Source of the DNA: Anaerolineaceae bacterium
Lineage (GTDB): Bacteria; Chloroflexota; Anaerolineae; Anaerolineales; Anaerolineaceae
Assembly (NCBI GenBank): GCA_030653365.1
Contig: JAURZL010000010.1
Location: 1-64,000 of the forward strand
Length of the DNA stretch: 64,000 bases
Reading direction: 5' to 3'
Part shown: piece by piece, positions 1 through 64,000 of the stretch
Layout of the letters: each line of letters starts with the position of its first letter
Numbering within the stretch: the stretch's first letter is position 1
Translations under genes and position numbers: made by a program
The notes under the pieces: model-generated
What the model was told of the DNA's origin: nothing
The model's input: only the letters and a program-made list of their open reading frames with translations
Database searches by the model: none

Positions 1-117
<117 letters not shown>

Positions 118-246
118 ATATCTTTTTTTATCACTCCTTACGGAGTGCTTCGGTTTATTTTTTTTCTCGCGGTTTCTAAAATTAACAGGTTCTTCGTCTT
201 TCCTATCACTCTTCAGTTGTTAAGGTGCTGTGTACTTTTCTAAGGC
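118..246 (-). other. 16S rRNA leader
   Basis: Transcribed leader between the proximal rRNA promoter and 16S. It holds a small hairpin (stem CACTCC/GGAGTG, 132-147) of the kind that sits near rRNA processing sites. The stretch CACCTTAACAACTGAAGAG (about 206-224, read on the minus strand) resembles common bacterial rRNA leader sequence. No ORF here looks real. Confidence 0.6.
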
Positions 247-252
247 TTGCCG

Positions 253-281
253 ATTCTACTCAGCAGTGTCTGATCTGTCAA
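253..281 (-). promoter_or_regulatory. rRNA promoter P1
   Basis: Minus-strand TTGACA (276-281) and TAGAAT (253-258) are separated by exactly 17 bp, a near-perfect sigma-70 class promoter pointing at 16S. Predicted start is near 246. Confidence 0.8.
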
Positions 282-438
282 GGGGCAAAAAATAACCGAT
301 GTACTCCATTATTTTGGCGAACACCGGTGCTCAATTATTGCCTGCATCGACTTTTCGATAGCCTTTTCAAGTATTCAATTATGAACGATCTTTCATTTCT
401 GATTAGACCGGGCTGCTTCGTTACTTGCAGCGTGCAGA

Positions 439-466
439 ATTATACCGCAGGCAGAAACGTTGTCAA
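439..466 (-). promoter_or_regulatory. rRNA promoter P2 (distal)
   Basis: Minus-strand TTGACA (461-466) and TATAAT (439-444) with a 16-bp spacer. Both hexamers are consensus. Tandem promoters are usual for rRNA operons. The rest of 282-554 holds nothing else I can support. Confidence 0.75.
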
Positions 467-554
467 GGTATTAACAAGAATTAACAATTGTTTAACGCGA
501 TTTGGTTGTTTTTCCGATAACCTGTGACGAATTTCAAGGGTTTGTCCACTTAAA

Positions 555-582
555 TTGATACAAAAGATTAATCCATTATAAT
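555..582 (+). promoter_or_regulatory. promoter of the VanW gene
   Basis: TTGATA (555-560) and TATAAT (577-582) with a 16-bp spacer, about 100 bp upstream of the VanW-family start codon. Confidence 0.6.
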
Positions 583-681
583 GAAAGGTGTTCACTTTTT
601 CTCCGATAAGGAACTTTTCGCGCAATTCTGGCGTCTTTTTTGCAACAGTCTGATTAATTAATCAAAAATGATAGGTAAATA

Positions 682-2544
682 ATGGCGAGTATTACATACC
701 AACAAAAAAAATCGTTACCGGTATTGGAACAAATCTTGATAGCAATTCTGGCCGGTTGTATTATTGGGACAGGTTTATTAATCGCATTTGGATTAGGAGT
801 TCAAGTCTGGATGGCAGGGCGTATCGCTCCAGGAGTAACAGCGTCCGGGATAGATGTGGGTGGAATGTCACCTCAAGAGGCAGCTATACTAATCAACGAT
901 AAAATTTCATATCCTCAAGAAGGAAGAATTTTACTGAGGGATGGAGAACAAACATGGTTACTCACCCCTGCGCAACTTGGTATGTTTATTGATCCCGAAT
1001 CAACCGCTGGCCATGCCTTTGAAATTGGCCGTGAAGGAAATTTAATCGTGCGTCTCAATGACCAATGGAGGACCTGGCGCTATGGAAGCAGTATTGCCCC
1101 CAGCTTTGTCTTTGATGAACGTATCGCTTATATGCAGATAAAACAAATTGCCTCGCTGATTGACAAGCCGGTTCTGGAAGCCGAGCTAGGTCTGAATGGG
1201 ACAGAGGTATTAGTCCGAAGTGGGCAAATTGGCCGTACGGTTAATATTGATGCCACGATTGAGAAAATTGCGCTTGTATTGCCCACGATGCGTGATGGCA
1301 TGGTAGAGTTAGTTATTGAAGAAACTCCCCCTTATATTCTCGATGCTGAAGAACAGGCAGCGCTTGCAAAAAGAATACTGAGTAAACCCCTGGTCCTGAC
1401 AGCTGAAGATGCTTCTGACAGCCCCTGGGAATTTGATCAAAACACCCTGGCAGAAAATTTAAGAATTGAACGGATCATTGATGCTGATGGAAATCGTTAT
1501 CAGGTTGGAATTAATAGCGACTTTCTTAGAAGTTTCCTGAATGATATTTCTCCGAAATTAAAAATTAATCCAAAAGATGCCCATTACATCTTTAATGATG
1601 ATACCGGCGAGTTGGATGTTATTGAGTCTGCAATTATTGGTCGTGAATTAAACCTTGAGTCAACAATTCAGACCATTCAGGAGCAAATCGTAACCGATAA
1701 CAGTCACGAAATTCCTCTTGTTTTTGAAATTAACAAGCCATTCCTCACAAATGATGTAAAAGGAGTGGATTTAGGAATCACGGAATTAGTTCATGAAGAG
1801 GTATCGTATTTTTACGGATCTAGTAGTGATCGGGTTAAAAACATCATTGTTGCCTCCAGTAAATTTCATGGGGTAATGATTCCACCGGGTGCTACGTTCT
1901 CTATGGCAGAAGCTTTGGGAGACATTACGCTGGAAAATGGATATGCAGAAGCTTTAATCATTGCAGGTGGCCAGACGATTCAAGGTGTTGGCGGTGGTGT
2001 CTGTCAGGTCAGCACTACGCTCTTCCGGGCAGCATTTTTTGCCGGTTTCCCGATCGTGGAACGCTACCCGCACGCTTATCGTGTCTCCTATTATGAAAAG
2101 GTAGCTGGCAATCGTATTGACCAGCGTCTAGCTGGCCTGGATGCCACCGTTTTTGTTCCGATTGTGGATTTCAAGTTCACCAACGATACCACCAACTGGT
2201 TGTTGATGGAAACCTATGTCAATCCGACGTATTCAAGTATTGTCTGGAAGTTTTATTCTACTTCCGACGGTCGCGAAGTTAACTGGTCAACCACCGGGGT
2301 TACCAACGTGGTTGAAGCTCCAGAACCAAAATATATCGAAAAACCGGATTTAAATGAAGGGGAAATCAAGCAAGTAGATTGGGCAGCAGATGGCGCAGAT
2401 GTGACAGTTTCCCGCACGGTTACCAGAAATGGAGAGGTAATCATTTCGGATACTATCTTCACCCGCTACCGCCCATGGCAAGCGGTTTATGAATATGGAC
2501 CAGGAACTGAAATTCCAGATCAATCTGAAGATTCTGAAGAATAA
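682..2544 (+). CDS. VanW-family cell-wall protein with G5-like tail
   Basis: A 620-residue membrane-anchored envelope protein. One N-terminal transmembrane helix (about residues 15-45) is followed by putative peptidoglycan-binding repeats of the type usually found before VanW domains. A VanW domain covers roughly residues 360-490, with the diagnostic stretches PPGATFSM and GVGGGVCQVSTTLFRAA. A G5-like beta-rich segment (about 530-600) closes it. The family is named after vancomycin clusters, but most members are chromosomal and their biochemical role is unknown; extracytoplasmic wall binding is inferred from the domains. It has its own TTGATA/TATAAT promoter and a weak ribosome site. It is probably monocistronic, since the following operon has a separate promoter. 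Confidence 0.9.
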   Translation: MASITYQQKKSLPVLEQILIAILAGCIIGTGLLIAFGLGVQVWMAGRIAPGVTASGIDVGGMSPQEAAILINDKISYPQEGRILLRDGEQTWLLTPAQLGMFIDPESTAGHAFEIGREGNLIVRLNDQWRTWRYGSSIAPSFVFDERIAYMQIKQIASLIDKPVLEAELGLNGTEVLVRSGQIGRTVNIDATIEKIALVLPTMRDGMVELVIEETPPYILDAEEQAALAKRILSKPLVLTAEDASDSPWEFDQNTLAENLRIERIIDADGNRYQVGINSDFLRSFLNDISPKLKINPKDAHYIFNDDTGELDVIESAIIGRELNLESTIQTIQEQIVTDNSHEIPLVFEINKPFLTNDVKGVDLGITELVHEEVSYFYGSSSDRVKNIIVASSKFHGVMIPPGATFSMAEALGDITLENGYAEALIIAGGQTIQGVGGGVCQVSTTLFRAAFFAGFPIVERYPHAYRVSYYEKVAGNRIDQRLAGLDATVFVPIVDFKFTNDTTNWLLMETYVNPTYSSIVWKFYSTSDGREVNWSTTGVTNVVEAPEPKYIEKPDLNEGEIKQVDWAADGADVTVSRTVTRNGEVIISDTIFTRYRPWQAVYEYGPGTEIPDQSEDSEE

Positions 2545-2545
2545 T

Positions 2546-2598
2546 GTGATTTTCTTCCTTTAATACACAAATAAATTTTTTATAAGGAAGAATATCAC
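2546..2598. repeat. long inverted repeat after the VanW gene
   Basis: GTGATTTTCTTCCTT (2546-2560) pairs with AAGGAAGAATATCAC (2584-2598), with one T/T mismatch and a 23-nt loop. It starts two bases after the VanW stop. There is no T-run after the stem, so a classical terminator is not obvious; the T-run lies in the loop. Confidence 0.5.
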
Positions 2599-2619
2599 TC
2601 AGATTGTAACCGAAATATA

Positions 2620-2649
2620 TTGTTACTTTCACTCCATTAAGGCTAAAAT
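2620..2649 (+). promoter_or_regulatory. promoter and leader of the mmd operon
   Basis: TTGTTA (2620-2625) and TAAAAT (2644-2649) with an 18-bp spacer precede the decarboxylase operon. The leader that follows has two tight hairpins: GGTTGT/ACAACC (2663-2677) and GTTGGA/TCCAAC (2709-2725). I do not recognise them as a known riboswitch. Confidence 0.45.
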
Positions 2650-2761
2650 AGACTAAGGTGTGGGTTGTATGACAACCTAGGCAGTACATCCAAAACTTTA
2701 TTGGCGCTGTTGGATATTCTCCAACGGAAAATTCTATTATCAGATTGAATGAGGAGAACAT

Positions 2762-4312
2762 ATGCAAGAACAAGATCCCCGTATCCTTGAATTGCGTGAA
2801 AAACGCAAACAGTCTAAACTAGGTGGTGGAGAAAAACGGATCGCGACACAACATTCTAAAGGTAAATTATTTGCTCGCGAACGAATTGATCTGCTTCTAG
2901 ATCCAGGGACATTTTATGAATTAGAACCATTCACTGTCCAGCGAAATGACCACTTAGGTGGTTCTGGAAATGAAATGACAGATGGTGTTGTTACCGGTTT
3001 TGGACAAATTAACAATCGAACCGTTTATGTATACGCTCAGGACTTTACCATCCAGGGTGGTGCGCTTGGAGAAATGCAAGGAAAAAAGATTGCAAGATTA
3101 ATGGACCTTGCAGCAAATACAGGCTGCCCAATTATTGGATTGATTGATTCTGGTGGAGCAAGAATTCAGGAAGGTGTTTACAGTTTAGGCGCTTATGCTG
3201 AAATCTTTAAACGTAACGCCATTTATTCTGGTGTTGTTCCTCAAATCAGTGTAATTATGGGACCATGTGCTGGTGGTGCTGCCTACTCACCTGCCGTTAC
3301 AGATCTCGTAATAATGGTTGATAAACAATCCTTCATGTTTCTGACTGGTCCACAGGTTATCAAATCTGTTACCGGCGAAGATGTTGACTTTGAAAGCCTC
3401 GGTGGTGCTCAGGTCCACTTAGGTTTAAGTGGTTTAGCACACCTTGTTGGACAGGATGAAAAAGACGCCTTACAAATCGCACGACAGGCAATCTCATATT
3501 TCCCATCCAATAACGCTGAAAATCCTCCCAAAATTGCATCCGATGATGATCCTAATCGTGTTGAAGAAGCTTTAAACAGTCTTGTTCCATTGGATCCAAA
3601 CGCACCTTACAGCATGCATGAAGGAATTGAGTTGATAATCGACAAAGGTTCATTCCTTGAATTGCAAACCACATTCGCACAAAATGCAATTATTGGCTTA
3701 GCCAGAATGGATGGCATGCCTGTCGGTATTGTTGCACAGGAACCAAGTCAAATGGCTGGTGTAATGGACATCAACTCTGCAGATAAAATTGCACGGTTTG
3801 TTCGAATGTGTGATGCATTCAATATTCCTGTGATCACATTCATTGATTCCCCGGGATTCTTACCGGGTGTTGCACAAGAACATAATGGCGTTATTCGGCA
3901 TGGTGCAAAAGTTCTCTTTGCTTATTCAGAATCCACTGTACCAAAGATTTCTGTGACAACCCGAAAATCTTATGGTGGTGCTTATGTAGTGCTGAGCTCA
4001 AAATTCATTGGTACTGATGTTACATTGGCTTGGCCAAGTGCAGAGATTGCAGTTATGGGACCTGGTGGAGCTGCAAATATTCTTTATGGAAAACAAATTA
4101 AAGAAGCTGCAGATCCAAATGCAGAACGAGAAAGATTAACAGAAGAATTCCGAGAAGCATTCCTTAATCCATATGCTGCTGCAAGAGCAGGTTATGTTGA
4201 TGATGTAATTGAACCCCGTGAAACCAGACAAAGGATCATTCTTGCTCTTCATGCTATTAAGGATAAAGCAGTGAGTTTGCCAGCCCGTAAACACGGAAAT
4301 ATTCCACTTTAA
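2762..4312 (+). CDS. mmdA: methylmalonyl-CoA decarboxylase alpha subunit (carboxyltransferase)
   Basis: A 516-residue biotin-dependent acyl-CoA carboxyltransferase with two crotonase-fold halves. It transfers CO2 from (S)-methylmalonyl-CoA to carboxybiotin. The N-terminal half has the oxyanion-hole glycines of DSGGARIQEG and GPCAGGAAYSPA. The C-terminal half has VITFIDSPGFLPGVAQE and SYGGAYVV. Length fits MmdA/PccB (about 510) better than glutaconyl-CoA decarboxylase alpha (about 587). The downstream gamma, biotin carrier and beta genes make a Na+-translocating decarboxylase much more likely than an ATP-driven propionyl-CoA carboxylase; no biotin carboxylase is present here. The start has an AGGAG site (TGAGGAGAACAT). 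Confidence 0.93.
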   Translation: MQEQDPRILELREKRKQSKLGGGEKRIATQHSKGKLFARERIDLLLDPGTFYELEPFTVQRNDHLGGSGNEMTDGVVTGFGQINNRTVYVYAQDFTIQGGALGEMQGKKIARLMDLAANTGCPIIGLIDSGGARIQEGVYSLGAYAEIFKRNAIYSGVVPQISVIMGPCAGGAAYSPAVTDLVIMVDKQSFMFLTGPQVIKSVTGEDVDFESLGGAQVHLGLSGLAHLVGQDEKDALQIARQAISYFPSNNAENPPKIASDDDPNRVEEALNSLVPLDPNAPYSMHEGIELIIDKGSFLELQTTFAQNAIIGLARMDGMPVGIVAQEPSQMAGVMDINSADKIARFVRMCDAFNIPVITFIDSPGFLPGVAQEHNGVIRHGAKVLFAYSESTVPKISVTTRKSYGGAYVVLSSKFIGTDVTLAWPSAEIAVMGPGGAANILYGKQIKEAADPNAERERLTEEFREAFLNPYAAARAGYVDDVIEPRETRQRIILALHAIKDKAVSLPARKHGNIPL

Positions 4313-4322
4313 GGAGAATCGC

Positions 4323-4697
4323 GTGAATCCAATTACTCAAGGTTTAATTATTACTGCTATTGGGATGGGATTGGTTTTTGTTGCCATTCTATTATTGTGG
4401 GCTTTAATGGATTTTCTTGTTCGCATTACAAATGACAAACCAGCAGATAAAGCAACTGTCAAAGTTGAGATTAGTACAGAAGAAGAACCTGTCATCAAAA
4501 CAGAAGATAAAACTCACCGGTTACATCATGTTGCTTCCATTGCTGTTGCAATTGCAATGAGCCTTCACAAGCAGTTTCCCATTATTACACCACAAGAATC
4601 TAGCACTATCAGTGCTTGGCAAACATCAAAAAGATCCCAAGTACTTAATCAAAGTGCCGCTTTACTAAATCGAAAATCTCGAGGGACTACAAAATGA
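4323..4697 (+). CDS. sodium-pump decarboxylase gamma/delta subunit (OadG-like)
   Basis: A 124-residue protein with one N-terminal transmembrane helix (about residues 8-32, GLIITAIGMGLVFVAILLLW) and a hydrophilic, Lys/Glu-rich tail. This is the classic OadG/MmdD layout. The family assembles the decarboxylase by linking carboxyltransferase, biotin carrier and membrane pump. The start is GTG, fixed by AAGGAG five bases upstream and only 10 bp after mmdA. It overlaps the next gene by 4 nt, indicating translational coupling. Confidence 0.85.
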   Translation: MNPITQGLIITAIGMGLVFVAILLLWALMDFLVRITNDKPADKATVKVEISTEEEPVIKTEDKTHRLHHVASIAVAIAMSLHKQFPIITPQESSTISAWQTSKRSQVLNQSAALLNRKSRGTTK

Positions 4698-5134
4698 AAA
4701 TGAAAATTAAGATCGAAAATGAAACTTACGAAGTGGATATAGACGATTTGGAATCTCGCCCAATTCTGGCAACAGTAAATGGAGAAACATTTGAAGTGTT
4801 TCCTGAGGAAACCCAGGTTGTAAAACCAGTTGTTGCCACACCTGCACCAATAAAATCTGCAGCCCCTGCACCTGTTCGCGTAGCTCCAAAACCAGCAGCG
4901 CCTGCAGCTTCAGCCAGCAGTAAATCAGTCGTTGCACCAATTCCTGGTGTGATTGATATGATTAAAGTGCGGGAAGGTGAGGAAGTCAAAAATGGTCAGG
5001 AACTGTTGATCCTAGAAGCAATGAAAATGAAAAATGCTATCCGTGCAACTCGTGATGGTAAAATCGAACGAGTTTATGTTTCGGTAGGTGATCAAGTTCC
5101 ACACAACCATGTATTACTAGACTTCGCTGATTAG
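4694..5134 (+). CDS. mmdC: biotin carboxyl carrier subunit of the decarboxylase
   Basis: A 146-residue biotin acceptor. An N-terminal segment of about 45 residues precedes a long Ala/Pro-rich swinging linker (about 50-80), then the biotinyl domain. EAMKM contains the lysine to be biotinylated (K111). The Ala/Pro linker is typical of decarboxylase biotin carriers (MmdC, GcdC), where the arm shuttles CO2 between the transferase and the membrane decarboxylase. The ATG overlaps the upstream stop (ATGA). Confidence 0.92.
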   Translation: MKMKIKIENETYEVDIDDLESRPILATVNGETFEVFPEETQVVKPVVATPAPIKSAAPAPVRVAPKPAAPAASASSKSVVAPIPGVIDMIKVREGEEVKNGQELLILEAMKMKNAIRATRDGKIERVYVSVGDQVPHNHVLLDFAD

Positions 5135-5146
5135 TGGAGGCTATTC

Positions 5147-6271
5147 ATGGATTTTACCCAATTACTTACTGAAATTACCCGTGGCTTTTCAAACTTTTCC
5201 TGGCAAAACGGGGTAATGATACTGATTGGTTTGACTTTAATTGCACTGGCAATTATCAAAGAATATGAACCCGTATTATTACTTCCAATCGGATTTGGTT
5301 GTATTTTGGCAAACTTAGGGATGTCAACTGATCATGGCGTTTTTAAAGTCATTTACGACGCGGGCATTAAGACCGAATTATTCCCTCTCTTAATATTTAT
5401 TGGCGTTGGTGCAATGATTGATTTTCGACCATTGCTCTCCATGCCAAAAATGGTTTTATTAGGAGCTGCCGGTCAATTTGGTATATACGGTGCATTAATG
5501 GTTGCATTAGCGTTAGGTTTCCCATTAAATGAAGCTGCAGCTATCGGAACAATTGGTGCGATTGATGGCCCTACTGCAATTTTTGTAACAACCAAAATTG
5601 CTCCCGAGATTCTTGCTCCCGTTGCGGTGGCGGCTTATTCCTATATGAGCTTGATCCCGGTAATCCAAATTCCTTTGATGAAACTCCTCACAACCCGGAA
5701 AGAACGATTGATTCGGATGGAGTATTCCGCAAAACCAGTTTCGAATAAAGCAGTTATTGCTTTCCCAATCATTATCACCATCGTCATCAGCTTACTTGCT
5801 CCTGATGCTGCACCACTGATTGCAACTTTGATGCTTGGAAATCTCTTGAAAGAATCAGGTGTTGTTGATCGCCTGAATAAAGCCGCTCAAAACGAATTAA
5901 TTAATATCTCAACTTTGTTTTTGGGTCTGGCAGTCGGTGCGACAATGATTGGTGATTCTTTCTTAAATGTAAAGACTCTAGGCATTCTGCTAATTGGTTT
6001 ATTTGCATTTGTGTTAGATACGGTTGCAGGTTTAATGTTTGGTAAACTGATGAAAGTTTTATCAGGTGGAAAGATCAATCCTTTAATTGGTGCCTGTGGT
6101 ATCAGTGCTTTTCCGATGGCTGGACGTTTAGCTGCTAGAGCAGCTCAGGAAGAAGATTTTGAGAATTTTATCCTGATGCATGCAATGGGTGCAAATACTG
6201 CTGGACAATTAGGTTCTGTTATTGCTGGTGGTTTATTGTTGGCCATCACCCTTGGAATTATGGGTGGATAA
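5147..6271 (+). CDS. mmdB: Na+-translocating decarboxylase beta subunit
   Basis: A 374-residue integral membrane protein with about nine to eleven hydrophobic segments. It matches the OadB/MmdB/GcdB family, which decarboxylates carboxybiotin and exports Na+. Family signatures include EYEPVLLLPIGFG near residue 40, the acidic IGAIDGPTAIF stretch near 140-150, and the C-terminal GACGISAFPMAGR region. GGAGG lies just upstream of the start. It is the last gene of the operon and a strong hairpin follows. Together the four genes convert methylmalonyl-CoA to propionyl-CoA and store energy as a sodium gradient. Confidence 0.93.
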   Translation: MDFTQLLTEITRGFSNFSWQNGVMILIGLTLIALAIIKEYEPVLLLPIGFGCILANLGMSTDHGVFKVIYDAGIKTELFPLLIFIGVGAMIDFRPLLSMPKMVLLGAAGQFGIYGALMVALALGFPLNEAAAIGTIGAIDGPTAIFVTTKIAPEILAPVAVAAYSYMSLIPVIQIPLMKLLTTRKERLIRMEYSAKPVSNKAVIAFPIIITIVISLLAPDAAPLIATLMLGNLLKESGVVDRLNKAAQNELINISTLFLGLAVGATMIGDSFLNVKTLGILLIGLFAFVLDTVAGLMFGKLMKVLSGGKINPLIGACGISAFPMAGRLAARAAQEEDFENFILMHAMGANTAGQLGSVIAGGLLLAITLGIMGG

Positions 6272-6296
6272 AAAATAGTTAGTCAATTAAGATAAA

Positions 6297-6333
6297 AGAG
6301 GCTGAATTCAGATAAGTTCAGTCTCTTTTTTTT
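6297..6333 (+). terminator. intrinsic terminator of the mmd operon
   Basis: Stem AGAGGCTGAA/TTCAGTCTCT (6297-6306 with 6317-6326, one G-U pair) is followed by a run of eight T. The AGAG start of the stem gives A-rich flanks, so it may also serve the converging response-regulator gene. Confidence 0.85.
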
Positions 6334-6369
6334 ATATATTTCTGGCGTAATGAGTTTTTTGGAGTTTAG

Positions 6370-7044
6370 CTAGTCAAAATCAAGGCGGTATCCGACCCCT
6401 CTGACTGTTTTTATAAAGTCAGGATGGCGAGGATCCTCTTCCAATAAATTTCTCAACCAGCTCACATGTACATCAAGCGTACGGGTATCACCAATATAAT
6501 CAGTTTCCCAAACAAATTTGAACAATTCATCTCGGCCATAAACCTGGCCAGGACGTTCCATTAATGCTTGTAGAAGTCTGGTTAACCGTGGGGTCAGACT
6601 GATTTGTTTTTCATTGATTTTCACAAAGCGTTGCGGTAAATCCAGTTCTAACGGACCCACCTTAAGCGAATCATTCCCAGGTTTTAGTGGTAAAAGAACC
6701 TTTATGCGATTTAATAGTTTTTGTAAAGTAAAAGGTAATTGCATGACAATGTCAGCATCAAAACCATTTTTTTCGTTTACACCATTGCCAATAATTAAAA
6801 TAATTGGCGTCGTTTTGGCAGCAGATCTTAAGGATTGGCAGATTCGTTTCCCGCTGGTTCGCATAGAATCTGCATCGATGACAATCAAATCAGGTTTTTC
6901 TTTATCTAATTTTCCTAGGGCTACATTTCCACTGGGAACACTTAACACACGAAAACCTTTCTTTGTCAGCCCCCCTACAAATGAAGATCTTTCTGCTTTT
7001 TTTCCTTCTATGACCAAGATTTTTCCTGCCAAGTACTCCACCAC
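6370..7044 (-). CDS. OmpR-type regulator with degenerate receiver
   Basis: A 224-residue protein with a receiver-like domain (about 8-120) and an OmpR/PhoB winged-helix DNA-binding domain (about 128-222; TLDVHVSWLRNLLEEDP and TVRGVGYRLD are diagnostic). The receiver keeps a candidate phospho-acceptor, D57 in VIDADS. The acidic pair normally near residues 12-13 is reduced to one Glu (VIEGKK), and the conserved Lys of the K-P-F motif is replaced (MQLPF). Phosphorylation-independent control is therefore likely (inference). No kinase gene is adjacent. The start is GTG; a TTG at 7032 is an alternative. It is divergent from the nuclease gene. Confidence 0.87.
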   Translation of the reverse strand: MVEYLAGKILVIEGKKAERSSFVGGLTKKGFRVLSVPSGNVALGKLDKEKPDLIVIDADSMRTSGKRICQSLRSAAKTTPIILIIGNGVNEKNGFDADIVMQLPFTLQKLLNRIKVLLPLKPGNDSLKVGPLELDLPQRFVKINEKQISLTPRLTRLLQALMERPGQVYGRDELFKFVWETDYIGDTRTLDVHVSWLRNLLEEDPRHPDFIKTVRGVGYRLDFD

Positions 7045-7229
7045 CTTATTAAAAAATAAAAATTTTTAGTAATAAAAAGAACCCAGGTTTTGTAAAAAAA
7101 AACAGTGTCTGCAGATTATATATACAAATAAAAAAATTGCAAATTAAAAAACCAAACGAATTCTCATAGCCCCAAAGTTCAATCAATATTTGCCGATAAA
7201 ACGCTATTTGAGGATCGTAAATTCATTAT

Positions 7230-7311
7230 ACCTTAACCTTAAAAAAAACAAGTTAACAGTTTTTCTTAAGAATCGCAATCTTAAGAAATTTGTAAGGTGC
7301 TAAGTTAAGGT
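7230..7311. promoter_or_regulatory. nested inverted repeats in the divergent control region
   Basis: TTTCTTAAG (7262-7270) and CTTAAGAAA (7280-7288) form a perfect 9-bp inverted repeat with a 9-nt spacer. The same bases give direct repeats of TTAAGAA 15 bp apart. An outer pair ACCTTAAC (7230-7237) / GTTAAGGT (7304-7311) encloses them. It sits between the response regulator and the nuclease gene, so an operator is plausible. The rest of 7045-7408 is AT-rich with nothing else I can name. Confidence 0.45.
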
Positions 7312-7341
7312 TGGAAGTCAAAGATCAAACTATACGATCAT

Positions 7342-7370
7342 TTGCATGCTACTAGTCACCATGTTAAAAT
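7342..7370 (+). promoter_or_regulatory. promoter of the bifunctional nuclease gene
   Basis: TTGCAT (7342-7347) and TAAAAT (7365-7370) with a 17-bp spacer, 38 bp upstream of the start codon. Confidence 0.55.
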
Positions 7371-7408
7371 AAGAGTAAGTATCCGCTCATTTCCCTGCGG
7401 GAGGAAAA

Positions 7409-8008
7409 ATGTCAAACACAAAAATGGTCGAAGTGATCATCGATAGCGTACGTGTCAGTCTGACCAACCAGCAACGAATTGTTGTTTTGCGTGATATCAA
7501 TGCAGAACGGTATTTGCCCATCTGGATTGGTCCATATGAGGCTGAGTCAATTACCATTGCATTACAGGAAATTGAAGTTTCCAGACCTCAAACACATGAC
7601 TTGATCAAAAATATTTTCAATCAAATGAATGCTCGTCTGATCAGGGTGGAGGTGCTTTCCTTAAAAGATGATGTATTTTATGGCAACATGATTGTCGAAA
7701 TCAATGAAGATATTATTGAAATTGATTCGAGACCATCCGATGCATTGGCAATGGCTGCCCGCACCCATGCCAAGATCCTTGTTTCGGAAGAGGTTATGAA
7801 ATCTGCTGGTATTGTTCCTGAAATCGATATCCAGGAAAGCGAGAACAACCCGGATCATGCTCCATTGGCAAACTCTGAACGACCAGATGAAGAAATCAAT
7901 GAAGAACGGTTGTCTGTATTTGAGGATTTCCTTGGATCTCTGGATATCGGTGAATTGGACGAAGACAATCAAGACGACAATCCACCGGATGATGAACCAG
8001 ATAAATAA
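7409..8008 (+). CDS. bifunctional nuclease (BFN/DUF151) family protein
   Basis: A 199-residue protein. Residues about 5-135 form a DUF151/BFN domain, with the typical runs LPIWIGPYEAESI, RPQTHDL and IDSRPSDALAMA. Family members have been reported to cleave both RNA and DNA in plants, but the bacterial role is not established. The C-terminal 60 residues are extremely acidic (Asp/Glu/Asn-rich) and probably disordered. GGGAGG lies seven bases upstream of the ATG. A terminator follows. Confidence 0.88.
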   Translation: MSNTKMVEVIIDSVRVSLTNQQRIVVLRDINAERYLPIWIGPYEAESITIALQEIEVSRPQTHDLIKNIFNQMNARLIRVEVLSLKDDVFYGNMIVEINEDIIEIDSRPSDALAMAARTHAKILVSEEVMKSAGIVPEIDIQESENNPDHAPLANSERPDEEINEERLSVFEDFLGSLDIGELDEDNQDDNPPDDEPDK

Positions 8009-8067
8009 TCAATTATCCAAAAATAAGTAATTCATCAGACTGAATTTTTCAACTCATTTCTCGTTTC

Positions 8068-8100
8068 AGGAGGTGAAAATAATTGTTTTACCTCCTTTTC
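8068..8100 (+). terminator. intrinsic terminator after the nuclease gene
   Basis: AGGAGGTGAAAA pairs with TTTTACCTCCT (one bulged base), followed by a short T-run. It lies about 60 bp after the stop. Confidence 0.7.
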
Positions 8101-8260
8101 CCTTATATAATTTAGTAATAGCAATTTCTTTGCTAACGTCACAAGTCAAAGAATTGATTGAAAGCCTTTCATTCACGAGAAAGTTGCTGGTCGGATATTA
8201 CAATAAGGAATGATTATTTGGTAGAATTGGCTTCCAAGGTTCGAAAGTTGGAAAATTACA

Positions 8261-9637
8261 ATGGATTATTTACCACCTGAAGAGAACAATTCAATCGCAT
8301 CCCAACAACCACACAATCGAGAAGCCGAAGAAGCGGTATTGGGTGCTGTTCTTATTTTTCCTGAAGCGTATTTTGAACTATCACAAAAGCTCAAAGCAGA
8401 GGATTTTTACATCGTTCGCAATCGATGGGTGTGGGAGTCTTATTCCACTCTGATTGAACGACGAAATAATATTGATCTGTTAACAGTAAGCGCAACTCTC
8501 CAAGAGAAAAATCACCTTGAGGAAATAGGTGGGACTGCTTACCTTACTGCTTTGATAAATCAAACACCAACTTCTTTACATGCTCAAGCATACGCAGAAA
8601 TAGTTGAAGAAAACGCTATGCGGCGAAGAATGTTAGAAGCGGCTAACCATCTCGCAAAACAGGCATATGATCGTGGAAAATCCATTTCCACGCTGCTGGA
8701 TGAAGCTGAAAAAGCTGTTTTTGGCCTTAGCGAGAGGCGAATTACGTACGATCTTCAACCGATACAGAATGTCCTTGGAAGTTATTATGACCGCATCGAT
8801 CAACTTTCACAACGACCAGATGAGATATTTGGTGTACCCACTGGTTTGATCGATCTGGATAAAATTTTGGGTGGATTACAAAAATCGGATTTGCTCATCA
8901 TTGCTGGTCGTCCAGGTATGGGTAAAACCGGATTTATGCTATCGGTTGCAAAAAACGCTGCCCAAAAACACCGAAAACATGTAGCAGTGTTTTCATTGGA
9001 AATGTCGAATGAGCAACTGATACAACGTTTGATCGCCCAGGAAACTGGAATTGATAGCCAACGCTTGCGGAGTGGCCAATTATTTGACGATGAGTGGGCT
9101 AAATTCAACCATGCGATTGAAGTTTTGAGTGATACCCATATTTGGCTGGATGACACACCTGCTATCACACCTTTGTCCCTACGAACCAAATGCAGACGAT
9201 TGCATATGGAACACCATCTGGATTTGATCATAGTTGATTATTTACAATTGATGGCAGGTGATACCCGCACTGAAAATCGTGTACAAGAGGTTTCTTATAT
9301 TTCGCGAAACCTCAAAGTATTGGCGAGAGAATTGAATGTACCTGTTCTGGTTGGTGCACAACTTTCCCGCGCAGTCGAACAACGCGCAGACAAGCGACCT
9401 GTTCTTTCGGATTTACGTGAATCGGGTAGTCTGGAACAGGATTCGGACATCGTCATGTTCATTCACCGTCCGGATGCTTTGGAAGTTGATAGTCCGCGCC
9501 AAAATATTGCAGAAATAATCATTTCCAAACATCGTAATGGTCCAACCCACCCCGGCATTGAGCTGGTATTCCTGAATAATTTAGCCAGGTTTGAAAACGC
9601 TGCAAAATCCGATAAGCAACCGTTCAAGAAGAGGTAA
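8261..9637 (+). CDS. dnaB: replicative DNA helicase DnaB
   Basis: A 458-residue hexameric helicase that unwinds DNA at the replication fork. The N-terminal domain (about 15-120) begins with the typical PHNREAEEAVLGAVL. The RecA-like C-terminal domain has Walker A GRPGMGKT (about residue 218), Walker B LIIVDYLQLM (about 324) and the arginine-finger region near SDLRESGSLEQDSD. Length is normal for the family. The start follows no strong Shine-Dalgarno. The next gene starts immediately after the stop, so helicase and loader genes form one operon. Confidence 0.96.
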   Translation: MDYLPPEENNSIASQQPHNREAEEAVLGAVLIFPEAYFELSQKLKAEDFYIVRNRWVWESYSTLIERRNNIDLLTVSATLQEKNHLEEIGGTAYLTALINQTPTSLHAQAYAEIVEENAMRRRMLEAANHLAKQAYDRGKSISTLLDEAEKAVFGLSERRITYDLQPIQNVLGSYYDRIDQLSQRPDEIFGVPTGLIDLDKILGGLQKSDLLIIAGRPGMGKTGFMLSVAKNAAQKHRKHVAVFSLEMSNEQLIQRLIAQETGIDSQRLRSGQLFDDEWAKFNHAIEVLSDTHIWLDDTPAITPLSLRTKCRRLHMEHHLDLIIVDYLQLMAGDTRTENRVQEVSYISRNLKVLARELNVPVLVGAQLSRAVEQRADKRPVLSDLRESGSLEQDSDIVMFIHRPDALEVDSPRQNIAEIIISKHRNGPTHPGIELVFLNNLARFENAAKSDKQPFKKR

Positions 9638-10345
9638 ATGTTGAAATCGTTTTCTGGCTTTTCAAAAGGAGATGGGGCTCAGATGACATCCATCCCATCA
9701 GAATTTTTTGTCAACCTTTTACCTTTGATTGATGATCTGTATGAATTGAAAGTCACTCTTTACGCCATCTGGTTTCTTGAACAACAAGAAAATAAAATAA
9801 AATATATTCGGTTTCAACATTTTCTGGAAGATAAAAATTTTTTATTCGGTTTGGGTAATCTTCGTCCAACAGCACTGGAGAATTTGAAGAATGGAATAGA
9901 GCGTGCAGTTGAGCGGGGATCATTATTATCCGTACGATCTGATAACCAACAATTGGAAGAAACCATTTACTTTATTAATACACCACGTGGTCGTGCCGCC
10001 CAAAAAGCATTGGTGGAGGGTGCCTGGAATATTGACGATAGCCCTGTTCCTGCCAGGCAAACAGTTCGACCGAATATTTTTAAATTATATGAATCGAATT
10101 TAGGTCCTTTAACCCCTATGGTTTCTGAAACATTGATGGAAGCAGAAGAGACCTATCCAATGGTTTGGATTGAACAGGCAATCCGAATTGCAGTAGAGAA
10201 TAATGTGCGTCGCTGGCGTTATGTGGAAGCAATTTTGCAATCCTGGAAAGAAAGAGGACGTGATGAAAAAGATCGAAGAGACACTCAAGAAGATGCAAAG
10301 AGATTCCTCGATGGAGAGTTTGGACAATTCTTCAAAACCGGATAA
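9638..10345 (+). CDS. DnaD-like primosome protein
   Basis: A 235-residue protein. The N-terminal half (about 20-120) is a putative winged-helix region. The C-terminal half (about 150-215) is a DnaD/DnaB_2 domain, with FKLYESNLGPLTP, the YPMVWIEQAIRIAV helix and WRYVEAILQSW. In Firmicutes such proteins remodel the origin and recruit the helicase loader. Two starts are possible: ATG 9638, touching the dnaB stop, or ATG 9683 (residue 16), which has the better ribosome site AAAGGAGA. Its 3' end overlaps the loader gene by 83 nt. Confidence 0.85.
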   Translation: MLKSFSGFSKGDGAQMTSIPSEFFVNLLPLIDDLYELKVTLYAIWFLEQQENKIKYIRFQHFLEDKNFLFGLGNLRPTALENLKNGIERAVERGSLLSVRSDNQQLEETIYFINTPRGRAAQKALVEGAWNIDDSPVPARQTVRPNIFKLYESNLGPLTPMVSETLMEAEETYPMVWIEQAIRIAVENNVRRWRYVEAILQSWKERGRDEKDRRDTQEDAKRFLDGEFGQFFKTG

Positions 10346-11663
10346 AGAAAACGCGCTGGGTGAACCTGATTGCGAAATTTGTGGCGGAATTGGCTGGGTT
10401 CGTCAGGATTTACCCATCACACACCCGGATTTTGGCCGCATGCAGGTTTGTGAATGCCGCCAATCAAAAGTTGCTCAACAATCACAAGAACGTCTCTTCC
10501 GGCTTAGCAATCTGCAAGCTTTTTCCCATATGACACTGGATAATTTTAAAATCGAAGGTCGTCTTGGATTAGGAGATCAGCAAGTCTCTTCTTTACAAGT
10601 CGCCCATAATCAGGCTTCCCACTTTGCTCAAAATCCTATGGGCTGGTTATTATTAATGGGGACGTATGGATGTGGTAAAACACATCTGGGAGCTGCTATT
10701 GCGAATAAAGTTCTCGAATTAGGCATCCCAACCCTGTTTCTCACTGTTCCCGACCTCCTGGACTGGTTAAGGTATACGTATGGTGCACAGGGAGTAAGTT
10801 ACGAGGAACGATTCGAAGAAATCCGCAACATTCGTTTATTGGTTCTGGATGACTTGGGAACGCAAAACACAACCCCCTGGGCAGAAGAAAAACTGTACCA
10901 GATATTAAACCATCGTTATATACACCACTTGCCTACTGTAATTACCACCAATCAAGAATTAATTGAAATTGAAGGCCGTATTCGTTCGCGACTCCATGAT
11001 CCTGATCTGGTAACGATTGTTCGCATCCTTGCTCCGGATTTCCGTTCACCTGTTCGTGATGAACGCCGTACGATTTCTACATTGGAATTGCTATCGGACA
11101 GCACATTCGGTTCATTCACACTCAGAGACAATGAAAAATTATCCCCGGAGCAACGTCGCAGTCTTGAAGCAGCGTTCGATGCCGCCAATAAATTCGCTAA
11201 TGATCCACATGGCTGGCTGGTTTTTGTAGGCACCTATGGTTGTGGAAAAACCCATCTGGCTGCTGCAATTGGCAATTATCGCCTGGCGTTTGGTGAGGAA
11301 CCGATCTTTGTAGTAGTTCCTGATTTCCTTGATCACTTAAGAGCAACATTCAATCCCACCAGCAATACCTCCTACGATCATCTCTTTGAACAGGTGCGTT
11401 CTGCTCCCATTCTCATTCTGGATGATCTGGGTACTCAGTCTGCTACCCCCTGGGCACGGGAAAAATTGTATCAAATTTTCAATTATCGCTACAATGCCAA
11501 ATTGCCCACGGTGATCACAACCGCTAATGATCTGTCGGATATGGATCCTCGCATTCGCAGCCGTATGCTGGATACACGATTATGTTCCATGTATCTCATT
11601 CTGGCACCAGCTTATATCCGCACACCAGATAGTTCTTCCACCAGGACTCGCAGGAAAAACTAG
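10263..11663 (+). CDS. tandem-duplicated DnaC-like helicase loader
   Basis: A 466-residue protein with two complete AAA+ DnaC/IstB-type ATPase modules. A Cys4 element comes first (C37, C40, C63, C65; CEIC and CEC), as in DnaC/DnaI zinc-binding heads. Module 1 has Walker A GTYGCGKTH near residue 133 and Walker B LLVLDDLGTQ. Module 2 repeats them near residue 323 (GTYGCGKTH, ILILDDLGTQ). Both end with an intact RIRSR sensor/finger stretch. The usual loader has one module and about 250-330 residues. The start at 10263 is preferred because of AGAGGA seven bases upstream; an upstream in-frame ATG at 10203 lies deep in the DnaD-like gene. Confidence 0.88.
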   Translation: MKKIEETLKKMQRDSSMESLDNSSKPDKENALGEPDCEICGGIGWVRQDLPITHPDFGRMQVCECRQSKVAQQSQERLFRLSNLQAFSHMTLDNFKIEGRLGLGDQQVSSLQVAHNQASHFAQNPMGWLLLMGTYGCGKTHLGAAIANKVLELGIPTLFLTVPDLLDWLRYTYGAQGVSYEERFEEIRNIRLLVLDDLGTQNTTPWAEEKLYQILNHRYIHHLPTVITTNQELIEIEGRIRSRLHDPDLVTIVRILAPDFRSPVRDERRTISTLELLSDSTFGSFTLRDNEKLSPEQRRSLEAAFDAANKFANDPHGWLVFVGTYGCGKTHLAAAIGNYRLAFGEEPIFVVVPDFLDHLRATFNPTSNTSYDHLFEQVRSAPILILDDLGTQSATPWAREKLYQIFNYRYNAKLPTVITTANDLSDMDPRIRSRMLDTRLCSMYLILAPAYIRTPDSSSTRTRRKN

Positions 11664-11697
11664 TCTCGTCAAATATTTTTTTTATTTTTGGAGAACA

Positions 11698-12171
11698 ATG
11701 GTATCTCATTATCCTATTCGACTTTCCGGTTTTGGAAAGCAAAAGATTGAATTGGAAGTAACCGGTTTGTTAGGAAAAACAAAAATTATCGTCGATGACC
11801 TACCGGCAGAAAGAGGCAATAAAAAAGATGAATATATCCTCTACCGGCCGGATGGTTCTCAAGCCAGTGTTTTCTTGCAAGGTATGTTCTTTGACATTAT
11901 TCCCAAATTAATCATAAATGGAGAAACATTCGAGATTCTTCCTCCCTTGAAATGGCATCAATATGTTTTTGCCGGGTTGGGGTTATTTTTGATTTTTTAT
12001 GGTGGCGGTGTGGGTGGTATTTTAGGAATGATCAGTTTTATCATCAATATTCGCCTGTTACGAAGTTTCTTATCCAGTGGATTGCGAAATCTTTTAATAT
12101 TATTTGTCAATGTATTTGCATTTTTTATTTTCAACCTCCTGGTAAAATATTTTCCGATCATATTCTTCTAG
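11698..12171 (+). CDS. small membrane protein of unknown function
   Basis: A 157-residue protein that I do not recognise. Residues 1-80 are soluble and beta-rich. The C-terminal half has two to three hydrophobic segments (about 88-108, 112-125 and 130-155) with a Gly-rich hinge (YGGGVGGILG). The ATG at 11698 follows GGAG at the correct distance. In-frame codons further upstream lie inside the loader gene and are unlikely to be used. The dispersed palindromic element follows the stop. Confidence 0.6.
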   Translation: MVSHYPIRLSGFGKQKIELEVTGLLGKTKIIVDDLPAERGNKKDEYILYRPDGSQASVFLQGMFFDIIPKLIINGETFEILPPLKWHQYVFAGLGLFLIFYGGGVGGILGMISFIINIRLLRSFLSSGLRNLLILFVNVFAFFIFNLLVKYFPIIFF

Positions 12172-12222
12172 AGAGAGCCTACACAAAGATTTCTGTTCGG
12201 TTTCAATTTTTGATAGACTGAG

Positions 12223-12310
12223 TGTGTCTTTTCAATTAATTGCAGTCTGGTTTTTTTTGGTGGTGGTTTCCACCAAAAAAAACGTCAACCCCGGTTTATT
12301 GAGATGATAA
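12223..12310 (+). repeat. palindromic intergenic element, copy A
   Basis: The core is a perfect 14-bp stem (12250-12263 with 12270-12283) made of a T-run plus GGTGG against CCACC plus an A-run. The right end reads GGTTTATTGAGATGATA. The left end reads TGTGTCTTTTCAATTAATT. Both ends match the other copies in this window. Confidence 0.7.
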
Positions 12311-12351
12311 AGCTGATGAAAAAATTCTGCTTCTGAGGGAGTGAGCGAATT

Positions 12352-13569
12352 ATGAAATCAACCACCTATGATGTGGCTATAATTGGGGCAGGAATCGTTG
12401 GTCTTGCGACAGCGTTGAAATTAGTCCAACAATTCAAATTATCACTGGTTATATTGGAAGCAGAAAATGAAGTTGCAGCTCACCAAACTGGTCATAATAG
12501 TGGGGTGATTCATTCCGGGCTATATTACAAACCTGGATCATTGAAAGCACTGAATTGTGTCTCTGGCCGCGAGGCAATGTACCACTTTTGCGAAGAAAAT
12601 GGTATCGCACATGATAAGTGTGGAAAAGTGGTGGTTGCTACCAATCCGGCAGAAATTCTGTCTTTAAATATGTTGGAGGAACGCGGTCGTTCCAACGGTC
12701 TGGATGGAATTCGCAGACTTACTCCAGGAGAAATTCGTGAAATCGAACCTTATGTAAATGGGATAGATGGGCTCTGGGTTCCTCATACCGGGATCGTGGA
12801 TTATACCGATGTCTCAAAAGCTTATGCCCGAAAAATCACTGAAATAGGTGGGGAAATCAGGACCAATACCCGAGTAACAGGTTTCAAAAATGATCATGCA
12901 ACCATCCAACTTCAGACTTCATCTGGTGAAATTGAAACCAGGAATCTGATTAATTGCGCTGGTTTACGATCGGACAAAGTAGCCAGGTTGTGTGGGGTGA
13001 ATCCTGGTTTACAAATCATACCCTTTCGTGGTGAATATTATGAAGTGGTACCGGAAAAGGAATATCTGGTTAAAAATTTAATTTATCCCGTTCCGGATGT
13101 ACGTTTTCCGTTCCTGGGTGTGCATTTTACCCGCATGGTACACGGGGGAGTGGAAGCAGGTCCAAACGCAGTATTGGCATTCAAACGGGAAGGGTATCGA
13201 AAATCAGATATTTCCATACCTGATGTTGCCTACTATAGTGCTTACATTGGATTTTGGCGCATGGCACTCAAATATTGGAAGATGAGTATCTCTGAAACAC
13301 ACCGTTCGTACAGCAAACAAGCTTTTGTCAAAGCCTTGCAACGCCTGATCCCCGAATTACAAATGCAGGACGTGCACCCCGCAGGGTCCGGAGTCAGAGC
13401 ACAGGCTTTGTCACATGATGGAAAGCTTTTGGATGATTTCAGTATTGTTGAAAATGCCAATCAGATCCACGTATTGAACGCTCCCTCTCCCGCAGCCACC
13501 GCATCCCTCTCCATCGGTGAAACAATTGCTGCAATGGCAGAGAAAAATTTTCTATTAACCAAAAATTAA
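12352..13569 (+). CDS. lhgO: L-2-hydroxyglutarate oxidase
   Basis: A 405-residue FAD-dependent oxidoreductase of the DAO fold that oxidises L-2-hydroxyglutarate to 2-oxoglutarate. The N-terminal dinucleotide-binding motif VAIIGAGIVGLATA (residues about 8-21) is followed by HQTGHNSGVIHSGLYY, a signature of the LhgO/L2HGDH group. GSGVRAQ near residue 345 is the usual C-terminal block. The electron acceptor cannot be told from sequence. Monocistronic; a GAGGGAGTGAG ribosome site precedes the ATG. Dispersed palindromic elements lie on both sides. Confidence 0.9.
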   Translation: MKSTTYDVAIIGAGIVGLATALKLVQQFKLSLVILEAENEVAAHQTGHNSGVIHSGLYYKPGSLKALNCVSGREAMYHFCEENGIAHDKCGKVVVATNPAEILSLNMLEERGRSNGLDGIRRLTPGEIREIEPYVNGIDGLWVPHTGIVDYTDVSKAYARKITEIGGEIRTNTRVTGFKNDHATIQLQTSSGEIETRNLINCAGLRSDKVARLCGVNPGLQIIPFRGEYYEVVPEKEYLVKNLIYPVPDVRFPFLGVHFTRMVHGGVEAGPNAVLAFKREGYRKSDISIPDVAYYSAYIGFWRMALKYWKMSISETHRSYSKQAFVKALQRLIPELQMQDVHPAGSGVRAQALSHDGKLLDDFSIVENANQIHVLNAPSPAATASLSIGETIAAMAEKNFLLTKN

Positions 13570-13651
13570 ATGTATTTCTCTCTTCCGGTTAACAATTTTT
13601 AAGAAGAAAAGAACGCACCCAACTTGATTAAAACACTATAATTAATAGAGT

Positions 13652-13732
13652 GTATCTTTCATCTTAACAGTCAGGATGATTTTAGCGGGAATTACCGCCA
13701 AAACAACCGCCAATCCCTGTTTAATGAGATGT
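13652..13732 (+). repeat. palindromic intergenic element, copy B
   Basis: Left end GTATCTTTCATC. Central hairpin TTTTAGCGG/CCGCCAAAA (13680-13688 with 13695-13703). Right end CCCTGTTTAATGAGATG. A more diverged copy, located after the lhgO stop. Confidence 0.6.
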
Positions 13733-13763
13733 TGCTATTGACCATTTATGTTGGGAATATTGA

Positions 13764-14291
13764 ATGAAAAATAAACGTGTCCAGTTGATAATTGATGGAG
13801 AAATCTGGCTTCAGGTAACTGATTTTAGTGAATCAGCCCCGTTTGACCGACATTTCATCATCAAACGATTGCAAAATGGACATGATGTTTTTATTTTTGG
13901 TGATGGAAAAAAAGGATCACGCCCAACCGAGCGATATGAAAGTTTCGAAAGCCCGTACAAATATCAGGCAAACAATCAGGAAGAACCTCAACAACCCGTT
14001 GAAACCCACAATGGCAAAAAAACAAAAAAGGCTTTATCCGGAATCTATCGGGCAGTTGTAATCTCCAATGAAGATCCGGACAACAAGATGAAAGTACAGG
14101 TCAAAATTGATTCAATTCCGGAAATGGGTTTGCTGTGGGCTTCATCCGTGGTACCACTGAAAGAAAACGAACGCATACGGCCAATGGTGGGTGATTTGGT
14201 ATGGATCAGCTTTCGGAATGGTGACGCCAATCAACCGCTCTGGTTAGGAAAAATTAGCGAAGAAGAACCACCATCTTATTTCTTTGTTTAA
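13764..14291 (+). CDS. phage-baseplate-like OB-fold protein (gp5/VgrG N-terminal type)
   Basis: A 175-residue protein. The C-terminal half (about 92-170) reads like the OB-fold of phage baseplate assembly protein V / VgrG, with the family pattern of short beta strands: GIYRAVVISNEDPDNKMKV, then WASSVVP, VGDLVWISF, DANQPLWLGKI. The N-terminal half is unknown. A Gln/Pro/Lys-rich linker (about 70-92) joins them. No sheath, tube, spike, ATPase or other contractile-injection gene is visible nearby, so this is a solitary gene. It may be a domesticated relic or a non-phage use of the fold. Moderately sure of the fold, not of the function. Confidence 0.6.
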   Translation: MKNKRVQLIIDGEIWLQVTDFSESAPFDRHFIIKRLQNGHDVFIFGDGKKGSRPTERYESFESPYKYQANNQEEPQQPVETHNGKKTKKALSGIYRAVVISNEDPDNKMKVQVKIDSIPEMGLLWASSVVPLKENERIRPMVGDLVWISFRNGDANQPLWLGKISEEEPPSYFFV

Positions 14292-14303
14292 ATAAACAAA
14301 AAA

Positions 14304-14387
14304 GATCGTTTCATGATACCCGTCAATGAGTTTTTGGAGGGTTTCATCGCCAAAAATACCCACCAACCCGTTTTATTGGAATGATAC
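14304..14387 (+). repeat. palindromic intergenic element, copy C
   Basis: Core TTTTTGG (14331-14337) / CCAAAAA (14350-14356). Right end CCCGTTTTATTGGAATGATAC. It is flanked by CAAAAAAGA at 14297-14305 and 14388-14396, a possible 9-bp target duplication, although the A-run makes that weaker evidence. It lies between two convergent genes. Confidence 0.65.
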
Positions 14388-14421
14388 CAAAAAAGAAATT
14401 AAAATGACTATCAATGGTTGA

Positions 14422-15255
14422 TTAAAACACGCTTGCCAGAATCATGACTATTCCACCCATCAATGCACATATTGTATTGACCCAATCGTTATTTACCCAC
14501 TTCCATCCACGGAAATAACTGGTGGTTTGTCCACAGCTATGCGTTGGATGTTTTTCAGTTTCTTTTTTACATTGAGGGCAATAGAATATTGTCTGCACGG
14601 TTGCCCCCAAAAAAGAATCAACCAGACTACCGAAAACCCCAGCAGCTGTAATGCCAATTAGCAGCAGCACGGATTGTGAACCGATTGGATTCTGAATCGT
14701 CATTGGCCAAAATACAATTGCCAGAATAGCGATCAACAAAGAAGCAAGCAGGGCTGCAAATGTTCCGAATGGCGATACACCGCCCGATGCACCCCGCTCT
14801 ACTGTTTGGCCGGTTATAAGATTAATGGGATTCTTTTTACTTAGAACTCCCAACTCTGTTGCCCAGGTATCTGCATTCACTGCGGCGATCGCACCACAAA
14901 ATGCCAACCATGGCCAAATCGCATCTGGCAAGAACGCATGAAAGATTACGAAGATACCCGCCACACCACCATTCGCCCAAACCTGCCAGGCATCGCGCTT
15001 GGATCCTTTTGAAAATTTTTCTTCCAAATCAGCTTTTCTTATCTTGAAAAACTTCGATAATACGCTGGAAGAGATAAAAAATCCCATCAGTACGACTGCC
15101 CAGGCGAAACCACCCAATCCGAACACAATTGTGCCCAACAGGCAGGCTGCCAATCCACCACTTTTTGATAAAAACCCAAGTTTAAATGAAAGCAAAGAGA
15201 TGCAGATCGCCAGAAGAAAGCCAATCAAAAGTTGTTGATTAAGTAGTTGCATCAA
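14422..15255 (-). CDS. DUF92 integral membrane protein
   Basis: A 277-residue polytopic protein with about six to seven hydrophobic helices. It matches the DUF92/TIGR00297 family, whose signatures NADTWATELG (about residues 128-137) and GVFGSLVDSFLGA are visible. A Cys-containing loop (CPQCKKE plus SCGQ) suggests a small metal site. Plant homologues include VTE6 phytyl-phosphate kinase and VTE5-like enzymes act nearby in that pathway. The bacterial role is not settled; lipid or isoprenoid phosphate metabolism is the usual inference. It starts 10 bp after the PH-domain gene and is probably co-transcribed with it. Confidence 0.82.
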   Translation of the reverse strand: MMQLLNQQLLIGFLLAICISLLSFKLGFLSKSGGLAACLLGTIVFGLGGFAWAVVLMGFFISSSVLSKFFKIRKADLEEKFSKGSKRDAWQVWANGGVAGIFVIFHAFLPDAIWPWLAFCGAIAAVNADTWATELGVLSKKNPINLITGQTVERGASGGVSPFGTFAALLASLLIAILAIVFWPMTIQNPIGSQSVLLLIGITAAGVFGSLVDSFLGATVQTIFYCPQCKKETEKHPTHSCGQTTSYFRGWKWVNNDWVNTICALMGGIVMILASVF

Positions 15256-15265
15256 CTATGAACTC

Positions 15266-16177
15266 TTATGGATAAAAAGATAAAATGATCATGGAAATCA
15301 CAAGCAAAAACGGTGTTATCACACCACCAGACCACAACAAATATGCAATCAGATAAAAATCCGGCTGGCGAAAAAAGAACAACCCAAGGACCACATTCAA
15401 AACCAAAACAAATAATCCCAAAATTGGAATCAATAACAATTGCTGGGAACCAACTAATTCTAACGGCACACCTTGCGGAGAAAACCCTAAAGGCAATTGT
15501 TGATTGTTTGCAATAATAAATCCACTGACCAGCCAAAGCAGGACTGTCAAGCCAACATTCAATGGAAGCAAATACCTGGAAAATCTGTCCTTCAAAACCT
15601 GTTGAATAAAAGCAGTCGGCCTTGTGGAGCGAGATTCGATCGGAAACAGGCTGCCCATCTCAAATGTTCGCTGAAAAGCCAACTCAAAATCTCTGGGGTT
15701 TTTGGGTGAAATTGCATAGACCTTATGGCGGGTAGCTATCAGAATCAATTTGTTTAAATCGGAAGCAATAAATTCAATTGAGCCCAAACTGATATTGCTT
15801 TTCTCTCCTAAGAAAGCGCCAGGCCAGGAAAAAACTGGTAGTTGAATCGAATAACCAGATTCGTTAGCTCGCCTGATCCATTCAATATCTGTCAATGGGA
15901 TGTCTTCAGTTCTTAATCCCCAGCGCAATCGCAATCCATCCCGTTCCAAAATATAACGGGCATTCAGTAAGGCATAAAGCCGATAAAAAACAAAGGGAAT
16001 GAAGGCTGTAAGGATCACGATTAATATCATGAATAAAACAAACATACTGCCTTCAGCCCAACTTGTGGTTGACCAGAGAGCTGCGAACATGATCAGAACA
16101 AGAAAGACCAACATTAAACCATGTAGGAGTACCCCACGCCCTCGCTCAGGATAAAAAAATTGAGATTGTTGATCCAT
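15266..16177 (-). CDS. membrane protein with bacterial PH-like domain
   Basis: A protein of about 303 residues. Two N-terminal transmembrane helices (about 17-75) lead into a bPH-like domain (about 85-190; YILERDGLRLRWG, IPLTDIEWIRR, VYAISPKNPRDF). Three more helices follow near the C-terminus. Such proteins are common and uncharacterised. I prefer ATG 16177 because AAGGTG lies six bases upstream; GTG at 16186 is an alternative start. A small inverted repeat CTTGTG/CACAAG lies just upstream (16188-16206). Confidence 0.65.
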   Translation of the reverse strand: MDQQSQFFYPERGRGVLLHGLMLVFLVLIMFAALWSTTSWAEGSMFVLFMILIVILTAFIPFVFYRLYALLNARYILERDGLRLRWGLRTEDIPLTDIEWIRRANESGYSIQLPVFSWPGAFLGEKSNISLGSIEFIASDLNKLILIATRHKVYAISPKNPRDFELAFQRTFEMGSLFPIESRSTRPTAFIQQVLKDRFSRYLLPLNVGLTVLLWLVSGFIIANNQQLPLGFSPQGVPLELVGSQQLLLIPILGLFVLVLNVVLGLFFFRQPDFYLIAYLLWSGGVITPFLLVISMIILSFYP

Positions 16178-16258
16178 GACACTCACCTTGTGATTTTAAC
16201 ACAAGATGATTGTCAGCGTTCTATTTTGATGCTTTGCACTCAACCCGTTCTCTTCATT

Positions 16259-17386
16259 CTATTTCACTTCAACAGTGATAATCGCTGCACTCCCACCGCC
16301 ATCCATACCCGTTATGATGATGGTCACTGTTTCTTCTGCCCTGAGATAAGTGAGAACATAGAAGTCGTCAAAAATAGTTTCATCGTTCAAACTGTATCCT
16401 GCAGCAACCATTTCATTGCGATAATAATCTGCCAATGAAGATGCATCATCAGGCGAAGAAAAATTTAGCATGGACCCAATTTTGGATATTTCCTGAACAT
16501 TTTCCGGTAAGGGCACATCATTAACACCACCCTCTGAAGCAAGTTTACAGGATACAGGAAGAGGTATGTCTGTAACTGTATTGACATCCGTGAGATCGAA
16601 TTGCCAGCGAATCGTACCACTTACATTTACGTCTTCTTCCTCAGAATATGCTTCACCATTTGCTTCCCCGTTGAACCGGACAATATAAGCTCCATTACGG
16701 GCATACCAGATTTCTGCTTTAACATTGGAGAGTGTAGAATTCACCATCGCTACATTGTTAACCCGATAATGATCCACCCTGATACCATTAACTATGATAT
16801 TTTTTTCAAGAATGTCTCCAACCTCCAAATCACTAAACAATAAAGAAAGTCCCAGGTCATTGCCATCCAAATTTAAGGCATCAACATTTTCAGTAAAGGG
16901 AGTACACTCCGCGTCATTCTTTGTTGTTTCTTCGGATTCAAAAAGATAAACTTCATTTTCATAGCGATATACTTCAAAGGTTTGAATTGGCTTAACATCC
17001 GTCTCCATTTCCATTTTCATGTGGACGATATTAAGTGGTTTGATTACTTCTTGAAAATTCCTGACTGTAATATTGGTTGTGTTTCCATTCTCATCCATGC
17101 CGTTTAAAGACTGGATCAGTTGAGTGCGAAAACTATCCAATTTATTTAACCCAAACCCCAAATCATTAAAATCAGGTTCAGTGAACACCAGTGAATCAGA
17201 CTCTTGATTTGACAATCCTTCAACTTCTTCAACCATCTTGGTAGCAATTTGACCGGGATTTTCCATCAGATCCCCAATTTCATCCGGTAAACGGTCGACA
17301 ATTGAATTAACAAATCCAAAAGAACAGGCAACACTTGTAATCATCAACACTGCCAACAAAGTGAATAATTTTTTTCTATTCATCAA
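16259..17386 (-). CDS. putative lipoprotein of unknown function
   Basis: A 375-residue exported protein. The signal peptide ends in a lipobox (SVAC, cysteine near residue 21), so the mature protein should be lipid-anchored outside the membrane. The middle (about 70-290) has the alternating strands of an LolA/LppX-like or DUF-type lipoprotein fold (VEVYRYENEVYLFE, AEIWYARNGAYIVRF). The C-terminal 80 residues form a second small domain (SPDDASSLADYYRNEM) often seen in such proteins. I do not recognise a specific family. Confidence 0.6.
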   Translation of the reverse strand: MMNRKKLFTLLAVLMITSVACSFGFVNSIVDRLPDEIGDLMENPGQIATKMVEEVEGLSNQESDSLVFTEPDFNDLGFGLNKLDSFRTQLIQSLNGMDENGNTTNITVRNFQEVIKPLNIVHMKMEMETDVKPIQTFEVYRYENEVYLFESEETTKNDAECTPFTENVDALNLDGNDLGLSLLFSDLEVGDILEKNIIVNGIRVDHYRVNNVAMVNSTLSNVKAEIWYARNGAYIVRFNGEANGEAYSEEEDVNVSGTIRWQFDLTDVNTVTDIPLPVSCKLASEGGVNDVPLPENVQEISKIGSMLNFSSPDDASSLADYYRNEMVAAGYSLNDETIFDDFYVLTYLRAEETVTIIITGMDGGGSAAIITVEVK

Positions 17387-17482
17387 ACACCTTTCCTGAT
17401 GAGAGCATGATCAAATTAATCTGGGAGCTATTTGATCAGAAACTAATATGGTTAGCATGATGGAAATTCAAATCAGAAAAAA

Positions 17483-17911
17483 TTATGCCTGGTCTTCCGA
17501 AGTGTCAGTTACAGGTGCTACTTCTTCCACCTGGTTCAATTCAACTCGTTCTTCCATCCGTACCTGACCTCGCAAAAATGCGCCTTCTTCCGTAGAAAAT
17601 CCCACAGTAGTGACATCCCCCCATACGCGTCCGGTACTGCGTATCTCCAATTTTTCTGAAATGATGTTGCCTTTGACAGCTCCTGCAACGATAACTGAAT
17701 TTGCCTGCATCTGGTCACAACTCACTCGGCCTGTCTCACCAATCACCACCAAACCACGGATGTTAATCGCGCCTTCAAAAGAACCTTCGATTCGAACACC
17801 ACCACTTCCGCGTAAGTCTCCCTTCCAATTAATCCCAGGACCTAGAACTGAAGTCACGCGTTCGACGGGAGCCTGGGGAGTTACGGGTGAGGATGGTGTT
17901 TTGCGGAACAT
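17483..17911 (-). CDS. bactofilin
   Basis: A 142-residue protein. Residues about 20-120 form the bactofilin right-handed beta-helix (DUF583): short strands repeated with glycine turns (GDLRGSGGVRIEGSFEGAI, VVIGETGRV, VKGNIISEKLEI). Proline-rich N-terminal and acidic C-terminal tails are typical. Bactofilins polymerise without nucleotide into membrane-linked filaments involved in cell shape. AAGGAG precedes the ATG. Downstream of the AAG/SGNH genes but separated from them by a palindromic element. Confidence 0.92.
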   Translation of the reverse strand: MFRKTPSSPVTPQAPVERVTSVLGPGINWKGDLRGSGGVRIEGSFEGAINIRGLVVIGETGRVSCDQMQANSVIVAGAVKGNIISEKLEIRSTGRVWGDVTTVGFSTEEGAFLRGQVRMEERVELNQVEEVAPVTDTSEDQA

Positions 17912-17966
17912 AATTATTCTCCTTGGTTCTCTTAATTTTCCATTTTCATAACACGAGCAGTATCTT

Positions 17967-18007
17967 GTATCTTTCCATCATCGCGCTCAGATTTATTGAG
18001 ATGATAC
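17967..18007 (+). repeat. palindromic intergenic element, short copy D
   Basis: Begins GTATCTTTCCATC and ends ATTTATTGAGATGATAC, with terminal inverted TTGTATC/GATACAA and no central hairpin. It lies directly after the SGNH lipoprotein stop (that gene is on the minus strand). Confidence 0.6.
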
Positions 18008-18009
18008 AA

Positions 18010-18804
18010 CTAACGCTTAATGATAACCTTAAATTCATCTTTTTGAAGATACTCATTAACTGTCTCCCAGGCAATTCTTTGTAGAAACTGAATTGTGTCC
18101 CCATCCAATTTGATTATTTCATCCGGGTTATCAAATCCTATCGATGTGTAAACAGGATTGTCTAATGGGGATTCTCCGGTGATACTGGCATAAAAAACAC
18201 AGGCACTCAGGTAGACCCCAGCTGCGGAAGGATGGATGCCATCACTGGAATGCAACTTTAGATGGGGTCTTTGCTCTTGCGAAGCCATCCAGGCTGGTCC
18301 GACCGGTACCATGGTTAAATTCTCCTGCCAGGCAATTTCATGCACCAGGCGATCCAGTCGCTCCATATCTTCTTGTGAATCAACCGCTGAGAACCATGGG
18401 TAAAAAATCACGACCTCTTTTCCCTGAGAGCGAATGAAATCGATCCAAGTCTCGGCGTTTTTCTCAAATTCATCATCTGAAAAATTACGCTGGATACTGA
18501 ATGCCTGTACAAAAACAAAATCCATGGATCCAGAGTTGATGGATTGGTAAAATTCATCTTTATTAAGATTTGTCGATAAAGTAAATCGAGGGGAGACCGA
18601 ACGATGCATGCGGGTTGTCTGTGAATCCCCGGACAATTCGATTAATAACAAGGTTTGCATGTCCAAAGGTCCTGTCAGAAGCTGGTCATCTCCGACCCAG
18701 AGTAAATGTTCAAATCCATCATCAATCGGTGTCGAGGTAAAACTGAGTTGATTACAGGCAGTTAATAAGATTGAAAACAGAATGGCAATCCCCCATCTTG
18801 TCAT
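18010..18804 (-). CDS. SGNH-hydrolase-like lipoprotein
   Basis: A 264-residue protein with a signal peptide and lipobox (LLTAC, cysteine near residue 17). The C-terminal part carries DGIHPSAAG (about residues 190-198), the catalytic Asp-x-x-His block of SGNH/GDSL esterases. The N-terminal GDS-type serine block is not canonical; LLWVGDDQL may be its remnant, so activity is uncertain. The N-terminus overlaps the glycosylase stop by 4 nt, so the two are translated from one message. Confidence 0.6.
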   Translation of the reverse strand: MTRWGIAILFSILLTACNQLSFTSTPIDDGFEHLLWVGDDQLLTGPLDMQTLLLIELSGDSQTTRMHRSVSPRFTLSTNLNKDEFYQSINSGSMDFVFVQAFSIQRNFSDDEFEKNAETWIDFIRSQGKEVVIFYPWFSAVDSQEDMERLDRLVHEIAWQENLTMVPVGPAWMASQEQRPHLKLHSSDGIHPSAAGVYLSACVFYASITGESPLDNPVYTSIGFDNPDEIIKLDGDTIQFLQRIAWETVNEYLQKDEFKVIIKR

Positions 18805-19415
18805 AGCTTCTGCTCCAGACCTGCTTGTTGTGTCGCTTCAAACCAGAAACGCCAGGGCATACTGCGCCATGGTTTAGGCGTGTTAGCGATCCCTATTCTT
18901 GGTCCAGTTTTTACATCGTTCTCATTTATAACCAGACTGCTTTCGATCCATAAATTGCCATCTGGACGGGTAATATCCAACCCATTTTGAAGCTGATTGA
19001 TTTGAAGAGCCTGGGTGAGTTTTGCTGGACCATTTGTCCAATTTTTTCGAGCGATCATTCCTCGACTCATCTCAATGATCTCCAGGCCTTCCTGCGGTTG
19101 TATTGCGCGAATCAATACTGCTGCTGGATAATCCTTTGGACCTGTGACAATATTCAAACACCAATGCATCCCATAGGTAAAATACACGTACGCACGACCG
19201 GCATTCCCAAACATGACAGCATTCCGCTTGGTTTTCCCCACCCGCGCATGACAGGCAAGATCCTGCATTCCATCATAGGCTTCAGTTTCAGATATTATCC
19301 CGGATACACGCACGCCATACAAAACTCGCACCAATCGTTTTCCTAAAAGATCACGTGCTACTTCTATAACTTGTCGATCATAGAATTCCGATGAAATGAT
19401 GTTGCTTTCTCCCAT
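18801..19415 (-). CDS. 3-methyladenine DNA glycosylase, AAG family
   Basis: A 204-residue base-excision repair enzyme of the mammalian-type AAG/MPG fold. It removes alkylated purines. Diagnostic stretches are ISETEAYDG (about 40-48, catalytic Glu), RNAVMFGNAGRAYVYFTYGMHW (about 65-86; Tyr and His of the active site) and AAVLIRAIQP. Length fits bacterial members. The start lies about six bases after a TAAAAT-like -10, and no Shine-Dalgarno is seen, so the message may be leaderless. Confidence 0.93.
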   Translation of the reverse strand: MGESNIISSEFYDRQVIEVARDLLGKRLVRVLYGVRVSGIISETEAYDGMQDLACHARVGKTKRNAVMFGNAGRAYVYFTYGMHWCLNIVTGPKDYPAAVLIRAIQPQEGLEIIEMSRGMIARKNWTNGPAKLTQALQINQLQNGLDITRPDGNLWIESSLVINENDVKTGPRIGIANTPKPWRSMPWRFWFEATQQAGLEQKL

Positions 19416-19482
19416 AGATGTATTTTACATGAACCAATGAAAAGCAGGATGCGATTGCTCTGTGAATGGTAAAATAATCGAT

Positions 19483-20703
19483 ATGAAAATCCTGTTAATT
19501 AATCAGGTATTTGTCTCCCCCAACGAACCGGGACATACCCGACATTTTGAAATGGCAAAATATTTACAATCCTTTGGTGATGAATTGGTGATTGTCGCTT
19601 CGGATTTAAATTATCAAACTGGTCAACGCACCATAGAGCATAAAGGACTGGTTGCAGAACAGGTAATCGAAGGGGTCCGGATTCTACGAACATATATTTA
19701 CCCCGCCATCCATCGCAGTTATTTCTGGAGGATTTTTTCTTTTTTTAGTTTCATGTTCAGTTCAATCGTAGCAGCATTGCGTGTCAAAGATGTGGATATC
19801 ATTATGGGTACCACCCCGCCTATATTTCAGGCATTTTCTGCCTGGCTGGTGGCCTTTCTGCGTAGGAAACCCTTTATGCTGGAAGTGCGCGATCTTTGGC
19901 CGGAATTTATCGTCAGCATGGGTGTCTTTACCAACCCAATATTGATTAAGCTGGCAATAATGCTTGAGATGTTTCTTTATCGCAGAGCGACCCACATTCT
20001 GGTCAATTCTCCAGCTTACAAAGATTACATTGAGGCTAAGGGGATATCATCAGAAAAAATCACATTCATTCCTTACGGAGCTGATATCCAGATGTTCAAT
20101 CCCCAAATTGATATCGATGATCTACGCACGGAATTGAACCTACAGGAGAAATTTCTCGTGCTCTATACCGGTGCTCTTGGACAGGCAAATGACATTTACA
20201 CCATTTTAAGAGCAGCCAATCATTTACGTGATTACGACAAAATCCAATTTGTAATTTTTGGCGATGGCAAAGAAAGATCAAAACTGCAGGCAGAAGCAGA
20301 AAAACTACAATTGAAAAATTTAATTTTTGCCGGGGTAAGACCTAAACATCAAATTCCTGCGATTATTGCCACAGCAGATGTCTGCCTGGCAATCCTACAG
20401 GATGTGCCGATGTTCCGAACGACTTATCCCAACAAAGTGTTTGATTATATGGCTGCTGGAAAACCAACCATACTGGTGATCGATGGTGTCATCCGTCAGA
20501 TCATCGAGGAAAGCAACGGCGGTGTGTTTGTCCCACCTGGGGATGACCGTAAACTGGCTGAAACAATCCTGTGGTTGTCTTCAAACCCGAAACAAATTCA
20601 AAAATATGGTGAGAATGCACGCAACTACCTCGTCAATCATCTTGACCGTCAGGTGATGTTGGAAAAAACCAGAAAATTATTCCAACAACTGAGGAAAGCA
20701 TGA
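19483..20703 (+). CDS. glycosyltransferase family 4 (WbuB-like)
   Basis: A protein of about 406 residues with a GT-B fold. The N-terminal acceptor half has the family pattern LLINQVFVSPNEPGHTRHFEMAKYL. The C-terminal GT4 half has LYTGALGQANDIYTIL, VIFGDGKER and the E-x7-E nucleotide-sugar region near the C-terminus. Two hydrophobic stretches (about 85-125) suggest membrane association. It probably adds a sugar in capsule, O-antigen-like or wall glycan synthesis. ATG 19483 is chosen over GTG 19462 because it begins the conserved strand; no clear Shine-Dalgarno. First gene of a four-gene polysaccharide operon. Confidence 0.85.
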   Translation: MKILLINQVFVSPNEPGHTRHFEMAKYLQSFGDELVIVASDLNYQTGQRTIEHKGLVAEQVIEGVRILRTYIYPAIHRSYFWRIFSFFSFMFSSIVAALRVKDVDIIMGTTPPIFQAFSAWLVAFLRRKPFMLEVRDLWPEFIVSMGVFTNPILIKLAIMLEMFLYRRATHILVNSPAYKDYIEAKGISSEKITFIPYGADIQMFNPQIDIDDLRTELNLQEKFLVLYTGALGQANDIYTILRAANHLRDYDKIQFVIFGDGKERSKLQAEAEKLQLKNLIFAGVRPKHQIPAIIATADVCLAILQDVPMFRTTYPNKVFDYMAAGKPTILVIDGVIRQIIEESNGGVFVPPGDDRKLAETILWLSSNPKQIQKYGENARNYLVNHLDRQVMLEKTRKLFQQLRKA

Positions 20704-21575
20704 AAGTCTTTGTCACCGGTGCAACAGGGTTTACAGGAAGCCGAACAGTCCCTTTATTGCTCGAAAAGGGCTGGGAGGTCCACTGTTTATATCGCGAAAG
20801 CAGCAATCGCAGCTATTTGCCACAGCCAGAAATCCATTGGCATCCCGGAAATTTCGAAGATCAACAACAACTGACAGAATACTTGCAGGGATCTCAAACG
20901 CTGGTCAATATCGCTTCTTTAGGTTTTGGTCATGCAGATACAATTGTTAAAGCAGCTCAGTCCGCTGGGATTGAACGTGCCATCTTTATCAGCACCACAG
21001 CTATTTTCACAAAATTGAATAGCCGCAGCAAAAACACCCGTCTGGAGGCTGAAGTTACCATTCAAAACAGTGATCTGGCATATACAATCCTGCGACCAAC
21101 CATGATTTATGGCAGTCAACGCGATCGAAACATGTACCGTCTGGTTCGCTGGCTGCAACGCATTCCATTGATACCCATTTTTGGCAAAGGAAACTACTTG
21201 CAGCAACCCGTCTTTGTGGATGATGTGGCAGATGCCATCGTCAAATGTCTTGACCAGTCAAAAACAATTGGGAAAAGTTACAATATTGCCGGAAAAAAAG
21301 CTCTTACATATAATGAAGTCATTGATACCATAGCTGGGATTATTGGTAGAAAAATTTTGAAAATTTATTTAGCAGATAATTTAGTGGTTAAATTTCTCAG
21401 ATTGTTAGAAAAAATGAAACTACCCTTCCCGATTAAAGCTGAGCAGGTAAAACGTTTGAATGAAAATAAAGATTTCGCTTATGAAGAAGCCAGTATGGAT
21501 TTTGGGTATCAACCTCGTTCCTTTGAAGAAGGAATTCGTTTTGAAATAAAGCAAATTCAGGCAAACAAATCATGA
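20700..21575 (+). CDS. NAD-dependent epimerase/dehydratase, SDR family
   Basis: A 291-residue extended SDR. The Rossmann motif GATGFTG is at residues 7-13 and VDDVADAI near 180. The usual Tyr-x-x-x-Lys catalytic pair is not obvious in the expected region (FISTTAIFTKLNSRSKNTR), so it may be an atypical, NmrA-like or nucleotide-sugar-binding member. Overlaps the glycosyltransferase stop by 4 nt. The context suggests a role in sugar modification for the same glycan. Confidence 0.78.
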   Translation: MKVFVTGATGFTGSRTVPLLLEKGWEVHCLYRESSNRSYLPQPEIHWHPGNFEDQQQLTEYLQGSQTLVNIASLGFGHADTIVKAAQSAGIERAIFISTTAIFTKLNSRSKNTRLEAEVTIQNSDLAYTILRPTMIYGSQRDRNMYRLVRWLQRIPLIPIFGKGNYLQQPVFVDDVADAIVKCLDQSKTIGKSYNIAGKKALTYNEVIDTIAGIIGRKILKIYLADNLVVKFLRLLEKMKLPFPIKAEQVKRLNENKDFAYEEASMDFGYQPRSFEEGIRFEIKQIQANKS

Positions 21576-22591
21576 AAGAACTGATTGCATTTATCCTATT
21601 AACAGCTGTTGCTTATTTTGGGGTTGATCTCGTTCGCAACTGGTTGATGAAGCGGCGCATCATCGATCTGCCCAACGAACGCAGCTCCCATTCTGTTCCG
21701 ACACCACGTGGCGGTGGTTTGATTATCGTCCTGATCACCCTGACTGTCGCCCTGGTCAGTTTTTTAATCGCTCAGGAATGGAAAACGGGGTTAGTCTTTG
21801 TGGTGATAGGCTGCGGGGTGGCATGGATTGGCTGGCAGGATGATCTCAGATCGCTTTCACCCAAATTGCGTTTCCTGCTTCAAGGAATGGCAGCCATTGT
21901 CACCATCATCGGATTCGGTTATTTTGATGCCGTTACCATCCCGCTTTTTGGAATACTGCATCTTGGAATCATAGGTATTCCGATTACCTTTTTGTGGCTG
22001 GTTGGCTTGATCAATGCCTTTAATTTCATGGATGGCATAGATGGTATCTCTGGCAGCGTAGCCCTGACGGCTGCATTAGGATGGATGCTCTTTCTGGGAG
22101 TCAATGGACAGTTCAGCAGTCCGTTATTCTGGATTGCGCTGGCAATCGCTGCCAGTAATCTTGGTTTTCTCGGACATAACTGGTCGCCTGCCCGCATCTT
22201 CATGGGGGATGTTGCCAGCACTTTTTTGGGGTTTTGTTTTGCTGTCTTACCACTTTTGTCGGTGGGAAAGGTCGAAGATTCATTTTTATTGGGGGTGATT
22301 GTACTGTGGGCATATATCCTGGATACATTTATTACATTTGCCAGGCGCGCCATCAAACGTGAAAAAGTCTTCTCAGCACATCGATCGCATATTTACCAGC
22401 GTCTGGTGATCAGTGGATATCAGGTATCTTCGATAACCAGTTTGTATTTAATGCTTACTTCCCTTGGTGTGGTGCTGGCTTATGCCTGGATTCAAAAATT
22501 TTCTTTTGCTCCAGCAGCCATCATTATTGGTTTACCAGTGCTTTGGATTCTTCTGACAGGGTTTACAAAATATCGTGATAATAAGTCGTAG
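21572..22591 (+). CDS. WecA/MraY-family undecaprenyl-phosphate sugar-1-phosphate transferase
   Basis: A 339-residue polytopic membrane enzyme with about ten helices. It transfers a sugar-1-phosphate from UDP-sugar to undecaprenyl phosphate, the first step of a glycan repeat unit. Signatures: PTPRGGG, WQDDLRSL (the DD pair), NAFNFMDGIDGISG and FMGDVAST. A His-rich loop HRSHIYQRL near residue 270 marks the WecA side of the family rather than MraY. It overlaps its neighbours on both sides. Confidence 0.9.
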   Translation: MKELIAFILLTAVAYFGVDLVRNWLMKRRIIDLPNERSSHSVPTPRGGGLIIVLITLTVALVSFLIAQEWKTGLVFVVIGCGVAWIGWQDDLRSLSPKLRFLLQGMAAIVTIIGFGYFDAVTIPLFGILHLGIIGIPITFLWLVGLINAFNFMDGIDGISGSVALTAALGWMLFLGVNGQFSSPLFWIALAIAASNLGFLGHNWSPARIFMGDVASTFLGFCFAVLPLLSVGKVEDSFLLGVIVLWAYILDTFITFARRAIKREKVFSAHRSHIYQRLVISGYQVSSITSLYLMLTSLGVVLAYAWIQKFSFAPAAIIIGLPVLWILLTGFTKYRDNKS

Positions 22592-24722
22592 CTTGCTTTC
22601 TCTCCCTTCACTTTTCCGTCATTTTGGCTTTCGATGGGTATTATTTCGCATCGGATATTTCATTCGAATGCGCACTGGTCTCATTCGCTGGCAGATGCCG
22701 GCATATCAATGGGAGGATCGGCCTTTGTCCTACTGGCTTAAAAGCAATCTGGCCTCTGACCCGGAAGGCTACCAACAATGGCGCATAGATAATCAACCCA
22801 AATTCCTGTTTGACGAGGTAAATCCAATTCCCCAATCGGTCTCCTGGGATCAATTTCAGGTGGTGAAAGAAGCCGATCATTATTTGGCTGGTATTACCCG
22901 TTACTTTTCCAAAACCGATTATCAAACAGGTTTTCCACCGGATTGGCACCTGGATCCATTCCACAATATTCGGATATCTCCAGACAAACACTGGTCGCAG
23001 ATCGCAGATAATGGTGTTTATGATATTAAATTTATTTGGGAATCTAGCCGATTATCACAAATTTATACCCTTGTTCGGGCATTTGCACGCACAAAAGATG
23101 ATAATTATTGTCAAGCTTTCTGGCAAATTATCGAAGATTGGATGGACAACAATCCGCCTGGTATGGGACCAAATTGGATGGATGGACAGGAAACCGCATT
23201 ACGACTCATGGCAATCTGTTTTGGATTTACTGCCTTCAAAAACAATGCACAAACGACCCCTGAGAAGGTTGAGCGTTTTACGATCCTCGTGGCTGCATTA
23301 GCTGATCGTATTTATAAAAACATAGAATATGCGATTTTTACACGCAGCAATCACACAGTCAGTGAAGGTCTGGGAATCTGGCTGGCCGGTACTCTCTTTC
23401 CTGAATTGAAACTTGCTGAAAAATACCAAAAGAAAGGAAAATCAATCCTCGAAAAAGAAGCCTGTAGGCAGATTTACCCGGACGGCAGTTATTGCATGCA
23501 TTCCCTCAATTATCACCGCTTTGTGTTGCAAATCTTTATGTTTGCACTGCGAATTGGTGAGCTAAATGAAGTGAAATTATCAAACTGTGTTTATCAGGCA
23601 ATTGAGCGGTCAGTGGAATACCTTTACCAACTCATCGATCCCAATACCGGACTGATGCCTCAATATGGTTCCAATGATGGTGCGCTGGTACTGCCATTGA
23701 ATGGTTGTGACTACACAGATTACCGGCCAGTGATTCAGGTTGGTTATTACATGATTCGTGGAAAACGCGTCTTTCCACCCGGCTCCTGGGATGAGGATCT
23801 TTTCTGGTTTTATGGTGATGAACCGTTAAATTCTTTGATTGAAACAAAAAATCAAATACCAGATTCAATCTTTCTGGATAGTGGCACCAGTAAAATCAGT
23901 GGAGAGTCAACCCGAGCGTTCATTCGTTGTGGGACACTCAAAGATCGACCTTCGCATGCTGATCAGAATCATCTCGATCTCTGGTGGCAGGGGAAAAATA
24001 TTGCCCTGGATGCAGGCACATATCTTTATAATGGAAATGAACACTGGCGAAATGGTCTTGCCAGTACAAAGGTGCATAATACAGTCAATGTTGATCAACA
24101 GGATCAGATGCAAAAATTCAGCCGCTTTATCTGGGTAAACTGGTCTACGGGAATAGTGTTGGATCACCAGGAAGAAAATGGACTCAAATACTGGCAGGGG
24201 CAACAGGATGGATACACCCGCCTGAAAGATCCAGTCCTTCACAAACGTACGATTGTACTTCTGGCTGATCAGGCTTGGCTAGTGGTTGATCATGTTGCTG
24301 GTTTGAAAGAACATGAATTTACCTTAAACTGGTTATTGGATCATGATTTTTCTACTGTGGAAGGGGAAGAAAACACGCTTCGCTTATCACATCAATCAAA
24401 AAATCTTATCGCAAAATTTGGGCTTGTGGGAGAACACGCACTTCTCTCCTGCGTTAGTGCTGATCCCAACAGCAATCGTGGCTGGCTTTCCCGTTATTAT
24501 GGGCACAAAGAACCTGCCTTATCGGTACAACTTACAGCCAACAACAAACAAGCATTGTTTTGGAGTTTCTTTGGACCGAAAACCTTCTCCATAAAAACTT
24601 TGCCAGATGCTCTGATTGTCCTCACAAAAGGATGGCAGTTTAAGTTGGATCAAAAATCGATATTGATAGGCCAACCCTCCAGAGATATGGAAATCAAAAT
24701 TAATCCGTTAATAAATAATTGA
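22575..24722 (+). CDS. heparinase II/III family polysaccharide lyase
   Basis: A 715-residue protein. An N-terminal alpha/alpha-toroid (about 60-400) contains NHTVSEGLG and NYHRFVLQ, with the candidate catalytic His/Tyr. A C-terminal beta-sandwich of Heparinase_II/III type (about 430-650) contains DRPSHADQNHLDLWWQGKNI. Such proteins in polysaccharide operons are thought to trim or process the acidic glycan made by neighbouring genes. No signal peptide is visible, so a cytoplasmic or membrane-face location is possible. The GTG start overlaps the WecA-like gene by 17 nt. Confidence 0.85.
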   Translation: MIISRSLLSLPSLFRHFGFRWVLFRIGYFIRMRTGLIRWQMPAYQWEDRPLSYWLKSNLASDPEGYQQWRIDNQPKFLFDEVNPIPQSVSWDQFQVVKEADHYLAGITRYFSKTDYQTGFPPDWHLDPFHNIRISPDKHWSQIADNGVYDIKFIWESSRLSQIYTLVRAFARTKDDNYCQAFWQIIEDWMDNNPPGMGPNWMDGQETALRLMAICFGFTAFKNNAQTTPEKVERFTILVAALADRIYKNIEYAIFTRSNHTVSEGLGIWLAGTLFPELKLAEKYQKKGKSILEKEACRQIYPDGSYCMHSLNYHRFVLQIFMFALRIGELNEVKLSNCVYQAIERSVEYLYQLIDPNTGLMPQYGSNDGALVLPLNGCDYTDYRPVIQVGYYMIRGKRVFPPGSWDEDLFWFYGDEPLNSLIETKNQIPDSIFLDSGTSKISGESTRAFIRCGTLKDRPSHADQNHLDLWWQGKNIALDAGTYLYNGNEHWRNGLASTKVHNTVNVDQQDQMQKFSRFIWVNWSTGIVLDHQEENGLKYWQGQQDGYTRLKDPVLHKRTIVLLADQAWLVVDHVAGLKEHEFTLNWLLDHDFSTVEGEENTLRLSHQSKNLIAKFGLVGEHALLSCVSADPNSNRGWLSRYYGHKEPALSVQLTANNKQALFWSFFGPKTFSIKTLPDALIVLTKGWQFKLDQKSILIGQPSRDMEIKINPLINN

Positions 24723-24728
24723 TCCTGA

Positions 24729-24757
24729 CTGATACTTCTTCTTTTTCATAGTAGAAT
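24729..24757 (+). promoter_or_regulatory. promoter of the thiolase operon
   Basis: CTGATA (24729-24734) and TAGAAT (24752-24757) with a 17-bp spacer, 42 bp before the thiolase start. Confidence 0.5.
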
Positions 24758-24799
24758 GAAAAATGACCAGGAAGATTTGAAATTAATTTTGGAGGTAAT

Positions 24800-26017
24800 A
24801 TGCAGGAAGTCGTCATTATTGATGCGGTTCGCACCCCCATCGGTGCTTTAGGAGGCGTATTATCCAGGGTACGGCCGGATGATCTGGCAGCTCATATACT
24901 TTCCAGTTTAGTACATAGAACGCAAATTGACCCGGCTATTGTGGAAGAAGTTTATTTTGGATGTGCCAATCAGGCTGGTGAAGATAATCGCAACGTTGCC
25001 CGTATGGCTGCCCTGCTGGCTGGCTTCCCCGTAGAAGTGACCGCGGTGACCATTAATCGTCTGTGCGCATCCGGATTGAATGCAGTTAACATGGCTGCCC
25101 GCGCAATCCGTTGTGGAGAAGGGGACGTGTTTATTGCTGGTGGAGTGGAGAGCATGTCACGCGCCCCATACTCGTTCCCCAAATCGGAAAGTGGTTTTCC
25201 GTATGGCAATCTGACAGCCTACGATACCGCAATCGGATGGCGATATCCCAATCCAAAATTTGAATCCATGTACGGAGTCGATCCCATGGGAATTACGGCA
25301 GAGAACCTGGCGCTACAATATCAAATATCCCGTGAACAACAGGATGAATTCGCGTTAAGAAGCAATCAGCGTGCTGTTGCAGCCATGGATAATGGAAAAT
25401 TTGCTTATGAAATTTCTCCGGTCGGGATCCCTCAGAAAAAAGGAGAAGCCACCTTAGTAACCACAGATGAACGCCCACGCCGTGATTCAACACTGGAAAA
25501 ATTAGCAGCTCTCCGTCCTGCTTTTAAAAAGGATGGCAGCGTAACCGCAGGCAATTCATCCGGTATAAATGACGGGGCTGCAGCGGTTTTATTGATGAGC
25601 GAGAAAAAAGCAATTCAATTAGACTTAAAACCAATTGCCCGCTGGGTTGGTAGTGCCACAGCTGGTGTTCCTCCACGAATTATGGGTATTGGACCAGCAC
25701 CTGCCACCCGAAAATTATTGCAACGGACCGGCTTATCTTTGAACGATATCAAACTGATCGAAATAAATGAAGCTTTTGCTGCCCAAACACTGGCAGTCAT
25801 CCAGGAATTATCGCTTAATCCGGAAATTGTAAATGTGAATGGTGGTGCAATAGCGTTGGGTCATCCTTTAGGGTGTTCCGGAGCCCGAATATTGACCACG
25901 TTACTGCATGAATTAAGCCGTATCTCTTCCATAGATCAAAAACCACATTATGCTCTGGCTACAATTTGCGTCGGTGTTGGGCAGGGTGAATCTACGATCA
26001 TTGAATCGATCCTATGA
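24800..26017 (+). CDS. thiolase (acetyl-CoA C-acyltransferase)
   Basis: A 405-residue thiolase that condenses or cleaves 3-ketoacyl-CoA. The nucleophilic Cys is in [11 protein letters not shown] (near residue 90), the catalytic His in [16 protein letters not shown] (near 354) and the second Cys in TICVGVGQG (near 394). [11 protein letters not shown] is also canonical. Sequence style leans to the PcaF/PaaJ/FadA group; direction and substrate cannot be read from it. A perfect GGAGG site precedes the ATG. Overlaps the following epimerase gene by 4 nt. Confidence 0.95.
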
Positions 26018-27015
26018 TGCGTATTCTTGTCACAGGATCAACCGGTTTCATCGGTGGTGCACTTTGTGCCGCCCTGGTAGAAAAAGGATACTTGGTTCGA
26101 GCCTTCCATCGTTCCTCCAGTGATCTGACTTTGTTGAAAGACCTGCCCGTAGAGCATTTTATTGGTGACCTGACTCACCAGGACAGCTTACAGGCTGGCA
26201 TGCAAGGAATTGATGCTGTATTCCATACGGCTGCACTTTTGGGAACTACCTCAGATATCAAACAATATTATGCAATCACCGTGAGAGGAACACGAGCCTT
26301 ACTGGATGCTGCAATGCAAAATGGTGTGCAACGCGTCATCCACACCAGTTCGATTGCTGCCCTGGGTGTCCCAAACTGCCCCAGCGAAATGATTGCCCCG
26401 AAACAATCGCCGATCATGAATGAACATTCTACCTGGAACATTAAGCCAGTTTATTGGCCATATGGATATAGCAAGTATCTGGCTGAACTCGAAATACAAA
26501 AAGCGGTGGCATCAGGATTGGACGTGGTAATAACCAATCCGTCTTATGTCGTTGGACCAGGTGATATTTATCGAACCAGTAATTCACCCTTCATTCAAAT
26601 AGCAAATCATCAGGTACCATTTATTCCAACCGGTGGCGTGAATATCGTACATATACATGACGTTGTGAATGGACATCTCGCTGCTCTGGAATATGGCAAA
26701 AGGGGAGAGCGCTATATCCTCGCCAATGAAAACCTCACCTTTAAGCAACTATTTGAAAAAATTTCAAAGCAAAACCATACTCCAATCCCAAAGATGATAC
26801 TTCCCGGAAGGGTTGTACGCCCGCTGGTCTATCCTTTACAAATTCTTAATTCAATCATTAATTTTCCCTTACCGGTCGAATTGTTTCGGTATGCAGGGTA
26901 TGGGTTTTATGTCAATAATCAAAAAAGTATCACGGATTTAAACCTGACGTATCAGTATTCCGCTGATGATGCTGTTCGAGATGCTTATGTATGGTTCGAG
27001 AAGAATAAAGTCTAA
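26014..27015 (+). CDS. NAD-dependent epimerase / dihydroflavonol reductase-like SDR
   Basis: A 333-residue extended [17 protein letters not shown] (residues about 8-21) binds NAD(P). The catalytic triad is visible as HTSSIAALG (Ser) and [12 protein letters not shown] (Tyr-x-x-x-Lys). The sequence resembles the HpnA / dihydroflavonol-4-reductase group. Co-translation with a thiolase suggests reduction of a ketoacyl or related carbonyl, but this is inference. A short palindromic element follows the stop. Confidence 0.8.
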
Positions 27016-27030
27016 CTTTTCAGTTATTCG

Positions 27031-27074
27031 GATTCTTTCCATCCTGGCTGAAACCAGATTTATTGAGAAGAACC
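27031..27074 (+). repeat. palindromic intergenic element, short copy E
   Basis: Begins GATTCTTTCCATCCTGG and ends CAGATTTATTGAGAAGAACC, closely matching copy D. TTATTC occurs on both flanks. It lies between two convergent genes. Confidence 0.55.
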
Positions 27075-27075
27075 A

Positions 27076-27444
27076 TTATTCATCTGTTTTTTGTTTATGA
27101 TGCATGACTGCTTCGGGGTCAGTATTCAACACTTGGTTGAGACCCGAAGCCATGGCTGCTCCATGCCGATATTGGAATGGCCACATACTACGATGATCAA
27201 AAAATGAAATCCGGTCACCATCCTGCAGGATTTGATCCAAATCTGGTTGTAATCCTGGTAGTGCGCTTAAGTTGCCATTGATAAATGTAATGCCACGTTC
27301 TTCTGACGGCATATTAAATGTTGATAGCAGGTCTGAGACCGTAGCCCCGATTGGCAATTCCTGTTGAACACTGGCAAAGCCTTTTTCCGCTTTTTCACTT
27401 GCATATTGAGACAAAACCCCATATAACCAGACTTCAATTTTCAT
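27076..27444 (-). CDS. MoaD/ThiS-like ubiquitin-fold protein
   Basis: A protein of about 122 residues. Residues 1-80 have the MoaD/ThiS beta-grasp pattern (MKIEVWLYGVLSQYA, ATVSDLLSTFNMP, FINGNLSAL, LQDGDRISFF). It lacks a terminal Gly-Gly and instead has a 40-residue tail ending KQKTDE. It is therefore not an ordinary sulfur carrier unless processed. ATG 27444 is preferred because GGAGG lies about ten bases upstream; an earlier in-frame codon at 27489 lies inside the neighbouring gene. Last gene of the AOR operon. Confidence 0.65.
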   Translation of the reverse strand: MKIEVWLYGVLSQYASEKAEKGFASVQQELPIGATVSDLLSTFNMPSEERGITFINGNLSALPGLQPDLDQILQDGDRISFFDHRSMWPFQYRHGAAMASGLNQVLNTDPEAVMHHKQKTDE

Positions 27445-27445
27445 A

Positions 27446-27691
27446 TTAATAACATCCTCCACCGATCGGGGGAAAAATTCCAATCTCATCCCCCTCCTTC
27501 AATATCGTATCCGATTCGCAATAAATACCATTAACGTATGCCAATTTCACTTCTTCTTCGGGAATACCCAGGATCTGATAAAACAATGAAATGGATGTGC
27601 CAGGTTCAATTGGGATTTCACTGGCCTTTCCTAATTCAATATTTGGCATATATTTTCTGAGCGTGGCAAATAATTTTACTTTTACAATCAT
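27446..27691 (-). CDS. MoaD-like sulfur carrier of the AOR operon
   Basis: An 81-residue beta-grasp protein of MoaD/ThiS type (MIVKVKLFATLRKYMPN; AYVNGIYC; LKEGDEIGIFPPIGGGCY). MoaD donates sulfur to the pterin of the molybdenum/tungsten cofactor through a C-terminal Gly-Gly thiocarboxylate. Here the end is GGGCY, so two residues would need removal. The true start is set at 27691, four bases after the radical SAM stop; a longer reading would run into that gene. Context points to tungstopterin or molybdopterin supply for the AOR. Confidence 0.78.
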   Translation of the reverse strand: MIVKVKLFATLRKYMPNIELGKASEIPIEPGTSISLFYQILGIPEEEVKLAYVNGIYCESDTILKEGDEIGIFPPIGGGCY

Positions 27692-27695
27692 GATT

Positions 27696-28883
27696 CTATG
27701 GGCACCGTACAATATCCTGTGCCCAAAGGCAGTCAGCACAGGAAGGGTTGTGTCCCCAACATCCTTCATTATTTTTACGTAAATCACAGGTTTCGCGTAA
27801 ATCACAATCCGGACAGGATGGAAAATGGAATGAGCGGACATTACTGCGAAAGCGTGTGTACTCTTCACTCATCCAGATATCCGCAAGAGATTGTTCATTC
27901 ACATTCCCGAGAATATACCGTTGCACATTCTTTTCAACCCCATCAATCGCAAAATATTGATAACTGTGCGAAAAAGCATAACAGGGCGAGATTCCACCAT
28001 CCCAACCAACGACGATTGCACGATCCTGGACAAAACGACAGCGACGTTCCGCCCCCCAAAACATGCGTGGTAATTCTATCAAACCCCAGCGCACCCAAAC
28101 ATCAGATTTTACCGGCCAGCCACCGGTTTTGAGAGGTTCGCGCGGACCATAACCGTATAATTTTTCTGCTTCCATTTCTTTGGTATATGGCAGAACATGT
28201 GAAACGACCAGCCGGGAAGCATTCAGTTCTGATGCAAGCTCTAATAGATCTTTTAATTCATTCTGGTTGCTTTGCATGGCAACAAACTCTATTGCCAGGG
28301 TAGGTTTGACCAATCCCAATTCATTTTTAATCTGATTAAATCGGTTTACATTCTCTAAAATAATCGAAAGCTGGGTTCCTCTGACCCCTTCATAGGTCTC
28401 TGGTTTGCCACCATCAATAGAAACGACAATCTGGTCAACACCCAATCGGAAAAGCTCTCGAACTACTTTTTCTGTTAACAAAACACCATTGGTTCCGAGG
28501 GTGACCGCTACATCACGTTTTCTAATTTCTGCAATCATTTCCAATACATGACGATTAACCAGGGGTTCTCCAAAACTTGTGAAGATTACCCGCTCTAATA
28601 AAGGTAAACCATCAATGCTCTCAAGAATCTTCTGAAAGGTTGATTGGCTCATATTGGCGTGTGGATCTGTCCAGGAATGGCGTATACAGGTCTGGCAGGA
28701 AAGATTGCATGATGTCGTCACTTCAATATACAATTTTTTCGCATCTGGAAGCCTGGGATATAAAATCAGATCACCTTCACGTTCATCCAGCCAGAATTCC
28801 GTTTGCGGATCTAATCGTCTGCGGTGATAAAAAGCAGGGGGAATTTGAATTAATCCCTGTGTATTTGGCGTTAATTTTGCCAT
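27696..28883 (-). CDS. radical SAM maturase of tungsten/molybdenum AOR
   Basis: A 395-residue radical SAM protein. An N-terminal 45-residue segment (LTPNTQGLIQIPPAFYHRR to LILYPRL) has the look of an AbrB/SpoVT-like swapped hairpin. The radical SAM core follows with CNLSCQTC (near residue 59), the CxxxCxxC cluster motif. A Cys-rich SPASM-like tail carries auxiliary clusters (CRFVQ, SPCYAF, CPDCDLRETC, CADCLW). Proteins of this layout accompany AOR genes and are annotated as tungsten-cofactor oxidoreductase maturases; the exact reaction is not known. The start codon lies in a 10-bp RNA stem. Confidence 0.88.
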   Translation of the reverse strand: MAKLTPNTQGLIQIPPAFYHRRRLDPQTEFWLDEREGDLILYPRLPDAKKLYIEVTTSCNLSCQTCIRHSWTDPHANMSQSTFQKILESIDGLPLLERVIFTSFGEPLVNRHVLEMIAEIRKRDVAVTLGTNGVLLTEKVVRELFRLGVDQIVVSIDGGKPETYEGVRGTQLSIILENVNRFNQIKNELGLVKPTLAIEFVAMQSNQNELKDLLELASELNASRLVVSHVLPYTKEMEAEKLYGYGPREPLKTGGWPVKSDVWVRWGLIELPRMFWGAERRCRFVQDRAIVVGWDGGISPCYAFSHSYQYFAIDGVEKNVQRYILGNVNEQSLADIWMSEEYTRFRSNVRSFHFPSCPDCDLRETCDLRKNNEGCWGHNPSCADCLWAQDIVRCP

Positions 28884-28935
28884 TTAGATTCCTGATCGAT
28901 ATAATCTAAATGGGTGGGCGAACAACCCACCCATT
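28881..28935 (-). promoter_or_regulatory. mutually exclusive hairpins over the radical SAM start
   Basis: On the minus strand AATGGGTGGG/CCCACCCATT (28909-28935) is a perfect 10-bp stem. A second perfect 10-bp stem CATTTAGATT/AATCTAAATG (28881-28912) includes the ATG and puts the AGGA ribosome site in its loop. The two share four bases (28909-28912), so they cannot form at once. This has the layout of a translational switch. Confidence 0.45.
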
Positions 28936-28969
28936 CAATTAAAATTGTAACAGTTTCTTTCCCAAAAGG

Positions 28970-29008
28970 GGATGATTTTTGTCGGGGTTAATCCGACAAA
29001 AATCATCC
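28970..29008 (-). terminator. strong hairpin after the AOR gene
   Basis: A perfect 16-bp stem (28970-28985 with 28993-29008, seven-base loop) lies 30 bp past the AOR stop. Its arms, GGATGATTTTTGTCGG and its complement, share the T5G/CA5 style of the palindromic elements. No T-run follows, so it may stabilise or attenuate rather than fully terminate. Confidence 0.45.
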
Positions 29009-29038
29009 AATCAGTAATATTAGAATTTTTATAGAAAT

Positions 29039-30802
29039 TTAGAGATCCTGATAAACAGAATCCAGGGCAGCATCAGGAATATCAAAGACCTGATTGTGCG
29101 GAGGCAATGGCTCAACCATCATGAATTCTGGAATGCGATCGGCTTCTTTGCCAATTCCAGCTGCTTCGTTGAATTTTCTCTCCACTTTTAACGTGGTGGC
29201 ACCATAAGCAACGATATCATCTGCGTTCCAGTTGGTCCCTAATACACCGTTACATTCCTGGATCATGCCTTCAAATCCACTGGCAATGTCCAGAATGGGG
29301 AAAGCAATGAAGAGACAATGACCGCAGGAATCGATGAAGGCTGTGGTTGCCTGGAAAGCACGGCTCAAAGCTGCTTTTCCTTCCGGGCTTAAGGGATCGA
29401 GTTTTCCGCTGACGCCCAGAATTTCCGGGCAGATTGTGTAACCAGCAGTGTGATCAGCACCCATCGTTGTGGTTGCGTAAGTAATGCCAATACCCTTGAC
29501 AGCACGTGGTTCATACGCGGGCATACCCTGTCCTTTGACTGCAGGTACCCTTCGGACGCCATAAATCTTACCAGTGACCTCGGTACCGCCACCCAGCGTG
29601 CGGCCTAATGCTGTACCTTGACCCATTTCGTGGATCATTTGAATAGCACCTTTGCTATCACTAAATTCGAGCAAGCCACCTTCCATGGCAACACCGAGAG
29701 TCGCTCCGGTTTCGATGGTATCCAGACCATAAGCATTGCAGAGTTGAACCATCGTGGCAATATCGTCCAGATTGTCAACACCCAGGTTGGCACCAAGAGC
29801 CCAGGTTGATTCATATTCAATACAGGATGTGGCTTCCGTCTGGTCAGGATTGTAATAGGTGTTGGAGCACTGAATGATACATCCTGGTGAGCAGGCATGA
29901 TTGTAGATGTCTTTTCCCATGCGTTCTTTGTTGGTTTCAAAAATCGCTTCCCCGGAGGTTTTAGCTGCACCTTCGAACCGACCAGCTGAGAAGTTTCTGG
30001 TTGGTAAACCACCTGCTTCATTAAGGATATTAACCAGCACAGCAGTTCCATAGCTGTTCAATCCACCTTTGGGTTGAGAAATGGGGTGACTGCGTATGGC
30101 ATCAATCAATTTCTTGCGGCCTTCATCAAACAAGGCTTTGTCAACCATTTCGATACCAGGAGAACCTTTGCTATCCAGAACAAGGAATTTAAGTCTCTTT
30201 GAAGCCATGACTGCACCTAAACCACCTCGGCCTGCATAACGGCTGGGACGGCGTGCCATGTCATTAAAGACGATACCAGAATTGCCATACCCTAATTCGC
30301 CGGCTGTTCCAATGCTGGCAATCGATACTTTCTCTCCAAATTTTTCAAACACTTTGGGATAAACTTCATAGACATCTTTACCAGCATGTTCGGTTGCTTC
30401 AAAGAACTCAACCACTGGCTTTCCAGCTGCATCATCCCACTTGATCAGAGCACCCCAATACTTATCTTTTTTTACTTGTTGACCTTCGACTACCAGGGCA
30501 CGAATTTTCATTTTTGCCAGATCCTGACCCCAGGCAGTACCGGCATTGGCTTCTTTAATACCACCAGTCAATGGTGATTTTCCACCTACAGAAATTCTGG
30601 CGGATGTGGGGGCAGCAGTTCCCGTCACCACCCCTGAAGAAAAGACCAGTTTATTGTTGGTGCCCAAAGCGTGGCACAATGGAGGAACTTCATCGTAAAC
30701 CATCTGCGATGTTAATGCTCTACCATATAACAACTTATATTTTTCCGGCAGATCTTCCAGTTTGTAACTTAGATCAGACATATTAATTCTTAGTATCCAC
30801 AT
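29039..30802 (-). CDS. aor: aldehyde:ferredoxin oxidoreductase (tungsten/molybdenum)
   Basis: A 587-residue AOR-family enzyme that interconverts aldehydes and carboxylic acids using ferredoxin. Cys ligands for the 4Fe-4S cluster are seen in CSPGCIIQC (near residue 310) and SCGHC (near 498). Pterin-binding stretches such as GRGGLGAVMASKRLKFL and TTMGADHTAGY are present. Length is near the usual 600. AAGGAG lies six bases before the ATG. The promoter lies about 300 bp upstream, leaving a long structured leader. With the divergent 2-oxoacid oxidoreductase it could shuttle amino-acid-derived carbon between acyl-CoA, aldehyde and acid (inference). Confidence 0.95.
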   Translation of the reverse strand: MWILRINMSDLSYKLEDLPEKYKLLYGRALTSQMVYDEVPPLCHALGTNNKLVFSSGVVTGTAAPTSARISVGGKSPLTGGIKEANAGTAWGQDLAKMKIRALVVEGQQVKKDKYWGALIKWDDAAGKPVVEFFEATEHAGKDVYEVYPKVFEKFGEKVSIASIGTAGELGYGNSGIVFNDMARRPSRYAGRGGLGAVMASKRLKFLVLDSKGSPGIEMVDKALFDEGRKKLIDAIRSHPISQPKGGLNSYGTAVLVNILNEAGGLPTRNFSAGRFEGAAKTSGEAIFETNKERMGKDIYNHACSPGCIIQCSNTYYNPDQTEATSCIEYESTWALGANLGVDNLDDIATMVQLCNAYGLDTIETGATLGVAMEGGLLEFSDSKGAIQMIHEMGQGTALGRTLGGGTEVTGKIYGVRRVPAVKGQGMPAYEPRAVKGIGITYATTTMGADHTAGYTICPEILGVSGKLDPLSPEGKAALSRAFQATTAFIDSCGHCLFIAFPILDIASGFEGMIQECNGVLGTNWNADDIVAYGATTLKVERKFNEAAGIGKEADRIPEFMMVEPLPPHNQVFDIPDAALDSVYQDL

Positions 30803-31090
30803 AGTACACTCCTTTTAAACTTGTTATTTAAACAAATGTTTCTTAATAGCCCACCAGTATTTTTTTCTTTCACCTCCTTTATTCCAGGAAAAAACAATGC
30901 ACAAAGAATGAATTATCTTAAAACAAGATAATTCTTCCTCCTTTGCGCACTGGCGGGCGAAGAAAATTGCTTCTCTTGCCTTATCGTTCGTTTATCCGGG
31001 ACGGAATCAACGAATCGGAGGAAATAAAATTTTTAATAGTTTGGAGTTTGGTAAAAAAATGAGAATTTATCCGCAATGTAGATTTCTTTA
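30803..31090 (-). promoter_or_regulatory. long structured leader of the AOR operon
   Basis: About 290 nt of transcribed leader. Nested stems are visible on the minus strand. GCCCGCCAGT (30949-30958) pairs with ACTGGTGGGC (30849-30858), with one G-U. Inside it GCGCAAAG pairs with CTTTGTGC (30941-30948, 30899-30906). Innermost is a perfect GAATTATCTT/AAGATAATTC hairpin (30910-30934). Two AAAGGAGG sequences lie in the single-stranded parts. Further 5', TTCGTT/AACGAA and TCCG/CGGA stems lie near 30985-31016. It could be a Moco/Tuco-type or novel riboswitch; I cannot match a consensus. The rest of the 506-bp gap (31127-31308) holds no further gene. Confidence 0.5.
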
Positions 31091-31098
31091 CCATATTA

Positions 31099-31126
31099 AT
31101 TATAGGATAAATGGTCTGCTTGTCAA
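31099..31126 (-). promoter_or_regulatory. promoter of the AOR operon
   Basis: Minus-strand TTGACA (31121-31126) and TATAAT (31099-31104), 16-bp spacer, both consensus. Predicted start is near 31091. Confidence 0.8.
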
Positions 31127-31308
31127 ATCATGAATTGATATAAAAGCAGGTTAGAATTAGTTAAGTTGTATCATTTAAGCAAGGAAAATTGTGGTTAGGC
31201 TGTGTGACAATAGACACTTACCAAAAATTCAGACAAAATTGATAATGAAATAGACTATTGTTTACAGCTTTTATCCGAGATATCGGAAAATTATACTAAG
31301 GAGGACAT

Positions 31309-31542
31309 ATGCCCCCTAAGGGACGTATCGAAGTAAGAGATTTATATTGCAAAGGTTGCGAGATCTGTGTAACAGCTTGCCCACAAGGCGTTCTGGCTCT
31401 TGCTCCCGATCGGATGAATGCCAAAGGCTATCACCCGGTTGAATTAATTGAACAGGGTTGCACCGGTTGTGGAATCTGTGCGATTGTATGTCCGGAAGCT
31501 GCTATTATTGTTTATCGTGAAGTTAAAAGCCGTTCTCAATAG
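31309..31542 (+). CDS. 2-oxoacid:ferredoxin oxidoreductase delta subunit (2[4Fe-4S] ferredoxin)
   Basis: A 77-residue ferredoxin-like subunit with two 4Fe-4S motifs, CKGCEICVTACP (near residue 13) and CTGCGICAIVCP (near 47). It carries electrons from the TPP-bound 2-oxoacid to free ferredoxin. GGAGG precedes the ATG. First gene of a tightly spaced four-gene operon. A TCCGA/TCGGA hairpin lies in its leader (31274-31287). Confidence 0.92.
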   Translation: MPPKGRIEVRDLYCKGCEICVTACPQGVLALAPDRMNAKGYHPVELIEQGCTGCGICAIVCPEAAIIVYREVKSRSQ

Positions 31543-31557
31543 GAAAGAGGAGAAATA

Positions 31558-32670
31558 ATGGCCAAAGAATTAATGAAAGGTAATGTAGCCATTGCAGAAG
31601 CAGCCGTACGTGCGGGATTGAATGCATATTTTGGATATCCCATTACCCCTCAAACAGAATTACTGGAATATTTATCCGCTCGAATGCCTGAATTAGGACG
31701 CACTTTTTTGCAGGCTGAGAGTGAATTGGGGGCTGTCAATATGGTTTATGGTGCCGCCTGTACGGGTGCACGCGTGATGAGTTCCTCCTCCAGCCCGGGA
31801 ACAAGTTTGATGATGGAAGGTATTTCCTATATTGCCGGAACCGAATTACCGGTGGTGATCGTTGATGTCATGCGCGGCGGACCCGGTTTGGGGAATATTG
31901 CCCCGGCACAAGCTGATTACAATCAGATCGTTCATGGTGGCGGTCATGGCGATTATCATCCAATCGTTTTAGCACCAGCTAACATTCAGGAAGCTATCGA
32001 TCTTACATATAGTGCTTTTGATCTGGCAGAGAAATATCGCTCGATTGTTATCATTCTGGCTGATGGTTCGCTTGGACAGATGATGGAACCTGCTGAATTA
32101 CCAGAAATGAAACCTGCAATCATGCGTACACCGGATTGGGCAACCTATGGATCAGAAGGAAGAGATCGACGTTATTTATCCTCCATCTATCTTGATCCAC
32201 CGCAACAGGAAAAAACCAATTTCCGGCTCGAACGCCGCTGGCAGGAGATCAAAGCCAATGAGGTGCAATACAAAGAATATTTTCTGGATGATGCCGAATA
32301 TGCAGTTGTCGGATTTGGTACTTCTGGTCGAATTGCATTATCTGCCGTCCGGTCAGCGCGTGCAAAAGGTATCCCCGTCGGATTATTCCGACCCGTTAGC
32401 CTTGCTCCATATCCTGAAAAAGAACTATTGGAACTCAGTAAACGCTTGAAAGGTTTACTTGTTGTTGAAATGAATGCCGGCCAAATGCTGGAAGATGTTC
32501 TAAAAATTACTCAAAATCGGGTTCCAGTTGAATTTTTTGCTCGCATGGGTGGTATCCTGCCGATGCCAGAGGAAATTGAATCCGAAATTGAAAGAATGGT
32601 CAAAGAACCCATACTTACAGATGGACATCCTCGTGACCGCTGGTTAGCACGATTTGGAAAGATGAACTAG
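31558..32670 (+). CDS. 2-oxoacid:ferredoxin oxidoreductase alpha subunit (VorB-like)
   Basis: A 370-residue subunit with the pyrimidine-binding TPP domain (about 1-190; [55 protein letters not shown]) and the C-terminal transketolase-like domain (about 240-350). The opening and serine-rich loop match the VorB/KorA branch, which oxidises branched-chain 2-oxoacids or 2-oxoglutarate to acyl-CoA. Substrate choice between these cannot be made from sequence alone. GAGGAG precedes the ATG. Confidence 0.92.
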
Positions 32671-32680
32671 GAGATCTCAA

Positions 32681-33460
32681 ATGGATAATATTTCAATGGA
32701 AGAACAATTGGTTTATGATCGTCCCGAATCGATGGCCAACGTCCAGACCCATTACTGTCCGGGTTGTACCCATGGTGTCGCACACCGGCTTGTGGCAGAA
32801 GTAATCGACGAGATGGGGCAAAAGGAAAATACAATTGGTGTTGCTTCAGTTGGCTGCTCCGTTTTTGCATACAATTATTTTGATTTTGATTTTGTCCAGG
32901 CGCCCCATGGCCGCGCTCCGGCGATGGCTACCGGTGTCAAACGCGTTTTGCCGCACCGAATCGTTATGACCTACCAGGGAGATGGCGATCTGGCATCCAT
33001 CGGTATGGGTGAGATTGTGGCAGCAGCAGCGCGTGGTGAAAATATCACGGTCATCTTTTTGAATAATGCGAATTATGGCATGACGGGTGGTCAGATGGCC
33101 CCCACAACCCTGCCCGGTCAAAAGACTTCATCCTCACCGAACGGTCGCGATGTCGAAGTAGCTGGTTTCCCCATCCGAACAGCTGAGATGCTGGCAACAC
33201 TGGATGGCGCCGGTTATGTCGTACGCCGCAGCCTGCACGATCCGAAAAATGTACGAATGGCTAAAAAAGCGATTCGGCTGGCTTTCGAAACACAAAAGAA
33301 TGGTCTTGGATTTTCATTGGTCGAATTACTTTCAACATGCCCAACCAACTGGGGAATGACCCCAATACAGGCACTCCAATGGGTTGAAGATGCTATGATC
33401 CCTTTTTATCCCATCGGCGATTTCAAGGTTAATCCGGCATTAAAAGAGTTGAAAATATAG
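32681..33460 (+). CDS. 2-oxoacid:ferredoxin oxidoreductase beta subunit
   Basis: A 259-residue TPP-binding subunit. [14 protein letters not shown] at the N-terminus gives the conserved Cys-x-x-Cys/His region. The TPP/Mg motif is [32 protein letters not shown] (GDG, about residues 99-101, to NN). [18 protein letters not shown] is also typical. It forms the catalytic core with the alpha subunit. Ten bp separate it from the alpha gene. Confidence 0.93.
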
Positions 33461-33472
33461 GTGGAGGGATAC

Positions 33473-34024
33473 ATGCAAAAAGAAATTATCGTTGCTGGTT
33501 TTGGTGGTCAGGGCGTATTATTTGCAGGACAACTACTGACTTATGCTGCCATGGATCAAGGTTTACAGGTCACCTGGATTCCTTCTTACGGTCCGGAGAT
33601 GCGCGGAGGAACTGCTAATTGTACGGTGGTGATCAGTGATGAAGAAATCGGTTCTCCCATGGTCAGCCGTCCCAGTGCTGTGATTGCCATGAATCTACCC
33701 TCCCTGGATAAATATGAGCAAAAAGTAAAAGAAGGTGGTTTGCTGGTGGTTAATCAATCGATGGTTGACCGCGAAGTGAAACGCGGCGATATTCGGATAG
33801 TGATGGTTCCGGCTAATTCCATTGCGGAAGAATTGGGTGACAAACGCATGACCAATATGGTTCTATTAGGCGCATTACTGGCCAATCTTGATATTTTACC
33901 GGTTGCATCTGTTGAAAAAGCACTCAAAGAACATTTACCCGAACGACACCATAAATTATTACCCTTGAATAAGGAAGCTATGCAGCGTGGTGGAACATAT
34001 GTAGCTGCAGCTATCTCAGCATAA
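33473..34024 (+). CDS. 2-oxoacid:ferredoxin oxidoreductase gamma subunit
   Basis: A 183-residue subunit of the catalytic gamma domain (POR/KOR gamma family): [33 protein letters not shown] and NMVLLGALL are characteristic. GTG 33461 is also in frame, but ATG 33473 is preferred because GGAGGG sits at the right distance before it. Last gene of the operon, followed by a strong terminator. Confidence 0.92.
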
Positions 34025-34038
34025 AATAATTTTATTTT

Positions 34039-34078
34039 GAAAAAACCGGTGCAGGTTATGATCTGCACCGGTTTTTTC
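34039..34078. terminator. bidirectional terminator
   Basis: A perfect 16-bp stem GAAAAAACCGGTGCAG (34039-34054) with its complement (34063-34078). A-runs and T-runs on the two outer arms let it stop transcription from both sides. It even overlaps the stop codon of the converging gene (34077-34079). Confidence 0.92.
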
Positions 34079-34934
34079 AATCAAAGGATTGGGCATCCTT
34101 TGGGAGATTCATCACCTGATACAAATACTTTATTACACGTTCATCTTCCTGATCGTGGTAGGTATATTCCAGGTTTTCAGCCACCGCGACGCCCAACTTG
34201 CGCATGAGATTTCCAGCTCTAAATAATGCCTGCCAGATTGCATCTTCTTCAATTCCAGGATATGTCAAGAGAAGTTCCTGCCAGACTTCTGTTGGTAATA
34301 AGCTTCCGAATTTCTTTCCCATTTTTCCTACATTGATTTGCCAATCATGTTGCATGGCGATATACCAGGCAACCATCCTGTTCAAACAATCCCGCACAAT
34401 CACTTCAAAAAGATATTTCGCTGTTACTGGCTCATTACGCCAGATCGCTTTAGCAACATAGGTGGACACCCACCAGAATTCGTTCACCACCAAATCGTAT
34501 TCAGCCTGGTTTGGCTTTTTGGTTATATAACTCGATTCATTCGGATCGGGGCTAGCAGGAATGCTTTGATCTTTATCCAGTAAAACAACAGTCAGACTAT
34601 CCTCTAATGATGGCTCAATCATATTCATTCTGGCAAATGATAAATCGATCCTTACCCCATCTGCAAATTGCATCAAATACACATATTGGTTTTCTGGTTG
34701 CTCATCATGCCGGTTGAATTGCATAATGACCCATTCACCAAAATATGGGATCCAGCTTTTATCACGGACATACTTCTCAAGATCATGAACAAAACAGATG
34801 ATGTCATAGTCAGAAAAAATATCATGATGGATGTTTGGATTCACCCGTGATCCATTCATGATGACCGCACGGATATTTTCATCGCTTTGTGCAAAATCCA
34901 GAATTTGCTTCAGAACTTGTTCTTCGTTGCGCAT
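34077..34934 (-). CDS. aminoglycoside 6-adenylyltransferase-like nucleotidyltransferase
   Basis: A 285-residue protein of the streptomycin adenylyltransferase (ANT(6)/AadK) family. The nucleotidyltransferase signature is GSRVNPN followed by FSDYDIICFV (Asp-x-Asp, about residues 42-48). A third acidic site, RIDLSFA, is near 96. The C-terminal helical domain (about 150-280) fits the family. Chromosomal members are often housekeeping or cryptic genes, so resistance is not implied without testing. Alone on its strand here. Confidence 0.82.
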   Translation of the reverse strand: MRNEEQVLKQILDFAQSDENIRAVIMNGSRVNPNIHHDIFSDYDIICFVHDLEKYVRDKSWIPYFGEWVIMQFNRHDEQPENQYVYLMQFADGVRIDLSFARMNMIEPSLEDSLTVVLLDKDQSIPASPDPNESSYITKKPNQAEYDLVVNEFWWVSTYVAKAIWRNEPVTAKYLFEVIVRDCLNRMVAWYIAMQHDWQINVGKMGKKFGSLLPTEVWQELLLTYPGIEEDAIWQALFRAGNLMRKLGVAVAENLEYTYHDQEDERVIKYLYQVMNLPKDAQSFD

Positions 34935-34968
34935 ATGTCACCTATTCAATTATTAGGATGGAATTTCA

Positions 34969-35796
34969 CTAATGGCTGATTTTGCTTCGACGGGGAGATA
35001 TACCAAAAGCCAATAAGAAAATAAGGGTGGCTGTCAATACAATTGCTGAACCCGAGGCTATATTGATGTAGTAACTGATATACAGACCGACAACACTGGA
35101 AAATGCACCGATTAAAGCAGATACAACCATCATACTGGGTAAGCGTCTCGTCAGGAGATATGCGGAAGCCGCTGGGGTTACCAACATGGCAGCTGCCAAT
35201 CCCACACCAACCGTCTGAATGGACACCACCACTGTTAGTCCTAACATCACCAACATCAAATAACGCAGGAATTGAACCGGCAGACGCATCATGGTTGCCA
35301 GAATGGGGTCAAACGAAATTACCATGAATTGTTTGTAATTAACCGCAACAATCAGAAGGATAATGATAGTGAGCACTGCTGTGAAAATCAAATCATTTTC
35401 ACTCACCCCCAAAACGTTGCCAAATAAAATATGGCTCAAGTCAACAGCATAAGTCCTGATGCTGCTGATTAAAGCCACACCTAAAGCAAAAGCGGCTGAA
35501 AAAAGAATTCCAATCGCAGTATCCTCTTTGATAGTACCCTCATTCGAAAAGAAACCGATCCCGATGGCAACCACGATAGCTGCCACGAAAGCACCCAGAA
35601 TAAGGTTTCCTCCCAGCAAATAAGCTATTGCAACCCCCGGTAAGATTGCATGTGCCAGCGCATCCCCTAAAAAGGCCATTCCACGCAACACAATATAGGA
35701 GCCGACTACCGAGCACAAGATGCCTACCAGCAAAGCAGCTAAAAAACCACGCTGCATAAAAGAATATGTGAATGGCGAGGTTAAAAATTCGATCAA
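34969..35796 (-). CDS. metal ABC transporter permease (ZnuB/MntB/TroC type)
   Basis: About 275 residues and eight to nine hydrophobic helices, of the ABC-3 permease family that imports Zn2+, Mn2+ or Fe2+. Typical runs are VGSYIVLRGMAFLGDALAHAILPGVA and QTVGVGLAAAMLVTPAASAYLLTRRL. I favour the TTG start at 35796, overlapping the ATPase stop (ATTTGATC) with AGAGGTGAG just upstream. ATG 35829 would extend 11 residues into the ATPase gene. Confidence 0.88.
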   Translation of the reverse strand: MIEFLTSPFTYSFMQRGFLAALLVGILCSVVGSYIVLRGMAFLGDALAHAILPGVAIAYLLGGNLILGAFVAAIVVAIGIGFFSNEGTIKEDTAIGILFSAAFALGVALISSIRTYAVDLSHILFGNVLGVSENDLIFTAVLTIIILLIVAVNYKQFMVISFDPILATMMRLPVQFLRYLMLVMLGLTVVVSIQTVGVGLAAAMLVTPAASAYLLTRRLPSMMVVSALIGAFSSVVGLYISYYINIASGSAIVLTATLIFLLAFGISPRRSKISH

Positions 35797-36590
35797 ATTC
35801 TCACCTCTGGCGTTTCCGGTGGACAACATTCATCCACCACCATGACTCCATGCATGGAAAGCACCTGTCCTCCAAAAGCGATATGGAGATTTTCAGGGGT
35901 GAAGACTTCTTCAGGTGTGCCATAGGCAATAATTTTCCGATTGATCAAAAGGACCTGGGAAAAACGGGTAGCAGCCATATTAAGATCATGGGTCGAAACC
36001 ATCGAAGTAACACCCTGATCATGTAATTCATCCAGCAGGTTCATCGTCGTTTCCTGCGTGCTGGCATCTACCCCTGTGAAAGGTTCATCTAATAAGAGGA
36101 TATGCGGGTTTTGTGCAAGTGCGCGTGCTAGGAAAACACGTTGTTGTTGACCCCCGGAAAGATCAGCAATGGAATGATTGGCTAAATTTTTGATCCCCAT
36201 CTGATCAAGGCTATGAAGAGCAATCGCATAATCTTCTTTGCCTGGTTTTTGCAACCATTTTAACTTACCAAAACGTCCCATCACAACCACATCCAATACA
36301 GTAACAGGAAATTTCCAATCAATAGCATCTCTTTGTGGTACATAGGCAATGCAATCAATGTGGAATCCAAGTGGTTTGCCATGCACAAGAACGCTTCCAG
36401 CCCGAACTGGTAATAAACCGACCAACACTTTAAATAAAGTTGACTTACCTGCCCCATTGGGACCTACCACCGCCAGGGATTCACCTGCCGGGACAGAGAA
36501 ACTGATCTTATTCAAGACTGATTCTCCGTTATAGCCGGCTTCAATATTTTCTACGACAAGATGGGCAGAGTCCATTTTCTTCTTTCCCAA
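35793..36590 (-). CDS. metal ABC transporter ATP-binding protein
   Basis: A 265-residue ABC ATPase. Walker A GPNGAGKST (about 41-49), signature LSGGQQQR (about 148), Walker B ILLLDEPFTG (about 168), and switch His in STHD (near 203). IDWKFPVTVLDVVVMGR is typical of Zn/Mn importer ATPases. It energises the adjacent permease. The gap to the upstream binding-protein gene is 41 bp. Confidence 0.92.
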   Translation of the reverse strand: MGKKKMDSAHLVVENIEAGYNGESVLNKISFSVPAGESLAVVGPNGAGKSTLFKVLVGLLPVRAGSVLVHGKPLGFHIDCIAYVPQRDAIDWKFPVTVLDVVVMGRFGKLKWLQKPGKEDYAIALHSLDQMGIKNLANHSIADLSGGQQQRVFLARALAQNPHILLLDEPFTGVDASTQETTMNLLDELHDQGVTSMVSTHDLNMAATRFSQVLLINRKIIAYGTPEEVFTPENLHIAFGGQVLSMHGVMVVDECCPPETPEVRI

Positions 36591-36631
36591 TCATTACTTC
36601 TTCGATCAGAGGTTTTTCCTGACGAAGAAAG

Positions 36632-37624
36632 TCAATCTCCTAAAGCATTTATCATTTGCTCAACATTATACTTCATCAAATCTATGTAGGTTGATGCTTT
36701 CCCATCCGACTCACTGACAGAATGAGTATAAAGATCGTAAACAATTTTAATATTGGTTTCCTTTGCCAACTGTTCTGCTAATTGAGGATTGGTCCCTGTT
36801 TCCATGAAAATAGCAATGGCCCCCGATGCTCGCATTTGATCAACCAATTGAGCCATCTGTTGCGCTGAGGGAGCTGCACCGCTACTGACACTGTGGATAA
36901 TTGTTCCCACAATCTCAAAGCCATAACGGTCAGCAAAATAGCCAAAACTTTCATGATTGGTGACAATTAACCGCCGTTCTACTGGAATTACTGCTATTTT
37001 CTCCTGAATATACGCATCCAGGTCTTTCAATTGTTGAATGTACTCTTCGGTATTCGAAGAATATATCTCTTTTCCCTCCGGATCAATCGAAATTAATCCA
37101 TCGCGGATGTTCTCCGCATAGGTGATTACCAGCGTTGGATCCAGCCAAAAATGTGGGTCAATTTCATGATCATGCTCGTCTTCATCAGCATGTTCTTCTT
37201 CATCAGCATGTTCATCTTCATCAACATGTTCTTCTTCCTCTCCAGTACGGCTCTGCAATCCAGCGGAAGATTCCACCACCACCAGGTTCTCTGGTAAATT
37301 CTCAATGACATCTGCCAACCACTCCTCAAATCCAGCACCATTGACAAACAGGATATCACTGTCACTGATCCTGGCCACATCTTTGGGTGTCGGTTCAAAG
37401 GAATGAGGATCCAATCCCTTCGGCATCAACGTATCTACCACCATTCGTTCACCAGCGATATTCTGGACAATATCCGCTAAAAACGATTCCACAGCAATTA
37501 CTTTAATTGTAGAATCAACTTGTTTGACTTGATTGCTATTCGTCTGGCATGCAGTCAACACCACAATCATCATCATGGTAAATGATAATCCGATTAACTT
37601 ATTCCTAAAACCAATTATTCTCAT
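36632..37624 (-). CDS. metal-binding lipoprotein of the ABC importer (ZnuA/MntC type)
   Basis: A 330-residue cluster A-I solute-binding protein. The signal peptide ends in a lipobox (LTAC, near residue 26). LPKGLDPHSFEPTPKD-like metal site, then an acidic and His-rich loop (about residues 132-160, repeats of DEHADEE) that collects divalent metal, then HFWLDPT and VTNHESFGYFADRYG. The loop favours Zn2+ but Mn2+ is possible. First gene of the three-gene importer operon; Fur-type palindromes sit at its promoter. Confidence 0.9.
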   Translation of the reverse strand: MRIIGFRNKLIGLSFTMMMIVVLTACQTNSNQVKQVDSTIKVIAVESFLADIVQNIAGERMVVDTLMPKGLDPHSFEPTPKDVARISDSDILFVNGAGFEEWLADVIENLPENLVVVESSAGLQSRTGEEEEHVDEDEHADEEEHADEDEHDHEIDPHFWLDPTLVITYAENIRDGLISIDPEGKEIYSSNTEEYIQQLKDLDAYIQEKIAVIPVERRLIVTNHESFGYFADRYGFEIVGTIIHSVSSGAAPSAQQMAQLVDQMRASGAIAIFMETGTNPQLAEQLAKETNIKIVYDLYTHSVSESDGKASTYIDLMKYNVEQMINALGD

Positions 37625-37641
37625 CCTACTTTTCCTTATTG

Positions 37642-37697
37642 CTTGAAAATTTCAAGACAAATTTATTAAAAAACTTTCTTATTGAAAATGATTTTCA
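37642..37697. promoter_or_regulatory. two Fur-family-type 7-1-7 operators
   Basis: TGAAAATGATTTTCA (37683-37697) is a perfect 7-1-7 inverted repeat, the architecture of Fur/Zur/Mur boxes. It sits at the expected transcription start. A second 7-1-7 repeat, CTTGAAAATTTCAAG, lies at 37642-37656. Repression by metal is the natural reading. No fur-family gene lies in the window. Confidence 0.75.
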
Positions 37698-37703
37698 TTT
37701 ACA

Positions 37704-37732
37704 ATTATAAAGATTTTCAACATCCTGTCAAT
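37704..37732 (-). promoter_or_regulatory. promoter of the metal importer operon
   Basis: Minus-strand TTGACA (37727-37732) and TATAAT (37704-37709), 17-bp spacer, both consensus. Confidence 0.85.
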
Positions 37733-37796
37733 GGTTGTTGTTCCATTGTGTATAGTTTTAGATTTAGATGATTTGAATACTATCGTTTAATCAGGC

Positions 37797-39044
37797 CTAT
37801 GGGATAAAGTCCATAAATTTACCGTTTGCGATCTGGGTTACTTCCCCACCGTCTCTTGAAATCTTTAAAACAACGGTTTGGTTGGAAGACATACTGCTTT
37901 GTGTGACAATAATATATTCTTCGCTCACCCAACCTTCCGCTACAAACGATCCATCCTCAACCGTTGCTACAATCCTGGGTGGTTGACTCCCATCCACCGG
38001 GACGACCACTACCTTTCCCAATTCCTGCATCGGATCTGCTCGTTGAATGACATACGCCAGCCACTCCCCAGATGGTGAAAAGCGGGCTGATCCTGCCAGA
38101 ACCTGGTCTTCCATTACCGGAAAAGCTGTTTCAATACCTGTACTTAAGGTTCGCACCCGCACAGTATTGTCTGACCCACAAACAATTGCGATTTTTGTAA
38201 GATCATCAGAAATACTACTCAAACAAATTCCCAACCGCTCCTGATCATCTACAAGGGTTCGAATCGAATTATTGAGTGGATTGTAAATGAATAATCCGTT
38301 ATACCCCCAGAAAATCATGTATCCACCGATACCAGTCATTCCTGTCGCATAAATCAGGCGCCCATCATCTGTCCATTTAACTGGATAAAAAATAAGTTGT
38401 AAATCTGCCTGCACATTTTCAGGAATGTTATCGATTAATTGAGTATTGCTGCCATCCAGATTAGCATAATAGATATCTGTTCTGAGGTCACTTTCCCCCC
38501 AATGGCTGGTTGACCAGGCGATCAGTTGTTTATCCTGGGAGACCGCAATCGATACCGGGTCCTGACTATCAATAAAATCCAAATTCATGGTACCCTGAGC
38601 GTTGACACGGAAGACACCTGAGTTTTCACTGAATTCAGCATAAAAAATCTCATCCGAAAAGACATTAATTTCATTATCACCATACCAGGTGGATGTACCG
38701 GCAGGCAACTCCATCCCCAGAGAAATCCCATCAAAATCATAAGCGCTGAAGAGACCATTCTGAAACGCCACAAAACCCTGATATTGACTGATGAAAGACT
38801 GGTCAGGTTCAAATGGTAATTGCGTGGTTTCGGTAGGAGTGTTCGTTTCGACCTGTGTTGGATTTTGATTATTTATTGTCGGTTGTACGATTTGGGTTTG
38901 CAAGGCAACAATTGTGGCTTCCAGATCAGTATCTGGCGATTTTTCGCTTGCGTTATCAAGTGGCAACTGACAGGCAACACTGATAAATAGAAGGATCGTT
39001 ATCAGGATAATAAATATGTATGGGGTCTTCTTTTTCTTTTTCAT
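37797..39044 (-). CDS. TolB-like beta-propeller lipoprotein
   Basis: A 415-residue exported protein. A Lys-rich N-terminus and hydrophobic helix end in a lipobox (ISVAC, near residue 25). After a Thr/Gln/Pro-rich linker, residues about 80-415 show repeated blades of WD40/TolB type (VSQDKQLIAWST, NLDGSNTQLID, FSPSGEWLAYVIQR). Such proteins usually act as extracellular binding scaffolds. Function unknown; the gene stands alone. Confidence 0.75.
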   Translation of the reverse strand: MKKKKKTPYIFIILITILLFISVACQLPLDNASEKSPDTDLEATIVALQTQIVQPTINNQNPTQVETNTPTETTQLPFEPDQSFISQYQGFVAFQNGLFSAYDFDGISLGMELPAGTSTWYGDNEINVFSDEIFYAEFSENSGVFRVNAQGTMNLDFIDSQDPVSIAVSQDKQLIAWSTSHWGESDLRTDIYYANLDGSNTQLIDNIPENVQADLQLIFYPVKWTDDGRLIYATGMTGIGGYMIFWGYNGLFIYNPLNNSIRTLVDDQERLGICLSSISDDLTKIAIVCGSDNTVRVRTLSTGIETAFPVMEDQVLAGSARFSPSGEWLAYVIQRADPMQELGKVVVVPVDGSQPPRIVATVEDGSFVAEGWVSEEYIIVTQSSMSSNQTVVLKISRDGGEVTQIANGKFMDFIP

Positions 39045-39066
39045 TGGAACCTCCGCTGTTATTTAA

Positions 39067-39095
39067 ATAGTAGTAAACCTTTCGCCTGCTGTCAA
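39067..39095 (-). promoter_or_regulatory. promoter of the beta-propeller lipoprotein gene
   Basis: Minus-strand TTGACA (39090-39095) and TACTAT (39067-39072) with a 17-bp spacer. The 303-bp gap 39045-39347 otherwise holds only the greA leader, with a weak TTGCAT/GATAAT pair at 39215-39241. Confidence 0.6.
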
Positions 39096-39347
39096 TTAGG
39101 AATTCGTTTAATCATATAAAAAAAGCGTTTTTCTTAAAACCTGATCAAAAACTAAGATTTTGTCCATACCTGGCTACTCTTTGTAAAAAGTATTGTAATA
39201 ATGTCAAAAATAGCTTGCATTTCAATTTGAATTATGATAATATCTTGCTACCTGTAACAAGGAATTAGGAAAAAAATCGCTCCCATCGGGGTGGTTTATT
39301 TCTTTTTAATCGGGATAAGACATTACAAAATAGAAAAAGGATAAGCC

Positions 39348-39812
39348 ATGTCTGTATCATTTCTGACGCAAGAAGGTTATGATGAACTGCAAAACGAATT
39401 AGAATATTTGCGCACAACAAAGCGCAAAGAAGTTGCTGAACGCTTACATGAAGCAATGGAAGGCGGTGAATTAATTGAAAACGCTGAATATGAAGCCGCA
39501 AAAAACGAGCAGGCATTCACGGAAGGCCGCATCAAAGAACTTGAATATCTGCTGGCAACTGCCCGTATTGTAACCGAAACACATAAAGCAGACACCATTC
39601 AGGTTGGTTCGCGTGTGACAATTATGGAAGAAGGCCTGAAAGAGGAAGAATTGTACATCATTGTTGGGGCAGCTGAAGCAAAACCGAGCGTTGGAAAGAT
39701 ATCAAATGAATCACCATTGGGTAAGGCATTACTCAACCATAAGACGGGTGATGTAGTATCAGTAAATGCACCGGCAGGCGCTTATAAAGTGAAAATCATA
39801 AATTTCGAATAA
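39348..39812 (+). CDS. greA: transcription elongation factor GreA
   Basis: A 154-residue protein that rescues backtracked RNA polymerase by stimulating transcript cleavage. The N-terminal coiled coil (about 1-75) holds the acidic tip ENAEYEAAKNEQA (Asp/Glu pair region). The C-terminal FKBP-like domain (about 80-154) ends with SPLGKALLNHKTGDVVSVNAPAG. Length is standard. An AGGA site precedes the ATG. Confidence 0.97.
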   Translation: MSVSFLTQEGYDELQNELEYLRTTKRKEVAERLHEAMEGGELIENAEYEAAKNEQAFTEGRIKELEYLLATARIVTETHKADTIQVGSRVTIMEEGLKEEELYIIVGAAEAKPSVGKISNESPLGKALLNHKTGDVVSVNAPAGAYKVKIINFE

Positions 39813-39831
39813 AAATAATAATAAGAACTTT

Positions 39832-39866
39832 GCCCCGCCCGTGATAATATTAGGCGGGGCATTTTG
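39832..39866 (+). terminator. intrinsic terminator after greA
   Basis: GCCCCGCC (39832-39839) pairs with GGCGGGGC (39853-39860), followed by ATTTTGTT. Confidence 0.85.
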
Positions 39867-39990
39867 TTAAAAAGATGGTTCTGTTCATCTTAGTGGTCAG
39901 AGTGTTGTAGATCAGTATCACCTCCAAAATCAACCACCGACCCAGATGATTGAGATAAAACAAAAAGATCAATGTCAAGAGGTAATCAAA

Positions 39991-41505
39991 ATGGAAAGAA
40001 ATGAACTGGAAAAAATCCGTCTGGAAAAAATTGAGCGTATGCGCACTGAGGGGATTGAACCTTATCCCACAACAGCAAATTACACACATCGCAATCAGGA
40101 AGCCATCCAGGCATTCGAAGCTGCAGAGCAATTAGAAGGAAGTGAACCTGTTCAGGCGACACTGGTAGGTCGTATCCGTGCAATGCGACCGATGGGAAAA
40201 ATTGCTTTCGCACATATCGAGGATGGTACCGCCCGAATCCAACTTTTCTTCCGCATCAATGAGATAGGTGAAGAAATGATGACCCGGCTGAAAGAGGATT
40301 ACGACCTGGGTGATTACATCGAAGCCAGTGGACACCTCCTCCGCACCAAAACTGGTGAGATCTCGCTGCATGTGAATTCATTCCACATGCTGGCCAAAGC
40401 TATCACTCCCCTTCCGGCTGCTAAAGATGAAGTGGTGGATGGCAAAATCGTACGGCATGCCACCCTGAATGACCCTGAGATGCGCTACCGCCAGCGCTAT
40501 GCGGACCTGGCCGTTAACCCGGAAGTACGTGAGATTTTCAAAATCCGCACCAAAACTATCCGTGCCTTGCGACAATTCCTGGATGAACGTGATTTCATCG
40601 AGGTGGAAACTCCCATCTTGCAGCCAATCTATGGTGGCGCTGCAGCGCACCCTTTTGTTACCTTCCATAATCAACTCAAACAGGAACTGTATTTACGCAT
40701 TTCCTTCGAGTTATACCTCAAACGTCTGATCGTGGGTGGTTTCGACCGTGTGTACGAAATTGGTCGCGATTTCCGTAATGAAGGTGTCTCCTTCAAACAC
40801 AATCCGGAGTTCACCCAGATTGAATTCTACATGGCTTATGCCAATTACCACTCCATCATGGAATTAACCGAAAACATGGTCGCTTATGTCTGTGATCAGG
40901 TGCTGGGCAGCCGCGTGATCCAGTTCCGTGGCAATACCATCGATGTCACTCCCCCCTGGCGGCGTCTGGAATTACGCCAGGGATTGATTGAAGCCACCGG
41001 CATCGATATCAATGAGCATCCCACAGGCGAGAACCTCGAAGCCGCCATGAAAGCCAAAGGTTATGCTTTCAAACCCGGCAGCCCGCGTGGCAAACTGATA
41101 GAAAGCCTGACCGGCGATTACCTGGAACCTTCCCTGATCCAACCGACCTTTCTGTACGATTACCCGCGCGATATCTCCCCGCTGGCAAAAAGCAAACCTG
41201 GTGATCCAACCATGACAGAACGTTTTGAGGGCTTCATGGCAGGTATGGAAGTGTGTAACGCCTTCACCGAGCTTAACGATCCAATTGACCAGGAGCAGCG
41301 CTTCCTCGAGATGGGACGCGATTACGAATCGGATGATGAAGAACACCATCCCATGGACGAAGATTACCTGCGTGCTATGTCCTACGGCATGCCCCCCATG
41401 GGCGGTTTTGGTATGGGTGTCGACCGCCTGGTAATGCTGCTCACCAACCAGCAAACCATCCGTGAGGTGCTTCTCTTCCCGCCTCTGAGGAAGTTGGAAG
41501 AATAA
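39991..41505 (+). CDS. lysS: lysyl-tRNA synthetase, class II
   Basis: A 504-residue class II synthetase that charges tRNA-Lys. The N-terminal OB-fold (about 45-150) binds the anticodon. Motif 2 is RDFRNEGVSFKHNPEFTQIEFY (near residue 255) and motif 3 GFGMGVDRLVMLL (near 478). ATG 39991 follows AGAGGTAATCAAA; a codon at 39946 is in frame but lacks support. The downstream half is noticeably GC-richer than the start. No T-box or other leader is evident. Confidence 0.96.
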   Translation: MERNELEKIRLEKIERMRTEGIEPYPTTANYTHRNQEAIQAFEAAEQLEGSEPVQATLVGRIRAMRPMGKIAFAHIEDGTARIQLFFRINEIGEEMMTRLKEDYDLGDYIEASGHLLRTKTGEISLHVNSFHMLAKAITPLPAAKDEVVDGKIVRHATLNDPEMRYRQRYADLAVNPEVREIFKIRTKTIRALRQFLDERDFIEVETPILQPIYGGAAAHPFVTFHNQLKQELYLRISFELYLKRLIVGGFDRVYEIGRDFRNEGVSFKHNPEFTQIEFYMAYANYHSIMELTENMVAYVCDQVLGSRVIQFRGNTIDVTPPWRRLELRQGLIEATGIDINEHPTGENLEAAMKAKGYAFKPGSPRGKLIESLTGDYLEPSLIQPTFLYDYPRDISPLAKSKPGDPTMTERFEGFMAGMEVCNAFTELNDPIDQEQRFLEMGRDYESDDEEHHPMDEDYLRAMSYGMPPMGGFGMGVDRLVMLLTNQQTIREVLLFPPLRKLEE

Positions 41506-41589
41506 AGACAGCTAAAAGCTCAAAGTTGAAAGCCTAAAGAAAGAATCCTTTCATCTGTCGCCTGTCAACTTTAAACCATTTATGACTCT

Positions 41590-42474
41590 TTAAAGTCCAG
41601 CAACCGCTGGGATAATCTCTTTCGCAAAAGTCTCCAGAGGTGTAATTTTATACAAATCCGGCATGTTGAAGATTACGTGTGAGAATCCCATCTCGGAAAG
41701 TTCTTTAATCCGACTTAAGACACCATCCACCGTGTCTTTTTCTGACAAATTCACGGTACCGAGAGATGTCTTCTCGATCGTATCATAATCACGTCCTAAT
41801 GACTCACAATGTTCTTTGAGCCTGTCAAGCGCTTTTTGCATATTATAAATACCGACCCAATCACCGATATTGCAAGCATCTGCATATTGGGCAACCATTC
41901 GTAATGTCTTATTCGGACCAGTCCCGCCAATCATGATGCGAGGATGCGGGTTCGAAAGCGGACGCGGATTATTGGTGATGGCCGGAGAAGAATAATGCTT
42001 ACCTTCAAAGGATACTTCGTCACCACCCCAAAGATCTTTCGCCAGTTTCAGATTGTCCTCTAGCAGTTCGAAACGTTCGGAGGTTGAAGGGTAAGGAATG
42101 CCAAAGCCTTTGGCTTCGGCTTCATACCAGGCGGCACCAATCCCAAGGTAAGCCCGCTCACCGGAGAGAATATCGAGGGTGTTGACCATCTTCATCAGAA
42201 CTGCAGGATGGTGGTAAATCACCCCGGTTACCAGCACACCCAGATAAACTTTCTCGGTCAAGCCTGCAAAATATCCAAGCGTGGTGTAGCTTTCCATCAT
42301 CGGATCGGTATAGGCTTCTCCGAACAACCCCTTGATTTGATAGTAATGATCCATCACCCACAGGCTGTAAAAACCTGATTCTTCAGCTGTAGTGACAATT
42401 TTCTTCAGCTTGGATCGGATCTCAGCCGTCCCGCCGGGATATTTGAAAGAAGGAATTTGTAATCCAATTTTCAT
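41590..42474 (-). CDS. luciferase-like / F420-type oxidoreductase
   Basis: A protein of about 294 residues with the luciferase-like monooxygenase TIM barrel. Signature runs are MKIGLQIPSF, FYSLWVMDHYYQ, LGVLVTGVIYHHPAVL, RAYLGIGAAWYEAEAKGFGIPYP and RIMIGGTGPNKTL. The last two blocks are typical of F420-dependent subgroup members; FMN cannot be excluded, and no F420 biosynthesis gene lies here. The ATG at 42474 follows AGGTGG; a TTG at 42486 is in frame but less likely. Confidence 0.85.
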   Translation of the reverse strand: MKIGLQIPSFKYPGGTAEIRSKLKKIVTTAEESGFYSLWVMDHYYQIKGLFGEAYTDPMMESYTTLGYFAGLTEKVYLGVLVTGVIYHHPAVLMKMVNTLDILSGERAYLGIGAAWYEAEAKGFGIPYPSTSERFELLEDNLKLAKDLWGGDEVSFEGKHYSSPAITNNPRPLSNPHPRIMIGGTGPNKTLRMVAQYADACNIGDWVGIYNMQKALDRLKEHCESLGRDYDTIEKTSLGTVNLSEKDTVDGVLSRIKELSEMGFSHVIFNMPDLYKITPLETFAKEIIPAVAGL

Positions 42475-42506
42475 TTTCCACCTCAATTTTCGAGTTAATA
42501 AGTTGG

Positions 42507-42523
42507 GTGCGTCGGCGACGCAC
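42507..42523. repeat. short hairpin repeat GTGCGTC-GGC-GACGCAC
   Basis: A perfect 7-bp stem with a 3-nt loop between two minus-strand genes. A near copy, GTGCATC-GCT-GACGCAC, occurs at 43661-43677. Confidence 0.55.
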
Positions 42524-42530
42524 TTTACGG

Positions 42531-43529
42531 TTACCAGGCGTACGCGTTGGGTGCTTCGCCACCCGGACCGGGGAATATCTGATCCAATTTTTGCAGTATT
42601 TCCTCATCCAGCACAATTTCCGCTGCACGCACTGCGCTTTCAAGCTGCTCCATGGTACGGGGTCCGATGATGGGAGCTGTGACGATGGGGTTATGAATCA
42701 ACCAGGCCAATGCTACTTCGCCAGGTGGATGCCCGATTTCACGGCATAATGCTTCATATTTTTCCAGTTTATCTCGATTTTTGGCGACATTTTTTTCAAA
42801 GTTCTCACCCTTACGGCGGCCGGTTTCCATTTTTTCCAAAGCACCGCCTAGCAAACCACCATCCAGTGGACTCCAGGGGATAAGTCCTAAGCCATAATGA
42901 CGGCAGGCCGGGATGACTTCCAATTCAACCATGCGGTTATTTAAATGATAAATACTTTGCTCGCTGACCAACCCTGACATGCCGCGTTTGGAGGCTTCCT
43001 GACAGGCAGTTGCAATATCCCAACCGGCAAAATTGCTGGAACCAACATAAACAACTTTTCCCTGATTGATCAAACTATCAAAAGCCTGCCATGTTTCATC
43101 CCAGGGACAATCGCGGTCAATGTGGTGCATTTGATAGATATCAATCCAATCCGTTTGCAGACGTTTAAGGCTTCCTTCGCAATGTTTGCGGATTTTATAA
43201 GCAGATAAGCTGCGACCATCACTGTTCACTTCCGCTACATTCACTTTACGTTTGACAGGATTGTACACCTTGGTCGCCAAAACTGTCGCTTCTCGTCGAC
43301 TACCGCCCAATGCAAACCAGCGCCCAATGATTTCTTCTGTATGGCCATGTTCTACTTCCCATCCATAGACATCTGCTGTATCGAAGAAATTGATGCCCAA
43401 CTCCAGTGCACGATCCATGATTTTGAAGCTATCTTCTTCCGTTGTGTGCCAGCCGAAATTCATCGTACCCAGGCAGATGTTGCTTACCAGCACGCCATGT
43501 TTCCCCAAACGTTTATGCGTAATCGCCAT
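42531..43529 (-). CDS. aldo/keto reductase
   Basis: A 332-residue NADPH-dependent (beta/alpha)8 reductase. The catalytic tetrad is visible: Asp and Tyr in FFDTADVYG (about residues 49-57), Lys in LATKVY (near 86) and His in IYQMHHID (near 128). The C-terminal NADP site contains IIGPRTMEQLESAV. Substrate unknown. AAAGGAG lies at the usual distance before the ATG. Confidence 0.93.
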   Translation of the reverse strand: MAITHKRLGKHGVLVSNICLGTMNFGWHTTEEDSFKIMDRALELGINFFDTADVYGWEVEHGHTEEIIGRWFALGGSRREATVLATKVYNPVKRKVNVAEVNSDGRSLSAYKIRKHCEGSLKRLQTDWIDIYQMHHIDRDCPWDETWQAFDSLINQGKVVYVGSSNFAGWDIATACQEASKRGMSGLVSEQSIYHLNNRMVELEVIPACRHYGLGLIPWSPLDGGLLGGALEKMETGRRKGENFEKNVAKNRDKLEKYEALCREIGHPPGEVALAWLIHNPIVTAPIIGPRTMEQLESAVRAAEIVLDEEILQKLDQIFPGPGGEAPNAYAW

Positions 43530-43660
43530 TTTAGACTCCTTTTTCCCTCACAATTAGACTACATTGAAAAAATGAAAAACTTTCATCCCCAAAATCCCTT
43601 TAATTTATAAGTTAATTATATCTTCAATCCAACCTGAAAATTTTCGTTTATAAAAAAATG

Positions 43661-43677
43661 GTGCATCGCTGACGCAC
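43661..43677. repeat. short hairpin repeat GTGCATC-GCT-GACGCAC
   Basis: Second copy of the hairpin at 42507, with one G-T in the stem. The surrounding 266-bp gap (43530-43795) is otherwise AT-rich, with a TTCGCGTCTTT/TTCGCGG low-complexity stretch (43752-43777) and no gene. Confidence 0.5.
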
Positions 43678-43795
43678 TATTTTTGAGGTTATTTTTGATA
43701 TTACTGAATCCCCGCTGATCAAGGACAAGCGTACCCAACATATTATTTCTTCGCGTCTTTCTTTTTATCTTCGCGGTTCAATCTTTAAATCTCAA

Positions 43796-46126
43796 TCACC
43801 CAACAACAACATTACTTTCCACCCCCACCGGCATTAACTTCCTGATATTCGGCTGGAAAAGGGTACGCCACGTCTTCTCCTCCTCCCGCGGCGGCAACAA
43901 AATATGCCGCTTCCCAGCCGGCAGGGCAAAATCAAAGGCCAATTGAATACCACCCTTCAACCAGGCGCGCAGATCCACTTCCGGGATGCCCATCGGGTGG
44001 AAGACCGAGGAAGCCGCCCGTACCGCCAACTCATAATAACGCGTCCGGTCCACCCGGCGCGGATCCACCTCCTGCGGCATATCCCAGGCATGCACTTCCC
44101 CCCCATGCATGTACAGCAAACGCACGCGCTGCCCAGGACGAATCGACTTACCAATCGCCAGCAATTGCTGCCCCGCACGAGCCCCAGCAGTCTTGACGGT
44201 ATATTCCTGTGGTTCGCGGCTCAAACGCAATGCCACCAGCAAATCGGTCAGCGGTACCCGTCCCAAGCGCAAATCCGCCAGATGGCGCCGCAGAATTGCC
44301 AGCGCCCCTGGGATGTAATCCGGCAGTTGGTCGGCATCCTCAGCCTGCGCCAGGTACTCCAGTAATTCCATCTGCATGCGCGCCACCCAGGGAGCTGAAT
44401 CCCGCCGGCGTGCTTCCAGACCACGCACCTTGAGTGAGCCATCCTGAAAGACGCCGAAATAGCGGTTGGGTACCGGTACCCGTTCGTTCACGCGCGAGGG
44501 GAGGAACGCCACCCAGCGGTAAACCCCATCCAGGGAGATCGCCAATCCGGTGCGGGTCACGATTTCATCCAGCAGGGGTGCGAAATCCGCCGGCTGGTTA
44601 TAGTCTGGCTGCTGCACCCACAGACCATCCACATACATATGCAACACATTGAAACCAAAATCCTCAGCGGCTTCTTTGGCGCGTAGCAGCGCTTCACGCC
44701 CACCGGCTGTAACCGCCTCATGTGATTCGATGCGTCCAAAACGGGCATTCTTATAGCCGAGATAGCCAAAGCAGGTCACCAGCAGCCACTTGTGCGCACC
44801 GGAACGTTCAGCGTCCAGCTTGCGGCGCGGATCCCAGCGTGGCATCGAGCCCATGCGGTGCTTCAACGCCACCCGTTTTTCCAGCAGCGGCTCCAGGGTG
44901 AGTGGAATCAAGCCTTGCGGCTCAGCGGAAACCTCCAGCAGGCGTGGTTTGGCAGTCTCCGGTGAGATATTACTGCGCACCATGATGGCCGGGTACATCG
45001 AGACAAAATCGATCGCGCCCACATCGCGGTGCAGCCCGACGATGGGCTGGTACACCAATCCACCCAGATCAGACTCGATCAGTTCCAGGGCTGTTTTGGG
45101 ACGTTCTCCCTGCTGTTTATGCCATGGTACCAATATATTATTGTCCAGCGCCGTCAGCACCTGCATGGTGGAGATTCCAGTACCCGGCGAGGTGCGCGCT
45201 GCCACCTGCACCGGCTGGGCGGTCACACGTGCCATTTCGAAAATACCATCCAGACCCAAATCGCCCCAGAAGGTGGCGTTTTTTTGGTCAATATGCCAGC
45301 GTCCAAACAGATGGATCTGCTGGCCGCTGTAGATGATCTGCCCATAGGAAAAGTAGGAGCGCTCCGGACGCTGCAAGTATTTGCGCCCCGGCTCGCGGTT
45401 CAACGCCAGCTCGAATTGATGCTTTTCCATCAAATCAAACAGATACGGCAGCAGCCAGGTATCGCCCCAACGCGTCAGGATCAGGTCGGGATCCAGGCGC
45501 TTGAGGAGTGCCTGCAGGTTGATCAACAGTGGGCGCACCGGCTGCAGTGAAAAGCGGTAGGATTGTCCGTTCATCTGCGCGCACAATGCCAGCGGTGCCG
45601 CGTGCGCAGGATCGCAATCCGGTTCAAGACTCAACACGCGCAATTCCGGCAGTTCCGGATCCAAATCCCAACGCGAGTTTTCCACCACCAGATCCTGAAT
45701 CAAATAAGATTCATAAAAGCGTACCCGGCAGCGGCATAATGGGAAGGTCTTATACTTCGACGCGTGGCGGACTGCCAGATTCAGATCGGCATCGTAATAA
45801 GTCAGGGTGGGGAATTGATCCAGCAATTGGCGAAAGAGACGCTGTTGATCAGTAGAAGAAGCTACTTCCACCGCCAACAAATCCACCATTTCGGGCTGGA
45901 AGAGATCACGTTTCTGATCGCGGCTCAAACGCGGTGCAGCGGGATGATCCTTCAGATAGCGCCAGACCTCTCGCAAGCGTGCTGCCGGACCCGCCACATA
46001 GAAGGTCACCGGGAAGGGGTGATACAGGCGTAAACGCTCGCCTTTATCACTCAGGAACCACACCACCGCCCCAGCTGTCTGTGTGTTCTCAAACACATCC
46101 AGCACCCAGCCGCTAACTTCCTGCAT
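43796..46126 (-). CDS. divergent B-family DNA polymerase
   Basis: A 776-residue polymerase of family B. Polymerase motif A is GAIDFVSMYPAIM (D373). Motif B is HKWLLVTCFGYLGYKNARFG (K446; the usual Asn-Ser-x-Tyr-Gly reads VTCFG). Motif C is HMYVDGLWV: aligned with YGDTDSLFV, the second, metal-binding Asp is kept (D500) and the first is Tyr. The exonuclease half is eroded: the Exo I site reads LSLEPDC, and Exo II reads GDTWLLPYL without its Asp. So proofreading is probably lost while polymerase chemistry may remain. It overlaps the 90-residue gene by 14 nt. Clearly GC-richer than its surroundings, suggesting transfer. Confidence 0.88.
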   Translation of the reverse strand: MQEVSGWVLDVFENTQTAGAVVWFLSDKGERLRLYHPFPVTFYVAGPAARLREVWRYLKDHPAAPRLSRDQKRDLFQPEMVDLLAVEVASSTDQQRLFRQLLDQFPTLTYYDADLNLAVRHASKYKTFPLCRCRVRFYESYLIQDLVVENSRWDLDPELPELRVLSLEPDCDPAHAAPLALCAQMNGQSYRFSLQPVRPLLINLQALLKRLDPDLILTRWGDTWLLPYLFDLMEKHQFELALNREPGRKYLQRPERSYFSYGQIIYSGQQIHLFGRWHIDQKNATFWGDLGLDGIFEMARVTAQPVQVAARTSPGTGISTMQVLTALDNNILVPWHKQQGERPKTALELIESDLGGLVYQPIVGLHRDVGAIDFVSMYPAIMVRSNISPETAKPRLLEVSAEPQGLIPLTLEPLLEKRVALKHRMGSMPRWDPRRKLDAERSGAHKWLLVTCFGYLGYKNARFGRIESHEAVTAGGREALLRAKEAAEDFGFNVLHMYVDGLWVQQPDYNQPADFAPLLDEIVTRTGLAISLDGVYRWVAFLPSRVNERVPVPNRYFGVFQDGSLKVRGLEARRRDSAPWVARMQMELLEYLAQAEDADQLPDYIPGALAILRRHLADLRLGRVPLTDLLVALRLSREPQEYTVKTAGARAGQQLLAIGKSIRPGQRVRLLYMHGGEVHAWDMPQEVDPRRVDRTRYYELAVRAASSVFHPMGIPEVDLRAWLKGGIQLAFDFALPAGKRHILLPPREEEKTWRTLFQPNIRKLMPVGVESNVVVG

Positions 46127-46385
46127 TCAACCCCCGCTGTAAACGCTCAACCTCATCGCGCAAGCGACGCACTTCCTTATGTTCCTCCAGCAGCATCGCC
46201 ACCAGGAATGTCTCCATCGGCAGCACATGCGTGGCATAAGCCGCTGCGGCGATGTGTTGGCGTGCCAGACTGAGTAATTCATCCAATGCCAGTTGATCGC
46301 TGCGTCGTAAGGCGCGTCGAAAACGCGATAATGATTGTTCTTCCTGTAAGAAAACCTGGGTAATGGAGGGTATGGTTCGTCCCAA
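46113..46385 (-). CDS. small helical protein between RecA-like and PolB genes
   Basis: A 90-residue protein, almost wholly helical. The C-terminal 25 residues (EEHKEVRRLRDEVERLQRGL) form a short coiled coil. The N-terminus is TIPSITQVFLQEE. No family recognised. It begins three bases after the RecA-like stop and its 3' end overlaps the polymerase start by 14 nt. Such coupling suggests it is an obligate partner, for example an adaptor between the two larger proteins (inference). Confidence 0.7.
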   Translation of the reverse strand: MGRTIPSITQVFLQEEQSLSRFRRALRRSDQLALDELLSLARQHIAAAAYATHVLPMETFLVAMLLEEHKEVRRLRDEVERLQRGLNAGS

Positions 46386-46388
46386 AGC

Positions 46389-46988
46389 TCACCTTCCTTT
46401 CTGTAATTGTGCTGGTTCAGAGGTCTCAAACGCCGGTAAAAGCGCCGGTTGTTTGGGGGGCTGCACAAGATCATCCGGGGACAATTCCGTCTCCAGACGC
46501 AGCTCGCCCACCTGCGCTTTCAACATATCAAACAGCACCATGCGATCCATGCAAATGGCAGCCGGCAATCGTGTGCTGACCACCACCGGTGCCAGTTTGC
46601 TGAGTTGCTGCAAACGCCAGATTACCTGCCGTAGCAAGCGCTGGCTTTCCGGCAGGTTGACATTCTCATCATAGAATGTTGACAACAGGTCAAATACCAG
46701 GGTCGGGCAGGTAAGCGGCTGCCATTCTTCCAGCAGCACGTCCACCTGATAACAGGTAAACGCCCGCGAAAGCCGAATACGCTCCAGCACCACACGCGGG
46801 TTCTGATGTTGACGGCGGATCGCCTGTGCCACCGGGTAGGCGTTGAAACGATTACCGGCATCCAGCACGCGCAGGTTGCCCTGCAGTGCCAGCCAGGCGG
46901 AAAGCTCCCACATCCAGTTGGAAGCGGCATGTTCACCCATTACCAGAATGATCTGGTTGGGTAATTGTGAGGGGAATAAGCTGTTCAT
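46389..46988 (-). CDS. RecA/RadA-fold protein with degenerate Walker A
   Basis: A 199-residue protein with the strand order of the RecA core. QIILVMGEHAASNWMWELSAWLAL occupies the Walker A place, but the Gly-Lys-Ser/Thr is missing. RVLDAGNRFNAYPVAQAIRR, IRLSRAFTCYQ (a Rad51/RecA-type run) and the Walker-B-like CPTLVFDLLSTF follow, then APVVVST. ATP binding is doubtful. This recalls ImuA, the RecA-like partner of the ImuB/DnaE2 mutasome. The start at 46988 is preferred (AGGG upstream); longer readings enter the LuxR-type gene. A candidate promoter with an 18-bp palindrome lies just upstream. Confidence 0.75.
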   Translation of the reverse strand: MNSLFPSQLPNQIILVMGEHAASNWMWELSAWLALQGNLRVLDAGNRFNAYPVAQAIRRQHQNPRVVLERIRLSRAFTCYQVDVLLEEWQPLTCPTLVFDLLSTFYDENVNLPESQRLLRQVIWRLQQLSKLAPVVVSTRLPAAICMDRMVLFDMLKAQVGELRLETELSPDDLVQPPKQPALLPAFETSEPAQLQKGR

Positions 46989-47006
46989 ATCCCTATCATA
47001 ACAATT

Positions 47007-47024
47007 ATAGAAAATATTTTCTAT
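47007..47024. promoter_or_regulatory. 18-bp palindrome overlapping a -10 box
   Basis: ATAGAAAATATTTTCTAT is a perfect palindrome. On the minus strand a TATAAT (47004-47009) overlaps its end, 16 bp before the RecA-like start codon. The -35 is weak. A repressor operator for an internal promoter is plausible. Confidence 0.5.
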
Positions 47025-47094
47025 CCCACTTGAGGTGATTTTTCGTTTAAAAACGTTTAAGAATCGTTCAAATATGTTGATCTGTAGTGAAAGC

Positions 47095-47502
47095 TCATTC
47101 CCAATGGCTGAAATCCCAATCCGCCAGCAATTGCCGTAGAGCGATCCGATTGGGAAGCCCAAGTTTATTAAGAATATTATGGACATGACTGCGCACCGTT
47201 TCGGGCGCAATTTGCAAACGCGTGGCAATTTGTTGAGTGCGGTATTGCAAACAGATCAGGGCTGCCACCTGCTGCTCACGTTCGGTCAACAATTGCCACT
47301 TCTGCCAGGTTTCGCGTTCAATTTCCACCGATTGCAACTCGCGCGCCAGCAGATCAGCCGCCAGTTGGCGTGGTGTTGAACCACGATAGAGCGCCAGCTG
47401 CTCCAGGGATAACAATAATTCACCCTCCAGGGTAAATGAACGCTTTGATGAAGTAGTTATCTCCGGACGAAAGAACTTTTGAAAAGTATGCCAGATGCTC
47501 AT
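47095..47502 (-). CDS. LuxR-type helix-turn-helix protein
   Basis: A 135-residue protein. The C-terminal 60 residues are a LuxR/GerE HTH (LTEREQQVAALICLQYRTQQIA, APETVRSHVHNILNKLGL). There is no receiver or ligand domain. The N-terminal 65 residues include a putative ribbon-helix-like element (STPRQLAADLLARELQ). It is the first gene of the RecA-like/PolB cassette and could be its own regulator. The ATG lies only six bases after the -10 TACAAT with no Shine-Dalgarno, so the transcript should be leaderless. Confidence 0.82.
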   Translation of the reverse strand: MSIWHTFQKFFRPEITTSSKRSFTLEGELLLSLEQLALYRGSTPRQLAADLLARELQSVEIERETWQKWQLLTEREQQVAALICLQYRTQQIATRLQIAPETVRSHVHNILNKLGLPNRIALRQLLADWDFSHWE

Positions 47503-47508
47503 ACTTCT

Positions 47509-47537
47509 ATTGTATAGAACATTTGTTCTTTCGTCAA
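47509..47537 (-). promoter_or_regulatory. cassette promoter with LexA-type box
   Basis: Minus-strand TTGACG (47532-47537) and TACAAT (47509-47514) are 17 bp apart. Inside the spacer lies AGAACAAATGTTCT (47516-47529), a 6-2-6 palindrome with the GAAC-N4-GTTC core of the Gram-positive SOS box. A bound LexA would block RNA polymerase directly. Confidence 0.72.
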
Positions 47538-47580
47538 GAAGGATTCAACGAATCGCTGTCATCAATCCTTCTTGACGAAA
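47529..47580. repeat. perfect 17-bp inverted repeat over the -35
   Basis: TTTCGTCAAGAAGGATT (47529-47545) and AATCCTTCTTGACGAAA (47564-47580), 18-nt spacer. The left arm contains the -35 of the cassette promoter and abuts the LexA-type box. Confidence 0.8.
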
Positions 47581-47614
47581 ATCACACCCCCTTATTTAGT
47601 TAAAACAAAAGCAG

Positions 47615-47703
47615 TATAATCTCAATAAATCGGGGCAAGTGGGTGTTTTTGGCGTGCAGCCGCACGCCAAAAACACCCTAGCCACTAATTATTGAAAGGA
47701 TAC
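47615..47703. repeat. palindromic intergenic element, copy F (best preserved)
   Basis: The centre is a perfect 17-bp stem (47641-47657 with 47662-47678). Both ends are similar: TATAATCTCAATAAATC on the left, and GTATCCTTTCAATAATT reading inward from the right. Flanked by CAAAAGCAG at 47606-47614 and 47704-47712, a 9-bp direct repeat as expected of a target duplication. It abuts the stop of the PLDc_N gene. Confidence 0.75.
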
Positions 47704-47712
47704 CAAAAGCAG

Positions 47713-47931
47713 CTATTCCTCTTCTGTTGGACGGATGATGAAGTAGGCAATCACACCCAGAACCGGAATGCCAAGAATAATCAGCACCCATAAAGCCTTA
47801 GAAATTGACGATAATTTCACATTGCGCAGAGCAAATAAGGCAACAATGCTGGCAACAACCCAGCCAATCAGCAACAAGAAGATGAAAACTTGCATTAATA
47901 TGTGAGCAAAACCAAATCCATAATGAAACAT
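47713..47931 (-). CDS. PLDc_N-domain small membrane protein
   Basis: A 72-residue protein with two transmembrane helices. The second half, SKALWVLIILGIPVLGVIAYFIIR, is the signature of the phospholipase D-nuclease N-terminal domain found alone in many Gram-positive-type bacteria. Its function on its own is unknown; it is likely a small envelope protein. Monocistronic. Confidence 0.82.
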   Translation of the reverse strand: MFHYGFGFAHILMQVFIFLLLIGWVVASIVALFALRNVKLSSISKALWVLIILGIPVLGVIAYFIIRPTEEE

Positions 47932-48083
47932 AATTTTTTCCCTTTAAGTCCTTTTCTTGTTTTGATTATAAATGCAATCTAGCAGTTCTACAGTAAACCG
48001 TACAACTAACCCAACCAGGCTTTTAGTTATTTCCTGTTGTGAGCAATATAGAAATGTCCTAAAGATGAGCTAATGCTTCAGTA

Positions 48084-48112
48084 TTGACGCTTTTTCTGTT
48101 CACCAGTAGAAT
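48084..48112 (+). promoter_or_regulatory. promoter of the fluoride-responsive operon
   Basis: TTGACG (48084-48089) and TAGAAT (48107-48112) with a 17-bp spacer, placing the start at the 5' edge of the riboswitch. Confidence 0.8.
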
Positions 48113-48116
48113 TTCT

Positions 48117-48196
48117 GGTGAGTGATGAGGCTCGCTCGGGAAACCAAACCGCTGAAAGGCTGATAGCTTCTACCCATGTTTTCGGGTAGATTTTTT
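48117..48196 (+). ncRNA. fluoride (crcB) riboswitch with terminator
   Basis: GAGTGATGAGGCTCGCTC, then AAACCGCT and AGGCTGATAGCTTCTAC match the conserved blocks of the crcB RNA motif. The CTAC end overlaps the stem CTACCC/GGGTAG (48170-48175 with 48184-48189), followed by six T. Fluoride binding should hold the CTAC strand and prevent termination. The crcB gene downstream supports the call. Confidence 0.93.
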
Positions 48197-48208
48197 GTTA
48201 ATAGGTCA

Positions 48209-48583
48209 ATGGAAAAAATTCTCTGGATTTCATTCGGTGCTGTATTGGGAGCAAACCTGCGCTACTGGGTCGGTGATTGGGCAGCCCAACGCTTTGGCAG
48301 TGGTTTTCCCTATGGCACCCTGATCATCAACCTCTCCGGGAGCTTCCTGTTAGGGTTGATTGTCTCCATGACCCTGGAACATTTCATCATCGATCCGCGT
48401 CTGCGTATCTTTATGATCGTTGGTTTTTTGGGTTCATTTACAACCTTCTCCACGTATGCTTATGAATCAATTGCCCTGATTTCTCTGGGGCAATGGGGGT
48501 TGGGTCTCTTCAACCTGATTGGATCCAGCTTGCTGGGTGGGCCCTTCGCTCTTCTGGGTATCTGGTTAGGAAAAGTACTTTAA
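48209..48583 (+). CDS. crcB: fluoride channel CrcB/Fluc
   Basis: A 124-residue protein with four transmembrane helices that dimerises into a fluoride-export channel. Conserved features: GAVLGANLRYWVG, GTLIINLSGSFLLG (the pore Asn) and GFLGSFTTFSTYAYE (pore Phe and the central Na+ site). The start is ATG 48209; an in-frame ATG at 48176 lies inside the riboswitch terminator. Under fluoride riboswitch control; the DUF190-CBS gene 85 bp downstream is probably co-transcribed. Confidence 0.95.
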   Translation: MEKILWISFGAVLGANLRYWVGDWAAQRFGSGFPYGTLIINLSGSFLLGLIVSMTLEHFIIDPRLRIFMIVGFLGSFTTFSTYAYESIALISLGQWGLGLFNLIGSSLLGGPFALLGIWLGKVL

Positions 48584-48668
48584 GTTTTGGATCTTCATTA
48601 AAAAAATGCGATAATCAAATCAGAGAATCGGTACCATTTATCCTTCCACCATTAGAAAGGGAGGTTGC

Positions 48669-49952
48669 ATGGAAACTCAATCCACAAAAAACGTAAAATG
48701 TCTGAAAATTTATATCGGAGAGAATGACCTTTGGCGTGGGAAAGCATTGTTTTTGTCCCTGCTGGAGACTCTGCGTACTGCTGGACTGGCTGGAGCAACT
48801 GTCACCCGTGGCTTAGCCGGGTTTGGCGCTCGTTCCCGCATTCACACCTCTTCCATCATCAGATTATCTGAGGATTTACCGCTGGTTATTGAGGTAATCG
48901 ACAGTACAGAAAAAATTGAAGCTGTTCTGGAAACCATCTATCCGATGGTTAGGGAGGGATTGATCACGCTGGAAGATGTTCAAATATTGAAATATACACA
49001 TCGCGGGCTGAACCCTTTGCCAGGTGATCGCCTGGTACGTGATGTGATGAGTTCCCAGGTCAAATCAATTACCCCTGAAAGCAGTGTTGCACAGGCATGG
49101 AGTGTGATGATTGCGAATCGGCTCAAATCTCTTCCGGTAGTAGACGAAAAAAGTCAGGTAGTTGGGATGATCACAGACGAAGACCTGATTGAACGGGCTG
49201 GATTGCTACAACGTTTCTCGATCGCCAAACATTTGGATACAGAACAGTTAGAAGCTGAATTAAGAGACCTCACAGAAAGCAAACAATTGGTTAAAGATGT
49301 TATGACAACCCCGGTTATTATGTCATTTGAAGATGCTACATTGAGCCAGGCAGTTACACTCATGAAGAAGCACCATCTGAAACGGATCCCTGTTATCGAC
49401 CATAAAGGAAACTTGAAGGGAGTGCTTTCACGCTTTGACATCTTACAACAGGTCATTCCTATAGAAAGCACACAACCGCTAGCAGGTCCCTTTCTGAATG
49501 TACCAGAACTGGTAGGACAGATTATGTCACCGGAGATTCCATTGGTTAAAGAAAATGATCGTTTGGAAAAATTAATCGAAACATTCCTGAAACACCACTC
49601 TCATCGACTGATTGTGGTGGACGAACAGAACCGGGTCAGTGGTATTCTCAGTGACGCGGATGTAGTCAATCGTCTCCCGGATCAACACAAATTCACAATT
49701 TTATCTGCGTTAATGAATCGAGGAAAACCACCAATCAGCATGATGGTTGCTCGAGATCTCATGTCAAAGGATCCAATCCAGGCAGCACCTGATTTACCGA
49801 TCCCAAATGCGATTCAAATGATGATAGAACAGGGACGTAAGTTGCTGGTGATCGTTGATGATGACAAACATCCATTAGGGATTGTCGATCGACAGCGCTT
49901 GCTGGAAGCATTGATCATTGTTCCCCATGATCTGGGAAATCAAACGATTTAG
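48669..49952 (+). CDS. DUF190 protein fused to four CBS domains
   Basis: A 427-residue protein. Residues about 8-110 are a DUF190 domain (LKIYIGENDLWRGKALFLSLLETL, GLAGATVTRGLAGFG), often found beside crcB. After it come four CBS repeats as two Bateman modules (starts near 120, 205, 285 and 355; VRDVMSS, VKDVMTTPV, GQIMSPEIP, ARDLMSKDP). CBS pairs bind adenosyl nucleotides. Linkage of a PII-like DUF190 fold to nucleotide-sensing modules suggests a regulator of the channel or of fluoride-damaged metabolism (inference). Start has AAAGGGAGG upstream. Confidence 0.88.
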   Translation: METQSTKNVKCLKIYIGENDLWRGKALFLSLLETLRTAGLAGATVTRGLAGFGARSRIHTSSIIRLSEDLPLVIEVIDSTEKIEAVLETIYPMVREGLITLEDVQILKYTHRGLNPLPGDRLVRDVMSSQVKSITPESSVAQAWSVMIANRLKSLPVVDEKSQVVGMITDEDLIERAGLLQRFSIAKHLDTEQLEAELRDLTESKQLVKDVMTTPVIMSFEDATLSQAVTLMKKHHLKRIPVIDHKGNLKGVLSRFDILQQVIPIESTQPLAGPFLNVPELVGQIMSPEIPLVKENDRLEKLIETFLKHHSHRLIVVDEQNRVSGILSDADVVNRLPDQHKFTILSALMNRGKPPISMMVARDLMSKDPIQAAPDLPIPNAIQMMIEQGRKLLVIVDDDKHPLGIVDRQRLLEALIIVPHDLGNQTI

Positions 49953-50405
49953 TTATTGTTTCCCCGCAGGTTTTGATTCCAGCAAAGCCTTAATCCCTTC
50001 CAATCTGGCATCGATTGCTTTCAACAACATGCGCTCCATCAGAGGAGCAAAAAAACCAAACATCCCATAGAACTGAATCGTTTCGCGCTGGATCAGTCGA
50101 GTTCCTTCTTCTTCCGGAATAAATTCATACGCCAGATACCCTTCCATACCAGTACCACTAAATGTCTCCTCCAGATAACGGGGCGGTTCAAAGCGTTGCA
50201 CAGTGGAATAAATTTCGCCTTTGATCAAAGGGAACATCTGCACCACTTCGCGATATCTTGTACCGATCCCCACTGGACCAGGTGTAATTTTTTCCAATAC
50301 TAAAACTGGCGAACCCGGTTCTTGCTGGAATTGCTCTTTGTCGCGTAAGAATATAAAAGTTTCATCCGGTTCGCAGTGAATGAAGATACTACATTCAAAT
50401 TTCAT
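49953..50405 (-). CDS. SRPBCC / polyketide-cyclase-like protein
   Basis: A 150-residue START/SRPBCC-fold protein: CSIFIHCEPDETFIFLRDKEQF at the N-terminus, VGIGTRYREVVQM and FIPEEEGTRLIQRETIQF in the middle, and a long C-terminal helix (LKAIDARLEGIKALLES). This fold makes a hydrophobic pocket; no ligand can be assigned. Its stop codon directly abuts the preceding convergent gene, so the two genes share no spacer. Confidence 0.8.
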   Translation of the reverse strand: MKFECSIFIHCEPDETFIFLRDKEQFQQEPGSPVLVLEKITPGPVGIGTRYREVVQMFPLIKGEIYSTVQRFEPPRYLEETFSGTGMEGYLAYEFIPEEEGTRLIQRETIQFYGMFGFFAPLMERMLLKAIDARLEGIKALLESKPAGKQ

Positions 50406-50548
50406 AATACATCTCTGATTAAATATTATAGAATATTAACTGTCATTTTATAATCAAAGAGCTTTTGTTCACCCCTCTGCGATTATTCGCCACTTTTGTG
50501 TAGTTTTTCCGTAATTAATATTGAATCCATCTGAAAGGACCAAATCTC

Positions 50549-52468
50549 ATGAATTTGTCTGGAACAAAAACCCAATTGACTCTGCAGGTTGTTTCTTCAT
50601 TAATTTTGATTATTGGACTTTTGTTAAATTTTTCCATTCCTGCCAGCGCACAAACACCAGCTGCCGGTCCCAGCGACCCTGCTGAACTATCTGCTTTTCT
50701 GGATGGAGTGATGGTAACCTCCATGGATAGCAATCACGTCCCTGGGTCTGTGGTTGTGGTGGTGAAGGATGGCGAAGTTTTTTTTGCCAATGGTTATGGC
50801 TACGCTGACCTCGAAACGAAAACTCCGGTCGACCCTGCCGTCACTCTCTTTCGACCCGGTTCGGTCTCCAAACTTTTCACATGGACGGCCGTCATGCAAC
50901 TGGTGGAAGCCGGTCAATTGGATCTGGATACAGATGTCAATACCTACCTTGATTTCGAGATTCCAGCCACTTATACCCAACCCATTACCTTACGTCACAT
51001 CCTCATCCATATGACAGGATTCGAAGATAAGGGAGATGGCCTTTTCAAACTGGATGAAGCAGAAGTTAGTTCGCTGGAAACTTATTTAAAGACCAATCTA
51101 CCAGCCCGCGTTTTTCCTCCTGGACAATATGGAGCTTATTCCAATTACGCCTCAGCTTTAAGCGGTTATATTGTGGAACGCATTTCAGGAATGCCATTCG
51201 AAAATTATATAACCAGTAATATCTTCGAACCGTTACAAATGCAGCAATCCACCTTCAAGCAACCCTTGCCAGCAGAACTAGCCGGGCAGATGTCCAAAGG
51301 GTATAACTACCTGAATGGGGAGTACATTGAAGGTAGTTTTGAATTTGTGGCCGGAACGCCAGCTGGCGCTTTAAGCGCCACCGGTCTTGATATGGCAAAT
51401 TTTATGATCGCTCATTTACAGGAAGGTGAATTTGAAGGCGCAAGAATTTTAGCCCCAGAAACAGTCCGTTTGATGCATAGTCCTTTATACAGTCCTGATC
51501 CACAAATGGGTGGCATGGCGTATGGCTTTTTCCACAATACAATCAATGGGCAATACACGCTTTCGCATGGTGGCGATACCATGCTCTTCCATTCCCAATT
51601 ATTCCTCCTGCCTGAATCAAATGTTGGTGTTTACGTTTCCACCAATGGTACTGCAGGCAATGTGGTTGCAGAAAATTTGATAACAGCCTTTATTGATCGA
51701 TATTATCCAGCGGAAGAAAGGTCTCCATTAACGCCAACTTCCGATTTTTCCAGTCGTGCCAATCAATATACTGGGACTTATTACCTGGCTCGCTCCAATT
51801 TCACTACCTTTGAAAAATTCATCTCACTGATGTCGGGTGTGGATGTACGTGTAAAAGATGAACGTGTTTATGTCAGTTTTGGAATAGAAACCGCCCCTTA
51901 TGTGGAAGTGGAACCTGGTTTCCTTGTGAATCCGGATGATCCATCCGATAAATTGGTGCTGAAAATCATCGACAATCAGATCTCATTATCCCCCCCATTA
52001 CCTTTTGTTTTTCTTAAAATGCCCTGGTATCGTGCTTTGCCATTGCATATGTTCATCCTGATCGGTGGGGCAATCCTTTTCCTGATTACGCTAATTTCTT
52101 GGGTAATTTCGTTCTTCAAGGGGTTGAAGAACCGAGAAAAGCGTCCCTTGCTGGCACGTTTATCCCGCATAAGCGCTGGATTATTCGGGGTCTTTTTCCT
52201 GAACTTCATTTTAAATTTTGGTTCCATCTTCGCTGATACTCACCCTGCATTTGGGGTGCCCAGAGTGTTTTTTGGGATGCCAGCCAATTCTGAACAACTT
52301 TTCTTTATCCCAATATTAATGGCCATATTTGGATTGACAACCCTGGTGTTCACTGTGATCAACTGGATCAAACGCTTCTGGACAGTCAAAAGCCGTTTAT
52401 TCTATACTCTTTTGTCAGTTTTTACTCTGGCAATTATCTGGTCATTTACCTTCTGGAATCTGTTGTGA
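50549..52468 (+). CDS. exported beta-lactamase-family serine hydrolase with membrane tail
   Basis: A 639-residue protein. A signal peptide (about 1-36, ending near SAQ) is followed by a class C beta-lactamase/DD-peptidase domain (about 45-395). Ser-x-x-Lys is in PGSVSKLFTW (near 112) and Tyr-x-Asn in AYSNYAS (near 201). A third element, LSHGGDT, is near 345. The C-terminal 150 residues hold four hydrophobic helices, anchoring the enzyme outside the cell. Members hydrolyse peptides or esters; a resistance role is not implied. A GAAAGGA site precedes the ATG. Confidence 0.88.
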   Translation: MNLSGTKTQLTLQVVSSLILIIGLLLNFSIPASAQTPAAGPSDPAELSAFLDGVMVTSMDSNHVPGSVVVVVKDGEVFFANGYGYADLETKTPVDPAVTLFRPGSVSKLFTWTAVMQLVEAGQLDLDTDVNTYLDFEIPATYTQPITLRHILIHMTGFEDKGDGLFKLDEAEVSSLETYLKTNLPARVFPPGQYGAYSNYASALSGYIVERISGMPFENYITSNIFEPLQMQQSTFKQPLPAELAGQMSKGYNYLNGEYIEGSFEFVAGTPAGALSATGLDMANFMIAHLQEGEFEGARILAPETVRLMHSPLYSPDPQMGGMAYGFFHNTINGQYTLSHGGDTMLFHSQLFLLPESNVGVYVSTNGTAGNVVAENLITAFIDRYYPAEERSPLTPTSDFSSRANQYTGTYYLARSNFTTFEKFISLMSGVDVRVKDERVYVSFGIETAPYVEVEPGFLVNPDDPSDKLVLKIIDNQISLSPPLPFVFLKMPWYRALPLHMFILIGGAILFLITLISWVISFFKGLKNREKRPLLARLSRISAGLFGVFFLNFILNFGSIFADTHPAFGVPRVFFGMPANSEQLFFIPILMAIFGLTTLVFTVINWIKRFWTVKSRLFYTLLSVFTLAIIWSFTFWNLL

Positions 52469-52514
52469 TAACAAACCAGTGTAATCCATAACAAACAACG
52501 GGCAGAGATCTGAA

Positions 52515-53285
52515 TTAATCAGGTAAAATCTCTGCCCGTAAATTTTGTGCCATCTGAACAAATTCAGTAGTATAGCGCAGTGATTCGTGTCGCGGTCTGG
52601 GCAGATTGACGGGAAAGTCACAGGAGATGCGTCCAGGACGAGCACTTAAAACCAGAATTCGGTCGGATAGCAGTAATGCTTCAGAGATGGAATGCGTGAC
52701 CATTAAAACAGTCGTGCGGCGAGCTTGCCAGATGCGCAATAGCTCTTCCCCCATTTGCTCACGCAAGAGCGCATCCAGAGCTCCGAAAGGTTCATCCAAC
52801 AACAATAAATCCGGATCTTGAATTAACGCTCGCGCAATCGCAACCCGTTGTGCCATACCACCGGATAGTTCCTGCACCCAGGTTTCCTCAAATCCTTCCA
52901 ATCCCACCAGATCCACCAGTTCTCTGGCTTTGCGTTTTGCCTCTTCAACCGAAACCTGCTGCAGTTCCATTGGCAGGGTGATATTCTCCAATACTGTGCG
53001 CCATGGCATCAGGTTGGCCTGTTGAAAAACATACCCAATTTTTACAGGTCGGTCGCCATCATAGGTAAATCGCACCTCACCCCGTGATGGTTGTAAAACC
53101 CCAGCGATAACCCGCAGTAATGTGCTCTTTCCACTCCCCGAAGGACCAATTACACACACAAATTCCTGCGGTGCAACATGGAAATTTACCCCCTGCAATG
53201 CCTGCAAACCGCCATTTTCTATGGCAAATGTGATGTGCAGGTCGTCAACTTGTAAGAAAGGGCGATTATTTGAGTAAGTAGTCAT
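52515..53285 (-). CDS. ABC transporter ATPase, probable riboflavin importer RibZ
   Basis: A 256-residue ATPase of the nitrate/sulfonate/taurine (SsuB/TauB/ThiZ) type. Walker [10 protein letters not shown] (about 43-51), signature LSGGMAQR (near 143), Walker [13 protein letters not shown] (near 163), His in VTHS. It energises the adjacent permease. Riboflavin is inferred only from the FMN riboswitch at the head of the operon. Start overlaps the binding-protein stop by 20 nt. Confidence 0.85.
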
Positions 53286-54240
53286 TGGTATATATGTCTT
53301 CCAGATTTACCGGCTGGCTGATTAATCCCATTTCCAATAAGATTTCATACATATTCTCCCAGGCCTTGGGATCGCTAAACCCTAATGGATTCGCCTGCCA
53401 GTATTCCATCGAAACCCGCAGGACCTCTTTTTGTACGTCAGTATTTGCCTGCGCCAGATTTTCCACATATTTTTCACTGATCTTGTATGCAGCCTCAGGA
53501 TCATCCAATGAAGCTTGAATTCCCCGGCTGATCGCTTTGACCATTGCACGCACCAATTCCGGATGATTCTCCAGTGTGTTGGAATTGCTGATCAATCCAT
53601 TGGAAACCAGCTGTAAATTATCCGAGAGTGCCTGCACATTAATAGCAAATCCTTCAGCTTCCAATTGAATCGGTTCATTGGTCACATAAATCACAGCAGC
53701 ATCGTTGCGTCCAGAAACGAGTGCTTCCACCTGGGTATACCCGATAGAATCCAGGGTCACATCCGATTCCTGGAGTCCGGCTGCTTCTAACATCGCTTTA
53801 AATCCAATGTAACTGGCGCCAAATAATCCCGGAATACCAACGCGTTTGCCCATCAGATCGTTCACACTGGTTATATTTTTATCTGCGAGAGAGACTACAC
53901 CAACCGGATAATTGTCATACCATGCCATTACATAGACCACAGGCAAGCCCTGCGCACGTGCCAGCAGAACCTGTTCTCCAGAAGCGATCGCAAATTGTAA
54001 TTGGTTGGCACCAACCAGCGCAACATTGTCATTTTCCATACTGTAATCCAATTGCACATCCAGCCCTTCTTCTTTGAAATACCCATTCTCAAGGGCGACA
54101 TAAATTGGTGCGAATTGAACATTAGGAATAAAACCCATCGGTAAGCGAATACTGGTTAAAGACTCCGGTTCGGTTGTTTTCGATGCACATCCGGTGAACA
54201 ATAAAATAAAAATCAGGGTAGCAACAATAATTTTTTTCAC
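53266..54240 (-). CDS. ABC substrate-binding lipoprotein, probable riboflavin-binding RibY
   Basis: A 324-residue NMT1/ThiY-like solute-binding protein. Signal peptide with lipobox (FTGCAS, near residue 18). [30 protein letters not shown] is the standard NMT1 opening; [11 protein letters not shown] and [15 protein letters not shown] follow. This fold also binds HMP or sulfonates, so the ligand call rests on the FMN riboswitch and on known RibXY systems. Confidence 0.82.
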
Positions 54241-54253
54241 GTCAACTCCTTTT

Positions 54254-55087
54254 TCAGGTCTCCACCGTCAGGGTTTGCTTGCGTGGACGATGCTGCCACG
54301 CTAATAATCTTCTTTCCAATAAAATAACAGAGCCATACAAGAGCAAAGCCAACACCACCAGGGTGAAAACTGCCACAAAAACCAGAGCAGTATCATACTG
54401 TCCGCGTCCAACATTGATTAAGAACCCCAGACCGCGATCCGCTCCAACAAATTCACCCACAACAGCTCCAATGACAGACAGGGTTGCTCCTACCCGCAGA
54501 CCACCCAGAAAGACCGGTAAAGCCGCAGGAATTTCCAGAAAACGCAGTGTCTGCAGCCGGGTAGCGCGTAATGAACGCATCAGATCACGTAAATCCTGAG
54601 GAACAGCGCGGATACCAACCACCGTATTCACCAACACCGGAAAAAAAACAATCAGGGCAGCAATTAATACCTTGGAGAATAATCCTGGACCAAACCAAAT
54701 CACCAGTAACGGAGCAATTGCCACAATCGGAATTGCCTGGGAAGCAACCAGATAAGGTGAAAGCAGCCGATCCAGAGTCCCGGATTTAGCCAGGAGATAT
54801 CCAATGAAAGTGGCAGCAATCGCTCCTGAGAATAATCCCAGTGCAACTTCCAGCAGGGTGTATGAAGCATGCCAGATAAGCGTTCCATTCTGGATCACCA
54901 AAAAAAAGCGGCGTAGGACAATGATGGGAGGGGGTAAAATGAAAGCAGGTAGTTCACTCCAGCGGGTAATAAACCACCAGAATAATATTGCCATTGTGCC
55001 GGATATTGGCATTAACCATCCACCATATTTTCCGGCCATCGTTCTGACGACATTATTTTTTTGTGAACGTTTCAGACTGATATCCAT
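54254..55087 (-). CDS. ABC permease, probable riboflavin importer RibX
   Basis: About 277 residues, with six transmembrane helices and the binding-protein-dependent permease domain (about 75-265). The ATPase-contact EAA-like loop lies near [25 protein letters not shown]. The start at 55087 is preferred because GGAG lies eight bases upstream and because upstream in-frame codons lie within or before the riboswitch terminator. First gene of the operon, 55 nt after the terminator. Confidence 0.85.
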
Positions 55088-55141
55088 GTTTCTCCAAAAA
55101 AAACCCGCAGGCATCTTAACAGCCAGCGGGGGAGAAAATAA

Positions 55142-55322
55142 GCCCCGAAAACGTGTGTTTTCGGGGCGGAACAGCAAACAAATTGAACAGTTTGCTTACC
55201 TTCTTTTATCCGGACTGTACCGTCGACCCCGGAGTTTCACCGAGTCATGCACCAATGGTGCGCGTGGGTTTTTACCACCGATCGGGAATTGGAACTGCGT
55301 TCCTCACCCTGCCCCGAAGGCT
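55142..55322 (-). ncRNA. FMN riboswitch with terminator
   Basis: The minus strand reads CTTCGGGGCAGGGTGA, then AATTCCCGATCGGTGGTA, ACTCGGTGAAACTCCG, GTCGACGGTA and AGTCCGGAT: the ordered conserved blocks of the RFN element (aptamer about 55199-55322). A downstream stem GCCCCGAAAAC/GTTTTCGGGGC (55142-55167) followed by TTATTTT is the terminator. An AGCAAAC/GTTTGCT pair between them could be part of the switch. FMN should turn the operon off. Confidence 0.95.
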
Positions 55323-55345
55323 TTACTATTTACCTGTTAAAAACA

Positions 55346-55374
55346 AGTATATACTGACGAGAAGAGCTTGTCAA
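55346..55374 (-). promoter_or_regulatory. promoter of the FMN-riboswitch operon
   Basis: Minus-strand TTGACA (55369-55374) and TATACT (55346-55351), 17-bp spacer, about 25 bp before the aptamer. Confidence 0.85.
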
Positions 55375-55408
55375 ATAGATTGTGAAATTCGTCCCAATAA
55401 AAAGTGAC

Positions 55409-56143
55409 TTAACCCAGGGTAACTGCGTCCAGAATTGCCTGAGTATCCTGCAAATTTGGGAAGACATAATTCGGATTATGGGATTTCAATTCCTGTTGGG
55501 AATAAACCCCATTGGCAACTGCAATCGTGATAGCATGAAATGCTTTCCCGGCCTTAATATCCATAGGGGCATCACCAATGGTTACCAACTCAATCGATTC
55601 GCGTGCTAGACCATATACCCAGGTCGCTTTTTCCAGTCCTCTATCGATGATTTGCTCACGATGATCACAATCATCGCCAAATGAAGTCAACGGGAAATAA
55701 CCCAGCAGACCAGCCCGCGATAGTACCTGACTGGCAACCCCACGCAAAGAACCGGTCGTCAATCCAACCGGAATTTTATTGGCATGCAAGCTTTCCAGTA
55801 ATTTTATTGTTCCAGGCAGGACAAAATCATTCAGATCCTGCGGCAGAATTGTCTGGATATTTTCTACCAGCATGCGTTCAATTTCATTTTTTTTGGCATT
55901 AACACTGCCTTCGCTGAGCCCGGCAGCAACAGCAAAACGGCGCATTACTTCAAACATCGGGTAACCGGAGGTCACCACAGGAATCAATTCAGTGATGCCA
56001 AATAGTTTATTTAAAACATAGAGGAAATTCTTACGATGAAATGGAGATACATCAACAATGGTGTGATCCATATCAAAAAATACGACGCGTGTTTTTATCT
56101 GACCATCAATGGTCCTGGTAGAAGTATTACTGGTTATAGTCAA
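55409..56143 (-). CDS. HAD-superfamily phosphatase
   Basis: A 244-residue haloacid dehalogenase-like hydrolase. Motif I is VFFDMDHTIVD (nucleophile Asp near residue 24), motif II GLTTGS (near 131), and motif IV VTIGDAPMDIKAG (near 187). An inserted helical cap (about 35-100) places it among phosphoglycolate-phosphatase/beta-PGM-like members. Substrate unknown. TTG start with AGGA six bases upstream; no in-frame ATG precedes motif I. Confidence 0.85.
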   Translation of the reverse strand: MTITSNTSTRTIDGQIKTRVVFFDMDHTIVDVSPFHRKNFLYVLNKLFGITELIPVVTSGYPMFEVMRRFAVAAGLSEGSVNAKKNEIERMLVENIQTILPQDLNDFVLPGTIKLLESLHANKIPVGLTTGSLRGVASQVLSRAGLLGYFPLTSFGDDCDHREQIIDRGLEKATWVYGLARESIELVTIGDAPMDIKAGKAFHAITIAVANGVYSQQELKSHNPNYVFPNLQDTQAILDAVTLG

Positions 56144-56370
56144 TTGATATCCTATTTAAATCGCACGGAGCGATGGATTTTTTATTCAGCTCCCCAAGTA
56201 TAAAGAAGGATGGTGGTTTTGTAAATAGCAAAAAGCTCAAAGCTGAAAACTGACAGCTAAAAATTTTCACCTATCCTCTTGAGCCTTTTTCTAAATCCTG
56301 TATTACCTCCATCCAATTAATGCTACAATGATAAAAATTATCCAATTGTCTTAATTATTTGATTATTACT

Positions 56371-58539
56371 ATGAAATATATTATTCCTATTCTTGTGTTC
56401 AGTCTACTGGTCTCAGTCTTGACACCTGTTTTTCCTGTCAGCGCAAAGGGAGACTCAACCACTGGCCCAATCTGGCTGGCTGCAACCCCAGGCATTTCAC
56501 CGACAGCTCCCAAAACACAGGTTTCTGAGATCGATATGCAAACCATGGATGTGACATTTACCTTTTCCGGCGTGTGGGCGGAAGTCCAAACCTCCAATGG
56601 TCAATCATTCACCCGTCTGTGGCATGAAGACTACAGCTCGTACCGCGAGCCCGGTCAACCAGCTTTACCCGGTACAACCTTTAATCTTTTGATTCCGGGT
56701 GGCGCACAGGTGGAAGTAATGCAACGAAAAGTTGGCAGCCATGTTGTCAGCCTATCGCAAAAAAAACTGCCAAAAATGATTCTCCCTGCACAGGTACAGG
56801 GAACCAAATCCGAGCCGCCACCACCCTGGACACCACCAGACCCGCACAGTTATGCGAGCCAGACTGCTACCCCAGAATCATGGTATGAGATCAAGGATAC
56901 TTTTCAGCTGCGCGATTACACCATCCTGCCGCTTTGGATCAATCCGGTGCGTTACGAGGCAGTCAGTGGGGAGATTGAACTCCTGGAAAAAATCGAATTG
57001 CGTCTGACCTGGCCAAAACTGGCTGTGGACACATTCAACACCAAACCCAAAACGGATAGTCCTTCCTTTGATCGTCTTGTCAGCCAGATCGTGATCAACC
57101 CGCCTGAACTTTCAATGGACTACACCAAGGCTGAAACAGGTGAAGGTTATCTGATTATTGCACCGGATGAGTTTGTGGATGAACTGGCATCTTTTGTTCA
57201 AATGAAGGAAGTTCAGGGATTTTCAGTTTCAACAACCAAATTAAGTGATATAGATGCAATTTATGGAAACCATGGGGTTTCCTCAATCCAAAATTACATA
57301 AAATCCTTAGAATCAACACCAGTCTACTTATTATTAGCTGGTGATACAAATTTGATTCCTGCACCTTCAGGAAATATTACAAACAAAAAAACTGACCTCT
57401 ATTATGCCACGATGGATGCGGATTTCGTCCCAGATATATATGTCGGACGAATTCCCGCCCGATCTGAATCTGATGTAACCATTATGGTTAATAAAATGCG
57501 TGATTATACAAATAATGGATATCAAACTTGGCATTCGAATGCTGCTTTTATTGCTACTTGCGATTTAAAAAATTTTCCTGTCGCTGAAGGTTCTCATAAT
57601 TATGTAATTGCAGCAAATACAGCACCTTTAGGATTTCCATCTTACTTTCCAATATTATCGCCCCCACCAGGAGGCGATCAATTATATTGTATTAGTTATT
57701 CTGCTACAGAAAGTGATATTTTCTCCAGTATTAATAGTAAAAGGGGATTAATTACATATTCTGGACACGGATCAGCCATATCATGGGCAGATTTTGGAAT
57801 TATGAATGAAGAATTAGATCAATTTCTTTTAAGCAACGATGCTTTTTCATTTGTTTCCAGTTTTGCTTGTCAAACAAATGATTTTGGTAGCACATATTAT
57901 CAAAGCGTGTTTGGGGAGACATGGATGCTGCTAGAAAATAAAGGATCAATCGCATTTCTGGGATCATCCGCAGATACTCAATGGGGTCAAGATGATATTC
58001 TTGAGAAAGCTTTTTATGATTCAATTTTTGAAAATCCAATTAATCCAAATCCATTGAGAGAAGCGTTGTTTTATGGTCTGTCACAGGTTCAAGTTAATTA
58101 TCCTGGTACGGCCTTGTATCAAGCACAATATTACTGGGAAGCATACAACCTTCTCGGTGACCCCAGCCAGAAACTGTGGTTGGTTCCTGATTATAAATTT
58201 GAAGCAACAACACCAGAAGAAACAAAAAATGGATTAATTACCAATACTGTGAAATATCCGATCGAAATTACTAATCTTGGTAATATTGATTCTTACAGTG
58301 CAACTTTATCTGATAATATTTGGTTTTCAGAAACCAGTTTGGTTAATGATCTTCCTTATCAAGCGAGTGATACATTATGGGTTTCTGTTACTATACCTGA
58401 AGGTGTAACGCCAGGTTCCACAGATACTGTGCAAGTAATAGTTTCTTCCACCAATGACCCAACTCAAACCTTTTCTATTACCTTCACTACCACTGCGTTG
58501 GAAACATTTTTTACCCGGTTTCCGCTCATATTTAAGTAA
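56371..58539 (+). CDS. secreted C25 (gingipain-like) cysteine peptidase
   Basis: A 722-residue exported protein. Signal peptide (about 1-25), an N-terminal propeptide-like region (about 40-250), and a Peptidase_C25 domain (about 255-620). The catalytic His is in TYSGHGSAISW (H466) and the Cys in SSFACQTNDFG (C500). A beta-sandwich (about 620-710) follows and the chain ends RFPLIFK. That last motif resembles the short L-P-L-hydrophobic-K/R endings I recall from many secreted Chloroflexota proteins. Base composition drops sharply to AT-rich from about 57200, the start of the catalytic domain. No strong Shine-Dalgarno. Confidence 0.85.
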   Translation: MKYIIPILVFSLLVSVLTPVFPVSAKGDSTTGPIWLAATPGISPTAPKTQVSEIDMQTMDVTFTFSGVWAEVQTSNGQSFTRLWHEDYSSYREPGQPALPGTTFNLLIPGGAQVEVMQRKVGSHVVSLSQKKLPKMILPAQVQGTKSEPPPPWTPPDPHSYASQTATPESWYEIKDTFQLRDYTILPLWINPVRYEAVSGEIELLEKIELRLTWPKLAVDTFNTKPKTDSPSFDRLVSQIVINPPELSMDYTKAETGEGYLIIAPDEFVDELASFVQMKEVQGFSVSTTKLSDIDAIYGNHGVSSIQNYIKSLESTPVYLLLAGDTNLIPAPSGNITNKKTDLYYATMDADFVPDIYVGRIPARSESDVTIMVNKMRDYTNNGYQTWHSNAAFIATCDLKNFPVAEGSHNYVIAANTAPLGFPSYFPILSPPPGGDQLYCISYSATESDIFSSINSKRGLITYSGHGSAISWADFGIMNEELDQFLLSNDAFSFVSSFACQTNDFGSTYYQSVFGETWMLLENKGSIAFLGSSADTQWGQDDILEKAFYDSIFENPINPNPLREALFYGLSQVQVNYPGTALYQAQYYWEAYNLLGDPSQKLWLVPDYKFEATTPEETKNGLITNTVKYPIEITNLGNIDSYSATLSDNIWFSETSLVNDLPYQASDTLWVSVTIPEGVTPGSTDTVQVIVSSTNDPTQTFSITFTTTALETFFTRFPLIFK

Positions 58540-58641
58540 TTAGAAAACTTTGTCTTTTTCAATTAAAATCAGCATTTATTCCCAATTAAAACCTGCTGGG
58601 CGTGATACAATCAAATCATACCTTCGAGGGAATTCCATCTT

Positions 58642-60198
58642 TTGAAAAAAACTTTGAGTATCTTACAGGCGAATCGGCTTTATCTGGCAATTTTATTGCT
58701 GGTTGTCAGTCTCGGTGCCTTGCTGCAATCCTTATCGCTTACCTGGGGATTATTAATCACCGAATTTGGGATCATTCTGCTGCCTACCCTGTGGCTGCTA
58801 CGCCATAATAAGATCAATATCCGTAAAAGCAGCGGATTAAAGAAACCAAGAGCTTCCTTATTGTTGGTGGCAGGCATGTTGGGCAGCGGTGCCTGGTTGG
58901 TCACCAGTCTGGTTGAAATCTTGATAGTCCAAATCAGCGGGTATGCTTTTCCAGCCCCTGTTGGAATGATCCCGACCACACCATTTCAGGCTGTGTTGTT
59001 ATTTATCGGTCTGGTGATTGTTGCCCCAATCTGTGAAGAAATTCTCTTCCGTGGCACCATTCAACCCGCCTACCAAAACCATACCTCGGGTGGCATTGCC
59101 ATTCTTGTCACAAGTTTGATGTTTGCTATTTTCCATTTACGCTTTCAAGGGTTACCGGCATTACTGATCTTATCTTTTTTGCTTGGATTTACATACTGGC
59201 GTACACAATCTCTAACCATCACTATGGTACTGCATGCAGCCACCAATTTTCTTGCTGCGATAGTGGTCATTCGTGCCGGGCTATTTCCAACCGTCGAACT
59301 ACCAATTCCTTCACTTCCTGCAGGAGCATTTGGGGTGATGATGCTGGTTGTCGGTCTGGTTCTGCTGCAACGATTATTACCACGTCCACAAATAGACCAG
59401 CAGGAGAAGTCCGAAAAACTCTTTTCCTGGAAAACTCTTTGGCCAATTCTTCTGGCAGGCTTGCTTTTTATTGTTGTTGCCTTTCAGGAAGTTTCCGCCG
59501 GAATTCGACAATCAACATTGCATTTGCAGAGCCGGAATTTGCCTGTCTCTGCGCAATGGACGTATGAGATTCAGCACAAAGGTGGTGTCCCAATCGGGTT
59601 TGCGAAATGCCAGTGGCACATGGGTGAAGAATTTACGAATCTAAGCTGCCAGCGGGAACATGAAGGATTTGAATATCAAAGTGGTAACAGCTATTTTTCA
59701 TCCCTGGCTGGTACATCAACAATGAATGTTGAATGGCTGACTGAAAATTTAAATTTAGTCAGCCTGACACAACATAATTTGTTTGACACTTTTCAATCAG
59801 ATTGGAAAATTTCCAACGTTGGAGAGGATCTTCAACTCAATCTACAGACACAAAACGAAATTTTTGATCCTATCACATTCTCTCCAACGACCCTGGTGCA
59901 AGAGGAGTGGAGCTGGCGGCTGATGGGTTTTTCTTTTGGGGATGGCACCAGTTACTCCATTGATTATCTCAACCCCCTGACCTGGCGTGAGAACACCCAG
60001 GACAGCGGTCCATTAATCGAAAAAGATAGGATGACCATCAGGGGTCCTGAACGCATCATTGTACCGGCAGGTGAATTCGATGCCTGGAAAATAATTCTCA
60101 GCAAAGGCCAAACGGCCTGGTATTCTGTCGAAGAACCATCCATTCTTTTACGCTTTGATGCCACAATGTTCGATTTCTTGTTGATCGAAGCTGAATAA
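58642..60198 (+). CDS. CPBP (CAAX/Abi) membrane protease with C-terminal domain
   Basis: A 518-residue protein. Hydrophobic helices fill residues about 8-250, with the CPBP metalloprotease motifs EEILFRG (E-E-x-x-x-R, near 132), FAIFHLRFQG (His, near 171) and MVLHAATNF (His, near 195). After another helix (about 270-290), residues 300-518 form a soluble beta-rich domain of unknown family, not usual for CPBP proteins. Members process prenylated or bacteriocin-type peptides, or act in signalling. TTG start, GAGGG 11 bases upstream. Confidence 0.82.
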   Translation: MKKTLSILQANRLYLAILLLVVSLGALLQSLSLTWGLLITEFGIILLPTLWLLRHNKINIRKSSGLKKPRASLLLVAGMLGSGAWLVTSLVEILIVQISGYAFPAPVGMIPTTPFQAVLLFIGLVIVAPICEEILFRGTIQPAYQNHTSGGIAILVTSLMFAIFHLRFQGLPALLILSFLLGFTYWRTQSLTITMVLHAATNFLAAIVVIRAGLFPTVELPIPSLPAGAFGVMMLVVGLVLLQRLLPRPQIDQQEKSEKLFSWKTLWPILLAGLLFIVVAFQEVSAGIRQSTLHLQSRNLPVSAQWTYEIQHKGGVPIGFAKCQWHMGEEFTNLSCQREHEGFEYQSGNSYFSSLAGTSTMNVEWLTENLNLVSLTQHNLFDTFQSDWKISNVGEDLQLNLQTQNEIFDPITFSPTTLVQEEWSWRLMGFSFGDGTSYSIDYLNPLTWRENTQDSGPLIEKDRMTIRGPERIIVPAGEFDAWKIILSKGQTAWYSVEEPSILLRFDATMFDFLLIEAE

Positions 60199-60215
60199 AG
60201 TAGCTCGTTGCCAAT

Positions 60216-60300
60216 GGGCATGATATAACTTGTACCCAAAGGGCATGATATAGCTCGTAGCTCGTAGCCAATACCCCAAGGGTAAAACGTCGCTCGAAGC
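60216..60300. repeat. short direct repeats between CPBP and NadE genes
   Basis: GGGCATGATATAACTTGTA (60216-60234) and GGGCATGATATAGCTCGTA (about 60240-60258) are near-identical copies, followed by tandem AGCTCGT units. No gene or RNA recognised in 60199-60407. Confidence 0.6.
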
Positions 60301-60407
60301 TGGTATTCTTTCCTAAACCTATTAAAAAATATAAAGCTGATTCAGGACGGGTCACTCAAAACTCAAATCTCAATACTAAATCCTCCCTACTAATTCCTGA
60401 ATCCTAA

Positions 60408-61229
60408 CTACGTTCCCCAATCGCGCGGATAAAGAAAATCATATCCAATGGTGCGATTGTTTAGTTTGCAGATCGGCGGCATCACCCGTTTAAAATGGTT
60501 GCGTTGAATCTTCTTTACCACCTCATCTACAAATCCCTTTGCGAAGCCGGCTTCCACACATTCTTCAGGGGAAAAACGTTCATCCACCAGCAGAAAGAGC
60601 AACCTGTCTACCTCTTCGTACGTGAAGCCAAGCTCACCTTCATCCGTTTGCCCTTTCCAAAGATCCGCAGAAGGCGGTTTTTCAATCACTGATGCTGGAA
60701 CACCCAGATCGCGTGATAGCTGGCGCACCTGAGTCTTATAAAGGTCCCCCAAAGGATTAATCGCGCAGGCAGAATCACCATAGATGGTGGTATAACCCAA
60801 TAGTATCTCTGTCTTATTACCAGTGCCTACCACCAACCCCTGGAATGCAGCGGATTGATCGAACAATACCACCATGCGGGCGCGTGCCATGATATTACCC
60901 TTGCGCATATTGTCCATCTCTGGGAAGTGTTCGATTAATGGATCAACCATCTCAGTGATCGGAATTGTCAGGCTCTGTACGCCGGTGGCATCAATGACCC
61001 GCTGGGCATCATCCAGTGAATCCTGAGAAGAACTGCGATAGGGCATCCGAATCGCTAACACGTTATCTGCTCCAAGCGCTTTCGCGGCCAGGTAGCAGGA
61101 AAGTGCTGAGTCCAGTCCACCGGAGAGTCCTAAAACTGCCCTTTGAAAGCCTACACGGGTGATCTCGCTATGAATAAAATTACTCAGAATTTGGGTTGCC
61201 AGTTTTGTATTAATGGATAGATCAATCAT
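60408..61229 (-). CDS. nadE: NAD(+) synthetase (ammonia-dependent type)
   Basis: A 273-residue synthetase that amidates nicotinate adenine dinucleotide to NAD. The PP-loop is VLGLSGGLDSALS (about 32-44). GTGNKTEILLGY (about 137) and PSADLWKGQTDEGELGFTYEEVD (about 185) are the standard NaAD/ATP-binding and Mg motifs. It lacks the fused glutaminase domain, but a nitrilase-fold gene sits 10 bp upstream and probably supplies it. Confidence 0.95.
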   Translation of the reverse strand: MIDLSINTKLATQILSNFIHSEITRVGFQRAVLGLSGGLDSALSCYLAAKALGADNVLAIRMPYRSSSQDSLDDAQRVIDATGVQSLTIPITEMVDPLIEHFPEMDNMRKGNIMARARMVVLFDQSAAFQGLVVGTGNKTEILLGYTTIYGDSACAINPLGDLYKTQVRQLSRDLGVPASVIEKPPSADLWKGQTDEGELGFTYEEVDRLLFLLVDERFSPEECVEAGFAKGFVDEVVKKIQRNHFKRVMPPICKLNNRTIGYDFLYPRDWGT

Positions 61230-61239
61230 TTTTTATCCT

Positions 61240-62109
61240 TTATCGTCCGGAAGGACGACTACCCTGCGCCAGGATTCGGGACAATTCGCGTTGTACCAGC
61301 GCGGTGCGTTCATCTCTTAACAGTGGTAAACGCGTACGGGTGCGATGCAACTGAGCCAGGTCAATTTCACAAAACAAAAGGGTTTCTTCCACTTGAGGTG
61401 CGCGTGCCAGCACATCACCATTGGGGTCATACACCATTGCACCACCCCAGAAATGCAAGCCATCTTCATAGCCCACCCGGTTGGTGTGTGCTACAAAAGT
61501 CGTAAACAAACTGGCATAGGCACGGTTGATATGATCCACCCAGCGGGCAGAATCGACCTGCGGTTGATTGGAAAGTCCACGTCCTGGAGATGCTGAACTG
61601 AAAATCAAGACATCAGCCCCATCCTGCCAAAGTAAATAAGGAACAGAAGCATGCCAGAAGTCCTCACAGATCAACATGCCAAAACGACCAAAACGAGTGT
61701 CAAAAGCGCGGATGCTGTCGCCCCAGGCAAAAAAACGTCCTTCATCAAACAAGCCGTAAGTGGGTAAGTATATCTTGTGGTGAATATGTACCACTTCTCC
61801 AGCGGAAAGATACCCGCAGGCAATATAAAAGCGATTGCGCTCATCCTCCTGGACAAAGCCGACCACCAGATCAATTTTCAGACTCGCTTGCAATAACACC
61901 GAAAATATCGGATCCTGAGCATTCGGTTTGATGGCAACCTGAGGAACCATATCCTGCAATAAATATCCGGTCATCGATAATTCCGGAAAAATCAGCAAAT
62001 CACTCCCCTGCGCAACTGCCTGGTCGATTAAGTCAAGATGTTTTTTTAGATTAGCCTGTAGATTACCCAGCTCTGTGTTAATTTGTGCTAATGCCAGTTT
62101 ACATTTCAT
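61240..62109 (-). CDS. carbon-nitrogen hydrolase, likely glutaminase partner of NadE
   Basis: A 289-residue nitrilase-superfamily protein. The Glu-Lys-Cys triad is visible: E in LIFPELSMTGY (near 43), K in HHKIYLPTYG (near 109) and C in GMLICEDFWH (near 146). YGLFDEGRFF and the EDFWH context match the glutaminase half of glutamine-dependent NAD synthetase. With the downstream nadE this looks like a split two-subunit enzyme. Confidence 0.88.
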   Translation of the reverse strand: MKCKLALAQINTELGNLQANLKKHLDLIDQAVAQGSDLLIFPELSMTGYLLQDMVPQVAIKPNAQDPIFSVLLQASLKIDLVVGFVQEDERNRFYIACGYLSAGEVVHIHHKIYLPTYGLFDEGRFFAWGDSIRAFDTRFGRFGMLICEDFWHASVPYLLWQDGADVLIFSSASPGRGLSNQPQVDSARWVDHINRAYASLFTTFVAHTNRVGYEDGLHFWGGAMVYDPNGDVLARAPQVEETLLFCEIDLAQLHRTRTRLPLLRDERTALVQRELSRILAQGSRPSGR

Positions 62110-62182
62110 AATTGCCAGATCCTGTTGATTTCTATTATTCTAGGTTGATTTTATACCAGAACAGATCGAAGGAGAAGAGTCA

Positions 62183-62908
62183 TTAAGTGGTTTTTAAAGT
62201 TGCACCTGTCTTTCGAACAAAAACTAACCAACCCAATATGATTGCCCATAAACCGCATATAACTGCAAACCAGATATCCCAGGGTAACCCCAACCATTCT
62301 GGTCGTAAATCTGCACGCAGGAATGAAAAAAGCAGTGTATGCATTGAAAATATAAACCATATCAATGCTGCTTTTCCGCCAACTCGAGTGGTATAAAAAC
62401 GGGACTCCAGAATGTAATAGATCAAAAATAATGAAGCAGCAGCAATCCATTGCAATGGAAATCGTGGCAGCAATTGGAAACTATCATCCATTGTCATCGG
62501 TACCCACCAGGCAGCTGGCATGACTGGACCAAACCCACTACCTGATATCCAACCAGCCAACCAGCTCATCATCGCAAGGGGAGGTAACATAACCAATAGT
62601 TGATCAGCAATTTCCAACCACATAATTTTTTTAATCAACGCCAGAGGAAAAATTGTGATCCAGGCACCCAATACGGCTCCTGGCCATACCATCCCACCTT
62701 CCCTTAACCCAAGTGCCCTCCATCCAAAATCCACCAGAGCAGCAGGCTGCCAGAAAAAAAACACTAACCTCGCGCCTAACCAGGCACCAAACAAAAGCCA
62801 CAGTCCAGCCATTGCCCAATGGAAATCATCCTGTTTTTTCTGACATTGAATTACACGCCAGATCGCCAGCGAAGCACCTGCACCAACCAGAAACGCATAC
62901 CAGTTCAA
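62183..62908 (-). CDS. Lgt-like integral membrane protein, degenerate
   Basis: A 241-residue protein with about seven helices that has the layout of prolipoprotein diacylglyceryl transferase: GARLVFFFWQP, GGMVWPGAVLGAW and RFPLQWIAAASLFLI fall where Lgt has its GARL, GG-x-x-x-HGG and HPTQ-type blocks. The essential His-Gly is Trp-Pro here, and the R-x-GNF-x-N-x-E block is absent. It is therefore probably not an active Lgt. TTG start with GAGGA upstream. Confidence 0.6.
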   Translation of the reverse strand: MNWYAFLVGAGASLAIWRVIQCQKKQDDFHWAMAGLWLLFGAWLGARLVFFFWQPAALVDFGWRALGLREGGMVWPGAVLGAWITIFPLALIKKIMWLEIADQLLVMLPPLAMMSWLAGWISGSGFGPVMPAAWWVPMTMDDSFQLLPRFPLQWIAAASLFLIYYILESRFYTTRVGGKAALIWFIFSMHTLLFSFLRADLRPEWLGLPWDIWFAVICGLWAIILGWLVFVRKTGATLKTT

Positions 62909-62930
62909 AAGATAAATTCCTCTATCAAAA

Positions 62931-62959
62931 ATTATCCTTATGCAGCGCTGTCAAGTCAA
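62931..62959 (-). promoter_or_regulatory. promoter of the Lgt-like gene
   Basis: Minus-strand TTGACT (62954-62959) and GATAAT (62931-62936), 17-bp spacer. Confidence 0.6.
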
Positions 62960-63080
62960 TCGACAATTGTTATCAATCCGTTTTTTTGAGAAAACGTCAT
63001 TATTACCCTAAGATTTCTATGTACAGATTGTGAAAATTAGTATAATCCATTTATTATCATTCCACTTTAAGGAAATTTAC

Positions 63081-63767
63081 ATGCCCATAGAAAGAAAGAA
63101 TACGTTAGGTGATGTTGTTGAAGGATTGGAAGGAGCCATTCAAATTGCCTTTCAGATGATTTTCTGGCCGTTAACCTTAAAAAGCCGGAACCGTTGGGGA
63201 GCAACGATTGAAGAAACTGAGATGGTCTTGCCGGGTGATAATCTGATTCCCAATCCCAAAGTCGGCTACACCCATGCTATTAGCATCCAATGCCCAAAAA
63301 TACAGGTCTGGCCCTGGGTTGCTCAATTAGGGCAGGGAAGAGGTGGCTTTTATAGTTACCAGGCACTCGAGAATATTGCCGGGTGTCAAATTTATAATAC
63401 CGAAGAGATCCTACCGGAATATCAGGAGCTTACCTCGCTTTCAGGGATAGCTCTGCACCCAAAAATGCCAGCCGTACCATTACATAGTTATCAGGTGAAT
63501 GATTATTTATTATTGCATGCAGATTCTTTGACCGGACAAACAACCAATCAAAAAAGTGTTGACACCGATTTCATCAAAGTTTCCTGGTTATTCCACATGC
63601 GTGAGATAGCACCTAGCATCACCCGTCTGATCAGTCGTTGGCGTTCTGACTTTCCAAATACCTTTGCAGCAAAAATGGGGTATGGGGCTCCTATCACCGG
63701 ATCTATGGCACATGTCATGGATGTTAAAATGCTGAAAGGGATAAAGAAAAGAGCTGAAAGGGTATAA
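63081..63767 (+). CDS. SRPBCC-like protein of unknown function
   Basis: A 228-residue protein. NRWGATIEETEMVLPGD followed by HAISIQCPKIQVWPWVAQLGQGRGGFYSYQALEN is a pattern I know from a group of uncharacterised SRPBCC/START-like proteins in Actinobacteria and Chloroflexota. A hydrophobic segment near residue 20 may touch the membrane. ATG 63081 follows TAAGGA; an in-frame codon at 63030 is less likely. A TATAAT (63041-63046) lies upstream. Confidence 0.68.
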   Translation: MPIERKNTLGDVVEGLEGAIQIAFQMIFWPLTLKSRNRWGATIEETEMVLPGDNLIPNPKVGYTHAISIQCPKIQVWPWVAQLGQGRGGFYSYQALENIAGCQIYNTEEILPEYQELTSLSGIALHPKMPAVPLHSYQVNDYLLLHADSLTGQTTNQKSVDTDFIKVSWLFHMREIAPSITRLISRWRSDFPNTFAAKMGYGAPITGSMAHVMDVKMLKGIKKRAERV

Positions 63768-63913
63768 CCTTTTTATATCAAAAATCATGTTTTTATCCAA
63801 ACATTAAAATAACATTAGAAATGTTAAAAAAACTTCGAAAGAATTATTTCTAGAAAAAATATTTTTAACACCCATTTTCAGGTGTTTGAATAATCCGGAT
63901 GAATCTTATGGTT

Positions 63914-64000
63914 GACTCTTTGAGTCACTTTTTGAGTCAATATTCACGAATAAAGACTCAAAAACCACCCTTTTTAAGCTTTTTGAGTCAAAATAGACTC
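63914..64000. repeat. cluster of TGAGTCA/TGACTCA motifs at the window edge
   Basis: GAGTC or its complement occurs six times in 87 bp (63914, 63922, 63934, 63955, 63985 and 63996). Three are TGAGTCA, and TGACTC-TTT-GAGTCA at 63913-63927 is a perfect inverted repeat. The rest of 63768-63913 is AT-rich with no gene. Confidence 0.65.

Follow-up and report, generated by a model that had tools for sequence, protein, structure and literature searches.

A PolB2 mutasome cassette of Anaerolineae with a predicted two-step SOS circuit

Bacterial PolB2 mutasomes are encoded by three genes in the order iRadA-PPB2 (arCOG07300)-PolB2, as described in the available text of two reports (Makarova 2014, PMC4104785; Timinskas 2025, PMC11791011); in the literature covered, they are known from computation only. 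The second report recounts the translesion or mutagenic activity and damage induction known for Sulfolobus Dpo2, and draws a parallel with Pol V (UmuC, UmuD', RecA), which likewise combines a polymerase with a small accessory protein and a RecA/Rad51 homologue (PMC11791011).

The cassette and its mutasome core

The window analyzed here, a 64,000-nt stretch of DNA from an Anaerolineaceae bacterium, carries a four-gene cassette on the minus strand (43796-47502), behind a LexA-type box (Table 1). The earlier note on this DNA had described four co-directional genes for a LuxR-type HTH protein, a RecA-fold protein without the Walker A lysine, a 90-residue helical protein and a divergent family B polymerase, with a LexA-type box and a GC content above that of the flanks, and all these features were recovered. 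The GC content from iRadA to PolB2 is 0.56 vs 0.45 around; since a GC excess over the local surroundings is seen in 59/61 cassettes, it was ruled out as a mark of recent transfer or acquisition. The genes had also been called mostly overlapping, which holds for PPB2 and PolB2 only (14 nt), whereas iRadA and PPB2 are 3 nt apart, and a 106-nt spacer (46989-47094) with its own promoter-like site separates the HTH gene from iRadA. A 279-aa frame overlapping the HTH gene is read as a 5' over-extension.

Table 1. Predicted features of the cassette and its promoters, in window coordinates
Feature	Position	Strand	Basis or remarks
-35 hexamer TTGACG, HTH-gene promoter	47532..47537	-	TTGACG-17-TACAAT pair around the box
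LexA-type box AGAACATTTGTTCT	47516..47529		scores 10/10; in the 17-nt spacer of the TTGACG/TACAAT HTH promoter
-10 hexamer TACAAT, HTH promoter	47509..47514	-	6 nt before ATG; leaderless transcript predicted
Predicted SOS relay regulator, a LuxR/GerE-type HTH protein of 135 aa	47095..47502	-	PF00196, E 1.8e-13
Degenerate phased operator array	47024..47068	-	AACG three times, spaced 11 and 10 nt, followed by TCACC-N5-GTGGGA, which abuts the -35
18-nt perfect palindrome ATAGAAAATATTTTCTAT, iRadA promoter	47007..47024		8/10 as LexA-type box; at least 8/10 in 75/771 background windows
-35-like TAGAAA, iRadA promoter	47018..47023	-	promoter pair analysis
-10 TATGAT, iRadA promoter	46995..47000	-	17 nt from -35; 6 nt before ATG
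iRadA, RadA/Rad51-fold protein without recognizable ATPase site	46389..46988	-	AlphaFold2, fold search, motifs; C-terminal QPALL clamp-motif candidate
PPB2 (arCOG07300-like), 90 aa, TTG start	46113..46385	-	N-terminal MGRT motif; profile match to haloarchaeal small proteins
PolB2, B-family polymerase, 776 aa	43796..46126	-	YVD as motif C, without the first Asp; Asp replaced at the exonuclease positions; QLAFD near C-terminus as clamp-motif candidate

Judged from sequence and fold, the three downstream genes are the bacterial PolB2 mutasome, an already published archaeal-type system, because the gene order, the RadA fold, the MGRT start of PPB2 and the absence of the first Asp from DxD all fit. 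The earlier idea of an SOS-linked, mutasome-like complex built on a B-family polymerase was thus right, and its gene order is conserved, but the system was already known. The order iRadA-PPB2-PolB2 recurs beyond this genome, being kept in all 61 loci compared (the window and 60 others, fetched because PolB2 was present), four of them with an internal gap of 365-1723 nt (L076, L079, L081, L100), as well as in two haloarchaeal loci, in which PPB2 starts with MGRT or VGRT. Three relatives lie on viral contigs, and the 10 plasmid matches listed are all haloarchaeal, with 98 more beyond those listed.

The AlphaFold2 model of iRadA (pLDDT 92) has its best PDB matches among RadA, DMC1 and RAD51 folds (best E 3.4e-7, 18% identity); a Pfam search with this protein gave no domain match. 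The protein lacks the N-terminal domain and recognizable ATPase residues, and its sequence has no Walker A GxxxxGK[T/S]. With profiles built from these loci, the haloarchaeal proteins at the position of iRadA scored 35-38 bits, and the haloarchaeal small proteins scored 69-70 bits with the PPB2 profile. The window PPB2 begins TTG-GRT, read as MGRT with TTG taken as M, and the GRT start motif is found in 58/61 loci.

The polymerase matches PF00136 (E 4.8e-22). In the alignment, its DxD motif corresponds to Y498-V-D500, with the first Asp replaced and the second kept, which excludes the initial reading of motif C as having lost the second Asp; D500 is conserved in 61/61 loci, and Tyr occupies the first DxD position in 52/61. 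The Asp residues are also replaced at the putative Exo I and Exo II positions of the alignments. Asp353, upstream of the palm, is present in 61/61 loci and followed by Leu in the window, Gln in L104 and Lys or Arg in six others displayed; in our reading, this site may be the published D(K/R) motif before the palm.

The three core proteins would assemble into a complex, and published work on archaeal PolB2 suggests a translesion role for the cassette. The view that all four proteins act together is retained for this set of three only, and the HTH protein appears to be a regulator rather than a fourth component, because in some genomes it is encoded on another contig and it is missing for 17/57 scored cassettes, in whose genomes no full-length HTH was found. 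For an 18th (L103), the only copy in the genome belongs to another cassette.

The HTH gene and the two promoters

The AlphaFold2 model of the HTH protein (pLDDT 88) matches mainly GerE/NarL-type DNA-binding domains in Foldseek, and PF00196 (GerE) was found in 20/20 aligned members. The search of this genome yielded one full-length match and 15 weak ones (E 8e-7 or worse). An N-terminal ribbon-helix-helix domain, suspected from the sequence, is not claimed, with no strand in the AlphaFold2 monomer and none among the 25 Pfam families listed.

LexA-type boxes scoring at least 9/10 occur near the first cassette gene in 49/61 loci vs 5/771 background windows, and at 24/28 of the HTH genes that adjoin the cassette. 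This genome encodes LexA (PF01726 and PF00717); upstream of lexA and recA, only sites of 8/10 were detected, a level of at least 8/10 being reached in 75/771 background windows as well. Across the genome, the 12-mer GAACNNNNGTTC shows no enrichment (31 sites vs 35 for the reversed control), so the box counts by position only. The palindrome at the iRadA promoter is possibly a weak second LexA site, through which LexA may act there directly too.

Among relatives, the array consists of phased C-tract/GGTTAACC repeats abutting the iRadA -35, the C-tract form being found in L071 and L072 of the same genus. In the window, as in G205, the array is degenerate, and the array model R1 had no match in either. 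Of 24 promoters, 75% have a -10-like hexamer (xAxxxT) at a spacing of 17 nt from the -35 that abuts the array, compared to at most 29% for other spacings, and the 6-nt distance is found in 11/24. Core promoter matches amount to 7.5/12 at array promoters vs 9.7 at LexA-box promoters, an uneven comparison between a fixed position chosen for fit and the best pair. Chains of at least three C-tracts were detected in 12/28 loci with HTH in cis, 3/11 in trans and 1/17 with none (background, 10/4258 windows), and a GTTAACC-like motif in 13/28, 6/11 and 1/17, respectively (background, 92/4258). Autocorrelation was discarded as proof of phasing: z was 3.5 at lag 11 and 4.3 at lag 12, but a control region gave 4.4 at lag 18, and the case for the array therefore rests on the aligned element, the motif counts and the genome search.

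Promoter type across relatives and the predicted relay

We consider it probable, at roughly two chances in three, that this PolB2 mutasome is under a two-step SOS circuit, in which LexA represses the HTH gene and the HTH protein activates the mutasome. LexA would occupy the promoter of the LuxR-type regulator gene; upon its removal by DNA damage, the regulator would be produced, bind the phased C-rich repeats that immediately precede the weak iRadA promoter and turn on iRadA-PPB2-PolB2. Where relatives lack the regulator, LexA would sit directly on the iRadA promoter. Binding of LexA and the HTH protein to these sites is predicted from their sequences. With two such steps, loss of LexA and build-up of the activator, before the mutagenic polymerase is made, the circuit, if real, would be a natural timer for SOS mutagenesis.

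The comparison covered 57 scored loci, 39 with HTH and 18 without, excluding L126-L129, which have a different HTH N-terminus and carry a 10/10 box at the HTH gene, none at iRadA and no array. A LexA box of at least 9/10 is present at iRadA in 5/39 HTH-positive vs 15/18 HTH-negative loci (Fisher p 4e-7), based on heuristic iRadA start calls by which L078 and L099 were scored box-less despite a box of at least 9/10 nearby, against the relay reading, and L093 likewise, in favor of the relay reading; separate box and promoter scans also found a 9/10 box at iRadA in L093. Arrays show the opposite distribution (26/39 vs 1/18, p 1e-5). L103 was scored HTH-negative, the sole full-length HTH of its genome, G355, belonging to the other cassette; rescoring it as positive gives p 2e-6 for the box and 3e-5 for the array. 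For 7 of the 8 array loci without an adjacent HTH gene, the genome carries HTH on another contig, as predicted in advance, and all nine scored HTH genes in trans (L192-L200) have a LexA box of at least 9/10. Model R1, run on 58 genomes, gave 22 matches at E<=1e-3, 20 of them immediately in front of iRadA (15 from the training set and 5 held out); at this threshold, it had no match in the 14 HTH-less genomes and in 23 of the 44 other genomes searched. In one genome, G366, the same predicted regulator-plus-operator unit stands before a TIR-domain gene instead.

The held-out genome G333 agrees with the relay pattern. In 40 further scored loci, the LexA box is present at the HTH gene in 19/20, and at iRadA in 2/20 with HTH beside vs 11/20 without (p 0.006); the contrast in arrays is weak (9/20 vs 3/20, p 0.08). 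HTH and PolB2 also co-occur, in the order (39/46 with HTH vs 31/105 without) and in the family (23/24 vs 20/37). Of the cultured relatives, Leptolinea tardivitalis (G209/L076) and Ornatilinea apprima (G210/L080) carry the box at iRadA itself, with no HTH found; Levilinea saccharolytica (G219/L084) has HTH, no LexA box at iRadA, an 8/10 box at the HTH gene and no array flagged; and Longilinea arvoryzae (G228/L081) has HTH plus a 10/10 box at iRadA. A direct box is kept in four other HTH-positive loci (L090, L096, L122, L123), and no array was found on inspection of L093, L096, L122 and L123. Among 21 loci with a direct box but no adjacent HTH, the genome lacks a full-length HTH in 16 cases and has one in five; the direct-box genomes with HTH (G246, G214, G328, G370, G355) run contrary to the simple prediction. 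G383 (82% complete) has an array and no HTH found.

A rival reading is a plain operon, in which all four genes are transcribed together from one LexA-repressed promoter before the HTH gene and the HTH protein is only an autoregulator or a bystander. Read-through is possible between these co-directional genes, 106 nt apart with the LexA box upstream of the first. However, seven array loci without a LexA box at iRadA have their HTH gene on another contig, which read-through fails to explain, and no role would be left for the array or for its constant spacing from the -10, making a plain operon unlikely. A brake, whereby SOS-induced HTH protein represses iRadA-PPB2-PolB2 and limits the mutagenic pulse (incoherent feed-forward), is very unlikely. 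Although repressors can also make use of repeat arrays close to promoters, and a few promoters join a LexA box with an array or C-tracts (L090; L081, box beside C-tracts), 34/39 HTH-positive loci have no box of at least 9/10 at iRadA, so that nothing obvious would induce this gene under a brake. The array is also located on the upstream side of the -35, where activators usually sit, and its core promoters appear weaker, in the uneven comparison above. A repressor would mean that SOS lowers mutasome expression where iRadA has no LexA box, and an activating HTH protein is therefore favored.

Shared ancestry within a small number of cassette lineages that differ in their promoters, and no functional exchange of regulators, would account for most of the association in a third reading, which we hold to be quite unlikely. 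HTH status does form clusters on the PolB2 tree, with 10 changes vs 15.4 in shuffles, and the tree-corrected contrasts are few, 5 independent pairs only, and not significant (median p of 0.125 in the sign test, range 0.0625-0.625). Against this, at least five changes are well supported. In 200 random pairings, the direct LexA box is on average opposite to HTH in 3.9/5 (same direction, 0.0) and the array goes with HTH in 3.9/5 (opposite, 0.2). Furthermore, G355 harbors both cassette types, one having HTH and the other a direct box. Extending the two-step circuit, a LexA-controlled LuxR-type activator with its own phased operator might be a portable SOS relay in Anaerolineae that repeatedly replaces direct LexA control of this archaeal-derived mutagenic polymerase, can act in trans and delays or thresholds the mutagenic phase; we give this just short of an even chance.

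Relation to known systems

The cassette shares with the described PolB2 mutasomes, in the available text of the reports (PMC4104785, PMC11791011), the three genes in bacterial order, MGRT, an inactivated RadA, the lost first DxD Asp, clamp-motif candidates and a lexA/SOS link. It differs in that Anaerolineae add a gene for the LuxR-type regulator, which has a LexA-type box of its own, and the phased array at iRadA. In the literature covered, no paper pairs 'PolB2' with 'LuxR' and no role for the HTH gene was found, and the main text of PMC11791011 mentions neither LuxR nor GerE. E. coli Pol V differs in its Y-family polymerase, active RecA and other genes.

ImuA-ImuB-DnaE2, like the cassette, is under LexA control and encodes an error-prone polymerase along with a RecA-like protein in one operon. 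It is termed a mutasome in PMC12926913, and had been the earlier model for this layout, but it is not the closest match, given that the system was already published as the PolB2 mutasome (PMC4104785, PMC11791011). It has a Y-family member and a different polymerase family, whereas iRadA is RadA-like; neither Y-family (ImuB) nor C-family (DnaE2) genes are among the four cassette genes. A relationship is excluded, the cassette polymerase being B-family and not C-family, and the likeness is an analogy only.

SOS relays through an activator are represented by PrtR-PrtN, AlpR-AlpA and SetR-SetCD, in which loss of an SOS-controlled repressor frees the activator of a gene set. These serve pyocins, lysis or conjugative elements through their own repressors, whereas the activator in the Anaerolineae cassette is predicted to be controlled by LexA and to serve a translesion polymerase.

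The four genes and their conservation

The four genes are all located on the minus strand, co-directional as the earlier note had stated, but its description of them as mostly overlapping did not hold: PPB2 and PolB2 are the sole overlapping pair (14 nt), and the HTH and iRadA genes are separated by 106 nt. An alternative, 279-aa frame of the RadA-like gene extends into the HTH gene.

Features annotated in the window
Feature	Position	Strand	Remarks
HTH gene (LuxR/GerE-type regulator)	47095-47502	-	Pfam GerE, E 1.8e-13
iRadA (RadA-like gene)	46389-46988	-	no Pfam match
PPB2 (small helical protein)	46113-46385	-	TTG start; Pfam match sub-threshold only
PolB2 (B-family polymerase)	43796-46126	-	Pfam DNA_pol_B, E 4.8e-22
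HTH promoter	47500-47537
iRadA promoter	46986-47023
Degenerate LexA-like palindrome	47007-47024
Fluoride riboswitch-like aptamer	48112-48179	+	31.1 bits vs gathering 34, E 6.8e-7
Gene right after the aptamer	48176-48583		crcB-like by eye
FMN riboswitch	55194-55325	-
Bacterial 16S rRNA gene, 5' end, at window edge	1-116	-

PolB2 relatives (E <=1e-30) were detected in 43 of the 61 genomes of the family, 70/151 of the order and 13/199 of the class. Strains of the genera Longilinea, Levilinea, Leptolinea and Ornatilinea are represented among the named records. In the locus set, comprising the window and 60 fetched PolB2 loci with long flanks, iRadA, PPB2 and PolB2 occur in this order in 61/61 loci, bearing out the expectation that the gene order is conserved beyond this genome. 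Two haloarchaeal plasmid loci share the same order, with small proteins beginning MGRT and VGRT, and profiles of the Anaerolineae loci match their proteins at 35-38 bits (iRadA) and 69-70 bits (PPB2), with E-values that refer to three sequences only. In the viral collection IMG/VR, PolB2 relatives were found on three contigs (37-51% identity; L295, L296 and L297).

LexA-type boxes and the promoter array

In 49/61 loci, a LexA-type box scoring at least 9/10 is present close to the gene that opens the cassette, compared to 5/771 background windows. The LuxR-type HTH gene is directly upstream of iRadA in 32/61 loci, and such a box is present at 24 of the 28 cassette-adjacent HTH genes of the main type. 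In the window, the box occupies the spacer of TTGACG-17-TACAAT ahead of the HTH gene, and the genome encodes LexA with DNA-binding and S24 domains; the sites upstream of lexA and recA in this genome reach only 8/10, a score also attained in 75/771 background windows. In the window, the degenerate palindrome at the iRadA promoter may add direct LexA control. Elsewhere in this genome (contig 3; L130, 331-1513), a 10/10 box, AGAACTAATGTTCT, immediately precedes a candidate SOS gene encoding a radical-SAM/helix-hairpin-helix protein.

Among 57 scored loci (all 61 except L126-L129, in which the HTH N-terminus differs), a direct LexA box at the iRadA promoter is present in 5/39 loci from genomes with a full-length HTH vs 15/18 from those without (p 4e-7), whereas the array of phased C-tract repeats abutting the -35 of this promoter occurs in 26/39 vs 1/18 (p 1e-5), the single HTH-less case being L107 of genome G383. 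Reassignment to the HTH-containing group of L103, scored as HTH-less although its genome (G355) carries an HTH beside its other cassette, yields 6/40 vs 14/17 for the direct box (p 2e-6) and 26/40 vs 1/17 for the array (p 3e-5). Of 46 further loci, 40 were scorable (3 were at edges and 3 were without iRadA): the LexA box was detected at the HTH gene in 19/20, at iRadA in 2/20 with an adjacent HTH vs 11/20 without (p 0.006), and the array in 9/20 vs 3/20, respectively (p 0.08). PolB2 is present in 39/46 HTH-containing vs 31/105 HTH-less genomes of the order, and in 23/24 vs 20/37 of the family. The PolB2 tree shows 10 changes in HTH status, of which at least 5 fall on well-supported branches. 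On average, among 5 independent pairs, the direct box changes opposite to HTH in 3.9 and in the same direction in 0.0, and the array in the same direction in 3.9 and opposite in 0.2; the sign test on these pairs is not significant (median p 0.125, range 0.0625-0.625) because 5 pairs are too few.

The array consensus is approximately TCACCC-N6-GGTTAACCC-N6-TTCCCC-N6-TCACCC-N5-GGGGATTG, with 15 promoters aligned nearly gap-free; L104, L106 and L114 are examples of loci in which it is clear. When the sequence model of the array (R1) was run over 58 whole genomes with stricter filters and a cut-off of E <=1e-3, 22 matches in 21 genomes were obtained, of which 20 are immediately 5' of iRadA, 15 in training genomes and 5 in held-out ones (G218, G333, G208, G332 and G242). 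At this cut-off, no match was found in the 14 HTH-less genomes searched or in 23 of the remaining 44. R1 has no match at E <=1 in the window genome or G205; what remains in both is the 3' portion of the array element and three AACG repeats, spaced at 11 and 10 nt, and the same-genus loci L071 and L072 retain the C-tracts.

Two array copies lie in other settings. In G366, where no PolB2 match was found at E <=1e-30, the R1 match follows an HTH gene bearing a 9/10 LexA-type box and precedes a TIR-domain gene, with no mutasome there (region L331, 3261-4220). In G270, a second copy in the region 2000-3650 of L330 (contig 22) is ahead of a short ORF near a tyrosine integrase gene; the ORF resembles the iRadA N-terminus by eye and has no profile or Pfam match.

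The 3' anchor was found in 24 of the 39 promoters from HTH-containing genomes; of these, 75% have an xAxxxT hexamer at a spacing of 17 nt to the -35 that abuts the array, vs at most 29% for other spacings. The core promoter score is 7.5/12 for array promoters vs 9.7 for 50 LexA-box promoters; this comparison lends weak support because the two scorings differ, with 18 of the 24 array promoters picked because the -10 fits and the best pair taken in the LexA-box set. With the iRadA start taken as the inner ATG at 46988, the -10 ends 6 nt before the ATG in both the HTH and iRadA promoters of the window, a distance found in 11/24 iRadA promoters of HTH-containing genomes, the window included; both transcripts are therefore predicted to be leaderless.

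HTH genes elsewhere in the genome

In the first loci, cassettes without an adjacent HTH gene were of two sorts, with either a direct LexA box at iRadA or the array without a LexA box. The prediction set down before the search was that genomes of the array sort encode an HTH elsewhere and those of the direct-box sort do not. Profile A1, built from 20 HTH proteins, was searched against the 60 genomes. For the array loci (L077, L086, L101, L107, L111, L113, L114 and L116), a full-length HTH is encoded on another contig in 7/8 genomes; in G383 (82% complete; L107), none was found by this profile. For the 21 direct-box loci, 16 genomes lack a full-length HTH, matching the prediction, and five carry one, counter to it: G246, G214, G370, G328 (same contig, 3.7 kb upstream) and G355 (adjoining its other cassette). 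G355 has two PolB2 cassettes (L103, L201), one with HTH and one with a direct LexA box at iRadA. All nine HTH genes on other contigs that were scored (the seven array genomes, G246 and G214) have a LexA box of at least 9/10. In G333, outside the training set, the array is at iRadA, and the HTH gene, on a different contig, has a 10/10 box. Of the cultured species, Levilinea saccharolytica has the regulator and lacks a direct box, Leptolinea tardivitalis and Ornatilinea apprima have the direct box and yielded no regulator, and Longilinea arvoryzae has both.

We consider it probable, at roughly two chances in three given the sequence evidence, that these elements form a relay in which LexA would repress the HTH gene and the HTH protein, acting from the array, would activate iRadA-PPB2-PolB2; the exceptions and the cultured examples, which fit less cleanly, lower this estimate slightly. 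The activating sign of HTH we infer from logic and promoter layout.

Comparison with known PolB2 mutasomes

No paper naming both PolB2 and LuxR was found in a search of main texts, mostly of papers available without subscription. The main text of Timinskas et al. 2025 (PMC11791011) names neither LuxR nor GerE, and LuxR is not mentioned in the accessible part of a 2026 survey (PMC12926913). The HTH neighbour may be listed in supplements or subscription papers.

The window cassette is a known system, the PolB2 mutasome. In PMC11791011, PolB2 is described with iRadA and PPB2, in the bacterial order iRadA-PPB2-PolB2, with lexA enriched near these genes; PPB2 has a conserved MGRT start, and PolB2 has a dead exonuclease and, in most, a substituted first Asp of DxD. 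PPB2 of the window begins MGRT, the PolB2 motif is Y498-V-D500, and the exonuclease Asp positions are replaced in alignments. The iRadA model has a RadA fold (pLDDT 92; Foldseek top match RadA, E 3.4e-7). Candidate clamp motifs are QPALL (iRadA tail) and QLAFD (PolB2), found with loose patterns that match 36/61 iRadA tails and 9/61 PolB tails. One half of the D(K/R) motif, as tentatively assigned, is matched: Asp353 is conserved in 61/61 loci, and the next residue in the window is Leu. The operon had already been described by Makarova 2014 (PMC4104785), tied to lexA in some bacteria, and the 2026 survey classifies the PolB2 system as the G2 group.
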